DNA of 41,451 nucleotides from an uncultured Acidobacteriota bacterium (GTDB lineage Bacteria > Acidobacteriota > Terriglobia > Terriglobales > Acidobacteriaceae). This document shows, piece by piece, positions 1-41,451 of the stretch; the first letter of the stretch is position 1, and every line of letters starts with the position of its first letter. The notes under the pieces were generated by a model that was not told where the DNA came from, did no database searches, and saw only the letters and a program-made list of their open reading frames with translations. The position numbers were made by a program, and so were the translations under genes. The stretch is from contig CAINND010000054.1 of the NCBI GenBank assembly GCA_903851035.1, positions 1 to 41,451 on the forward strand, in the 5' to 3' direction.

Positions 1-50
1 TGGGTCCCATGGTGGCCGAGTTCGATTACGGCGAGCGCGGGCCGAGGTAG
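1..50 (+). CDS. C-terminal tail of an upstream gene (partial)
   Basis: An open frame runs from base 3 to a TAG at 48-50 and ends in GPMVAEFDYGERGPR. The start lies outside the window. The phrase GPMVAEF is reminiscent of the tails of FAD-dependent sulfide:quinone oxidoreductase-like proteins, but 15 residues are too few to name a family. It could also be a chance open frame. Confidence 0.35.
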   Translation, partial: GPMVAEFDYGERGPR

Positions 51-59
51 AAATTCAAC

Positions 60-99
60 TACCCCACCCTAGCAAATACGGCTAGGATGGGGCACCCGG
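60..99 (+). repeat. Dispersed hairpin repeat, copy 1 (subtype A)
   Basis: The left arm CCCCACCCTAGC pairs with GCTAGGATGGGG across the loop AAATACG, leaving one C/A mismatch at the sixth position. The element ends in the conserved tail GGCACCCGG and is preceded by CAAC. Copy 3 at 40967-41008 has the same flanks and the same mismatch but a different inner stem. It is probably a REP-like non-coding element. Confidence 0.8.
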
Positions 100-116
100 A
101 AAGTTCAAAATCAACA

Positions 117-160
117 ACCCCACCCTCCGCCAACAGCGGGCGGAAGGGTAGGGCACCCGG
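117..160 (+). repeat. Dispersed hairpin repeat, copy 2 (subtype B)
   Basis: CCC, ACCCT and CCGCC pair with GGCGG, AGGGT and GGG around an AACAG-type loop, with one C/A mismatch and one bulged A. The tail is GGCACCCGG, as in copy 1. The sequence is almost identical to copy 4 at 41145-41188, about 41 kb away. It sits only 18 bases downstream of copy 1. Confidence 0.8.
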
Positions 161-196
161 TTCGTTTTCCAAGCGAAAATTTGTGGAAGAAAACTG

Positions 197-226
197 TTGA
201 CATGACATGCCGGTGCTGTATATATA
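197..226 (+). promoter_or_regulatory. Sigma70-type promoter of the padR gene
   Basis: A perfect TTGACA at 197-202 is followed by TATATA at 219-224 (16-base spacer) or 221-226 (18-base spacer). Transcription would then begin around 231-233, only a few bases before the ATG at 239. No Shine-Dalgarno sequence lies between, so the message is probably leaderless. The AT-rich stretch TATATAGAAACACAATATAT over the -10 and start codon is also where a PadR protein could bind to repress itself; that part is inference. Confidence 0.7.
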
Positions 227-238
227 GAAACACAATAT

Positions 239-646
239 ATGAGCACAACACCTATCACGACACCGATGATCGATCCGAACCTGAAGCGCGGCAGCGCCGA
301 GCTGGCCGTGCTGAGTGTGCTGAGCGCTGGCGCTCTGCACGGATATGAAATTGCCCGCCGCATCAAGGAGCAGACGGGCGGAGTGCTGGCGTTTGACCTG
401 GCATCGCTTTACCCCTTGCTGTACCGGTTGGAGAAGGATGAGCTGGTGAGCGCCGAGTGGGAGGAGAGTGCAAGCGGCCGGAAGCGGCGCTGCTACCAGT
501 TGACGGGAGCGGGAAGGGCGCGGCTGGTTCCCTTGCGCGAGCAGTGGAAGGAGTTCTTTGGGGCGCTGGACCGGCTGACGGGCTTTAACCACGCGTTTGG
601 AGGTACGGCATTCGTCGAGGCGCAGGCGGAGGCGAGCCATGGCTGA
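239..646 (+). CDS. PadR-family transcriptional regulator
   Basis: This 135-residue protein has the PadR winged-helix domain over roughly residues 12-95. The hallmark helix/wing segments LHGYEIARRI and SLYPLLYRLEKDELV are visible, followed by GRKRRCYQLTGAGR. A short C-terminal helix (LREQWKEFFGALDRL) would support dimerisation. PadR proteins usually repress an adjacent operon. Here the stop overlaps the next start by eight bases (ATGGCTGA), so the membrane protein downstream is translationally coupled and is the likely partner. The ATG at 239 is preceded by a strong promoter but no ribosome-binding site. The ligand cannot be told from the sequence. Confidence 0.93.
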   Translation: MSTTPITTPMIDPNLKRGSAELAVLSVLSAGALHGYEIARRIKEQTGGVLAFDLASLYPLLYRLEKDELVSAEWEESASGRKRRCYQLTGAGRARLVPLREQWKEFFGALDRLTGFNHAFGGTAFVEAQAEASHG

Positions 647-1358
647 GTCGCAGCCGGATTTTGCGCGGCTGGTGAAGAGCCGCATGGGGCGCTATGCCGA
701 CACGGCTGGCGATGAAGTGGTGTGCGAGCTGGCCGGTCATCTGGAGGATTTGTACGGCGAGCTGCTGTCGAAGGGGCTGACCCCGGCGGAGGCCGAGCGT
801 GAGGCTCTGGCCTGGGCGGGCGACTGGAAGCGGCTGGAGCGCGGGATCGAAGTAGCAAGGGAGGGAAAGATGATAGAGCGGATGCCGAAGATTCTGCTGC
901 CGGGCGCGGTGGCGCTGTTGGTGAGCACCGCCGGCCAGAGATTGCTATGGCAAGTGGGCTGGGGGCCAACGATGACCTTCCACTACTATCGCGGGCTGGT
1001 GGATGTTCATGGCTGGGGCGGTATTCCGCTGCATTGGGGCGATGCTCCATGGCTGCTGGTGATGGTGTTGAGCGGCGCGCTGGCGGCATGGCTGTGCCGC
1101 TGGATGGGAGGCAACTGGCGTCAGCGGCTGTGGGCGGCGGAGTTGCCGGTACTGGCGATGCTGGCGCTTATATCGGCGTTCATCTTCATTGGTTTGCCCA
1201 TCGAGTACTTGTATGGTTCGCTGGCTCCGGCCAGGGAGCTGATGGTGGCGTGGCTGAGCTTTATGCTGACGAACATCCTGCTGCCCGGAGTGGCGCTGCT
1301 GGTGGGGGCAGCGCCTTTGCTGGCCCTGCGTGCCAGCGGCAGGTTGTCACGAGCGTAG
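639..1358 (+). CDS. HAAS/DUF1700-like membrane protein, PadR partner
   Basis: This 239-residue protein has a soluble N-terminal part (about residues 1-75) with the pattern of the HAAS or permease-prefix domain: VCELAGHLEDLYGELLSKGLTPAEAEREAL. Four or so hydrophobic helices follow (around 85-105, 130-150, 165-185 and 205-235). Such proteins are typically encoded directly behind PadR genes in Acidobacteria and Firmicutes and are thought to act in membrane signalling. The start at 639 is chosen because MAESQ begins the conserved domain and overlaps the padR stop. An in-frame start further upstream at 597 would add only an arginine-rich, unlikely extension. Confidence 0.8.
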   Translation: MAESQPDFARLVKSRMGRYADTAGDEVVCELAGHLEDLYGELLSKGLTPAEAEREALAWAGDWKRLERGIEVAREGKMIERMPKILLPGAVALLVSTAGQRLLWQVGWGPTMTFHYYRGLVDVHGWGGIPLHWGDAPWLLVMVLSGALAAWLCRWMGGNWRQRLWAAELPVLAMLALISAFIFIGLPIEYLYGSLAPARELMVAWLSFMLTNILLPGVALLVGAAPLLALRASGRLSRA

Positions 1359-1418
1359 GTTTGTGGGCTGCGCGGCGATGTTTTTGATGATGTAAATACG
1401 GATGATGGTTGTTTGACG

Positions 1419-1444
1419 GGCGGCGCGATGGCGTCGCCTTTTTT
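1419..1444 (+). terminator. Rho-independent terminator of the padR operon
   Basis: GGCGGCG (1419-1425) pairs with CGTCGCC (1432-1438) around the loop CGATGG, and six T residues follow at once (1439-1444). One pair is a G-U wobble that works only in plus-strand RNA, which fits termination of the upstream pair. Confidence 0.75.
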
Positions 1445-1583
1445 GTATGCCGGCGATGGCTTCCACATCATGATTTGCAGCGGCGAGCGTTCTGCTTTCC
1501 GTGGTGAAAACCTGCGGCATTCCCATTGCATGGAAAAGCAATCCCGCATATAGTTTCGAGTCGAGTTCCAACTCATAGAAAGC

Positions 1584-1625
1584 AGTAAAGCTCTTTTACT
1601 TTTGAACGGAAACTTTTGACCGGAA
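1584..1625 (+). promoter_or_regulatory. Palindrome and tandem 14-bp repeat upstream of cstA
   Basis: An inverted repeat AGTAAA (1584-1589) / TTTACT (1595-1600) runs into two adjacent 14-base direct repeats, ACTTTTGAACGGAA (1598-1611) and ACTTTTGACCGGAA (1612-1625), which differ at one base. They end 25 bases before the cstA start. Each repeat contains a TTGA(A/C)C that could serve as a -35 element, but I find no convincing -10. An activator or repressor site is the likely explanation. The rest of 1359-1650 holds only the terminator at 1419-1444. Confidence 0.5.
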
Positions 1626-1650
1626 TCACATAGCTCATGCAGGGGGATCT

Positions 1651-3504
1651 ATGAATACATTTCCAATTATGCTGGGCGCGTTGTGTATCTACGCACTGGC
1701 ATACCGCTACTACAGCGCGTTTATCGCCGCCAAGGCGCTGGTGCTGGATGATCGCCGCATCACACCGGCGCACACCTACGAAGATGGCCACAACTACGTT
1801 CCTTCGCCCAAGTGGGTGCTGTTTGGGCATCACTTTGCGGCCATCGCCGGAGCCGGACCGCTGGTTGGTCCGACGCTGGCGGCCCAGTTCGGCTTTGCGC
1901 CGGGCTTTTTGTGGATTCTGATTGGCGCGGTGTTTGCGGGCTGCGTGCAGGATTTCACGGTGCTGGTAGCCAGCGTCCGCCACAAGGGACGCTCGCTGGC
2001 CGACATTGCGCGGACGGAGATTGGTCCGTTTGCCGGGCTGGTGGCGATGATCGCCGTGCTGTTCATCCTGCTGGTGACGCTGGCCGGACTGGGCACGGTG
2101 GTGGTGAACGCGCTGGCGAACAGTCCGTGGGGCGTGTTTACGATTGGCTGGACGATTCCCATCGCGCTCATCATGGGCGTGTGGATGTTCAAGAGCGGCC
2201 ACGGCGAGGTGAAGATCACGGGACCGAGCATCTTCGGCGTGGTTTGCCTGCTGGCGGCGGTTATTTTCGGCCACACCTTCGCGGAAAGCTCCTATGCCCA
2301 CGCGCTGAGCTTTAACGCGCACCAGATCACGCTGCTGATGGTGGCCTACGGCTTTATCGCCAGCGTGCTGCCGGTATGGCTGCTGCTGGAACCGCGCGAC
2401 TACCTGTCCACATACGTCAAGCTAGGCACGATCGCCGTGCTGATCATCGGCGTCTTCGTGGTGCACCCGGACATTCAGTTCCCGGCCTTCACGGCGTTTG
2501 TGCATGGCGGCGGACCGATCATCAAGGGCAAGCTGTTTCCATTCCTGTTTGTGACAATTGCCTGCGGCGCCATCAGCGGCTTCCACTCACTGGTGAGCAG
2601 CGGCACGACGCCGAAGATGCTGGACAAGGAGACGGACGCAAGGTTCATCGGCTACGGCGCCATGTTGTGCGAATCGCTGGTCGGCGTGCTGGCGCTGATC
2701 GCGGCCTGCTCGCTGTCACAGGGCGACTACTTCGCCATCAACACTCCTCCGGCAGTGTTTGCCAAGCTGGGACTGCACACGGTGAACCTGGGCGAGTTCA
2801 GCAAGGAAGTTGGCGAGAACCTGGCAGGACGCACCGGCGGCGCAGTCAGCCTGGCCATCGGCATGGCGCAGATCTTCCGCGGCCTGCCGGGCATGGCCAA
2901 ACTGATGGGCTACTGGTATCACTACGCCATCATGTTCGAGGCCTTGTTCATCCTGACGACGGTGGATACCGGCACGCGCGTGGCTCGCTACGTGCTGCAG
3001 GAACTGCTGGGCAAGGTGTACAAGCCGTTTGCCAACAACGCATGGCTGCCGAGCAACCTGATTGCCACCACGGTGGTGGTAGCGGGCTGGGGTTACCTGA
3101 TCTGGACGAACAACATCACGACCATCTGGCCGCTGTTCGGCACCGGCAACCAGTTGCTGGCGACGATTGCGCTGGCCGTGGTGACGACCTTCCTGATCAA
3201 CATGGGCAAGGCCAAGTACGCGTGGCTGAGTTTCATTCCGATGGTCTTTGTCGGCATCACCACGATTTCGGCGGGCGTGTTGAGCATCCAGACCAACTTC
3301 TGGCCGATGCGTTTGCAGCCGGGCAAGTACTTTGTGGGCGTGCTGGATACATCGCTGATGGTGATCTTTATCACCGGCGTGGTGCTGGTGCTGATTGACG
3401 CCATCCGGCGCTGGATCAGCGTGCTGAACGGCGGGCCGGTTCCGGAAGAGGCCTTCGGGCCGCCGGAGACGAAAGAAGGACAGATCAAGATGGGCTGCTG
3501 CTAA
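1651..3504 (+). CDS. cstA: Carbon starvation protein A (peptide/pyruvate transporter)
   Basis: A 617-residue polytopic inner-membrane protein of the CstA/BtsT family, which imports peptides or pyruvate, often under nutrient limitation. It is somewhat shorter than the E. coli protein of about 700 residues. Family segments are visible: YEDGHNYVPSPKWVLFGHHF near residue 50, then AGAGPLVGPTLAAQFG. About 16 hydrophobic helices follow, with SGFHSLVSSGTTPKMLDKET around residue 310. The tail ends in MGCC. The start has a strong ribosome-binding site, AGGGGG, a few bases before the ATG. The operator-like repeats upstream suggest regulated expression. It stands alone and ends at a bidirectional terminator. 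Confidence 0.95.
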   Translation: MNTFPIMLGALCIYALAYRYYSAFIAAKALVLDDRRITPAHTYEDGHNYVPSPKWVLFGHHFAAIAGAGPLVGPTLAAQFGFAPGFLWILIGAVFAGCVQDFTVLVASVRHKGRSLADIARTEIGPFAGLVAMIAVLFILLVTLAGLGTVVVNALANSPWGVFTIGWTIPIALIMGVWMFKSGHGEVKITGPSIFGVVCLLAAVIFGHTFAESSYAHALSFNAHQITLLMVAYGFIASVLPVWLLLEPRDYLSTYVKLGTIAVLIIGVFVVHPDIQFPAFTAFVHGGGPIIKGKLFPFLFVTIACGAISGFHSLVSSGTTPKMLDKETDARFIGYGAMLCESLVGVLALIAACSLSQGDYFAINTPPAVFAKLGLHTVNLGEFSKEVGENLAGRTGGAVSLAIGMAQIFRGLPGMAKLMGYWYHYAIMFEALFILTTVDTGTRVARYVLQELLGKVYKPFANNAWLPSNLIATTVVVAGWGYLIWTNNITTIWPLFGTGNQLLATIALAVVTTFLINMGKAKYAWLSFIPMVFVGITTISAGVLSIQTNFWPMRLQPGKYFVGVLDTSLMVIFITGVVLVLIDAIRRWISVLNGGPVPEEAFGPPETKEGQIKMGCC

Positions 3505-3520
3505 GCCAATCCTGAGCGGA

Positions 3521-3556
3521 AAAAAGAGCGGAGCCCGCGATGGGCTCCGCTTTTTT
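3521..3556. terminator. Bidirectional terminator between cstA and amt
   Basis: AGCGGAGCCC and GGGCTCCGCT form a perfect 10-bp stem over a short GCGAT loop, flanked by five A residues on the left and six T residues on the right. It can therefore terminate cstA from the left and amt from the right. Confidence 0.9.
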
Positions 3557-3576
3557 GCGCCCCGGATGGCGGGGAA

Positions 3577-4986
3577 TTAAGTATCCAGCGAGTAGCCTTC
3601 CTCGCCATGCTGGGTGAGGTCGAGGCCGGTGGACTCCTGCTCGGCGGTGACGCGGAGGCCGACGGTCAAATCCACGAGCTTGAGCAGTAGGAGCGTGCCG
3701 ACGGCAGCCAGCACCCAGGCGATGAGAACTCCGCAGGCCTGGTTGAGGAGCTGGCGAGCGTTGCCATCGAAGAGTCCGCTGCCGGTCAGGTTGCCCTGGG
3801 CATCCTTGAAGACGGGGTTGATGTAGCGGCTGGCGAAGACTCCGGTGAGCAGCGCGCCGATGGTGCCGCCAGCGCCGTGAACGCCAAAGGCGTCAAGGGA
3901 GTCATCGTAGCCGAAGTAGGACTTGACCTTGACGACCATGAAGTAGCAGAAGGGGCCGGCGAGGAAGCCGATGGCCAGGGCCGACATGGGGCCGACGAAT
4001 CCGGCGGCGGGCGTGATGGCCACCAGCCCGGCAACGGCGCCGGAGATTCCGCCGAGGGCGCTGGGATGGCCGGAGAAGATCCACTCAGCGGCCATCCAGC
4101 CGAGGGCGGCGGCAGCGGCGGCAAAATGCGTGGCGACGAAGGCCGAGGTGGCCAGGCTTCCGCTGCCGAGGGCGCTGCCGGCGTTAAAGCCGAACCAGCC
4201 GACCCAGAGCAGACAGGCTCCGATGAAGGCCAGCACGACGCTATGCGGACGAAGCTGCTCGTGCGGGTAATCCCGGCGCTTGCCCAGGTAGAGGGCGCAG
4301 ACCAGGGCGCTGACTCCGCTGGTGACGTGCACGACGGTGCCGCCGGCGAAGTCGAGGCAGGGGATGCGACCCCCGAGCGAGGCGTTGAGCAGGCCTCCCT
4401 TGCCCCACACCATGTGCGCCATGGGAGTGTAGATGACGAGCGACCAGAGGGTGAGGAAGACGAGCATGCCGCTGAACTTCATGCGCTCGGCGAAGGCTCC
4501 GCTGATGAGCGCCGGAGTGATGATGGCGAACATGAGCTGATAGACCATGAAGGTCTGGAGCGGAATGGTGGCGGCGTAATCGGCATCCGGCGCGGCGCCG
4601 ACGCCGTGCAGAAAGAGGTGCTGCAGGTTGCCGATGACGCTGCCGCCGGGGCCGAAGGCCAGGCTAAAGCCGACCACTCCCCAGAGCACGGTGATGACGG
4701 CCATCATGGCAAAGCTCTGCATCATGGTGGAGAGGACATTCTTTTTGCGGACAAGGCCGCCGTAAAAGAGCGCCAGGCCGGGACCGGTCATCAACAGGAC
4801 GAGAGCGCTGCTGATGAGCATCCAGGCGTTGTCGGCATTACTGCGCGCCTCGGTTACCTGCTTTTGCAGGTCGGCAAACTGCTGCGGCGTGACGCTCTGC
4901 GCATGGAGGGCGACACACAAAAACAGAAGGGCGGCGAGGGCGCACCAGCGTGCGCCCCGGAAGGATATATAAGTTTTTCCGGGCAT
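3577..4986 (-). CDS. amt: Ammonium transporter Amt
   Basis: A 469-residue Amt/MEP/Rh channel that conducts ammonium across the inner membrane. A cleavable signal peptide (residues 1-30, ending LHAQ) and a short periplasmic segment precede 11 membrane helices. Key residues are visible: Asp212 in LDFAGGTVVH, and the twin pore histidines His220 and His370 (the latter in DAFGVHGAGGT). The family phrase FYGGLVRKKNVLS is also present. No glnB/glnK gene lies beside it, which is unusual for amt. No ribosome-binding site precedes the ATG, and the predicted promoter leaves a leader of only a few bases. Confidence 0.96.
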   Translation of the reverse strand: MPGKTYISFRGARWCALAALLFLCVALHAQSVTPQQFADLQKQVTEARSNADNAWMLISSALVLLMTGPGLALFYGGLVRKKNVLSTMMQSFAMMAVITVLWGVVGFSLAFGPGGSVIGNLQHLFLHGVGAAPDADYAATIPLQTFMVYQLMFAIITPALISGAFAERMKFSGMLVFLTLWSLVIYTPMAHMVWGKGGLLNASLGGRIPCLDFAGGTVVHVTSGVSALVCALYLGKRRDYPHEQLRPHSVVLAFIGACLLWVGWFGFNAGSALGSGSLATSAFVATHFAAAAAALGWMAAEWIFSGHPSALGGISGAVAGLVAITPAAGFVGPMSALAIGFLAGPFCYFMVVKVKSYFGYDDSLDAFGVHGAGGTIGALLTGVFASRYINPVFKDAQGNLTGSGLFDGNARQLLNQACGVLIAWVLAAVGTLLLLKLVDLTVGLRVTAEQESTGLDLTQHGEEGYSLDT

Positions 4987-4995
4987 AGCAAACCA

Positions 4996-5037
4996 AGTTT
5001 AATCGGACGAGGCGGCGTCTCAAAGACAAATCTTTGA
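4996..5037 (-). promoter_or_regulatory. amt promoter with overlapping palindrome
   Basis: On the minus strand TTGAGA (5023-5018) and TAAACT (5001-4996) are separated by 16 bases. Nine bases later comes the amt ATG, so transcription would start about 3 bases before it. A perfect inverted repeat TCAAAGA-CAAA-TCTTTGA (5020-5037) overlaps the -35 hexamer and is well placed for a repressor. I see no sigma54-type -24/-12 signature. Confidence 0.5.
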
Positions 5038-5095
5038 CGGTATGCAGGGATGGGAGACAGCCGACCAATAGCGGTGAGCGGACGGTCAGTCCGGC

Positions 5096-5746
5096 TTAGT
5101 GTTGCGGGCTGCGGGCCTGTTCGACGAACTTGCGGAAGCGCAGGGCGAGCTCGCGAATCCAGGCACCCTCGCGGAAGCGCAGGGCCTGGCGCGGGATGAG
5201 GTCCTCACCCACGCCAAGGGCGGCGGCGCCGGCATGGATGTAGGCCTGGGCAGCGCTCTGGGTGACGCCACCGGCGGCGATGAGCGCGACCTGCGGCAGA
5301 GGGGCCTTGAGGGCGCGGATGTATTTTTCTCCGCCGACTTCGCCGACGGGGAAGACCTTGACGTAATCGGCTCCGGAGCGGTGGGCGGCAAGAATTTCCG
5401 TTGGCGTGAGGGCGCCGGGGATGAAGACGCAATCGTGCTGGCGGCAGAAGTCGGCAATCTCCGGCTGAAAGGCGGGCGCAGTAAGGAACTGCGCGCCGGC
5501 CTCGAACTGGCGCTCGGCATCTTCCAGCGAAAGCACTTCGGCGCCGGTGATGACCTGCGGAAAGCGCTGGCGGAGGTCGGCAATGACCTGCGTGCAACCG
5601 GGGATGGTGGCGGCGATCTCCGCAATGGGGATGCCGCCGGCGGCGATGTATTCGACGGCGAACAGGGCCAGCTCGGCGCTTTTGACGCGCACGGAGGGAA
5701 TGATGCCAATCTCGCGAATCTTATTGCGGATTTCTTCCCGTTTCAC
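5096..5746 (-). CDS. eda: KDPG/KDPGal-type aldolase (Eda family)
   Basis: A 216-residue class I aldolase that cleaves 2-keto-3-deoxy-6-phosphogluconate (or the galactonate epimer) to pyruvate and glyceraldehyde 3-phosphate, the last step of the Entner-Doudoroff route. The Schiff-base lysine is Lys130 in DYVKVFP, and the catalytic Glu43 lies in GIPIAEI. IPSVRVKSAE near residue 16 and the phosphate-binding AAGGVT are also typical. I chose the GTG at 5746 because AAGGAG lies about eight bases before it; the frame is open further upstream but has no ribosome-binding site there. No edd or kdgK lies nearby, so the precise substrate is open. Confidence 0.9.
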   Translation of the reverse strand: MKREEIRNKIREIGIIPSVRVKSAELALFAVEYIAAGGIPIAEIAATIPGCTQVIADLRQRFPQVITGAEVLSLEDAERQFEAGAQFLTAPAFQPEIADFCRQHDCVFIPGALTPTEILAAHRSGADYVKVFPVGEVGGEKYIRALKAPLPQVALIAAGGVTQSAAQAYIHAGAAALGVGEDLIPRQALRFREGAWIRELALRFRKFVEQARSPQH

Positions 5747-5823
5747 GGCGGTGCTCCTTCTGCAGTCCTTATGTGGATCATTGGGCTGGTAGTGGCAATC
5801 AACTATCCTACATGCCCGCAATT

Positions 5824-8800
5824 TTATCCTTCATGCCCATAGCTTTCGTGCTCATAAACGCTCTGCGAATCCTCGGGTGCGGGCAGGTGATCGTCCGGCC
5901 GCGCCCACCAGACGTAGAAGGTGGGCATCAGCAGGATGCTCAGTGCCAGGTCGGCGATGAGTCCGCCGACGATGACGATGGCGAAGGGCCGCTGCGAATC
6001 CGAGCCGATGGCGTGCGAAGTTGCGGCCGGCAACAAGCCGAGGGTCGCCACCAGCATGGTCATCATGATGGGGCGCAGACGGCGGACGGCGCCTTCGATG
6101 GCGGCATCGCGGATGGGCATGCCACGGGCGCGAAGCTGGTTGATGTATTCCACCATGATGACGCCGATTTGCACGCTGACGCCGAAGAGCGCGAGGAAGC
6201 CGACGCCGCTGCTGACACTGAAGTGCGTGCGGGTAACGAGCAAGGCCATCAATCCGCCGAAGGGCGCTATGGCCACGTTGAGCAGGTTGAGGCAGGCCCA
6301 CTTGAGCGAGCCGAAGGCGCCGTAGATGATGATGAAGATGAGGAAGATGGTGACGGGGACGATGAGCGCCAGGCGGGCTGAGCTGCGCTTCTGGCTCTCG
6401 TACTCGCCTTCCCAGTCAATGTGATATCCGGTGGGCAGCTTGACCTGGGCGTTGACCTTCTTCATGGATTCTTCGACGGCCGAGCCGAGGTCGCGTCCGC
6501 GGACGCTGTACTTGACGGCGATGTAACGCTGGTTGCCCTCGCGGTAGATTTCGCTGGCGCCCTCGCGCTCCTCGATCTTGCAAAGCTGGGCGAGGCTGAC
6601 GCGCTCGCCGCTGGGCGCGAGCAGGCGAATGTTGGCGATGGCTTCCTTGCGGTCGCGGAACTCCTGCTGATAGCGCAGGACGAGATCGTAGCGCGCCTCA
6701 CCATGCAGAACCTGGGTGAGGGCGTTGCCGCCGACGGCGGTCTGGATGGCGTCCTGCACGTCGGTGACGTTGATCTGGTATCGCGCGGCGGCCTGGCGAT
6801 CCACGGTGACGTTGAGATTGGGCTGGCCGAGAACGCGGAGCACGCCGAGATCCTCAATGCCGGGCACCTGCTTCATGGCGTTGGCCACCTGGTCGGCGGT
6901 GTTTTCCAGTTCTTTCAGGTCGTCGCCGTAAATCTTGGTGGCCAACTGACCCTTGACGCCGCTGACCGCCTCCTCGACGTTATCCGCGATGGGCTGCGAG
7001 AAGCCCCAGAAGACGCCGGGAATCTTGTCTAGCTCACGCTGCATGGCGGCGATGAGCTGCTCCTTGTCCTCGTGGAAGACCGGGCGCCACTGCTCCTTCG
7101 GCTTGAGGCCGACGTAATACTCGGTGTTGAAGAAGCCAGTGGTGTCAGTGCCGTCGTCGGGGCGGCCAGCTTCGCTGGTGCACTCGGTGGCCTCCGGGAA
7201 AGAGCAGAGGATGATGCGCGCCTTGTTCATGACGCGGAGCGATTCGGTGGGCCCGGTGGAGGGCGAAAGCGTGCCGCGAATCCAGAGCGCGCCTTCGTCG
7301 AGGTGAGGCAGAAACTCCGAGCCGATGGCGCCGGAGAAGATGAGAAAGCCGCTGATGCTGACGGCGCAGAGCGCGACGGCGACCATGGCCATGCGGTGAT
7401 CCACGCACCAGGCGACGGTGTGGCGATAGCGCTCGGTGAGCCAGACCAGCACGGGATTCTCCCAGTCCTTCGTCTCCTTGCGGAAGAAGAAGCTGGCGAG
7501 CACGGGGGCGATGGTCATGCTGAAGATGACGGCGCCGAGCAGGGCAAAGGCCACGGTCCATGCCATGGGGCGGAAGAGGCGGCCTTCCACGCGCTGCAAG
7601 GTGAAGATGGGCAGGTAGCCGGTGATGATGATGGCGACGGCGTAGAAGACCGGGCGCTGCACCTCATGGGCGGCGGCGCGGATGCGGTCGTGGACACTGG
7701 CCTTGGTATCCTGCGCGCCAAGGTGGCGGATGATGTTTTCCACCATGACGACGGCGCCATCGACGACCATGCCGAAGTCGAGTGCGCCGAGCGAGAGCAG
7801 GTTGGCCGGGATGTGACGCAGGTCCAGGCAGATGCTGGCGAAGAGCAGCGAGAAGGGAATGGTGAGGGCGACGATGAGCGCGCCGCGCACGTTGCCCAAA
7901 AAGAGCAGCAGCACCAGCGTGACCAGGATGAAACCTTCCGTCAGATTACGCAGCACCGTGCTGGTGGTGTAGTGGATGAGCTCGCTGCGGTCGAGGAAGG
8001 GAACGATGGTGACGCCCTTGGGCAGGATGTGCTCATTGACGTACTTGACCTTGGCTTGCAGCGCGGTAAGCGCCGTATCAATGTTGGCGCCCTTGCGCAC
8101 GGGCACAATGCCGCTGACCACGTCGTCGTTGTCAATGATGCGGCCATCTTCCTTGCGAATGGCGCGGGCGAACTGGCCGAGGCGAATCTTGGGGCCCTGC
8201 GCGACGGTGGCCACGTCTTTGACGCGCAGCGGGATGCCGCTTTTCGTGATGAGGACGGTGTTCTCGATGTCCTGCACGGTCTTGATCTGGCCGACTTCGC
8301 GGACGTTGATTTGCTGCAGGCCGCTTTCCACAAAGCTGCCGCCGGCGTTGGTGTTGTTGTTGGTGAGCTGCTGCTCCACCTGCTGCAGGCTGAGGCCGTA
8401 GGCGATGAGCTTGTTGGGATCGAGCTTGACCTGGTACTCGCGGGTGGGGCCGCCGAAGGTGTTCACATCCACGATGTCGGTGGTGGCCTTCAGGTTCTTT
8501 TCCACCACCCAGTCCTGGAGCGACTTGAGCTCCATCACGTCATAACGCGGATTGGTGCTGTGCAGGGTGTAGAAGTAAATCTGCCCGGCGGGACTCCAGT
8601 CGGTGCCCATCTGCGGCGTGACGCCGTTGGGCAAGGTGACCTGGCTGATGCGCTCGAGGACGCGCTCGCGGTTCCAGTCGTTGCTGGAGTCGTCATCGAA
8701 GATGAGCTTGATGTCACTGAGGCCGAAGAGCGAGAACGAGCGCAGGTGCACGACGTGCGGAATGCCGTTGAGAGCCGTCTCCAATGGCACAGTGACCTGC

Positions 8801-8988
8801 TGCTCGACCTGCTCGCCGCTGATGCCGGGCCACTGCGTGATGACTTCGACGTAGTTGTCGGCGACGTCCGGATAGGCGTCCACGGGCAGGCGGTGGAAGG
8901 CCACGGCGCCGCTGGCAATCAGCAGCACGGTGATGGCCAGCACCATCAGCTTCTGGTCCAGCGCGAAATCTACAATCCGACGGATCAT
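5824..8988 (-). CDS. czcA: CzcA-type heavy-metal RND efflux pump
   Basis: A 1054-residue inner-membrane proton/metal antiporter of the heavy-metal-efflux RND class. It pumps divalent cations from periplasm or cytosol through a tripartite complex. Helix 4 carries DFGMVVDGAVVMVEN with Asp404, Asp410 and Glu417. This is the charged relay of CzcA (Asp402, Asp408, Glu415) and argues for Co/Zn/Cd rather than Cu/Ag. Twelve membrane helices and two large periplasmic loops are evident. Its ATG lies directly against the czcB stop with no gap, so translation is coupled. Nickel or other divalent ions remain possible substrates. Confidence 0.93.
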   Translation of the reverse strand: MIRRIVDFALDQKLMVLAITVLLIASGAVAFHRLPVDAYPDVADNYVEVITQWPGISGEQVEQQVTVPLETALNGIPHVVHLRSFSLFGLSDIKLIFDDDSSNDWNRERVLERISQVTLPNGVTPQMGTDWSPAGQIYFYTLHSTNPRYDVMELKSLQDWVVEKNLKATTDIVDVNTFGGPTREYQVKLDPNKLIAYGLSLQQVEQQLTNNNTNAGGSFVESGLQQINVREVGQIKTVQDIENTVLITKSGIPLRVKDVATVAQGPKIRLGQFARAIRKEDGRIIDNDDVVSGIVPVRKGANIDTALTALQAKVKYVNEHILPKGVTIVPFLDRSELIHYTTSTVLRNLTEGFILVTLVLLLFLGNVRGALIVALTIPFSLLFASICLDLRHIPANLLSLGALDFGMVVDGAVVMVENIIRHLGAQDTKASVHDRIRAAAHEVQRPVFYAVAIIITGYLPIFTLQRVEGRLFRPMAWTVAFALLGAVIFSMTIAPVLASFFFRKETKDWENPVLVWLTERYRHTVAWCVDHRMAMVAVALCAVSISGFLIFSGAIGSEFLPHLDEGALWIRGTLSPSTGPTESLRVMNKARIILCSFPEATECTSEAGRPDDGTDTTGFFNTEYYVGLKPKEQWRPVFHEDKEQLIAAMQRELDKIPGVFWGFSQPIADNVEEAVSGVKGQLATKIYGDDLKELENTADQVANAMKQVPGIEDLGVLRVLGQPNLNVTVDRQAAARYQINVTDVQDAIQTAVGGNALTQVLHGEARYDLVLRYQQEFRDRKEAIANIRLLAPSGERVSLAQLCKIEEREGASEIYREGNQRYIAVKYSVRGRDLGSAVEESMKKVNAQVKLPTGYHIDWEGEYESQKRSSARLALIVPVTIFLIFIIIYGAFGSLKWACLNLLNVAIAPFGGLMALLVTRTHFSVSSGVGFLALFGVSVQIGVIMVEYINQLRARGMPIRDAAIEGAVRRLRPIMMTMLVATLGLLPAATSHAIGSDSQRPFAIVIVGGLIADLALSILLMPTFYVWWARPDDHLPAPEDSQSVYEHESYGHEG

Positions 8989-10122
8989 CTACTGCTCCAC
9001 CGTGTTTTCCAGGACGAGCGCTTTCTCCACCACCTGCGCGCCGACGGCAAGGCCGCTGAGAATCTCCTGCTGATTGCCGGGCAACTGCGCACCGGTGGTG
9101 ACTTCCACGCGCTTGAAGTAGCCGTTGCCCGAGGGGGCAAAGACCCAGAAGCGATCGTGCAGATGCAGAATCGCCGTGCTGGGAATGGCCGCGTGCGTGA
9201 CCGCGCTTTGACCGTGGAAGATGGCGGTGACGAACATGCCAATGTGCAGCATGCCGGGGTTCTCCACCTCCAGGCGAACCTTGGCCGAGCGCAAAGTGGG
9301 ATCGAGAATCTGTCCGATGTTGCTGACCCTGGCCTTGAGCACCTTGTCGGGATAGGCGGCGAGGTGAATTTCCGCGGTGTCACCGAGGTGGACCTGCGCG
9401 AGCGAATTCTCGTACACATCACAGACGACCCAGAGGTGGCTGACATCGGAGATGGTGAATGGGTTTGGTCCGCTCAGGCCCTGCACTCCGGCCGAGTTGG
9501 TGACCTGCTGATCGGTGATGATGCCGCTGACCGGGGCGTAGATGCTGACCAGCCCGCTGGGGTGATCCTTGTCCACGCCGAGAAGGTGAAGGTGCTCGAG
9601 CGTGGTTTCCAGGGTGACGGCGGCGTCCTGTTCGGTGGCTTCGGCGGCTTCTAGGGCGCTCTTGGCGATGGCGCCTTTTTCATAAAGCGTTTTGGCGCGT
9701 TCGAGTTGCTGGCGGGTCAGGCGCTCATCGTTGACCGCCTTGCGATAGTCGCTGAAGGCGGAGCTGATGTCGTTGCTCTGCAATTTGAGCAGGAGCTGGT
9801 CCTTCTTGACCTTGTCGCCGAGGCGGGCGTGAATCTCCACCACCTTGCCGGTGGCTAAGGAAATGACGGGCACGGTGCGGGAGACGTCCGGCGCAATGCT
9901 GCCGTTGACGGTGAGCTCCGGCGCGGACTTGTACTCGACGGCCGTGGTCAGGGTGAAGCGCTCGGCGTGTTCCACCTTGAAGTTGTTGGGGTCCATCTCC
10001 GGCACGACGGTGGCCTTGGGGGGCGCGCCGGCGTTTTCATCCGCCTTGCCGCTTTTGCAGGAAGCGGAAACCAGCAGCAGGGAGCAGCAGAGCAGGGCCA
10101 GGCCCACGCGAAGTCTCATCAT
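8989..10122 (-). CDS. czcB: RND efflux periplasmic adaptor (CzcB-like lipoprotein)
   Basis: A 377-residue membrane-fusion protein linking the inner-membrane pump to the outer-membrane channel. The N-terminus is a lipoprotein signal (hydrophobic stretch, then LVSASC near residues 18-23). A barrel-sandwich segment (VEIHARLGDKVKKDQLLLKLQS), a coiled-coil hairpin rich in Lys, Glu and Ala, and beta-barrel modules follow. No histidine-rich metal-binding head is seen. The start overlaps the upstream stop as ATGA, with GAGGTG as ribosome-binding site. The order czcC-czcB-czcA is the classic one. Confidence 0.92.
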   Translation of the reverse strand: MMRLRVGLALLCCSLLLVSASCKSGKADENAGAPPKATVVPEMDPNNFKVEHAERFTLTTAVEYKSAPELTVNGSIAPDVSRTVPVISLATGKVVEIHARLGDKVKKDQLLLKLQSNDISSAFSDYRKAVNDERLTRQQLERAKTLYEKGAIAKSALEAAEATEQDAAVTLETTLEHLHLLGVDKDHPSGLVSIYAPVSGIITDQQVTNSAGVQGLSGPNPFTISDVSHLWVVCDVYENSLAQVHLGDTAEIHLAAYPDKVLKARVSNIGQILDPTLRSAKVRLEVENPGMLHIGMFVTAIFHGQSAVTHAAIPSTAILHLHDRFWVFAPSGNGYFKRVEVTTGAQLPGNQQEILSGLAVGAQVVEKALVLENTVEQ

Positions 10123-11384
10123 TGAATCACCTCACGGCCGACGGCCATGTTGAGTTGTGCGGCGGACGACAGGTAGGAACCCAGCAGGTTCACATAGGCC
10201 AGTTGCACGGTGCGGTATTCACTTTCCGCGTTGAGGAAGTCGAGCAGGGCGGCGCCGCCGTTGCGATAGCTGAAGAAGATGGTCTCCCGCACGCGCCGGG
10301 ATTGTTCGAGATACTTGGCGCGATAGGGCTTGAGCAGCGCGACCGTGCTGGCCAGCGTGGTGTAGCCGGAGTCCACGTCACTGAAGACCTGGGCCTGGGC
10401 GGCGTCACGGAGGCGCTCGCTGCGCGCAATGTCCAGCTTGGTGCGCAGCTTCTCGCCCTGGTTGCGGTCGAAGATGCGAAGGGGAATGCTGATGTTGAAG
10501 CCGACATACTGATCGATGGGCGGGTTGCGGCCTGCATCGACGCTGAGCGTGGGGTCGGTGCTGCCGTTGGCCACGGCCAGGCGGTGATCGGTCTGCGCCT
10601 TATCCACGGCATGCATTGCGGCCTTCAAGTCGGGACGGCTGTCGAGGGCGGTGGCGCGCAACTCGTCGAGGGTGGGTATCTGCTCCTGGAAGTCGAAGAC
10701 GCCGGTCACATCGTATTGATCCACCGGGGTGCGCTCGTTGAGCAGCATCAACAGGGTGATTTTGGCGGTGCGCAGGTTGACCTGCGCGGTTTGCAGGTCG
10801 CTCTCATACTGCACACGCTGAAGCTCAAGGCGGTCGAGGTCAATCTGAGCAATGTCTCCGGCGGCAAAGCGGGCGCGGCTGATTTCGAGGACGTGGTCGT
10901 AGTAGGCGAGGTTGTCTTTCGCCAGTTGCAGCACGGCCTTGGCCTGCAGGGTGCCGACGAATGCCGTGCGCAGGCCGAAGAGCAGCGAGCGTTCCAGATC
11001 GGCCTGGGCGCTGGTGGCGATGGCCGTGCCCTTCTGCGCGCTCTCCAGGCGAAGCTCGCGCTTGTGATCGCGCTCGTGCAAATAGCTGACTGCGGCCACC
11101 GTGAGCAGGCTGCCGCAGCAGCTGTGCGCCGGGCCTCCGGGAAAGGGATTGAACTGATCGGCCGTCAGGCTGACGGTGGGGTTGGGGCGCAGATTGGCCG
11201 TCAGCTCCAGCGCCCGGGACTCCTCGATGTTGAGTTTTCCGGCAAGGAGCGTGGGATTGTTCTGCTCAAAGCGCTGGCGCACCTGCTCCCAGCTCATGGG
11301 AGCTTTGGTTTGGGCATGGGCCGCGGCGGCCACCAGCAAGGTCACCGAGAGCATCCAACAGAGCTTTTGTATCCTCAACTGCAT
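10119..11384 (-). CDS. czcC: TolC-family outer-membrane efflux channel (CzcC-like)
   Basis: A 421-residue outer-membrane channel of the CzcC/TolC family, with two repeats of the outer-membrane-efflux domain, rich in long alpha-helices (for example RDAAQAQVFSDVDSGYTTLAS). A signal peptide MQLRIQKLCWML...AAAAHAQ covers residues 1-25. The ATG at 11384 is favoured because AGAGGG stands just before it. The frame is open to about 11603, but this extension has no signal-peptide logic. It is the first gene of the metal-efflux operon and follows a leader of about 180 bases. Confidence 0.88.
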   Translation of the reverse strand: MQLRIQKLCWMLSVTLLVAAAAHAQTKAPMSWEQVRQRFEQNNPTLLAGKLNIEESRALELTANLRPNPTVSLTADQFNPFPGGPAHSCCGSLLTVAAVSYLHERDHKRELRLESAQKGTAIATSAQADLERSLLFGLRTAFVGTLQAKAVLQLAKDNLAYYDHVLEISRARFAAGDIAQIDLDRLELQRVQYESDLQTAQVNLRTAKITLLMLLNERTPVDQYDVTGVFDFQEQIPTLDELRATALDSRPDLKAAMHAVDKAQTDHRLAVANGSTDPTLSVDAGRNPPIDQYVGFNISIPLRIFDRNQGEKLRTKLDIARSERLRDAAQAQVFSDVDSGYTTLASTVALLKPYRAKYLEQSRRVRETIFFSYRNGGAALLDFLNAESEYRTVQLAYVNLLGSYLSSAAQLNMAVGREVIQ

Positions 11385-11574
11385 CCACCCTCTTCGCATT
11401 TGCGTCCGGAAGACAAGGTTCATCGGCGGCCGTAACAGGCTGGCAGACGATAGAAGGCTGTCCCGGGTTTGACTGTTCTCGCCATTCAAAACCATCCGCC
11501 ATGAAAAGTGCCGAAAGAGATGCTGTAAATGATCTAAAGGGCCCGGCAAGGCGGACGGCGTCCTTCGCATTATA
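11385..11574 (-). promoter_or_regulatory. Promoter and long leader of the czcCBA operon
   Basis: On the minus strand a perfect TATAAT lies at 11574-11569, without a good -35, leaving a leader of about 180 bases before czcC. The leader opens with the hairpin GGAC-GCC-GTCC (11563-11553) and holds GC-rich segments near 11480-11400 such as ACCCGGGACAGCC and CTGCCAGCCTG. A metal-sensing RNA would make sense here, but I could not match the known NiCo or cobalamin consensus. The remaining part of the gap, up to 11711, should hold the divergent kinase promoter; TTCGCA (11564) and TATATT (11588) are weak candidates. Confidence 0.4.
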
Positions 11575-11711
11575 CTTGCAACCCTTTTATATTCAGCGAA
11601 CACGGAGGAAAGAAGAAGTGTATTTTTGATGAAACGGGATTATCTTTCGTCTGGTTGCGGTGGATGCCGCAAGGACGGATATTCTGGCGTATCGGGAGAG
11701 GCAGGGAAGAG

Positions 11712-13115
11712 ATGCGGCTGAACGAGGCGCTATCCATCTACACCACGGAGAACCGCCGCCGTCTGCTGGCGCTGGCTGCGCTGATGACGGCCGCGATCGC
11801 CGTGGCCGACTGGTGGATCAATCCCGTATCGCTTGGCTTCCTGTACCTGTTTCCCATCATGCTTGCCGGGGGATTTCTCTCCCGCGCGCGCATGGTGAGC
11901 ATGGCGGTTCTGTGCGCCTTCCTGACGGAGAAGTTCAGCAACCTGCCGGTAGCGCAGGAGTGGCCGCGGTTCATCCTGAATTGTGCCGGTTTTGTCGGCA
12001 CCGGGCTGTTGATTGGCGAGCTGGTGCACAACCGCCGCATGGTGCTGGCGCATCTGCACGACCTGGAAGAGCAGGTGCAGGCGCGGCGCGATGCCGAGGT
12101 GCAACTACAGTACCTGGTGGAGAGCAGCCCGGCGGCCATCCTCACGCTGGATGAGCAGGGCGTGATTCTGCTGGCCAACGAAGCGGCGCAGCAGACGCTT
12201 TCGCCCGGCGGCGCGGCCCTGAAGGGACAATCCGCGGCCGCTTACCTGCCGGCGCTGGATGCGGCGGTCAAGTCGCGCACCAGGCGCAACTTCCGCACCA
12301 CCTTGCAGTGCCGCGGGCAGCGCGCGGGCGGAGATGTATTCCTGGCCGGGGTGTGGTTTTCCACCTATGCGGTGGCCGGGAGCAACCGCCTGGCGGCCAT
12401 CTTTGTGGATTTGAGCGAGGAGCTGCGCAGCCGCGAAGACCTGGGCCTGGACTATCTGCTGACCAACACGCGCATCCTGATGAGCGCCGTATCCCATGAG
12501 ATACGCAACCTGTGCGGCGCGGCGCTGGTGGTCCACCGCAACCTGGCCAAGGTGGAGGCATTGAAGGACAACGCCGACTTTGACGCACTGAATACGCTGA
12601 TCCACGGCCTGGAATATATCTCCGCCATGGACCTGCGCGGCCAGGTGCCGGCTCGGCGCTCGGCCATTGAGCTGGGCAGCGTGCTGGATGAGCTGCGGGT
12701 ATTGATCTCCAGCGCGGCGCAGGATGGGCGGGTGAGCCTGGGCTGGCAGGTGCCGGATAGCCTGCCGCTGGTTTGGGCCGATCGCTACGGGCTGGTGCAG
12801 GTCTTCCTGAACCTATCTAAAAACAGCCTGCGCGCGTTGGAAAACAGTACGGCGCGGGAGCTGACAATTCGCGTGACGGTGGAGGACGAAGCAGTGCGAG
12901 TGCGCTTTGAAGATTCCGGTGGCGGCGTCAGCGATCCGCAGATGCTCTTCCGCCCATTCCACAGCGAGGCGCGCAGCACGGGGCTGGGACTGTATGTTTC
13001 CCGCGCGCTGGTGAAGAGTTTCAGCGGTGACCTGCTGTATGAGCCGATCCCCGGAGGCTCCTGCTTTACAGTAGTGCTATCGCGCTCCGGCGGTGAGGAG
13101 GCAGACGTTGAGTAG
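11712..13115 (+). CDS. Membrane-bound PAS sensor histidine kinase
   Basis: A 467-residue sensor kinase. About four membrane helices (residues 17-105) are followed by a short coiled coil (LHDLEEQVQARRDAEVQLQ), a PAS domain (about 133-235), and a HisKA-type domain with phospho-accepting His262 in VSHEIRN. The ATPase domain shows the N box NLSKNSLRALE (368), G1 DSGGGV (401), F box LFRPFHS and G2 STGLGLYVSR (422). The usual proline after SHEIRN is absent. The ATG at 11712 has AGGGA just upstream and starts a clean membrane domain; 11655 is an in-frame alternative. The signal is unknown. It is divergent from czcCBA, but a link to metals is only a guess. Confidence 0.9.
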   Translation: MRLNEALSIYTTENRRRLLALAALMTAAIAVADWWINPVSLGFLYLFPIMLAGGFLSRARMVSMAVLCAFLTEKFSNLPVAQEWPRFILNCAGFVGTGLLIGELVHNRRMVLAHLHDLEEQVQARRDAEVQLQYLVESSPAAILTLDEQGVILLANEAAQQTLSPGGAALKGQSAAAYLPALDAAVKSRTRRNFRTTLQCRGQRAGGDVFLAGVWFSTYAVAGSNRLAAIFVDLSEELRSREDLGLDYLLTNTRILMSAVSHEIRNLCGAALVVHRNLAKVEALKDNADFDALNTLIHGLEYISAMDLRGQVPARRSAIELGSVLDELRVLISSAAQDGRVSLGWQVPDSLPLVWADRYGLVQVFLNLSKNSLRALENSTARELTIRVTVEDEAVRVRFEDSGGGVSDPQMLFRPFHSEARSTGLGLYVSRALVKSFSGDLLYEPIPGGSCFTVVLSRSGGEEADVE

Positions 13116-13767
13116 CGAAACAAAAACGGCGATGGCCACGGCACGCATCCTGCTGGTGGATGACCACGCACTCTTCCGTGAGAGCGTGGCGCGCTTCCTT
13201 GACGGCGAGGCGGGACTGAAGGTGGTGGCCGGCTGCACCACCATCGAAGAGGCAAGAGAGGTGCTGCAAAGGCAGTCCGTGGACCTGGTGCTGCTGGACT
13301 ACGACCTGGGCGAGAAGGACGGCGAAGACTTTTTAAGCATGGCCGCTGCCGTGGGCTACACTGGACGCGTGCTGATGGTGACAGCCGGACTGGACGAGGC
13401 GCGCACGGCGGCGCTGGTGCGCCGGGGAATCAGCGGCGTGGTGCTGAAACATGATCCGGCGGCGGCGCTGGTAGACGCCATCCGCGAGGTGCTGGCCGGA
13501 CGCGTGTGGTTTGATCAGAGTTCGCTGAAGAGCATGGTGCAACAGCCGCCGGACGAGACGGCCCCGGCACGCAAACTGACGGATCGCGAACGGCAGGTGC
13601 TCTCCGGCGTGTTTGAAGGGCTGGCCAACAAGCAGATTGCCGACCAGTTGCAGGTCAGCGAAAGCTCGGTAAAGGCCACGCTGCAACAGCTCTTCCACAA
13701 GACAGGCGTGCGCACCCGCAGCCAACTGGTGCGCATCGCACTGGAGCGCTATCACGACCAGTTGTAA
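13108..13767 (+). CDS. NarL/FixJ-family response regulator
   Basis: A 219-residue regulator. The receiver domain (about 12-130) has the acidic pair in LLVDDH, phospho-accepting Asp64 in LVLLDYDLGEKDG, Thr92 and Lys114. A LuxR-type helix-turn-helix spans about 155-212 (LTDRERQVL...VSESSVKATLQQLF). I prefer the TTG at 13108: AGGAGG lies six bases upstream, and the start overlaps the kinase stop by eight bases (TTGAGTAG). The ATG at 13132 has no ribosome-binding site. The tight overlap makes this the cognate partner of the kinase. NarL-type regulators usually pair with HisKA_3 kinases rather than the HisKA type seen here. Confidence 0.92.
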   Translation: MSSETKTAMATARILLVDDHALFRESVARFLDGEAGLKVVAGCTTIEEAREVLQRQSVDLVLLDYDLGEKDGEDFLSMAAAVGYTGRVLMVTAGLDEARTAALVRRGISGVVLKHDPAAALVDAIREVLAGRVWFDQSSLKSMVQQPPDETAPARKLTDRERQVLSGVFEGLANKQIADQLQVSESSVKATLQQLFHKTGVRTRSQLVRIALERYHDQL

Positions 13768-13797
13768 GAGGGAATTCCCACGCCGGAGCATGCGCCG

Positions 13798-14952
13798 ATG
13801 AACGACCTGCCGACAACCTCTGCCGACGCGAAGAGCAACACGCGGCTGCGCTCGCTGGACATCTTCCGCGGCCTCACCGTGGCCTTCATGATCCTGGTGA
13901 ACACGCCGGGTAACGACCACGCCTACGCGCAGCTTTGCCATGCGGAGTGGAATGGATGGACGGCCACCGACCTGGTGTTTCCGTCGTTTGTCTTTATCCT
14001 CGGCGTCTCGCTGGTGTTTTCCACGCGCGCGCGGCTGGCCCGCGGAGAGAGCCGGGAACGGCTGGTACTGCATGCGCTGCGGCGAACGGTCATCCTGATA
14101 GCGCTTGGCCTGATCGTCAACGCCTTTCCGAATTTCGTGTTGCACACATGGCGTTTTCCCGGAGTGCTGCAACGCATCGCGCTCTGCTACCTGGCGGCGG
14201 AGGTGCTGTACCTCTACCTGCCGCGCTGGGCACGCTGGCTGCTGGCGCCGTCGTTGCTGGTGGGCTACTGGCTGCTGATGCGGCATGTCACGGTGCCGGG
14301 GTTTGGCGTGCCGGGCGTGGATGTGCCGCTGCTTCATCCTGACAAAAACCTTGCCGCGTGGCTGGACCGGCGGCTGATGATGGGGCATCTGTACGAGGGC
14401 ACGCGCGACCCGGAAGGCGTGCTGAGCACCTTTCCCGCGCTGGTGAACGCGCTGTGCGGCGTGTTTGCCGGTGAGTGGATTGTGGCCATGCGGGAGAAAC
14501 CGTTGCGGCTGCTGCGAGGGCTACTCGGCTGCGGCGTGCTGTGCCTGGCAGGCGGCGAATTGTGGAACCTGAGCTTTCCCATCAACAAAAAGCTGTGGAC
14601 GAGCTCCTATGTGCTGGTGAGCGTGGGCGTGGCCCTGCTGCTGCTCTCGCTGTGCTACTGGGCATTTGACGTGCTGCAACTGCGCCTGCGTTGGAGCCGC
14701 GTGCTGATCGTCTTTGGCGGCAACGCCATTGTTGCCTACTTCTTTTCGGAGATTGCGGCCAGCGCGCTGTGGACATGGGGCGTGGGCGAGGGCGATGCGC
14801 ACATCAGCCTGCAGCGGTGGATCTACAACGCGCTATTTAGCTGGATACCATCCCCGCCGCTGGCCGGCCTGGCATACTCGCTGGCCTTTGTCGCGCTCTG
14901 CTACCTGGTGGTTTGGATACTGGACCGAAAGGGCATCCACCTGCGCGCCTGA
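13798..14952 (+). CDS. NagX/HGSNAT-like membrane acyltransferase (DUF5009)
   Basis: A 384-residue membrane protein with about ten helices. It matches the bacterial relatives of heparan-alpha-glucosaminide N-acetyltransferase: an N-terminal LRSLDIFRGLTVAFMILVN, then FPSFVFILGVSL, FPGVLQRIALCYL, and FDPEG-like DPEGVLSTFPALVNALCGV. NLSFPINKKLWTSSYVL lies near residue 260. Family members transfer acetyl groups to amino sugars across the membrane. It follows the response regulator by 30 bases on the same strand, so it may be co-transcribed, with a weak GGAG about ten bases before the ATG. Whether the two-component system controls it is unknown. Confidence 0.85.
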   Translation: MNDLPTTSADAKSNTRLRSLDIFRGLTVAFMILVNTPGNDHAYAQLCHAEWNGWTATDLVFPSFVFILGVSLVFSTRARLARGESRERLVLHALRRTVILIALGLIVNAFPNFVLHTWRFPGVLQRIALCYLAAEVLYLYLPRWARWLLAPSLLVGYWLLMRHVTVPGFGVPGVDVPLLHPDKNLAAWLDRRLMMGHLYEGTRDPEGVLSTFPALVNALCGVFAGEWIVAMREKPLRLLRGLLGCGVLCLAGGELWNLSFPINKKLWTSSYVLVSVGVALLLLSLCYWAFDVLQLRLRWSRVLIVFGGNAIVAYFFSEIAASALWTWGVGEGDAHISLQRWIYNALFSWIPSPPLAGLAYSLAFVALCYLVVWILDRKGIHLRA

Positions 14953-15088
14953 GGCCCGGCTACGGACGCAGGATTGGCATCCGGAAGAGTGCCGGGGAAA
15001 TCGAGAAATTGCGCCCATCGGCTGGTCGACAAAGAGATACGACTGATTCCGCTAATAATCAAAATCCCGCCAAATTGCTATTTTAGCC

Positions 15089-15116
15089 TTGCAAATTCGG
15101 CTGACGGCGATAGAAT
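15089..15116 (+). promoter_or_regulatory. Promoter of the NHL lipoprotein gene
   Basis: TTGCAA (15089-15094) and TAGAAT (15111-15116) with a 16-base spacer precede the gene by about 115 bases. Of the preceding gap from 14953, only a weak CCGG...CCGG hairpin near 14981-14996 stands out. Confidence 0.45.
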
Positions 15117-15233
15117 TCCGCCGCGGTAGCTGTGAAACCTGACAATTTCGTTCCTCGAGCGTTCCGCTTAGGGTGGCGCGCCTTATTCAACGTAAGGCGG
15201 GTACCCTGCGAGCTGAAGATAGGGAGGGGGAAG

Positions 15234-16421
15234 ATGACCGGGAGTTTTCATAAGTACTTACTCGTATGGGGCACGGTACTGTTCTTAGCCGCTGCCTTGA
15301 TGATGTCGGGGTGCTCCGGCTTTACGGGCGCAAGCATCCTGGGCGCCAAGAGTTCAGGGCAAATGGTGGTGACAGACGACGACAATAACCGTGTGCTGAT
15401 CTATGACCCGCCATTCACCACGAATCAGAGCGCATCCATTGTGCTGGGGCAAACGAACTTTACCTCGAACAGTTATGGAACAACTGCATCGACACTTTAT
15501 GAACCCATCAATGCAAGCGTAGACCCATCCGGTAACTTGTGGGTTACTGATTACGACAACAACCGCATTCTTCAATACAAGACGCCGTTCTCGACCGGAA
15601 TGTCGGCCTCGGTGGTCATCGGGCAGACGGATTTTACACAAAATACTAGTTGCACGGTAAGCGCCAGCACCTTTTGCTGGCCTGCGGGAAGCACGTTTGA
15701 CACTTCTGGTCACCTCTGGATGACTGACTACGAGAACAACCGCGTTCTCCGCTTCTCGCCGCCATTCACCAACGGCATGTCAGCCGACCTGGTGATAGGT
15801 CAGACAAACTTCACATCAAGAGTATGCGCTGGTGGAGCCACCGGACTGTGCTATCCCTGGGTTGGCGTACGCTTTGATGCCAGCGGAAACCTCTGGGTTG
15901 CCGACTACGATGACTGCCGTGTTCTGGAATATGTGCCGCCCTTCACAAACGGCATGGCAGCCTCGGTGGTGATAGGCCAACCGAATTTCACAAGCACCAG
16001 TTGCGGAACTTCCGCGACAACGAACGACGGCCCGTGGAGCCTGGGCTTTGACGGGAGTGGCAACCTGTGGGTGGCGGATGGGAATAATAGCCGCGTCCTG
16101 ATGTACAAGCCGCCGTTTACGACCGGCATGGCGGCCAGCGTGGTGCTGGGCCAGCCGGACTTCACTTCCAGTGCGGGTGCTACCACGGCAAGCGGGTTCT
16201 ACTATCCGAGCGACGTTTCTGCAGACCCGGCAGGCAATATTTATGTGAGCGACGAAGAGAACAGCCGCGTGCTGGTTTTTGAACCGCCATTTACAAACGG
16301 CATGGCTGCCAGCAAGGTGATTGGCCAGCCGAACTTTACCAGCAACACGGAGAACCAGGGTGAATCCACACCAGGCGCCAATACGATGAGCTATCCCTAC
16401 GGCGTGCTGATACTGCCGTAA
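15234..16421 (+). CDS. NHL-repeat beta-propeller lipoprotein
   Basis: A 395-residue exported protein. The signal peptide ends in the lipobox LMMSGC, so it is probably anchored to a membrane by a lipid. Six near-identical repeats of about 60 residues follow, each with the core NRVL-x-Y/F-xPPFT-xGM-xAS-x-V-x-GQ-x-NFTS and a preceding GNLWVADYD-type strand. This is the pattern of a six-bladed NHL propeller, a fold used for binding proteins or ligands. The ATG at 15234 follows GGAGGGGGAAG directly; the in-frame upstream region (from 15132) lacks a signal sequence. It is followed 13 bases later by a small barrel protein. Its ligand is unknown. Confidence 0.85.
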   Translation: MTGSFHKYLLVWGTVLFLAAALMMSGCSGFTGASILGAKSSGQMVVTDDDNNRVLIYDPPFTTNQSASIVLGQTNFTSNSYGTTASTLYEPINASVDPSGNLWVTDYDNNRILQYKTPFSTGMSASVVIGQTDFTQNTSCTVSASTFCWPAGSTFDTSGHLWMTDYENNRVLRFSPPFTNGMSADLVIGQTNFTSRVCAGGATGLCYPWVGVRFDASGNLWVADYDDCRVLEYVPPFTNGMAASVVIGQPNFTSTSCGTSATTNDGPWSLGFDGSGNLWVADGNNSRVLMYKPPFTTGMAASVVLGQPDFTSSAGATTASGFYYPSDVSADPAGNIYVSDEENSRVLVFEPPFTNGMAASKVIGQPNFTSNTENQGESTPGANTMSYPYGVLILP

Positions 16422-16434
16422 GCGAGGAGGAACG

Positions 16435-16944
16435 ATGAAAAAGCTGATTGCAGTTTTCGCGATTGTTCTGCTGACTTCGTGCCTCGGCTACGGTCAGTTG
16501 CTACCCAAGATGGACGTCTTCGGCGGCTACAGCTATACACGGGTGAATCCCACGAGCGGACCGGCACTGGATACCAGCGGCTGGGAGGCATCGCTTGATT
16601 ACCGGCTGAACCATCACGTGGCCGTGGTGGCGGACTTCGGCGGCATGTACTGCTGCGGCATGCAGAGCATCCACACCTTCATGGGTGGAGCACAATTATC
16701 GCAGCACGTCTTTCTGGGCACGGTCAGCGTGCATGCGCTGGCCGGTGGCGCGCGCGGAGCAGATGCCACGCGCACCGATACAGCCGCGGCATGGGCAGCC
16801 GGTGCGGCCTGGGATCGCCATATCGCTCCTAAACTGTACTGGCGGGTGGTGCAGGCAGACTATCTGGGAACGAACTTCCTGGGCGGCACGCAGCACAACT
16901 ATCGCCTGACGACAGGACTGCTGCTGCGGCTGGGCAAAAAATAG
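16435..16944 (+). CDS. Small outer-membrane beta-barrel protein
   Basis: A 169-residue protein with a signal peptide (MKKLIAVFAIVLLTSCLGYG, cleaved near residue 20). Alternating strands follow, such as MDVFGGYSYTRVN, WEASLDYRLNHHVAVVADFGG and YWRVVQADYLGTNF, and the protein ends in YRLTTGLLLRLGKK. This is the layout of an eight-stranded OmpA/OmpW-type barrel, common in Acidobacteria. The ATG is preceded by AGGAGG. The short gap to the NHL lipoprotein gene suggests one transcript and perhaps a shared envelope role. A two-cysteine MYCCGM motif lies near residue 65. No specific function can be given. Confidence 0.78.
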   Translation: MKKLIAVFAIVLLTSCLGYGQLLPKMDVFGGYSYTRVNPTSGPALDTSGWEASLDYRLNHHVAVVADFGGMYCCGMQSIHTFMGGAQLSQHVFLGTVSVHALAGGARGADATRTDTAAAWAAGAAWDRHIAPKLYWRVVQADYLGTNFLGGTQHNYRLTTGLLLRLGKK

Positions 16945-16982
16945 GAGCTATTGCGGCATAAACAACAACGCTTCCCCCTGAT

Positions 16983-17048
16983 CTGCCCGCTTTTTTGTAC
17001 CAGTTTGCATGGCAAGAAAGGTACAAGAGAGCGGGCAGGTCATTTTTT
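16983..17048 (+). terminator. Very long hairpin terminator after the barrel gene
   Basis: Positions 16983-17001 pair with 17020-17038 as a 19-bp stem. Two pairs are U-G wobbles that exist only in plus-strand RNA. The 18-base loop contains a second small hairpin TTGC-ATG-GCAA. After the stem comes GTCA and then six T residues (17043-17048). This fits a terminator of the NHL/barrel transcript, although the stem is unusually long. Confidence 0.6.
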
Positions 17049-17121
17049 CGGGGCATGGTCTTGGTGGGGCTTCGGCTGGCCTGTTTGCTGTAAAAGTGGC
17101 CGCCCGGTACGCATAAGCATG

Positions 17122-17148
17122 AAAAAAGGCTGCTCATGGCAGCCTTTT
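17122..17148 (-). terminator. Terminator of the initiator tRNA gene
   Basis: AAAAGGCTGC (17124-17133) and GCAGCCTTTT (17139-17148) form a 10-bp stem with loop TCATG. On the minus strand it ends in a run of six T residues and lies 75 bases beyond the tRNA 3' end. Confidence 0.85.
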
Positions 17149-17223
17149 CAGTTGCATTTACGATCCCAGACCTGTGCGGCTCTGCGATCGGAGTGCTAGT
17201 TACTCGCAACTCGTTGAATCGAT

Positions 17224-17300
<77 letters not shown>

Positions 17301-17305
17301 ACATC

Positions 17306-17334
17306 ATAGTAACAACCTGATGGGGCTAGGTCAA
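17306..17334 (-). promoter_or_regulatory. Promoter of tRNA-fMet
   Basis: On the minus strand TTGACC (17334-17329) and TACTAT (17311-17306) are exactly 17 bases apart. Only five bases separate the -10 from the first base of the mature tRNA, so transcription should start within a base or two of that end. Confidence 0.7.
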
Positions 17335-17763
17335 CCGGCCGGGGCTGGGCCTTTGGAAAACAGCAGCTTGCATTCCAATGTGGGCACTCTGCGAGGAGTT
17401 GCCGCGGGCTACAAGCCCCGCGATTGTCGTTGCGTGCAATCTGCTTCAACCACCGTGCAAGAAATTTAACCATGCAGAATCTTCGTACTACATTTTTACA
17501 CTGGCAGAAATCGTTTCACGATATGGTGATTTCAATCGTGAAGGCCGCGTCAAGATTTTGTCGAGACGCGCCTGTTCATAAGTCTTTACCCCGGCAGTGG
17601 GGAATAACTGTACCTCCTATTCGCAGTCTTACTGCATAGAAGTGCCTGGACGAATTTAGCAGTCCGGGTTCCGGCGGAGCCGCCGCAGGCTCTGTATCTC
17701 CACCGATGTGATGCGCGAATGGATGTGCCGGGAAGGTTCCGGACATTCCTGCAAGGAGTGCTG
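17335..17763. other. Gene-free region with several inverted repeats
   Basis: No convincing gene is present. Visible structures: GAAATC (17507-17512) with GATTTC (17528-17533), crossing TTCACGA (17515-17521) with TCGTGAA (17536-17542) in pseudoknot order; CCCC-GGCAGT-GGGG at 17589-17602; and GAGCC/GGCTC and CGGCGG/CCGCCG near 17675-17694. They may belong to the leader or operator region of the regulator gene at 17764. I found no clear promoter. Confidence 0.35.
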
Positions 17764-18417
17764 ATGACGAGGCCGAAGATTGCGGTTGTGCATGAAGAGC
17801 GGGCCGTGTGCGAGTACCTGCGTGCGGCGCTGGGTGGCCATGGAGAAGTGAAGATTTTTGCAATGGGAGAAGAGCTGCTGACGAGTGCGGCACGGCAGGA
17901 GATGGACTGCATCTTTGCCGAGGCGGAGTCGGCGCGGCGGATCCTGCAGCATCAGGCAGATGGGCACACGGCCTCTCCGGTGGTGAGCCTGGCCGCGGAG
18001 CCCAATGTGAGTGAGGCGGTAAAAAGCATCAAGCTGGGCGCGGTGGATTACCTGAGCTCGCATGCAGGCGAGGCAGAGCTTGTGGCCGCACTGGAAAGTG
18101 GATTGCGCCAGCGGCGTACCGGCGTGCCGGAGCGCTACTTCCACACGGAGCTGGCACTGGAGCCGATGCTGGACGGGATGGAGCGCGAGCTGATTAATGC
18201 GGCGCTGGCACGCTCACAAGGCGTGGTGGGCGGACGCCAGGGCGCGGCCGCCTTGCTGGGTGTGACCCGCACAGGGCTGCTCTACAAGATGAAGCGCCTG
18301 CACATCCACCGCTCCCAGATGACGCAGGGCGAAGTCAATTCCGGGGTGGAGGATGATATGCGGGCTGAACCTGCAGGCAACTATTCCGGAGAGTCTAGTT
18401 CCAGTACAACAGCGTGA
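17764..18417 (+). CDS. Degenerate receiver domain fused to a Fis-type DNA-binding domain
   Basis: A 217-residue protein. Residues 1-115 look like an NtrC-type receiver (AVKSIKLGAVDYLSS near residue 90), but the key residues are lost. The acidic pair is replaced by HEE, the phospho-Asp position reads IFAEAES, and the switch lysine is missing from YLSSHAG. Residues 135-180 form a Fis helix-turn-helix (LINAALARSQGVVGGRQGAAALLGVTRTGLLYKMKRL). No AAA+ sigma54-activation domain lies between. It probably binds DNA without normal phosphorylation control. AAGGAG lies a few bases before the ATG at 17764. The gene converges on feoB and overlaps its end by 23 bases. Confidence 0.8.
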   Translation: MTRPKIAVVHEERAVCEYLRAALGGHGEVKIFAMGEELLTSAARQEMDCIFAEAESARRILQHQADGHTASPVVSLAAEPNVSEAVKSIKLGAVDYLSSHAGEAELVAALESGLRQRRTGVPERYFHTELALEPMLDGMERELINAALARSQGVVGGRQGAAALLGVTRTGLLYKMKRLHIHRSQMTQGEVNSGVEDDMRAEPAGNYSGESSSSTTA

Positions 18418-20290
18418 CGCGATAGGCGATAAAGGCCGCCACGTAGGCCACCACGGTCATGTAGAGGAATTGCAGAATCGGCCAGCGCCAGCTGTTGGTC
18501 TCTCGCCGGACGACGGCCATGGTGGACATGCACTGCATGGCGAAGGCGAAGAAGACCAGCAGGGCAATGGCTCCGGCGGGTGAGAGGTCGCTGTGCAGCG
18601 CCTGCTGCATGTCCATGGCGTGCGACTCGGGATCCACTCCGTGCAGGGTGCCCATGGTGGCGATGATGACCTCGCGGGCGGCAAAGCTGCTCAGCAATCC
18701 CACGCCAATCTTCCAGTTAAAACCAAGCGGCTTGATGGCGGGCTCGATGAAGTGTCCCACCTTGGCAATTGCGCTATCGGCGATGGCCGGCGGCTGGCCG
18801 TTGTGCATGGGCAGGTAGGTGAGCGCCCACAGCACAAGGCTGACGCCGAGGATGACCGTTCCGGCGCGGAAGAGAAAAGCCTTGCAGCGATCCATCAGGC
18901 GCAGGGCCAGGCCCTTCCACTGCGGCCAGCGGTAGGGCGGCAGCTCCATGATGAAGCCGTGCTCGCGGCTGCGCAGCACGCTGCTCTTGAGCGCCTTGGC
19001 CGTCAGCACCGCCATCAGGAATCCCAGCACATACAGGCTGAGCATTGCCACGGCGCGGGTGCCGATGAAGGGTCCGATCACGGGCCGGTTCGGGATGAAG
19101 GCCGCGATGATCATGGTGTAAACGGGCAGCCGCGCCGAGCAGGTCATGAAGGGCGCAATCAGGATGGTGGCGATGCGGTCGCGCTTGTTTTCAATGGTGC
19201 GCGTGGCCATGATGGCCGGCACGGCGCAGCCGTAGGCGCTGAGCAGAGGAATGAAGCTCTTGCCGTTGAGTCCAACCTTGGCCATCACCTTGTCACTGAT
19301 GACGGCGGCGCGGGCGAGATAGCCGGAGTCCTCGAGTATGCCAATGACGAGGAAGAGCAGCAGAATCTGCGGCAGAAAAACCAGCACGGAACCCGCGCCC
19401 TTCCACGCGCCGTTGACGATCAGCGAGTTCCACAAGCCCGGAGGGATGGCGGCCGCGAGTTGCACGGCAACGCGATCGAGGAAGTGCTGCAAAAGATCGC
19501 TGGCGGGCTGGCCGACGCTGAAGATGGTCTGAAAGACACCGACGATGACGACCGAGAAGATGACTCCGCCCCAGATGGGGTGCAGAAAGATGCTGTCCAG
19601 GCGGCGCGTCCACTCCGGCGTGGCGCCGCGTCGATAGGCGGCATTGCTGCCCACACGCACGGCCCATTCGCGGCAGTGGCGGGGATCGCCGAAGATGGGC
19701 AACTCAAGCGGCTCCGGCGCTTGCGGCGCGGCCACCAGAAAATTCGGCACCGCGGAAAGCCCTTCGCCGGTGGCGGCCGAGACCAGCGCGACGGGCGTGC
19801 CGAGCTGGCGGGCCAGTTGCAACACATCCACGGTGCCACCCTGCTTGCGCAACTCGTCGCCCATGTTGAGCAGCACAAGGGTGGGCAGTCCCAGGTTGAT
19901 GACGCGGCCGGCGAGGATGAGATGGCGATTCAGGTTGTTGGAGTCGAGGACGAGGATGATGGCGTCGGGCAACTCCGCGCCGGGCATGCGGCCGTTGAGC
20001 ACATCCACCGTGACGCGCTCATCCTCCGACTTGGGATTGAGGCTGTAAACGCCGGGCAGGTCAATCAAGTTGACTTCGTCGCCGCTCTCCAGACGATAGC
20101 TGCCGGTGTGGTGCTCCACGGTGACGCCGGGGAAGTTGCCGACCTTTTGACGCAGACCGGTCAGGCGATTAAAGAGTGTGGTCTTGCCGGCATTGGGCGG
20201 ACCAACGACGGCGACCGTGCGATACACGGCGTGGCCATCTTTATGAGAAGACTGAGATGCGGGCCCGGAGAGCGTGACTGGCTGGCTCAA
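18395..20290 (-). CDS. feoB: Ferrous iron transport protein FeoB
   Basis: A 631-residue Fe(II) transporter with an N-terminal G domain and a membrane part with two Gate regions. G1 is GPPNAGKTT (residues 30-38), G2 lies in FPGVTVEHH, G3 is DLPG (77-80) and G4 is NMGD (142-145). The first Gate core shows GYLARAAVISDK and SFIPLLSAYGCAVPAIMATRTIEN-type residues around 325-360. It is shorter than the E. coli protein (773 residues), as often outside enterobacteria. It lies two bases after feoA, so the two are co-translated. The start at 20290 begins with MSQPVTL; no better internal start is seen. Confidence 0.95.
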   Translation of the reverse strand: MSQPVTLSGPASQSSHKDGHAVYRTVAVVGPPNAGKTTLFNRLTGLRQKVGNFPGVTVEHHTGSYRLESGDEVNLIDLPGVYSLNPKSEDERVTVDVLNGRMPGAELPDAIILVLDSNNLNRHLILAGRVINLGLPTLVLLNMGDELRKQGGTVDVLQLARQLGTPVALVSAATGEGLSAVPNFLVAAPQAPEPLELPIFGDPRHCREWAVRVGSNAAYRRGATPEWTRRLDSIFLHPIWGGVIFSVVIVGVFQTIFSVGQPASDLLQHFLDRVAVQLAAAIPPGLWNSLIVNGAWKGAGSVLVFLPQILLLFLVIGILEDSGYLARAAVISDKVMAKVGLNGKSFIPLLSAYGCAVPAIMATRTIENKRDRIATILIAPFMTCSARLPVYTMIIAAFIPNRPVIGPFIGTRAVAMLSLYVLGFLMAVLTAKALKSSVLRSREHGFIMELPPYRWPQWKGLALRLMDRCKAFLFRAGTVILGVSLVLWALTYLPMHNGQPPAIADSAIAKVGHFIEPAIKPLGFNWKIGVGLLSSFAAREVIIATMGTLHGVDPESHAMDMQQALHSDLSPAGAIALLVFFAFAMQCMSTMAVVRRETNSWRWPILQFLYMTVVAYVAAFIAYRVTLLYWN

Positions 20291-20292
20291 AC

Positions 20293-20580
20293 TCAGTCGG
20301 CTCCGGCTTCGGCGCCCAAGAGGCGGATTTCAATGCAGCGGGAGAGATCACGGCGCAGGGCGACTTCCGTGCCATCCACGCGATAAACGCGCGGGTTGCC
20401 GCCCGGTCCACTGCGGGCCACCAGGACTTCGAGGCCGGGGACGAAGCCGAGGTTCATCAGGTGCTCGGCGACCGAGGGCTCCAGCTCAAAACCAGCGAGG
20501 ATGCCGCTTTCGCCGACGTTGAGATCGGAGAGGTGGTGGCGGGGCTTGCGGGCGCGCTGCTTCATGAAGTTGAAAACCAT
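20293..20580 (-). CDS. feoA: FeoA-family small protein
   Basis: A protein of 95 residues (90 if the second ATG at 20565 is used) with an SH3-like FeoA domain: LSDLNVGESGILAGFEL, then HLMNLGFVPGLEVLVARSGPGGNPRVYRVDGTEVALRRDLSRCIEI split over the domain. FeoA supports FeoB in ferrous iron uptake at the cytoplasmic face. Neither ATG has a ribosome-binding site. I list 20580 because it lies about 10 bases after the predicted transcription start. An open frame continues far upstream (to 22011), but it is the antisense of the nuclease gene and not real. Confidence 0.88.
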   Translation of the reverse strand: MVFNFMKQRARKPRHHLSDLNVGESGILAGFELEPSVAEHLMNLGFVPGLEVLVARSGPGGNPRVYRVDGTEVALRRDLSRCIEIRLLGAEAGAD

Positions 20581-20602
20581 TTTCAATACCAGTTTTATTC
20601 TA
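20570..20602 (-). promoter_or_regulatory. feoAB promoter with a downstream palindrome
   Basis: TAGAAT (20602-20597, minus strand) is a good -10 with a poor -35. Just downstream, TTGAAAA (20570-20576) and TTTTCAA (20580-20586) form a perfect 7-3-7 inverted repeat over the start codon region. An iron-responsive repressor (Fur or DtxR/MntR type) is the natural candidate, though the sequence does not match the E. coli Fur box closely. The rest of the gap to 20823 holds TCACA-N6-TGTGA near 20634-20655. Confidence 0.5.
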
Positions 20603-20823
20603 CCCCGCTTTTGCCGGAAGCGACAGATGCTGTTGTCACAGAATAATGTGATGCACAACCAAAGGCAACTGAAGTGAATGATTACAAATCGCTTAGTTGT
20701 TGTTCGGATGATGCGGCGGTGGCACTTTGTGGGGCGGCACGGCCGGGCCGGATGCCGGGTTATAGCCCGGGGCAATGAAATGCGCTGTGGTGAGCTCGGA
20801 TTCCTTGAGAGGAGGGCCTGTGG

Positions 20824-23589
20824 GTGGTAGAACGGTTCCAGTGGCGCACGCGCGGTTGCGGCGCAGGTGGAGGCAAGTTGGCAGGCTACCGGGAGAGCTG
20901 GGAGCAGGCGGTGCAGGCGGCGGCCGAGGGCGCGACCGTGCTGGTGGGCAACACGCGCGCGGCGCGCGGAGTGCTGCACGCGGCACAGGAGCGTATGCGG
21001 CGCGGGCATGGCGCGTGGGAGACTCCGCGGGTGCTGCCGTTGGCGGTATTCATTGAAAAACAACTGGCGGGCGCCGCGCAGAGCGCGGGCTTGTTCCAGC
21101 GGCGTGTGTTGAGCGACGCGCAGCAGTTGCAGATTTGGCGAGAGGTGATTGCCGCCTCTCCGGCCGGGGCGGGAATGCTTTTGCCGGAGTCGGCGGCTGT
21201 GCTGGCGCAGTCGGCACTGCGCACGGCAGAGCAGTACGGACTCAACCTGAAGGCGGGTGCGATGAGCGCCTCGGCGGAGACGAGGGCTTTCTCCGGCTGG
21301 GCGGCGGAGTTCCGCGACCGCCTGCGAGAGGAAGGCTGGTGCTGCCCGGCGGAGCTGGCGCGCGAGATGGCGCCTCTGGTGAAGGAGCATCCAACGGAGC
21401 TTTCGTTGCCAACGAGCGTTTTCGTCTTTCATCCTGCGCTGGTACCGGCAGAGTGCGAATTGCTGGCGGCGCTGGCCGCGGCGGGCGTGACGGTGCGGGA
21501 GGCCGATGCGATTGAGTCCCGCGAGGTTGACGCCGCGCGCCATGGCTTTGGCGGAGAGTCCGAGGAGTTGAACGCGGCTGCACTGTGGGCGCGGCAAAAA
21601 GTGGAGGCCAATCCGCAGGCGCGGGTGGGCGTTGTGCTGTTTGATCTGGAGCGCCGGCGCGAGCAGGTGGAGTCGGCCTTTCGCAGCGTGCTGCATCCCG
21701 AGCAGTTGCTGGGCACGCGCGCTGAGTCGGCATTTGAGATTGCCAGCGCGCCGGCGCTTGCGTCCTACCCGGCGGTGCTGGCGGCTTTGCGCTGGCTGCG
21801 CCTGCTGGCCGGGCCGGTGGAGTTCCACGAATTTGCGGAGCTGTTGCGCTCGCCGTACTTTGTGCGGGAGGTTGGCCGCTCCTCGGCCTTTGTTGTGCGC
21901 GCGCGCCGCAATGCGCTGCGCCAGGTGAGCTACGCCGATTTTGCCGAATGGTTGCGCGACCTGAATGGGCCGGAGGAGTTGCGACGCGCGACGGGCGAGC
22001 TGCCCAGCCATGAGGCCTTCGATTCCACGCAGAGCGCGGGTTACTGGGCGAGGATTGCGCGCGAGCTGCTGCGGCGCGTGGGCTGGCCCGCCGCCGTGCT
22101 GGATAGCGAGGCCTACCAGAGCACCGAGGCCTGGCGCGATGTGATGAGCGAGGCTGCGGCGTTGGAGCGCGTGGGCTGGCGCGGAGACTTTGCCTCCTTT
22201 GTCGCCCTGTTGGGACAGATGGCTGGAGCGCGCGGATTTAAGCCGGAGTCACTTGGTGCGCCGGTGCAGATCATGGACGCCCGCGAGGCGGAGGGCTCGG
22301 TGTTTGACGCCTTGTGGGTGGGCGCCTGCACCGATGAGCTGTGGCCGGCGGCGCAAAAGCCCTCTCCGCTGCTGCCGCTGGAGTTGCTGGAGAAAGCCGG
22401 GTACCCGCTGGTGGGCTCGGCTGTACAGCAGGCGGAGGCCGAGCGCACGACGGCGAGGCTGTTGCAATCGTCCGCGCGGGTGGAGCTGAGTTTGGCCTTG
22501 CGCACGGCCGACGAGCGCACGCAAAGGTGGAGTCCCGCGTTTGCCGATGTGCCGCTGGCAAAAGCGCCGATGGCACAGCCGGTGGCGATTGCGCTGCAGG
22601 TGGCGGCGGTGGAGATGGAATTGCTCACGGACGAGCAGGCGCCGCCAAGAGCGGAGGATGAGTTAATCCGGGGCGGCACAGGGTTGATCAAGGAGCAGGC
22701 GGAGTGCCCATTCCGCGCCTTTGCCATCCGCAGGCTTGGCGCCACGCAGATAGAGGGGCCGAATGAGGCGATGGAGGCCACTGAGCGCGGCATGGTGGTA
22801 GAGACGGCTCTGCAACTGGTGTGGGAGAAGCTGCGCAACAGCGCGGCGTTGCCGGGTGCCGACCTGGACAGCCTTGTGCATGAGGCGGTGGCCGAGGCGA
22901 TGCGCGAAAAGCTGCCGGTACGGCACGATAAGTGGATAGAGAAGTTTCGCGAACTAGAGGCTGAGCGCACCGAGCGCGTGCTGCTGGAGTGGTTGCAGTT
23001 GGAGTCCACGCGGCCGGCCTTTACGGTGCTCGAGCATCAGCGGCAGGTGCGGTTCAAGCTGGGCGGGCTGGAACTGAGCGGCAAGATGGACCGCATTGAT
23101 AGCGTGAATGGCCAGCAGGTGGTGATTGATTACAAGACCGGCCGCGATACGCAGCCAAAAAACTGGGAGGTGCCGCGTCCTTTGCTGCCGCAACTGCCGC
23201 TGTATGCGCTGGCGCTGCGTAAGGAACAGGGCAGCCAGGAGCACAGTGAAATGGAGCGCGACGTGGCCGGCATTGCGTTTGCCGTGGTGCGTCCTGGCGA
23301 GGCGAAGTTTAAGGGCTTTCTGCGCGATGGCGGCCTGCTGGGGATCGATCCTCCGCGCGGGAAGGCTTTTGACGGGCAGACGTTTGACGAGTACCTGCCG
23401 CGCTGGGAGCAGGAGATGACGCGGCTGGCAGAAGACTTTCTGAAAGGCGACGCCGAGGTGAATCCGAAGGTTGCGCCGGGGAAGAATGGTTCGAGCTGCG
23501 AGCGCTGCCATCTGGACGGGCTGTGCCGCGTGCAGGACAACATCGTGGTGGATGAAGACGAGGACGCACCGGAGGACGCCGATGAGTAA
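20824..23589 (+). CDS. AddB-like PD-(D/E)XK nuclease with Fe-S cluster motif
   Basis: A 921-residue repair nuclease subunit. The C-terminal RecB-type nuclease domain shows GKMDRID with Asp756 and VIDYKTG with Asp769 and Lys771. Cys628 (in EQAECPFRAF) and Cys892-x2-Cys895-x5-Cys901 reproduce the AddB pattern for a 4Fe-4S cluster that staples the nuclease domain. The middle shows a helicase-like fold (IMDAREAEGSVFDALWVGACTDELWP). No Walker A motif is seen at the N-terminus, unlike Bacillus AddB, so it resembles the shorter proteobacterial 'probable DNA repair protein' type. The GTG at 20824 follows GAGGAGGG. The stop overlaps the helicase start by eight bases. Confidence 0.88.
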   Translation: MVERFQWRTRGCGAGGGKLAGYRESWEQAVQAAAEGATVLVGNTRAARGVLHAAQERMRRGHGAWETPRVLPLAVFIEKQLAGAAQSAGLFQRRVLSDAQQLQIWREVIAASPAGAGMLLPESAAVLAQSALRTAEQYGLNLKAGAMSASAETRAFSGWAAEFRDRLREEGWCCPAELAREMAPLVKEHPTELSLPTSVFVFHPALVPAECELLAALAAAGVTVREADAIESREVDAARHGFGGESEELNAAALWARQKVEANPQARVGVVLFDLERRREQVESAFRSVLHPEQLLGTRAESAFEIASAPALASYPAVLAALRWLRLLAGPVEFHEFAELLRSPYFVREVGRSSAFVVRARRNALRQVSYADFAEWLRDLNGPEELRRATGELPSHEAFDSTQSAGYWARIARELLRRVGWPAAVLDSEAYQSTEAWRDVMSEAAALERVGWRGDFASFVALLGQMAGARGFKPESLGAPVQIMDAREAEGSVFDALWVGACTDELWPAAQKPSPLLPLELLEKAGYPLVGSAVQQAEAERTTARLLQSSARVELSLALRTADERTQRWSPAFADVPLAKAPMAQPVAIALQVAAVEMELLTDEQAPPRAEDELIRGGTGLIKEQAECPFRAFAIRRLGATQIEGPNEAMEATERGMVVETALQLVWEKLRNSAALPGADLDSLVHEAVAEAMREKLPVRHDKWIEKFRELEAERTERVLLEWLQLESTRPAFTVLEHQRQVRFKLGGLELSGKMDRIDSVNGQQVVIDYKTGRDTQPKNWEVPRPLLPQLPLYALALRKEQGSQEHSEMERDVAGIAFAVVRPGEAKFKGFLRDGGLLGIDPPRGKAFDGQTFDEYLPRWEQEMTRLAEDFLKGDAEVNPKVAPGKNGSSCERCHLDGLCRVQDNIVVDEDEDAPEDADE

Positions 23590-26500
23590 AACAAATGCAG
23601 TGGCGGATGCCGACGTCCGGCAGCAAGTGCTGCGGCCAGATGAGTCGTGGATGTTGCAGGCTCCGGCGGGCAGCGGAAAGACCGAGTTGCTGATGCAACG
23701 CTACCTGGCCTGCCTGGCGCAGGTGGAGCAGCCGGAGTCGGTGCTGGCCATTACCTTTACGCGCAAGGCAGCGGCGGAGATGCGCGACCGCATTCTTGCG
23801 GCGCTGGAGCGTGCAAGCCTGCCCGTTACCGGCGAGATGGAGGAACACGCCCGGCAGGCTCGAGAGCTGGCGCAGGCGGCACTGGCCAACGGCGAACGCC
23901 GCGGATGGCGGTTGCTGGAACAGCCCTCGCGGCTACAGGTGCGCACGCTGGATTCCTTTTGTGAGGCGGTGGCGCAGCGCGCGCCCTTCAAGGGGCAACT
24001 GGGCGGCGCGGCCGAGGTGAGCGAGGATGCGCAGCCGCTGTACGAGGCGGCAGCGCAGCAGACACTGGAAGAGTTGGGCGGCGGCAACCCGGCGCGCAGT
24101 CAGAGTGTGGAGCGGCTGCTGCAGCATGTGGACAACAGCACGACAATGGCACGCACGCTGTTGGCCTCCATGCTGGAGCGGCGCGAGCAGTGGCTGGAGT
24201 TCCTGGGGCGCTCGGATGCCTACGACGCCACGCAGCAGGCGAAGTTCCGTGCGCAGTTGGAAGGAGCGCTGGCGCGCGCCGTGGGCGAGGAACTGCAACG
24301 GGTGGATGACGCGGCGCGGCGAGTGTTGAATGCCGGCGAGCGAGGCGAAGTGATGGCGCTGGTGCGCTACTCCAAAGGACTTGCCGGAGTTGGCGGTGCG
24401 GAAGAAATTCCGGCGATGGCCGCGGGCGTTGTGGAGATGCCATCGACGGGCGCAGCGCGCAGAGCCGCATGGCCTCCGGCGGACGCCGCAGAGATCGTGT
24501 TATGGCGGGAGATCGCCGGGCTGCTGCTTACAGGAGACGGCAATTTAAGAAAGACCGTGGATCGGCGGCAAGGCTTTCCGGTGAGCGACGATGAACAGCG
24601 CGAATGGAAGGCACGCTGCATCGCCTTGCTGAAGGCGATTGCCGCACAGCCAGACGAGGAAACCTTTACTGCCGCGCTGGCGCGCGTGCGCTGCCTGCCG
24701 GATGCGCAGTACACGGAGGATCAGTGGGAGTTCATGCTGGCGGCGCTGCAACTGTTGCCGCTGGCGGCGGCGCACCTGAAGCTGGTGTTTGCCCGCGAAG
24801 GCCGCATGGACTTTGCCGAGTACGCGCAGCGCGCGCTGGATGCCATTGGCCAGGAGGGCGAGCCCACGGAGCTAGCGCTGCAACTCGGCTACCGCATCCG
24901 CCACGTGCTGGTGGACGAGTTCCAGGACACGAACGATACGCAGATTCAGTTGTTGCAGCGGCTGCTGAAGACCTGGGATGAGGGCGAAGGCTGCTCGACG
25001 TTTTACGTCGGAGATCCGATGCAGTCCATCTACTCCTTCCGCCGGGCGGACGTGAGTATTTTTCAAAGATTGAAAGACGAAAAGCATCTTGGCGAACAGG
25101 CGCATGAGTTCGGCCAGTTGCGCCAGAACTTCCGCTCGCAGGCCCGGCTGGTGGAGTGGTTCAACCAGACCTTCCCGCAAATTTTGAACAACGAGAGCGA
25201 GTTGACCAACGCGGTGGCCTATCCCAAACCAGAAGATAACGCGGTGGCATCGCGGGAGGCCGCCGAGGGCGAAGCCGTTTTTGTGCGCGGCTTTGCCACG
25301 GGCGAACGCGAGGCCGAAGCTGAGTGGGTGGCCGCGCAGGTGCGCGACGAAGTTGAGCGAATGACGCAGGTCGAACGTCTGCAATCGGAAGAAAAGTCGC
25401 GCGCGACGGGCGGGGCTGACAAGTCAAAGCCTGCGCTGGTGGCCGTGCTGGTGCGCTCGCGCTCGCATCTTCCGCTGCTGGCCGAGGCGCTGCACGCAAA
25501 GAATGTGCGCTATCGCGCGGTGAAGACCGACCGGCTCATCCAGCGCTGGGTGGTGCGCGATCTGGAAAACCTGCGGCGGGCATTGTGCGATCCGGCGGAC
25601 CGCACGGCGTGGCTGGGCGTGTTGCGTGCTCCGTGGTGCGGGCTGGAACTGGCCGACCTGTGGCGGCTATGCCGTGGCGTGGGCGAAGATGCGAAACAGC
25701 AGCGCGAGCTTACGGTGCGCGAGCTGCTGAGGTTGCGCGAATCCGAACTGAGCGCTGGCGCTCAACGGCGTTTGCGCCGCGTTATGCCTGTGCTGGATGC
25801 GGCGTTGGCAGAGTGCGGCAAGGTTGGAGTGCGCGAGATGCTGGAGCGCTGCTGGCTGCGGCTGGGAGGCGCGGCCTACGCGGCCATGGAGGCGCGCAAA
25901 GCCGACGAAGTATCGCAATGCAGAGAGCAGGTGGCGCGCGATGCCGCCGCGTACTTCACTCTGCTGGATGCGGAGGGCGTGGCCGGCGGGTTGGCCGATG
26001 AGGAGAGCTTTGCCCGCAAGCTGGAGGATCTTTACTCGCCGGCGGATACCGACCCGTCGATTCGCGTCGAGGTGATGCCGGTTCACCAGGCGAAGGGATT
26101 GGAGTGGGACGTGGTCTTTCTTCCGGCATTGGAGCGCTACACGCGTCCTGATGACAAGAGCCTGCTGTATTTGAGGCCGCGGAATGGGAGCGGAGAAGAG
26201 CCGCTGCTGGGTCCGATGGAGGCCGCGGGCATGGCGAAGACGAAGGACGCCTCGCTGGAGAAGTATCTGCAACTCCTGGCCAAGGATGCCAAGGCAGAGG
26301 AGTTGAAGCGCCTCTTCTATGTTGCGGCCACGCGCGCGCGGCAGCGGCTGTACCTTTCAGCAGTGTTGCCGGCGAAGAATCCCAGGCCAGACACCATGCT
26401 GCGGCTGCTGTGGAATGTGCCGGGAATGAGCGAAGCTTTTACCGCAACCGCCGGAGTAGAAGATTCCGCAGCGAATGACCTTGCGGCCGCGAAGATGGAA

Positions 26501-27205
26501 GAGGGCAGTTACGTGACGCAAAGTGCCGCCGCGCAAAATCTTGCGCCGCCGCGTTTGCCGGTTGTGTTGCTTCGCCTGCCACAGGGCTACGAGCCAGCGG
26601 CTGTGCCTGCGGCGCTGGCATGGACGACTCCGGAGCGCGAAGCCGCGGCCGTGGCGCATACCTTTGACTGGGCCGGTGATCTGCGCCGTCATGTGGGCGT
26701 GGTGTCGCACTGGCTGTTGCAGCGCATTGCCAACGAGGGGTTACACAGGTGGGATGAGGCTCGTGTGAAAGGCATCCGCACGGAGATTACCGAAGCATTG
26801 GAGCGTGAGGGCGCGGCCAGCGAGGAGCGAGAGCGAGGCGCTGACGAAGTGACCGAGGCTATCTGTTATGCGTTGAGCAGCGAGCGTGGGCGCTGGGTTC
26901 TGGGCGCTCACGAACAACAACGTTGTGAGCTTGACCTGAGCGCGGAGGTGGATGGCCGCATCGAGCGCATACGGCTGGATCGCACATTTGTGGAGGATGG
27001 CACGCGCTGGGTGGTGGACTACAAGATCACCGGGCGCGAGGGCGGTGATGTGGAGAGCTTCCTCATGCAGCAGGAGGAGAAGTATCTTCCGGACATGCAG
27101 CGTTATCGTAGCGTGTTGCGCCTGTGGGATGAGCTTCCGGTGCGCTGCGCGTTGTTCTTCCCGCTGCTGGGGGCCTTCCGCGAGGTTGCGCTCGTGGGCG
27201 ATTGA
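23582..27205 (+). CDS. AddA/RecB-like UvrD helicase-nuclease
   Basis: A 1207-residue superfamily 1A helicase with a C-terminal nuclease, acting with the preceding gene in processing double-strand DNA ends for recombination. Walker A is APAGSGKTE with Lys33, motif Ia TFTRKAAAEMRDRI, motif II VDEFQD (Asp445, Glu446), motif III GDPMQSIYSFRRAD, motif V VHQAKGLEWDVVFLP and motif VI VAATRAR (914-920). The nuclease keeps Asp1133 (RLDR) and Asp1146-x-Lys1148 (VVDYK). The ATG at 23582 overlaps the AddB-like stop as ATGAGTAA; upstream in-frame starts would read into the other gene. Length is typical of AddA (about 1200). Confidence 0.92.
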   Translation: MSKTNAVADADVRQQVLRPDESWMLQAPAGSGKTELLMQRYLACLAQVEQPESVLAITFTRKAAAEMRDRILAALERASLPVTGEMEEHARQARELAQAALANGERRGWRLLEQPSRLQVRTLDSFCEAVAQRAPFKGQLGGAAEVSEDAQPLYEAAAQQTLEELGGGNPARSQSVERLLQHVDNSTTMARTLLASMLERREQWLEFLGRSDAYDATQQAKFRAQLEGALARAVGEELQRVDDAARRVLNAGERGEVMALVRYSKGLAGVGGAEEIPAMAAGVVEMPSTGAARRAAWPPADAAEIVLWREIAGLLLTGDGNLRKTVDRRQGFPVSDDEQREWKARCIALLKAIAAQPDEETFTAALARVRCLPDAQYTEDQWEFMLAALQLLPLAAAHLKLVFAREGRMDFAEYAQRALDAIGQEGEPTELALQLGYRIRHVLVDEFQDTNDTQIQLLQRLLKTWDEGEGCSTFYVGDPMQSIYSFRRADVSIFQRLKDEKHLGEQAHEFGQLRQNFRSQARLVEWFNQTFPQILNNESELTNAVAYPKPEDNAVASREAAEGEAVFVRGFATGEREAEAEWVAAQVRDEVERMTQVERLQSEEKSRATGGADKSKPALVAVLVRSRSHLPLLAEALHAKNVRYRAVKTDRLIQRWVVRDLENLRRALCDPADRTAWLGVLRAPWCGLELADLWRLCRGVGEDAKQQRELTVRELLRLRESELSAGAQRRLRRVMPVLDAALAECGKVGVREMLERCWLRLGGAAYAAMEARKADEVSQCREQVARDAAAYFTLLDAEGVAGGLADEESFARKLEDLYSPADTDPSIRVEVMPVHQAKGLEWDVVFLPALERYTRPDDKSLLYLRPRNGSGEEPLLGPMEAAGMAKTKDASLEKYLQLLAKDAKAEELKRLFYVAATRARQRLYLSAVLPAKNPRPDTMLRLLWNVPGMSEAFTATAGVEDSAANDLAAAKMEEGSYVTQSAAAQNLAPPRLPVVLLRLPQGYEPAAVPAALAWTTPEREAAAVAHTFDWAGDLRRHVGVVSHWLLQRIANEGLHRWDEARVKGIRTEITEALEREGAASEERERGADEVTEAICYALSSERGRWVLGAHEQQRCELDLSAEVDGRIERIRLDRTFVEDGTRWVVDYKITGREGGDVESFLMQQEEKYLPDMQRYRSVLRLWDELPVRCALFFPLLGAFREVALVGD

Positions 27206-27259
27206 TATTCATCGGGATGAAACCTTGGCACGGCCGCCGGGTTTACACTGGATGGATTG

Positions 27260-28504
27260 ATGGCTATGCGTGGGCTTCGCGGAAAAATATTATTGATGGT
27301 GGCCGTGCTGCTGTGCGGTGCGGCCATGGTGTCGCCGCGCAGAGCCCTGGCGCAGGAAGCTCCGGTGCGTCCGGGCAATAATCCGCTTGCGGCGCGCGGA
27401 TTCAACGAGCTTTACAACATGGATTACGCGGCGGCGCTGCGCGATTTTAGCCGCCTGCGCGCCGAGCATCCCGGCGATCCCTTTCCTGAAAACTACCTGC
27501 TGGCTGCCGAAATCTTTCAGGAACTGAATCGCATTGGCGCCCTCGACACGGAGGTCTACTCCAGCGACAGCTTTCTGGACTCCAAGCCGGTTCGTCCGCT
27601 GGACCCGGCGGCGCAGCGGCGCATCCATACACTGATTGATGATGTGATGAGCCACTGCAATCAGCGGCTGGCGCGCAATCCGAATGACGTGGATGCACTC
27701 TACGCGCGCGGCGTGGCCCAGGGCTTCCGCTCCACTTACATGGGCATGGCGGAAAAGCGCTGGCTGACGGCCGTGCGCTCGGCGCTGGCGGCGCGGCGAG
27801 ATCACGAAAGGGTGCTGGAGATTGATCCTCATTATGTGGATGCCAAGATGACCGTGGGCATTCACAACTACATTATCGGCTCGCTGAACTGGGCGGGTCG
27901 CGCCGCCGTGGCGCTGGTGGGCGTAACGGGCAACAAGCAAAAGGGGCTGGAATATCTGCGCGAGGTGAGCCGCTCGGGCAGCACCTCCGCCAACGACGCG
28001 GCCATGGCGCTGAGCCTTTTTTTGCGGCGCGAGCAGTTGTATCCCGAGGCGCTGGCGCTGGTGGGCGGCATCAGCAGGCAGTATCCGCGCAACTTTTTGC
28101 TGGCCGTGGAGTACGCACATCTGCTGAACGCCGCCGGTCACGGACGCGAGGCGATTGCGCAGTATCGTGTAGTGCTGCAAAACGGGCGCGAAGGCAAGTA
28201 CACATACTTTCATCTGGAGACGGCGGCCTGGGGGCTGGGCGTAAGCCTGCGCGGGCAGCGTGAGTTTGCAGCGGCGGCGGAGGCCTTTGACCAGGTGGCG
28301 ATGGTGAAGGATGCCGACCCCGCGCTGGTGCAGCGCGCGCTGCTGTCCGGTGGCGAGATGTATGACACGCTCGGTCAGCGCGGCGCGGCCCTTGAACGCT
28401 ACCGCCGGGCAATGGCCATCAACGGCGAGGGCGAGGTGGCCGGCGAAGCTCGGCGAAACATGAAACGGCCCTGGCATTTCTCCGAACAGCACGGCACGGT
28501 GTAG
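27260..28504 (+). CDS. Exported TPR-type protein
   Basis: A 414-residue protein with a signal peptide ending in RRALAQ (about residue 32). The rest is helical, with tetratricopeptide-like pairs: AARGFNELYNMDYAAALRDFSRLRAEHPGDPF near residue 45, LARNPNDVDALYARGVAQGF near 140, and a C-terminal ALLSGGEMYDTLGQRGAALERYRRAM. A central YVDAKMTVGIHNYIIGSLNWAGRAAVALVG is less regular. It follows the helicase by 54 bases; co-transcription is possible but functions look unrelated. Start choices are ATG 27260 and 27266. It probably works as a periplasmic scaffold; no specific role can be given. Confidence 0.75.
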   Translation: MAMRGLRGKILLMVAVLLCGAAMVSPRRALAQEAPVRPGNNPLAARGFNELYNMDYAAALRDFSRLRAEHPGDPFPENYLLAAEIFQELNRIGALDTEVYSSDSFLDSKPVRPLDPAAQRRIHTLIDDVMSHCNQRLARNPNDVDALYARGVAQGFRSTYMGMAEKRWLTAVRSALAARRDHERVLEIDPHYVDAKMTVGIHNYIIGSLNWAGRAAVALVGVTGNKQKGLEYLREVSRSGSTSANDAAMALSLFLRREQLYPEALALVGGISRQYPRNFLLAVEYAHLLNAAGHGREAIAQYRVVLQNGREGKYTYFHLETAAWGLGVSLRGQREFAAAAEAFDQVAMVKDADPALVQRALLSGGEMYDTLGQRGAALERYRRAMAINGEGEVAGEARRNMKRPWHFSEQHGTV

Positions 28505-28532
28505 GCTAGTAGCTGGAGTCGTTTAAGAACGC

Positions 28533-29210
28533 ATGTATCTGCCAGCCGAAGCCGCACGCATTCATACCTTCCTCAGTTCGCTCACCGAGTTCTCCTTCGT
28601 GGCGTTCAGCTCCATCTTTTTCCTGGTGGATCCCTTCGCCGCGACTCCGCCATTTTTGGCCATGACAGCCCACGCCACGCCCGATGCGCGTCGCAAGATG
28701 GCCAAGCGCGCGGCGATTACCTGCTGCATTGTGCTCAGTCTTTTCGCCGCCTCCGGTTCGTTCATCTTCAAGCTGTTTGGCATCACCCTGCCGGCCTTTG
28801 AGATCGCCGGAGGGTTGATCCTGCTGCTCATCGGCCTGGAGATGTTGCAGGCGCGGCGCAGCACCCAGGGCGACAGCAGTGAGACCGAAGAGGGTGCGCA
28901 GAAGGAAGACATCAGCATCACGCCGCTCGGCATCCCCCTGCTGGCCGGGCCGGGTGCCATCAGCACGGTCATGGTGCTGATGGGCGCATCGCCCAGTTGG
29001 CAGCACGCCATTCCGGTGTTTGGCGCCATCGCCGTGACGGCCTTCATCAGCTTTCACATCCTGGCCTCGGCAGACAAAGTGCGCCGCCGCATGGGAGACA
29101 CCGGCATCCGCATCATGATGCGCATCATGGGACTGATGCTGACGGCCATCGCCGTGCAGTTCGTCATCAACGGACTGGCGTTGCTGAACGTCATTAGTCC
29201 GCCGCAGTAG
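28533..29210 (+). CDS. MarC family integral membrane protein
   Basis: A 225-residue inner-membrane protein with six helices, matching the MarC/UPF0056 family. Recognisable parts are FFLVDPFAATPPFLAMT near residue 30, GGLILLLIGLEMLQ near 95, ITPLGIPLLAGPGAISTVMVL near 130 and a final MRIMGLMLTAIAVQFVINGL. Despite its name, MarC is not itself a multidrug-resistance factor and its transported substrate is unsettled. A charged loop (residues 103-122, rich in Glu, Ser and Gln) separates helices 3 and 4. It starts 28 bases after the TPR gene and ends before a terminator shared with glpX. Confidence 0.9.
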   Translation: MYLPAEAARIHTFLSSLTEFSFVAFSSIFFLVDPFAATPPFLAMTAHATPDARRKMAKRAAITCCIVLSLFAASGSFIFKLFGITLPAFEIAGGLILLLIGLEMLQARRSTQGDSSETEEGAQKEDISITPLGIPLLAGPGAISTVMVLMGASPSWQHAIPVFGAIAVTAFISFHILASADKVRRRMGDTGIRIMMRIMGLMLTAIAVQFVINGLALLNVISPPQ

Positions 29211-29241
29211 CGGCCAGATTTCATATTCATCGCACAAAGAG

Positions 29242-29269
29242 AAAGGGCACGGCCGAAGCCGCGCCCTTT
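29242..29269. terminator. Bidirectional terminator between marC and glpX
   Basis: AAAGGGCACGGC and GCCGCGCCCTTT pair with one mismatch over a CGAA tetraloop. A-rich and T-rich ends on both sides allow it to serve the two converging genes. Confidence 0.75.
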
Positions 29270-29284
29270 GTGTCTGCGCCGAAG

Positions 29285-30322
29285 CTAGAAGCGGACGGCG
29301 AATTCCTTGTTCTGCTCCAGGTGAATGCCCTCAACGAAGCGAATCTTGCGCGAGGCCATCTTCATGACGATGGACGAGGTGCGGACGCCTTCGCCAAAGA
29401 AGCGCACGCCCTGCAGCAGCGAGCCTTCGGTGACGCCGGTGGCGGCGAAGATGATGTTCTTGCCCGGGGCAAGCTCTTCGGCCGTGTAGGTCTTCTTCAC
29501 GTCGCTGATGCCATACTGCGTCATGCGCTCGCGCTGCTCGTCGGTGTAGCCGGTCAGGCGGCCCACCATGTATCCATTCAGGCAGCGCATGGCGGCCGCG
29601 GTGATGACGCCTTCCGGCGCACCGCCCGTGCCCATCACGGCATGCACGCCGGTGCCGTTGACGGCCGCGGCGATTCCCGGCGCGAGGTCGCCGTCACCGA
29701 TGAGCTTGATGCGTGCTCCGGCGCGGCGAATGTCGTTAATCAGCGTCTCATGGCGCGGACGGTCGAGGACGATGATGACCAGGTCTTCCACGTCGCGGCG
29801 CAGGGCCTTGGCAATCATCTTCAGGTTCACGGCCGTGGGAGCGTCCAGGTCAACGGCGCCCTTGCAGGCGGGACCGACGACGATCTTCTCCATGTAGCAA
29901 TCCGGCGCGTGCAGCAGGCCGCCGCGCTCGCTGGCCGCCAGCACGCAAATGGAGCCGGGTGCGCCGGTGGCGCAGAGGTTGGTGCCCTCGAGCGGATCCA
30001 CGGCAATATCAACCTCGGGATAGGTGAAGCCCTCGACGGGCGCGCGGCCGACCTTCTCGCCGATGTAGAGCATCGGAGCCTCGTCGCGTTCGCCTTCGCC
30101 GATGACGATGGTTCCGCGCATGGGCACCGTGTCCATCACACGGCGCATGGTCTCCGTGGCTACGTGATCGGCCTTCTTGCGGTCGCCGGTGCCCATCTCC
30201 CGGGCGCTGGCGATGGCCGCTGCTTCCACCACGCGCAGCAGTTCCAGCGCGAGGTCGCTTTCAAGGTTCGTCAGGATGTTGTCTTCCAGATGAACCGCCT
30301 TATTCTGAGTCTGAGTCGCCAT
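29285..30322 (-). CDS. glpX: Class II fructose-1,6-bisphosphatase GlpX
   Basis: A 345-residue enzyme that hydrolyses fructose 1,6-bisphosphate to fructose 6-phosphate in gluconeogenesis; some homologues also take sedoheptulose 1,7-bisphosphate. Metal and phosphate-site motifs are clear: [15 protein letters not shown] near residue 70, DPLEGTN near 103, and GTGGAPEGV near 205. The ATG at 30322 follows AGGAG by five bases; the frame is open further upstream without a ribosome-binding site. With the Eda-type aldolase it points to central sugar metabolism. The gap to the next gene contains CCCCG/CGGGG near 30415-30440, a possible weak terminator of that gene. Confidence 0.95.
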
Positions 30323-30456
30323 GATTGCTCCTGAGTCCTGCGGCCGCGGCTTCTGTTTCTTACTTGCGTTTGGCCTTGTGCCGTGTGCTTTCAACTTTTC
30401 ATCCCCCGGGTCATGCCCCGTCCGATGAATTGGCGGGGTCATTGTGCTATGCGTTG

Positions 30457-31633
30457 TTAAAATGCGTCAATCCCCGTGACGGCGGCGCCGATGATGAGCG
30501 TGTGCACGTCGTGGGTTCCTTCGTACGTCTTGACCGACTCCAGATTCGCCATGTGGCGGAAGACCGGGTACTCGTCGGCGATGCCGTTGGCGCCAAGAAT
30601 GTCGCGCGCCATGCGCGCGCACTCCAGGGCCATCCATACATTGTTACGCTTTGCCATGGAGATGTGGAAGTGCTGCACGCGGCCTTCGTCCTTGAGGCGG
30701 CCCACCTGCAGGGCCAGCAACTGCGCCTTGGTGATCTCGGTGATCATCCAGGCCAGCTTCTGTTGCACAAGCTGATGGCTGGCAATGGGCTGGTCGCGGA
30801 ACTGCTTGCGGAAGAGTGAGTATTGCAAAGCGCAGTCGTAGCAGGCCATGGCCGCGCCGATGACGCCCCAGGCAATGCCATAGCGCGCCTGGTTCAGGCA
30901 CATCAGCGCGCTCTTCAGGCCCTCTGTGCCGGGCAGCAGATTTTCCTTCGGAATCTTTACATCCTGCAGCGAGAGGGAACTGGTGACGCTGGCGCAAGGA
31001 CCATTTTCCGTGGACATCCTCGGCGCGGAAGCCGGGACGGTCGGTTTCCACCAGGAAGCCGCGCACCTTGCCGCCATGCTCTTCGCTCCTGGCCCACACC
31101 ACGGCCACGTCGGCGATGGAGCCGGAGGTGATCCACATCTTTTCGCCGTTCAGCACATAGCCATCTGGCGTAGAGGCGGCGCGGGTGCGCATCGCCCCGG
31201 GGTTCGAACCGGCATCGGGCTCGGTGAGGCCAAAGCAGCCAAGCTTTTCGCCCTTGGCCATGGCCGGCAGCCAGCGATCCTTCTGCGCGTCGCTGCCAAA
31301 GGCATAAATGGGATACATCACCAGGCCGCTCTGCACGCTGGCAAAGCTGCGCAGGCCGCTATCGCCGCGCTCCAGCTCCTGCATGATGAGGCCGTACTCC
31401 ACGTTGTTCATGCCCGCGCAGCCGTAGCCCTCAATGGTGGGGCCGAAGAAGCCAAGCTCGCCCATGGGAGCCACGATCTGCCGCGGGAAGCGGCCCTCGC
31501 GGTTGCACTCCTCGATAATGGGGATAAGGTTGTCTTCCACGAACTGGCGGGCGGTGGAGCGCACCATGCGCTCGTCTTCTGTCAGCAGAGAGTCGAATTC
31601 CAGGAAGTCAACGCCGCGATACTTTAAGGCCAT
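30457..31633 (-). pseudogene. Glutaryl-CoA dehydrogenase-like gene, frameshifted
   Basis: Two overlapping frames together give a complete acyl-CoA dehydrogenase of about 392 residues. The first runs from the start at 31633 through GFRAEDVHGKWSLR. The second resumes at ASVTSSLSLQDV and ends in TGIDAF at 30457. Two bases (GC) appear missing near 30991-30996 in TTGCGC-CAGC. The catalytic Glu is present in KTYEGTHDVHTLIIG, the glutaryl-CoA dehydrogenase signature, with KWSLRASVT also typical. The rest of both frames is well conserved, so the break is recent or a sequencing error. If real, the product stops after about 210 native residues plus a garbled tail. The family oxidises and decarboxylates glutaryl-CoA in lysine/tryptophan breakdown. 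Confidence 0.85.
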
Positions 31634-31654
31634 AGGGGTATGCCGAACGTACTG

Positions 31655-31677
31655 CTGGGCCCGTGGACCGGGCCCAG
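31655..31677 (-). other. Perfect 8-bp stem-loop upstream of the dehydrogenase
   Basis: CTGGGCCC and GGGCCCAG pair across GTGGACC, 22 bases before the dehydrogenase start and downstream of the BstA/DinB gene. There is no T-run, so a leader hairpin is as likely as a terminator. Confidence 0.4.
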
Positions 31678-31775
31678 GGGAGAACGTTTGAAAGTATCAA
31701 AGGCATCTTCCAGCGGTCAATGATTTGTGACCGCGGCGGGAGTGATTTCGCGCGGAAGCCGCCGCGCCGCCCTGC

Positions 31776-32318
31776 TTACCAGTTGTTGCGCTTGCGCAGG
31801 CCGGTGATATGCGCCAGATGATGCGCGCTGTGCCAGGCGTACATGGCCAGCGTCAATTCCAGGCTCATGGTGCCACGCTCGGGGTGAATCATGGTGCGAG
31901 CCCAGTCCGCCGGTTGCAGGGTGCGCAACAGCACCACCCAGCGCGCGTGCAGGCTCTCCACCAGCGCCAGGCTTACGTCCACGGGTGTCAGGCGGCTGTC
32001 GGCCAGCTCGGCCCAGGCGGCCTCCTTGTAGGGGCGGATGGTGGGCGCGTCCTCGGTGAGCGCCAGCTTGTAGCGGATATAGGCGTTCATATGGCTATCG
32101 GCAATGTGGTGCACCACCTGGCGGACGGTCCAGCCGCCCTCGCGATAAGGCGTGTCGAACTGCTTGCCGTTCAGCCCGGAGAGGGTGTGGCGCAGGCGCT
32201 CAGGCAGCGTCGCAAGCTCGTCGGTGAACTGCTTGCGCTCTTCGGCCGTGAGCGGGCCGCGGCTAAGGTTAAATTTGCCGACCGGGTAACGCAGGGCTTC
32301 TAATTCGAGGTCTGCCAT
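31776..32318 (-). CDS. YfiT/BstA-type DinB-superfamily protein
   Basis: A 180-residue four-helix DinB-fold protein. It opens with LRYPVGKF and matches the YfiT group, described as metal-dependent hydrolases or bacillithiol S-transferases. Three metal-ligand histidines are visible: VRQVVHHIADSH (around residue 68) and the C-terminal WHSAHHLAHI. The ATG at 32318 has AGGAG about eight bases upstream. It is divergent from the zinc-ribbon gene, with both promoters inside 32319-32380. Acidobacteria are not known to me to make bacillithiol, so the thiol partner is open. Confidence 0.88.
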   Translation of the reverse strand: MADLELEALRYPVGKFNLSRGPLTAEERKQFTDELATLPERLRHTLSGLNGKQFDTPYREGGWTVRQVVHHIADSHMNAYIRYKLALTEDAPTIRPYKEAAWAELADSRLTPVDVSLALVESLHARWVVLLRTLQPADWARTMIHPERGTMSLELTLAMYAWHSAHHLAHITGLRKRNNW

Positions 32319-32365
32319 CGATTTCTCCTCCGCAGGATGCCTGAGCAGGATACAACGTGTTGATA

Positions 32366-32557
32366 TACAATCATAGAGCTACCCTTGCGGGAGGGCCGCC
32401 GCCAACGCGGTGTGGGCCGCTCGGAGGGTTCCGGTGCAAGCGTAAGCTTCCTGGGTGGAAACGGGCAGAAGCCCGCGCCAATGTGCGCGGTGTTCCCATG
32501 CCCCGCCAGAGCAATTTCGCCGAGCTTCGCGCCGGCCCCGAACAAGGAGTTTTTCCC
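32366..32557 (+). promoter_or_regulatory. Structured leader before the zinc-ribbon gene
   Basis: TACAAT (32366-32371) is a plausible -10 with a weak -35. It is followed by about 180 bases packed with stem-loops: GAGC (32376) with GCTC (32419) enclosing CCCT/AGGG and CCGC/GCGG hairpins; AAGC-GTAA-GCTT with a GNRA loop (32438-32449); GGGC-AGAA-GCCC (32463-32474); and CGCGC-CAATGT-GCGCG (32474-32489). AAGGAG follows at 32544. The density of small hairpins suggests a cis-acting RNA or a small RNA. I could not match a known riboswitch class. The frame of the downstream gene stays open through it, but GC bias explains that. Confidence 0.4.
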
Positions 32558-32737
32558 ATGGCAAAGATCGCAAAGACAGCCGATCGCAAAAAAGTAATGG
32601 ACACCAGCAAGAGCACGGATTGCCCCAAGTGCGGCAAGCCGACCCGCATCGTCAAGCGCGTAAAGGATCGTGAGCGCAACGTGCCGGGCGGCGTGTATAT
32701 CTCCTGCTCCGCCTGCGAGTTCTACGAGAAGCTGTAA
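32558..32737 (+). CDS. Small zinc-ribbon protein
   Basis: A 59-residue protein. Two cysteine pairs, CPKCGK near residue 20 and CSAC near residue 52, can form a single zinc ribbon. The N-terminus is lysine-rich (MAKIAKTADRKKVMD), and basic residues follow the first pair (RIVKRVKDRERN). The start is set by AAGGAG eight bases before the ATG; longer in-frame starts would read through the structured leader. The size and the basic, zinc-binding character resemble ribosome- or RNA-associated proteins, but I do not recognise a named family. It ends before a strong terminator. Confidence 0.8.
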   Translation: MAKIAKTADRKKVMDTSKSTDCPKCGKPTRIVKRVKDRERNVPGGVYISCSACEFYEKL

Positions 32738-32760
32738 GTAAAGTTTAAGCTCGAAGCAAG

Positions 32761-32790
32761 AATGCGCCCCGTGAATGGGGCGCATTTCCT
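32761..32790. terminator. Terminator after the zinc-ribbon gene
   Basis: AATGCGCCCC and GGGGCGCATT form a perfect 10-bp stem over GTGAAT, followed by TCCTTTT on the plus strand. It lies between this gene and the converging NDH-2 gene. Confidence 0.85.
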
Positions 32791-32817
32791 TTTGCCGTGA
32801 GCTTGCACAAATCCACG

Positions 32818-34128
32818 CTACTTGGGTGGAGATGTTGGCGCACCCGGCACCGCCGGGGGCACGATGCTGCGGCTGATGCCGGTGATAAGACGCGCGCCGC
32901 GCTGGAAGCGCAGGTAGGCCCAGAACCACTCCCACAGCACCTGCACCCGGCTGCGGAAGCCGATAAGAAACATCAGGTGTACGAAGAGCCATGCCAGCCA
33001 GGCCGGCAGTCCGCTCAGCTTCAATCCCTTCATTTGGGCGACGGCCGAGCTGCGGCCGATGGTGGCCATGCTGCCCTTGTCGCGGTAGTGGAACTCTCCG
33101 CGCGGCTGCCCCTTAAGGTCGGCCATGATGGCCGAGGCGGCGAATTCGCCCATCTGGATGGCTGCCGGGGCGACGCCCGGCACGGGGCGTCCGTTGGGCT
33201 GCATGAAGTTGGCAAGGTCGCCCAGCACGAATACCTCGGGATGGCCGGGGATGCTGAGATCCGGTAGCACCTGCACGCGGCCGGCGCGGTCGGTAGGGGC
33301 GCCCAGCAGCTTGCCCATGGGCGATGCGGCGACGCCGGCGGCCCAGATGACGACCGAGGCCGGCACGACCTTGTCTTCTCCTATGCGAACCTGGGTCGCG
33401 GTTACGCTGGTGACTGGCGAACCGGTCAGCACTTCGACGCCAATCTTCTGCAATTGGCGCACGGCGCTGGAGGAAAGCGCCTCGTCGAAGGCGGGCAGGA
33501 TTCGCGGACCGGCCTCGACCAAAAGAACACGGGTGCTGCGCGGGTCAATAGCACGAAAGTCCGTGGCCAAAACCTGCTGTGCGATCTCGGCAAGTGCGCC
33601 CGCTAGTTCAACTCCCGTCGGTCCTCCCCCTACGACGACAAAATTGATAGGCTCTGGACGTTGGGTGAGGTGAGCGTGGCGTTCGGCGATCTCAAAGGCC
33701 AACAGCATACGGCGGCGGATTTCCAGTGCGTCTTCCACCGTCTTGAGGCCGGGCGCAAAGTGCGCCCACTCGGAGTGGCCAAAGTAGTCATGCGTGGCGC
33801 CGGAGGCCACCAGCAGGTAGTCGTAGGGAAGCTCGCCCTCGTCATCAAGCTTCATGCACTTGCGCTCCAGGTCGAAGCCGGTGGCGCGGCCCAGCAGCAC
33901 GCTGACGTTGGCGTCCTGGCGGAAGATGTGACGGATGGGGTAGGCAATTTCGCCGGGCGAGAGCGCGGCGGTGGCCACCTGGTAGAGCAGGGGCTGGAAG
34001 GTGTGGTGGTTGCGGCGATCCACCAGCGTGACCGGGTAGCCGGCCTGGGCCAGCAGACGGGTGGCATACAGGCCGGCAAATCCGGCACCGAGGATAAGGA
34101 CGCGAGGTAATTTTTGCATAGGTTTCAT
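32818..34128 (-). CDS. ndh: Type II NADH:quinone oxidoreductase (NDH-2)
   Basis: A 436-residue FAD protein that passes electrons from NADH to quinone at the inner face of the membrane without pumping protons. The FAD-binding GAGFAGLYATRLL lies at residues 14-26. The NADH-binding VVGGGPTGVELAGAL is near residue 165, and GDLANF near 300 contacts FAD. VAPAAIQMGEFAA is the quinone-site segment (the AQxAxQ region). A C-terminal hydrophobic stretch (LPAWLAWLFVHLMFLIGF) anchors it. The ATG at 34128 (MKPMQKLPRV) is chosen; 34119 is an alternative. Neither has a strong ribosome-binding site. Confidence 0.93.
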   Translation of the reverse strand: MKPMQKLPRVLILGAGFAGLYATRLLAQAGYPVTLVDRRNHHTFQPLLYQVATAALSPGEIAYPIRHIFRQDANVSVLLGRATGFDLERKCMKLDDEGELPYDYLLVASGATHDYFGHSEWAHFAPGLKTVEDALEIRRRMLLAFEIAERHAHLTQRPEPINFVVVGGGPTGVELAGALAEIAQQVLATDFRAIDPRSTRVLLVEAGPRILPAFDEALSSSAVRQLQKIGVEVLTGSPVTSVTATQVRIGEDKVVPASVVIWAAGVAASPMGKLLGAPTDRAGRVQVLPDLSIPGHPEVFVLGDLANFMQPNGRPVPGVAPAAIQMGEFAASAIMADLKGQPRGEFHYRDKGSMATIGRSSAVAQMKGLKLSGLPAWLAWLFVHLMFLIGFRSRVQVLWEWFWAYLRFQRGARLITGISRSIVPPAVPGAPTSPPK

Positions 34129-34546
34129 CCGGTGTTTGCCTGTTGCTGCCAGGGTAATCTCAGAATACAGGATGAGGCGGCACGGTGGAGGGGGGCTGCA
34201 AAGTGACAAACCTGCGCGTGAGTGGAATTGCTGGAATGGTAACGATTACCTATGGTAGCCTTGCTTCAGCGCACCCACGACCCGTTTTCATGGCAAAGCG
34301 GGAGGATCCTAGCAGGGTTCCCCATTTTGTGTCAGGGCAGCAGCCAGCACCGGCCAGGAGGAATTGCCTGATCGGGATTGGCAGGATGCTCTTTATCTGA
34401 AAGCGGCACTTTGATTTCTTACATGGCCGTGTGGGTTTGACCATGTAGTTGTTGGATTCGCGCAATCATACCTGGCCATAGGGCCGTTCGTTAGTGTTAC
34501 TCATAAGTCCCGGATTACAGGGCCGGGCGCAGTTGAGGGAACATTG
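34129..34546. other. Gene-free region between ndh and the sugar transferase
   Basis: I see no gene here. GGTAA-CGA-TTACC (34238-34250) is a short inverted repeat of operator type. TATTCT near 34170-34165 on the minus strand could be a weak -10 for ndh. AGGAGG near 34360 precedes a possible 16-codon frame, but its spacing is wrong. No clear plus-strand promoter was found for the gene at 34547. Confidence 0.3.
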
Positions 34547-35236
34547 ATGCATCGTATTACGGCGGGACAAGAATCGTGGAAATGGAGCCTCCGGCAACGG
34601 TACACGCTGGGGATGGAGCAGCGCTGGAGCCTACGGCTGGAAAAGGCCGCCAAGCGCGGCTTTGATGTTGTCTTCTCCCTGCTCGCGCTGGTCTTTATCT
34701 TTCCCGCACTGGCACTGATTGCCATTCTCGTCAAACTGGATTCGCCGGGGCCGGTGCTATACGTCAGCGACCGCATTGGCAAAGACGGCAAGCGCTTCCG
34801 CTTCCTCAAATTCCGCACCATGGTGGAAGACGCCGAACAACTGCGCAACCAGTTGCTGCACCTGAATGAGCGCGATAGCCATCATCTTTTCAAGATCAGC
34901 AAGGACCCCAGGGTTACGCGGCTGGGACGGCTGCTGCGGCGCTACAGCCTGGATGAGCTGCCCCAGTTCTTCAGCGTGCTGACCGGGCAGATGAGCGTGG
35001 TGGGACCGCGTCCGTGCCTGGCCAGCGAATACGCGCGCTACACCAAGGAGCAGCGGCGGCGTGTGGAGGCCGTGCCGGGCATCACCGGGCTGTGGCAGGT
35101 GGAGGCACGCAACGATCCTTCTCCGGAAGCCTACTTCGAGTGCGACCTCTACTACGTGGACCACTGGAGCCTTTGGCTGGATACGAAGATCCTGCTGAAG
35201 ACGGTCTTCGTGGTCTTTCAGGGCACTGGCAGCTAA
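34547..35236 (+). CDS. Undecaprenyl-phosphate sugar phosphotransferase (PglC/WcaJ-type)
   Basis: A 229-residue monotopic phosphoglycosyl transferase. It moves a sugar 1-phosphate from a nucleotide sugar to undecaprenyl phosphate, the first membrane step of exopolysaccharide or glycan assembly. One reentrant hydrophobic helix (about residues 40-62) precedes the catalytic part: KRFRFLKFRTM, SLDELPQFFSVLTGQMSVVGPRP with the Asp-Glu pair, and GITGLWQVEARND. It lacks the long N-terminal domain of WcaJ. The ATG at 34547 follows GAGGGA. No other polysaccharide genes flank it, so the glycan product is unknown. Confidence 0.92.
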   Translation: MHRITAGQESWKWSLRQRYTLGMEQRWSLRLEKAAKRGFDVVFSLLALVFIFPALALIAILVKLDSPGPVLYVSDRIGKDGKRFRFLKFRTMVEDAEQLRNQLLHLNERDSHHLFKISKDPRVTRLGRLLRRYSLDELPQFFSVLTGQMSVVGPRPCLASEYARYTKEQRRRVEAVPGITGLWQVEARNDPSPEAYFECDLYYVDHWSLWLDTKILLKTVFVVFQGTGS

Positions 35237-35261
35237 ACAAGCCATCAAGTGATCAACAAAG

Positions 35262-35289
35262 AACCGGGCCACGAGTCCGGTTTTGTTTT
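35262..35289 (+). terminator. Terminator of the sugar transferase gene
   Basis: AACCGGGC (35262-35269) pairs with GTCCGGTT (35275-35282) with one G-U wobble over CACGA, followed by a T-rich tract to 35289. Confidence 0.75.
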
Positions 35290-35413
35290 GCGCAGACCCC
35301 GGCATACAGCGAAAAATCTCCCATATGGGAGGCATAAGCAACAGCTTTGGTATGGACAGAGATGAGGTTATGCCTTAGCTTGCCACTATGACTGTGGCAT
35401 GGTTGGAGAACAT

Positions 35414-37387
35414 ATGAGAAAACGATTCTGCTGTCTGTTGGTTTTGATAATTCTATTCATTCCCACGCTTCTGGCTGGCCAGCAGTCCGTGCCCAAGAGC
35501 GCGCAGGAGTATTTTGCCGCTGCGGAAAATGCTATGGATGCCAAGCTATGGGTAGAGGCCGTACGGCAATATACGGAAGCCATTCGAATCAAACCAGATT
35601 ATGCTGCGGCCTATGCCAGGCGTGGCAACGCCAAAGTTGAATTGCTGCAACAAAAAGAAGCTCGTCAAGACTACGAGGCTGCTTTGTGGCTTGATTCCCA
35701 AAATGTAACAGCGCGAGTTGGGATAGCTGAAATTGAGGATTGGCAAGAGGATTATCAATCTTCATTGGCGGATATAAATGCCGCTTTAAAGATTGACCCG
35801 ACGTACTGGCGGGCATTGGCAGCAAGGGCGAGTGTCTATTGGAGCACGAAACATACGAAAGAATGTGTGGATGATGCGAATGTTGCCATTCAGTTGAATC
35901 CAAAATCAGACCGCGCGTTCAACATCCGTGGATTGTGCGAAAGCGATTTGAACAATCATGAAGCTGCGAAGCAGGATTTTAGTGAAGCGATCCGCCTGGA
36001 CCCGCTTAATCCTGACGCACACCATAACCTTGGCAGGGAATACCAGTTGGAAAGTAATTGGAGAGCCTCGATTGCCGAGAACTCCGAGGCGATAAGGCTT
36101 GCTCCAAATATCGCTAACTTTCGCGGTTCGCGCGGTGATGTGTACCAAATATTAGGGGAGTGGGACAAAGCTCTGGAAGATCTGAATGCTTGTCTGGCAC
36201 TCACTCCAGACGACACATTATTTCTGAATAAAAGGGCGGTAGTGCTCGAGAGGACAGGAAAATATGAAGATGCCCTGAAGGATTTAGATCATCTGATTGC
36301 TCTGACGCCAAATAATGTAACGGCGTACAACAATCGCGGCAATGTATTACATGCCCTGAAAAAATATGATCTGGCAATAGAAGATTTTAATCGGGCCATC
36401 CAGCTCAAGCCGGATTATGCACTTGCTTATTTCAACCGTGCAAAAGTAATCGACGCTAGCAAGAAGAACCCAGTGGAAGGTTGCCAAGCTGCCCTGCCGG
36501 ACTTCCAGCAATATTTGAAGATGTCCCCTGAGAACGATATGGCATATTTCGCCCTGGGGAGTTGCCATGTTTATTTAGGAATGTATAACGAAGCCGTTAA
36601 TGAAATGTCGGAGGCCATTCGGCGACAGCCTAATTATTCTCCGTATTTGTGGTCAAGGGCAGTGCTTTACGAGCTTATAAAAGAATATGATCGGGCTCTG
36701 CAGGATATCAATCGTGCCATCAGTATGACCCCTAACTCCAGTACTGCTTACTCCACACGCGGCGACTATTATTCCCGGCAGGACAATGTGGAGCTTGCAT
36801 TGGCGGATTACGACAAGGCTTTGCAATTGGACGGAACATTGTATGAAGCGAAAGTCAATAAAGCGCGATTGTTGATGCGTAAACACAAGCAGGATGAAGC
36901 CCGTGTCCTATTGGATCGCGCCATACGGGAGACTCCTAACCAGCCGATTGCTTATGAGTCTCGCTCCATGCTACTGGTCGATTTAGCGCAGTATGGCCCA
37001 GCGGAGGTGGATGCACGCAAGGCGCTGGAATTGGATAATGAGAATCCCCTGTATTGGAACCATCTTTGCTGGTGCCATGCTTTGATGGGGAAATTAGACG
37101 AGGCATTACAGGATTGCAACAAAAGTCTGGAGATGAATCCGGGTGACGGCAATACGCTGGACAGCCGCGCGTTGATTTATTTGAAGCTAGACAAATTGGA
37201 TGAGGCAATCGCCGACTACGATGCCGCGCTGAAGGCTGATCCCACGATAGCGGGCTCATTTTATGGGCGGGGGCTGGCGAAGAGGAAAAAGGGCGATGCC
37301 GCCGGGGCCGAGGCAGATATTGCCGCAGCATTGAAGCTGGATGCCAAGATCGAAGATAAATTCAAAAACTACGGAGTGAAGCAGTAG
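35414..37387 (+). CDS. Exported tetratricopeptide-repeat protein
   Basis: A 657-residue protein with a signal peptide (MRKRFCCLLVLIILFIPTLLAG). It is built almost wholly of about 17 consecutive 34-residue TPR units, each ending in the style AIRLDP or ALKIDP and starting with AYxxRG. One unit near residue 355 has an insertion (KKNPVEGCQAALPDF). TPR solenoids bind protein partners; no catalytic domain is present. The ATG at 35414 follows GGAG by six bases; the in-frame start at 35399 would spoil the signal peptide. Codon use is visibly more A/T-rich than in the flanking genes, which hints at separate ancestry. It ends three bases from the stop of the converging gene. Confidence 0.85.
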   Translation: MRKRFCCLLVLIILFIPTLLAGQQSVPKSAQEYFAAAENAMDAKLWVEAVRQYTEAIRIKPDYAAAYARRGNAKVELLQQKEARQDYEAALWLDSQNVTARVGIAEIEDWQEDYQSSLADINAALKIDPTYWRALAARASVYWSTKHTKECVDDANVAIQLNPKSDRAFNIRGLCESDLNNHEAAKQDFSEAIRLDPLNPDAHHNLGREYQLESNWRASIAENSEAIRLAPNIANFRGSRGDVYQILGEWDKALEDLNACLALTPDDTLFLNKRAVVLERTGKYEDALKDLDHLIALTPNNVTAYNNRGNVLHALKKYDLAIEDFNRAIQLKPDYALAYFNRAKVIDASKKNPVEGCQAALPDFQQYLKMSPENDMAYFALGSCHVYLGMYNEAVNEMSEAIRRQPNYSPYLWSRAVLYELIKEYDRALQDINRAISMTPNSSTAYSTRGDYYSRQDNVELALADYDKALQLDGTLYEAKVNKARLLMRKHKQDEARVLLDRAIRETPNQPIAYESRSMLLVDLAQYGPAEVDARKALELDNENPLYWNHLCWCHALMGKLDEALQDCNKSLEMNPGDGNTLDSRALIYLKLDKLDEAIADYDAALKADPTIAGSFYGRGLAKRKKGDAAGAEADIAAALKLDAKIEDKFKNYGVKQ

Positions 37388-37390
37388 GGC

Positions 37391-38380
37391 TTACTTTTCC
37401 CGGGCGACGACGAACTTGGGCAGCCAGAGCAGGGCGCGCTTGAAGTCGTTGTCGGGGAAGCCTTCGAGCTGCTGGATGGCCAACTCGGCGTAGTGCGTGG
37501 CCTGCTGGTTGGCGTGGGCGATGGAGCCGTAGCGGGCGAGGATGGCCAGGATGTCCTGATGGGTGACGCCGTTGAAGGCGCGCTGCTCAAGGATGGTTTG
37601 AATCTTGGCGCGCTCCTCTGGAGTGCAATGCTCCAGGGCGTGGATGACGGCCAGGGTGGCCTTGCCCTCGCGGAGATCGCTGGCGACGGGCTTGCCGAGC
37701 ACCTGCTCGCTGGCGGTGAGGTCGAGGACGTCATCGGTAATCTGGAAAGCCATGCCGACGGCGCGTCCGTACTCGCGCAGGCGTAGCTGCTGCTCCTCAG
37801 GGGCCTTGGCCAGCACGGCGCCAAGCTGCATACAGACGGCGAAGAGGCAGGCGGTTTTGCGGTAGATGAGGTCGAGGTGCGCGTCACGGTCGATGAGCGT
37901 GCCGAGCTTTTCCATCTGGAGCAGCTCGCCTTCCACCATCTGCTTGGTGAGGTCAATCAACAGGTCCAGGACGTGCAGGTTGCGCTCTTCCAGAGAAATC
38001 TGGAAGGCCTGCATGTAAAGCCAGTCGCCGGCGAGCACGCACTTGGGATTGCCCCAGATGGTGTTGGGCGAAGGACGTCCGCGGCGGACATCGGCTTCGT
38101 CAATAATGTCGTCGTGCACGAGCGTGGCAGTGTGGATGATTTCCACCACGGCGCCCAGGCGCACGGCACCCTTGCCTTGATAGTTGAAGAGCTTTGCCGC
38201 CAACAGCAGCAGCGCGGGACGCAGACGCTTGCCGCCACCCTGGCGCAGGTACTCGCCGATTTCCGTAATGGCATGGACCTGGCTGCGGGTGTAGCCGCCG
38301 AACTCCTGCTCAATGGCGGCGAGGTCGTCGCGGAGCAGGTCGAAGATTTCTTTACCGGTAGCGGCGGCCAGGCTGTTCAA
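37391..38380 (-). CDS. Long-chain polyprenyl diphosphate synthase
   Basis: A 329-residue trans-isoprenyl diphosphate synthase that extends farnesyl or geranylgeranyl diphosphate with isopentenyl diphosphate, probably to make the quinone side chain. The first Asp-rich motif is Asp90-Asp91-xx-Asp94 in LVHDDIIDEADVRRGR, and the second is Asp216-Asp217-xx-Asp220 in QITDDVLD. GGGKRLRP lies at 48-55. Ala85, five residues before the first motif, is small, which favours long products. The only possible start is TTG at 38380, because an in-frame stop lies just upstream; AAGGG is about ten bases before it. It follows yajQ by 21 bases. Confidence 0.92.
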   Translation of the reverse strand: MNSLAAATGKEIFDLLRDDLAAIEQEFGGYTRSQVHAITEIGEYLRQGGGKRLRPALLLLAAKLFNYQGKGAVRLGAVVEIIHTATLVHDDIIDEADVRRGRPSPNTIWGNPKCVLAGDWLYMQAFQISLEERNLHVLDLLIDLTKQMVEGELLQMEKLGTLIDRDAHLDLIYRKTACLFAVCMQLGAVLAKAPEEQQLRLREYGRAVGMAFQITDDVLDLTASEQVLGKPVASDLREGKATLAVIHALEHCTPEERAKIQTILEQRAFNGVTHQDILAILARYGSIAHANQQATHYAELAIQQLEGFPDNDFKRALLWLPKFVVAREK

Positions 38381-38401
38381 GTCGGTTGGACCCTTAGTGG
38401 A

Positions 38402-38902
38402 TTAATTATTGCGGTAATTGGTGAACTGGAGATCGAGGCCGAAGTCGTGCTTGCGCAGCAGGGCAATGACCTCCTGGAGCGAGTCGCGATCCTTGCCGGT
38501 GACGCGGACGATTTCCGCGTTGATGCTGGCCTGCACCTTGAGCTTGGAATCCTTGATGAGCTTGACGATTTCCTTCGCCTTCTCAATGGGGATGCCCTGC
38601 TGCATTTTGACCTTCTGGCGGACGGTGCTGCCGGCGGCGGGCTCGACCTTGCCGTACTCAAAGGCCTTGAGCGAGACGCCACGCTTGACCAGCTTGGACT
38701 GAAGAATGTCCGTGACGGCCTTGAGCTTGTAGTCGTCGGCGCTGGTGAGGGTGAGCTCGGCTTTGCCGTCGAACTCGACGTTGGAGTGCGACCCCTTGAG
38801 GTCGTAGCGTTGGGTGATCTCCTTGAGCGCCTGCTGAATGGCGTTCTGAACCTCGGGGATCTCGACGTTGCTGACGATATCGAAAGAATTTTCTGCGGCC
38901 AT
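38402..38902 (-). CDS. yajQ: YajQ-family nucleotide-binding protein
   Basis: A 166-residue protein of the YajQ/UPF0234 family, of two small alpha/beta domains. Members bind nucleic acids or nucleotides, and one in Xanthomonas binds cyclic di-GMP. It begins with ENSFDIVSNVEIPEVQNAI and has the typical QRYDLKGSHSNVEF. KVKMQQGIPIEKAKEIVKLIKDSKLKVQ is split around residue 110, and it ends in RKHDFGLDLQFTNYRNN. No ribosome-binding site is seen before the ATG. A possible -10 (TACACT, 38916-38911) eight bases away would make the message nearly leaderless. The gene lies upstream of the prenyl synthase in the same direction. Confidence 0.94.
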   Translation of the reverse strand: MAAENSFDIVSNVEIPEVQNAIQQALKEITQRYDLKGSHSNVEFDGKAELTLTSADDYKLKAVTDILQSKLVKRGVSLKAFEYGKVEPAAGSTVRQKVKMQQGIPIEKAKEIVKLIKDSKLKVQASINAEIVRVTGKDRDSLQEVIALLRKHDFGLDLQFTNYRNN

Positions 38903-38978
38903 TGTTTTCTAGTGTATGACAAAGCGGGAAATATCGCACTAGGAGGGTGGGCGGGAGGGTTCGGACGGACAAGGTCGG

Positions 38979-39956
38979 TTAAGGGGATTTTGCACCAGAG
39001 CAATTGAGATTGAATGCTATTGAGACACTAATCTCCTTCCCGATCGCACTATCCGGGAATTGCCAGTGTTTTACTGAGTTCTCCACGGCGAAGCGCAGAA
39101 TCGGGATGCCGCTCACAAACGCAATTTTGCCGGGCCTTCCGCCCTGTTCAACTGCCAAAGTCAGGGTGACCGTACCTTCGAGATGGGCAACCCGCGCTAT
39201 GGGAGGATAGTCAGGGGTGGCGTATGAATCAGGCATGACGGGATCAATCGAAAGAATTTGCACAGATGGCTTTGAAACGGGCTTTCGAGACGCGGCGAGA
39301 AGCTCAGACGGCTTGTGTGGGGCACCCAAGAAAAGCCTGTCATAGACCCCCGTGGCCAGGCCCGACAAATCAGTATCAGTTAGAGCAGGCGCAGGAGCTT
39401 CCGTGGACACCGGGAAGACTGGACGATCCATCACCCCAGGTCCGGCCGCAGCGTTCAATTTGCTAAGCACACGCATCGTCCAGGAAGTATTTTGCGGAGT
39501 GTCTGGCGCTTGATCGAACCAGTCCTGATCCAACACCTTCAGCGCAAGTACTCGGTCACTACCTGCACAACTGACCTGCATTGAAAGATTGGCCCCACTA
39601 AACACCAGGCCGCTCTTAGTTTTTCGCCGCATTTCCCGCTTTAATCGGCGCTCATCCACGTCGCATGGGTTCCTGTTCTCTAGCAGCGAGGACAAAGGCT
39701 CATTGAGTTGGGCTCGCACGCTCTCAACTTTTGCCGGTTGAAGACATTTATCTCCGGCTGGAGTGAGTGTGATTCTTTGGAGAGAAGTGACTCGATCATC
39801 GGCTTTCAAGATGTAAATCTCATAGAAATCAAATGGCGGGCCAAAGTCAAAAAATGTATGAGTTCCAATAATCGCCGTACTGGGGAAAACCGAGTTTTGC
39901 GCGAATGAGAAAAGAGATGCTGCGCAGATGATTGGAATCAGGATGAGGCTTCTCAT
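38979..39956 (-). CDS. Exported protein with C-terminal TonB domain
   Basis: A 325-residue protein. The signal peptide MRSLILIPIICAASLFSFAQ covers residues 1-20. The middle is a domain I do not recognise, with four cysteines (in DKCLQP, NPCDVDE, VSCAGS and NLNCSGA). The final 80 residues match a TonB C-terminal domain: DYPPIARVAHLEGTVTLTLAV, then GIPILRFAVENSVKHWQF. A true TonB keeps an uncleaved N-terminal anchor and a proline-rich spacer; both are absent, so this may be a free periplasmic or lipid-independent relative. The ATG at 39956 has GGAGG about ten bases upstream. It follows tatD by 55 bases. Confidence 0.78.
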   Translation of the reverse strand: MRSLILIPIICAASLFSFAQNSVFPSTAIIGTHTFFDFGPPFDFYEIYILKADDRVTSLQRITLTPAGDKCLQPAKVESVRAQLNEPLSSLLENRNPCDVDERRLKREMRRKTKSGLVFSGANLSMQVSCAGSDRVLALKVLDQDWFDQAPDTPQNTSWTMRVLSKLNAAAGPGVMDRPVFPVSTEAPAPALTDTDLSGLATGVYDRLFLGAPHKPSELLAASRKPVSKPSVQILSIDPVMPDSYATPDYPPIARVAHLEGTVTLTLAVEQGGRPGKIAFVSGIPILRFAVENSVKHWQFPDSAIGKEISVSIAFNLNCSGAKSP

Positions 39957-40011
39957 TCTCGATATCCTCCACTGACTTCTACGACATACATCGATCTTGA
40001 ACTGATCAAGT

Positions 40012-40836
40012 CTAAATTCCAAACAACCGCCGGAAGTTGGCTAAAGCTTGCGCTCCGGCTTCCTCCGGGGTGATGCCGCGGAGGTTGGCGAAGTAGCGCG
40101 TGGTGTCGGCGACGTAGGCGGGCTCGTTGCGCTGGCCGCGGTGCGGAGCCGGCGCCAGGTAGGGGCAATCGGTTTCCAGCAGGTAGCGGTCGAGCGGCAC
40201 CATGCGAGCCGCCTCCTGGATGTTGAGCGCCTTGGGGTAGGTGAGGTTGCCGGCAAAGCTGAGCAGGAAGCCGAGATCGAGCGAGGCGCGGGCCTGGGCG
40301 AGGTCACCGGTAAAGCAGTGCATGACGCCGCCGAGCCCGGTGGCGGCCCAGTCCTCGCGGAGGATGCGGAGGAGGTCGTCCCAGGCGTCGGTGGGGGTCT
40401 CGGTGTGGGGTAACGCTGCGCTGCCCGCCGCAGGCGCTGGGCGGCAGTGGATGAGGATGGGGAGTTTGGCCTGGGCGGCGACGGCGAGCTGGCGGCGGAA
40501 GACCTGCTGCTGCAGGTCGCGCGGAGAATGTTCGTACCAGTAGTCGAGACCGATCTCTCCGATGGCGATGAGCTTGGGATGGGCGGCGAGGCGGAGCAGC
40601 TCGGCGTAGTGGCGCTCCTCGACCAACTTGGCCTCGTGCGGGTGGACTCCGGCGGAGGCGTAGACCCAATCGTAACGCTCGGCAAAGGGCAGGGCACAGG
40701 CGAGGTCGTCGGGACCGTCTCCGTTGCCGATGGCAAGCAGAAGCTCGATGCCGGAGTCGTGGGCGCGGGCAATCATGGCATCGCGGTCTGCGGCGAACTG
40801 AGGGCCGTCGAGGTGAGCGTGGGAGTCGAGGAGCAT
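40012..40836 (-). CDS. tatD: TatD-family metal-dependent DNase
   Basis: A 274-residue TIM-barrel hydrolase of the amidohydrolase superfamily, acting as a 3'-5' exonuclease in DNA repair in studied members. Metal ligands are all visible: His6 and His8 in DSHAHLD, Glu94 in IGEIGLDYWY, His130 in LIHCR, His173 in VMHCFTG and Asp223 in LLETDCPYLAP. A short insertion rich in Pro and Ala (PAPAAGSAALPHTETPTDA) follows His130. The start codon lies six bases after a perfect TATAAT, so the message probably starts at the ATG itself. Often tatD sits beside metG, and here the metG end lies 420 bases upstream on the same strand. Confidence 0.95.
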   Translation of the reverse strand: MLLDSHAHLDGPQFAADRDAMIARAHDSGIELLLAIGNGDGPDDLACALPFAERYDWVYASAGVHPHEAKLVEERHYAELLRLAAHPKLIAIGEIGLDYWYEHSPRDLQQQVFRRQLAVAAQAKLPILIHCRPAPAAGSAALPHTETPTDAWDDLLRILREDWAATGLGGVMHCFTGDLAQARASLDLGFLLSFAGNLTYPKALNIQEAARMVPLDRYLLETDCPYLAPAPHRGQRNEPAYVADTTRYFANLRGITPEEAGAQALANFRRLFGI

Positions 40837-40842
40837 GGAGAG

Positions 40843-40873
40843 ATTATAAGGCGCAGGGGTTTCAAAGTTTCAA
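40843..40873 (-). promoter_or_regulatory. Promoter of tatD (leaderless)
   Basis: TATAAT at 40848-40843 is followed by six bases (CTCTCC) and the ATG. The -35 is TTGAAA (40873-40868) at 19 bases or TGAAAC at 18. Transcription is expected at or next to the A of the start codon. No Shine-Dalgarno sequence can fit. Confidence 0.6.
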
Positions 40874-40966
40874 AGGTTGCATGGTTTCAAGGACGGAGAG
40901 GTTTCGGAGGCGGAGGAGGTTTCGGAGGTTTCGGAAGTTAAGGGCAAGGGCAAAAGCAAAGGCAAC
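40857..40966. repeat. Low-complexity purine-rich repeats
   Basis: Short imperfect repeats follow one another: GGTTTCAAAGTTTCAAAGG, then GAGGTTTCGGAGG units, then GGCAAGGGCAAAAGCAAAGGCAA. No coding signal is convincing. They lead directly into hairpin copy 3 and belong to one repeat cluster. Confidence 0.6.
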
Positions 40967-41008
40967 TACCCCACTCAAGCCAAAAGAAGGCTTGAATGGG
41001 GCACCCGG
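40967..41008 (+). repeat. Dispersed hairpin repeat, copy 3 (subtype A)
   Basis: CCCCACTCAAGCC pairs with GGCTTGAATGGGG around AAAAGAA, again with a C/A mismatch at the sixth position, and the tail is GGCACCCGG. Flanks equal copy 1, while the inner stem is different yet still paired. Confidence 0.8.
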
Positions 41009-41054
41009 CTGTTGGTGACCTGGGACTGAGAGTTAAGCTGCCAGCGGTGCTGGG

Positions 41055-41078
41055 GTCCTTCGCTTCGCTCAGGATGAC
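41055..41078 (+). repeat. GTCCTTCGCTTCGCTCAGG element
   Basis: This short sequence (reverse complement GTCATCCTGAGCGAAGCGAA...) is a familiar intergenic repeat in several bacterial genomes, including Acidobacteria as I recall. It occurs once here, between hairpin copies 3 and 4. TCCT and AGGA, and GCGAAGCGAA-type arms, allow a small hairpin. Confidence 0.5.
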
Positions 41079-41091
41079 ACTAAAAACAAAT

Positions 41092-41145
41092 ACAAGAGCC
41101 AAAGCAAAAACAAGAGCTACAGCAAAAACAAGAGGTACAGCAAAT
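41092..41145 (+). repeat. Tandem 18-bp repeat, three units
   Basis: Units at 41092-41109, 41110-41127 and 41128-41145 follow the pattern ACAAGAG-(CCA/CTA/GTA)-(A/C)AGCAAAA with one to four differences. The last unit runs into hairpin copy 4. Confidence 0.8.
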
Positions 41146-41188
41146 ACCCCACCATCCGCCAACAGAGGGCGGAAGGGTAGGGCACCCG
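41145..41188 (+). repeat. Dispersed hairpin repeat, copy 4 (subtype B)
   Basis: Nearly identical to copy 2 (117-160): CCGCC-AACAGAG-GGCGG with outer ACCAT/AGGGT (one mismatch), CCC/GGG and the tail GGCACCCG. Confidence 0.8.
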
Positions 41189-41201
41189 ATGCATGAAAGT
41201 G

Positions 41202-41232
41202 AAAAGCCCCACGCTAGTCAGGCATGGGGCTT
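41202..41232 (-). terminator. Terminator of metG
   Basis: On the minus strand AAGCCCCATGC pairs with GCGTGGGGCTT (11 bp, one U-G wobble valid only on this strand) over CTGACTA, followed by TTTTC. It lies 23 bases after the metG stop. Confidence 0.85.
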
Positions 41233-41255
41233 GTTGATAGGGTGTGTGTGGCCGA

Positions 41256-41451
41256 CTACTTGAGTCTTGCGCCGTTGGGGACCGACTCCAGGAAGCTGGC
41301 GAGAGCGGGGGTGCCGTTATCGAAGCTGGCGGCGACGATCATGCCCTGGGACGTGAGGCCGCGCAGTTTACGCGGTTCCAGGTTGGCAACGATGACCACC
41401 TTGCGGCCTACCAGGCTTTCCGGCTTGTAAGCCAGTGCGATGCCGGCGACA
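41256..41451 (-). CDS. metG: Methionyl-tRNA synthetase, C-terminal tRNA-binding domain (partial)
   Basis: The last 64 or so residues of a gene that enters from beyond the window end. They form the end of an OB-fold tRNA-binding domain of the MetRS-C/Arc1p/CsaA type: [35 protein letters not shown], then ending NGARLK. In MetRS this domain gives the homodimer and binds tRNA. A stand-alone CsaA-like protein is not excluded because the catalytic part is outside. A strong terminator follows. Confidence 0.85.

Follow-up and report, generated by a model that had tools for sequence, protein, structure and literature searches.

A candidate structured RNA in the 5' leader of a small zinc-ribbon gene of Acidobacteriota

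Architecture of the locus

The stretch of DNA analysed here, referred to as the window, comprises 41,451 nucleotides of contig C54, which is part of a 3.26-Mb genome of an uncultured, soil-type Acidobacteriota bacterium in 121 contigs. It carries, on the forward strand, a gene for a zinc-ribbon protein of 59 residues with two CxxC pairs (CPKC and CSAC). The neighbouring genes were named by recognition from the sequence rather than by a family search: upstream, on the opposite strand, lies what is presumably a DinB-like gene, and downstream, convergent to the zinc-ribbon gene, a gene which we take to be NADH-dehydrogenase-like. At 30457-31633 on the minus strand, two overlapping frames appear by eye to be the front and back halves of one acyl-CoA-dehydrogenase-like protein, so that this gene looks frameshifted near 30990-31080, either truly or by assembly error. 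The features of the zinc-ribbon locus are as follows:

32366..32371, forward strand: TACAAT, likely -10 box, called by eye and by position in relatives
32376..32513, forward strand: conserved RNA core (covariance model R1, 137.5 bits, the score of a training sequence, as R1 was built from the window's sequence and four others)
32378..32380, forward strand: 5' strand of helix P1, GCU, pairing with AGC at 32510-32512; invariant in five species
32381..32384, forward strand: 5' strand of helix P2, ACCC, closing a variable insert; full pairing with GGGU in four of five species
32385..32425, forward strand: variable insert within P2; 28-55% pairwise identity at ungapped positions
32426..32429, forward strand: 3' strand of P2, GGGU, from the five-sequence alignment
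32431..32454, forward strand: helix P3, CCGG..CCUGG, with inner hairpin AAGC-GUAA-GCUU; pairs invariant, inner loop different in L011
32463..32503, forward strand: helix P4, GGGCA/UGCCC, around GAAGCC, the P5 hairpin (32473-32490) and GUG; three two-sided pair changes in P5
32510..32512, forward strand: 3' strand of P1, AGC; invariant in five species
32544..32549, forward strand: ribosome-binding site AAGGAG, from the sequence
32558..32737, forward strand: 59-aa zinc-ribbon gene, present in 366 of the 398 family genomes searched
32762..32794, forward strand: terminator-like hairpin with U-rich tail, 3' of the zinc-ribbon gene (fold z -4.48; by eye)

The -10 box was called by eye and by its position in relatives because a consensus promoter scan returned no sigma-70-type promoter above threshold; in four other species, boxes at the matching position (TATAAT, TACAAT, TACAAT and TAGAAT) directly precede the start of the conserved RNA. 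An earlier note on this DNA had placed a leader between a plausible promoter and a ribosome-binding site, which agrees with the ~183 nt from TACAAT to AAGGAG. Transcription would start at the first bases of GAGCTACCC, a few bases after the -10-like box. In the window, the RNA core ends ~30 nt 5' of the Shine-Dalgarno sequence, and a consensus scan found no terminator between the core and the gene; by a simple rule, none was found in four of the five leaders compared below, and weak matches occur in L002. The consensus scan did not call the hairpin behind the gene either. Because the downstream neighbour is convergent and this strong hairpin with its U-rich tail follows the gene, the transcript is probably a one-gene mRNA running from about 32375 to 32794, that is ~420 nt, of which ~183 nt are leader.

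The zinc-ribbon protein

The gene is nearly universal in its bacterial family, being present in 249 of the 256 genomes of good quality; the named relatives in the genome collection belong to the Acidobacteriota (Terriglobia, Acidobacteriaceae and the like) and are mostly metagenome assemblies, as are the named members of the window's group. In 26 aligned orthologues, hand-picked from 47 loci, M1, A5, K6, R10, P23, the four cysteines, K27, R30, V32, K33, R34, G45 and S49 are invariant. The protein falls short of every Pfam and NCBIfam cut-off, with Elf1-like and other zinc ribbons as the nearest families, and thus does not count among the recognised ribosomal proteins. Structure prediction gives a zinc ribbon of modest confidence (mean pLDDT 68.5), for which fold comparison gave a weak, non-significant resemblance to Rpb9-type zinc ribbons (best E 0.45) and sequence comparison a PDB match to 1qyp (E 0.0064). 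Both resemblances were considered too generic to assign a function from the fold. The charge of the protein and its fold type lead us to infer a role in nucleic-acid binding. A literature search, judged by its result lists, found nothing on the leader RNA or on the protein.

A conserved RNA core with one covarying hairpin

Aligned over the window and four other species, the core consists of blocks kept in all five (GCTACCC, GGTTCCGG, GCTTCCTGG.TGG, GGGCAGAAGCCC and GGTG(T)TCCCATG.CC.GCCAGAGCA), with inserts of varying length between them; 71 of the 116 ungapped columns are invariant. The blocks are 80-97% identical between species, whereas at fourfold sites the adjacent gene differs by 33-67% among the same five, a contrast in sequence divergence that shows the RNA core to be under strong purifying selection. 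The elements that are kept comprise the ACCC/GGGU helix, CCGG..CCUGG with its small hairpin, the GGGCA/UGYCC helix and the hairpin after GAAGCC. The insert within P2 differs in length and sequence among the five species but is predicted in every one of them to fold as a self-closed unit.

The secondary structure was drawn by hand from the same five sequences that were used to score it, and 98.3% of the cells pair. These sequences are uniform in P1, in P3 and over most of P2 and P4, and the one pair of P4 that varies does so on one side only; as most pairs are invariant and the sequences are only five, covariation does not prove P1 to P4. P5 is shown by the alignment to be a covarying hairpin: three of its pairs change on both sides, compared with 0 in each of six slid controls and an average of 1.1 in shuffles, where 12 of 500 attain 3. 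For the covariation score, 0.125 compares with 0.065 in shuffles, of which one in 500 attains the observed value, but further pair types are no more numerous than in shuffles (4 versus 3.6; 327 of 500 reach 4). The folding energy of the leader is not better than that of shuffles (z -0.36; -0.47 for the other strand) and favours neither strand; among the five leaders, only that of L011 is clearly more stable than shuffles, the other four being ordinary.

Searched against Rfam 15, the leaders gave no match at gathering score, and laxer settings (E up to 10 or 5) gave only chance matches to microRNAs and lncRNAs. As far as sequence comparison reaches, the leader is a conserved folded RNA, a candidate structured RNA without an Rfam match. 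The central proposal of the earlier note, a structured RNA in front of the zinc-ribbon gene, is thereby upheld, both by the comparison of orthologous leaders through a covariance model and covariation and by the Rfam search, which the note had recommended as checks. Its detailed structure fared less evenly. The small hairpin AAGC-GUAA-GCUU is present at 32438-32449; three relatives carry it as AAGC-GAAA-GCUU, and in the fifth species the loop differs. Hairpins within 32385-32425 sit in the unconserved insert, and the proposed enclosing GAGC/GCTC helix is not confirmed, as GCTC is missing from the four other leaders.

Distribution of the RNA

A DNA search of 61 relatives matched 47, mostly across the zinc-ribbon gene, and the leader core was matched only in four genomes of the genus and in one genome (G024) of another genus; the RNA was not found in the loci of 42 other relatives. 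Among 398 family genomes, R1 gives one strong match per genome in five, the same five from which it was built, and a strict pattern search finds the same five; all five strong matches lie directly upstream of the zinc-ribbon gene. In 80 public loci with the gene, the RNA was found only in the copies of G001, G002 and G024, with one further match of 9 bits (E 4.6). No second copy above noise was found in the window's own genome, and in 299 genomes of the class and 227 of the phylum, draws that overlap the family draw, the only strong match was the window itself. The large searches used strict filters and scored few candidates per genome, so that weak relatives can be missed.

Several weaker matches were taken as chance. 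Those in L063 and L064 (22 bits) contain only fragments of the conserved blocks. At L289:1501-1591, minus strand, a match of 33 bits (E 1.2e-4 for that genome, one of 299 searched) falls within what is presumably a purD frame in a genome of another family; this stretch shares CCTGG, CAGAAGC, ATGTCCTG and AGAGCA in order, and its score is uncomfortably high for chance. The R1 matches in L291, opposite an AMP-ligase-like gene, and in L290, which has nearly the same sequence, were dismissed likewise. In the class and phylum draws, G741 has an R1 match of 27 bits.

Leaders of the same gene in other relatives

For a wider view, 159 different upstream regions were taken as a sample from the 366 genomes with the gene, some of them from beyond the family; regions of fewer than 150 nt, or with the same final 150 nt as another region, were dropped, and six loci without usable start or length (L155, L171, L186, L191, L215 and L222) were left out. 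A recognisable TGTAAAAT-like -10 box is present in 106 regions and not in the other 53, which include L002, L003 and L004, whose boxes do not fit the pattern. With boxes 40-235 nt upstream counted, the median leader in the 106 regions is 136.5 nt; with the nearest box within 350 nt, it is 135 nt, 90 of the 106 leaders fall at 100-220 nt and seven are below 60 nt. A leader of some 180 nt, which the earlier note had thought unusual, is therefore common for this gene. Near the 5' end, GCGAGT is found in 38 of the 106 leaders, compared with 1.0 in shuffles.

By eye, several leader types precede the zinc-ribbon gene. Types of their own with a repeated motif were seen in (i) L010, L093, L097 and L130 (CCCTGCACAGNNCAGG), (ii) L007, L112, L117, L134 and L144 (CATCCCATCYACAA) and (iii) L034, L110 and L116 (GGCGAGTA..TACTCCC). 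In L034, the neighbourhood of the zinc-ribbon gene also holds an Acido-Lenti-1 RNA (RF01687, 42.8 bits), at 616-661 on the minus strand. Taken together, the upstream sequences suggest that the leader is exchanged or remodelled between lineages of the family, with hardly any change in the protein.

A second type, which occurs in two clades of other genera, is better defined. It reads GUY-GAA-GC-C-hairpin-GYGNGC-NGA-GAC and comprises 28 variants (for example L079:2441-2479), of which 27 were aligned, L168 being omitted for its very long hairpin. In this alignment, 97.0% of the cells pair, and 32 two-sided changes compare with 12.3 in shuffles and at most nine in slid controls; the number of pairs with a two-sided change (4) is not above shuffles (3.1). 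Eight of the 28 leaders were scanned against Rfam and gave no match. A model of this type, R2, was run on 200 family genomes and matched 32 of them (E up to 0.1); the best 23 matches all lie before the zinc-ribbon gene, as does one of the seven weaker matches with a locus, three weak ones without a locus having been left out. A structured leader dedicated to the zinc-ribbon gene is thus firmly supported, at the sequence level, in the relatives, and this makes it more likely that the window's leader is one too.

Whether the two types are related is evenly balanced: the window's RNA and these GUYGAAGCC leaders may about equally well form one family or not. The order GAAGCC, hairpin, GUG, a motif chosen after looking at the data, is kept by a strict rule in four of the five leaders of the window's group, L002 missing one pair; it is found in 26 of the 159 upstream regions (the four of the window's group included) versus 0.28 per shuffled set, and in none of 115 control stretches further upstream. 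GCUACC stands near the leader start in nine of the 106 leaders, two from the window's group and seven from one GUYGAAGCC clade, versus 0.7 in shuffles. R2, which was built without the window's group, found no match at GAAGCC in the five loci with filters off; its best match there lies elsewhere in the locus (12.6 bits, E 0.18).

Possible function of the leader

The RNA is best explained as a structured 5' leader that acts in cis and would control translation of the zinc-ribbon gene alone, the regulator most likely being the gene's own protein; as a whole, we give this reading slightly less than an even chance, its structural part being supported and its regulator part inferred. In five species the RNA accompanies the zinc-ribbon gene, beginning a few bases after a -10-like box. 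Control of translation is favoured because the end of the RNA lies 5' of the ribosome-binding site and the search for a terminator gave none. In excess, the small basic zinc-ribbon protein would bind the leader of its own gene, in the manner of ribosomal proteins; it is preferred as the regulator since the leader is tied to this single gene and since leaders change around an unchanging protein. The leader stands before the gene of the presumed regulator, whose identity is assumed, in all five strong R1 matches and all 23 best R2 matches. In none of the five leaders is the Shine-Dalgarno sequence significantly more hidden than in shuffles (p 0.40, 0.27, 0.32, 0.62 and 0.08), and no switching pairing was found. 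Base-pairing between the 5' end and the Shine-Dalgarno spacer was rejected (p 0.045 in L003, 0.069-0.93 in the others; own partners not best). As to mimicry of rRNA, the best shared word is 9 nt, in a comparison with a 6-kb stretch containing the 23S rRNA of one relative, where 16S was not found.

A riboswitch is an unlikely alternative, in which the compact P1-P2-P3-P4 junction would be an aptamer for a small molecule or an ion, zinc being natural for a zinc ribbon, and would likewise control translation. Aptamers typically combine a compact junction and long invariant stretches with variable hairpin tips, and the leader offers such a junction and such tips together with GCTACCC, GGTTCCGG, GGGCAGAAGCCC, TCCCATG and GCCAGAGCA, all in a 5' position before the ribosome-binding site; the core is conserved and one helix covaries, in a set of five sequences. 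Yet there is one strong match per genome, always before the zinc-ribbon gene, and no regulon is seen, which holds for the GUYGAAGCC type as well; the window's RNA is limited to five of 398 family genomes, whereas known riboswitch classes usually spread more widely, and no switching pairing was found. Neither a terminator in the region nor, at the 0.05 level, a hidden Shine-Dalgarno sequence in any of the five leaders came to light, though an expression platform may escape such a search. The absence of an evident switch would suit a structured leader without regulation, which might stabilize or protect the mRNA of a strongly expressed small gene or provide a standby site for ribosomes. Leaders that differ between clades, by types assigned by eye, while commonly measuring 100-220 nt, would fit this equally improbable reading, but the exact conservation of stretches drawn as unpaired exceeds what a stability hairpin needs.

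The remaining two readings have very little probability. The ATG in CCCATG is invariant in the five species and could open an upstream ORF or leader peptide; however, its frame relative to the gene varies (0, 1, 1, 2, 1), running on into the gene without a stop only in the window, the ORFs span 22-80 codons, no Shine-Dalgarno sequence precedes the ATG, and conservation of the bases as far as AGAGCA shows no codon pattern. A separate small RNA that just happens to precede the gene, as the earlier note had also considered, would account for a start of its own right after the -10-like box; it is made highly improbable by the failure to find a terminator before the gene, in the window and by the simple rule in four of five leaders, and by the fact that the RNA accompanies the same gene in all five species.

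Autoregulation through the structured leader may be extended to the family as a whole, although this seems rather doubtful: a single fast-remodelling leader (5' GCUACC or GCGAGU, then GAAGCC-hairpin-GUG), with the window's RNA as a strongly diverged branch, might be recognised by the nearly invariant product of the gene, which would then be a new self-regulating RNA-binding zinc ribbon. A candidate structured RNA without an Rfam match is added by the window, and a second, better supported one by related genera; both are attached to a protein that stays below Pfam and NCBIfam cut-offs yet is nearly universal in its bacterial family. If the protein does control its own leader, the system would be a compact model of an RNA site that is rebuilt repeatedly while its protein partner hardly changes.

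Comparison with known systems

Two candidate structured RNAs, Acido-1 from Acidobacteria and Acido-Lenti-1 from both Acidobacteria and Lentisphaerae, have been described, and Table 1 of that source marks both with 'n' for cis-regulatory (PMC2864571). The window's RNA resembles them in being a candidate structured RNA in Acidobacteria; neither of the two has a match in the window, and Acido-Lenti-1 was seen only elsewhere, in L034.

In T-box leaders, a UGGNACC bulge binds the end of the tRNA. The window's leader shares with them only a short GGGTGG stretch; TGGNACC occurs in none of the five leaders, all 13 matches to it in the window lie outside the leader, and no Rfam T-box model matches, so that the T-box hint of the earlier note is not supported. 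With riboswitches, the leader has in common a compact multi-helix junction with invariant core and variable tips before the ribosome-binding site; it differs from them in having no Rfam match, one gene and five species. Ribosomal-protein leaders are autoregulatory 5' UTRs, many of which, though not all, resemble the rRNA site of the protein. In contrast to the proteins of those systems, the zinc-ribbon protein reaches no Pfam or NCBIfam cut-off, and its binding to the leader and any rRNA mimicry are putative here. The window's arrangement is like theirs in that a structured 5' leader precedes the gene of a small, basic, highly conserved protein, and in that the leader varies whereas the protein does not.
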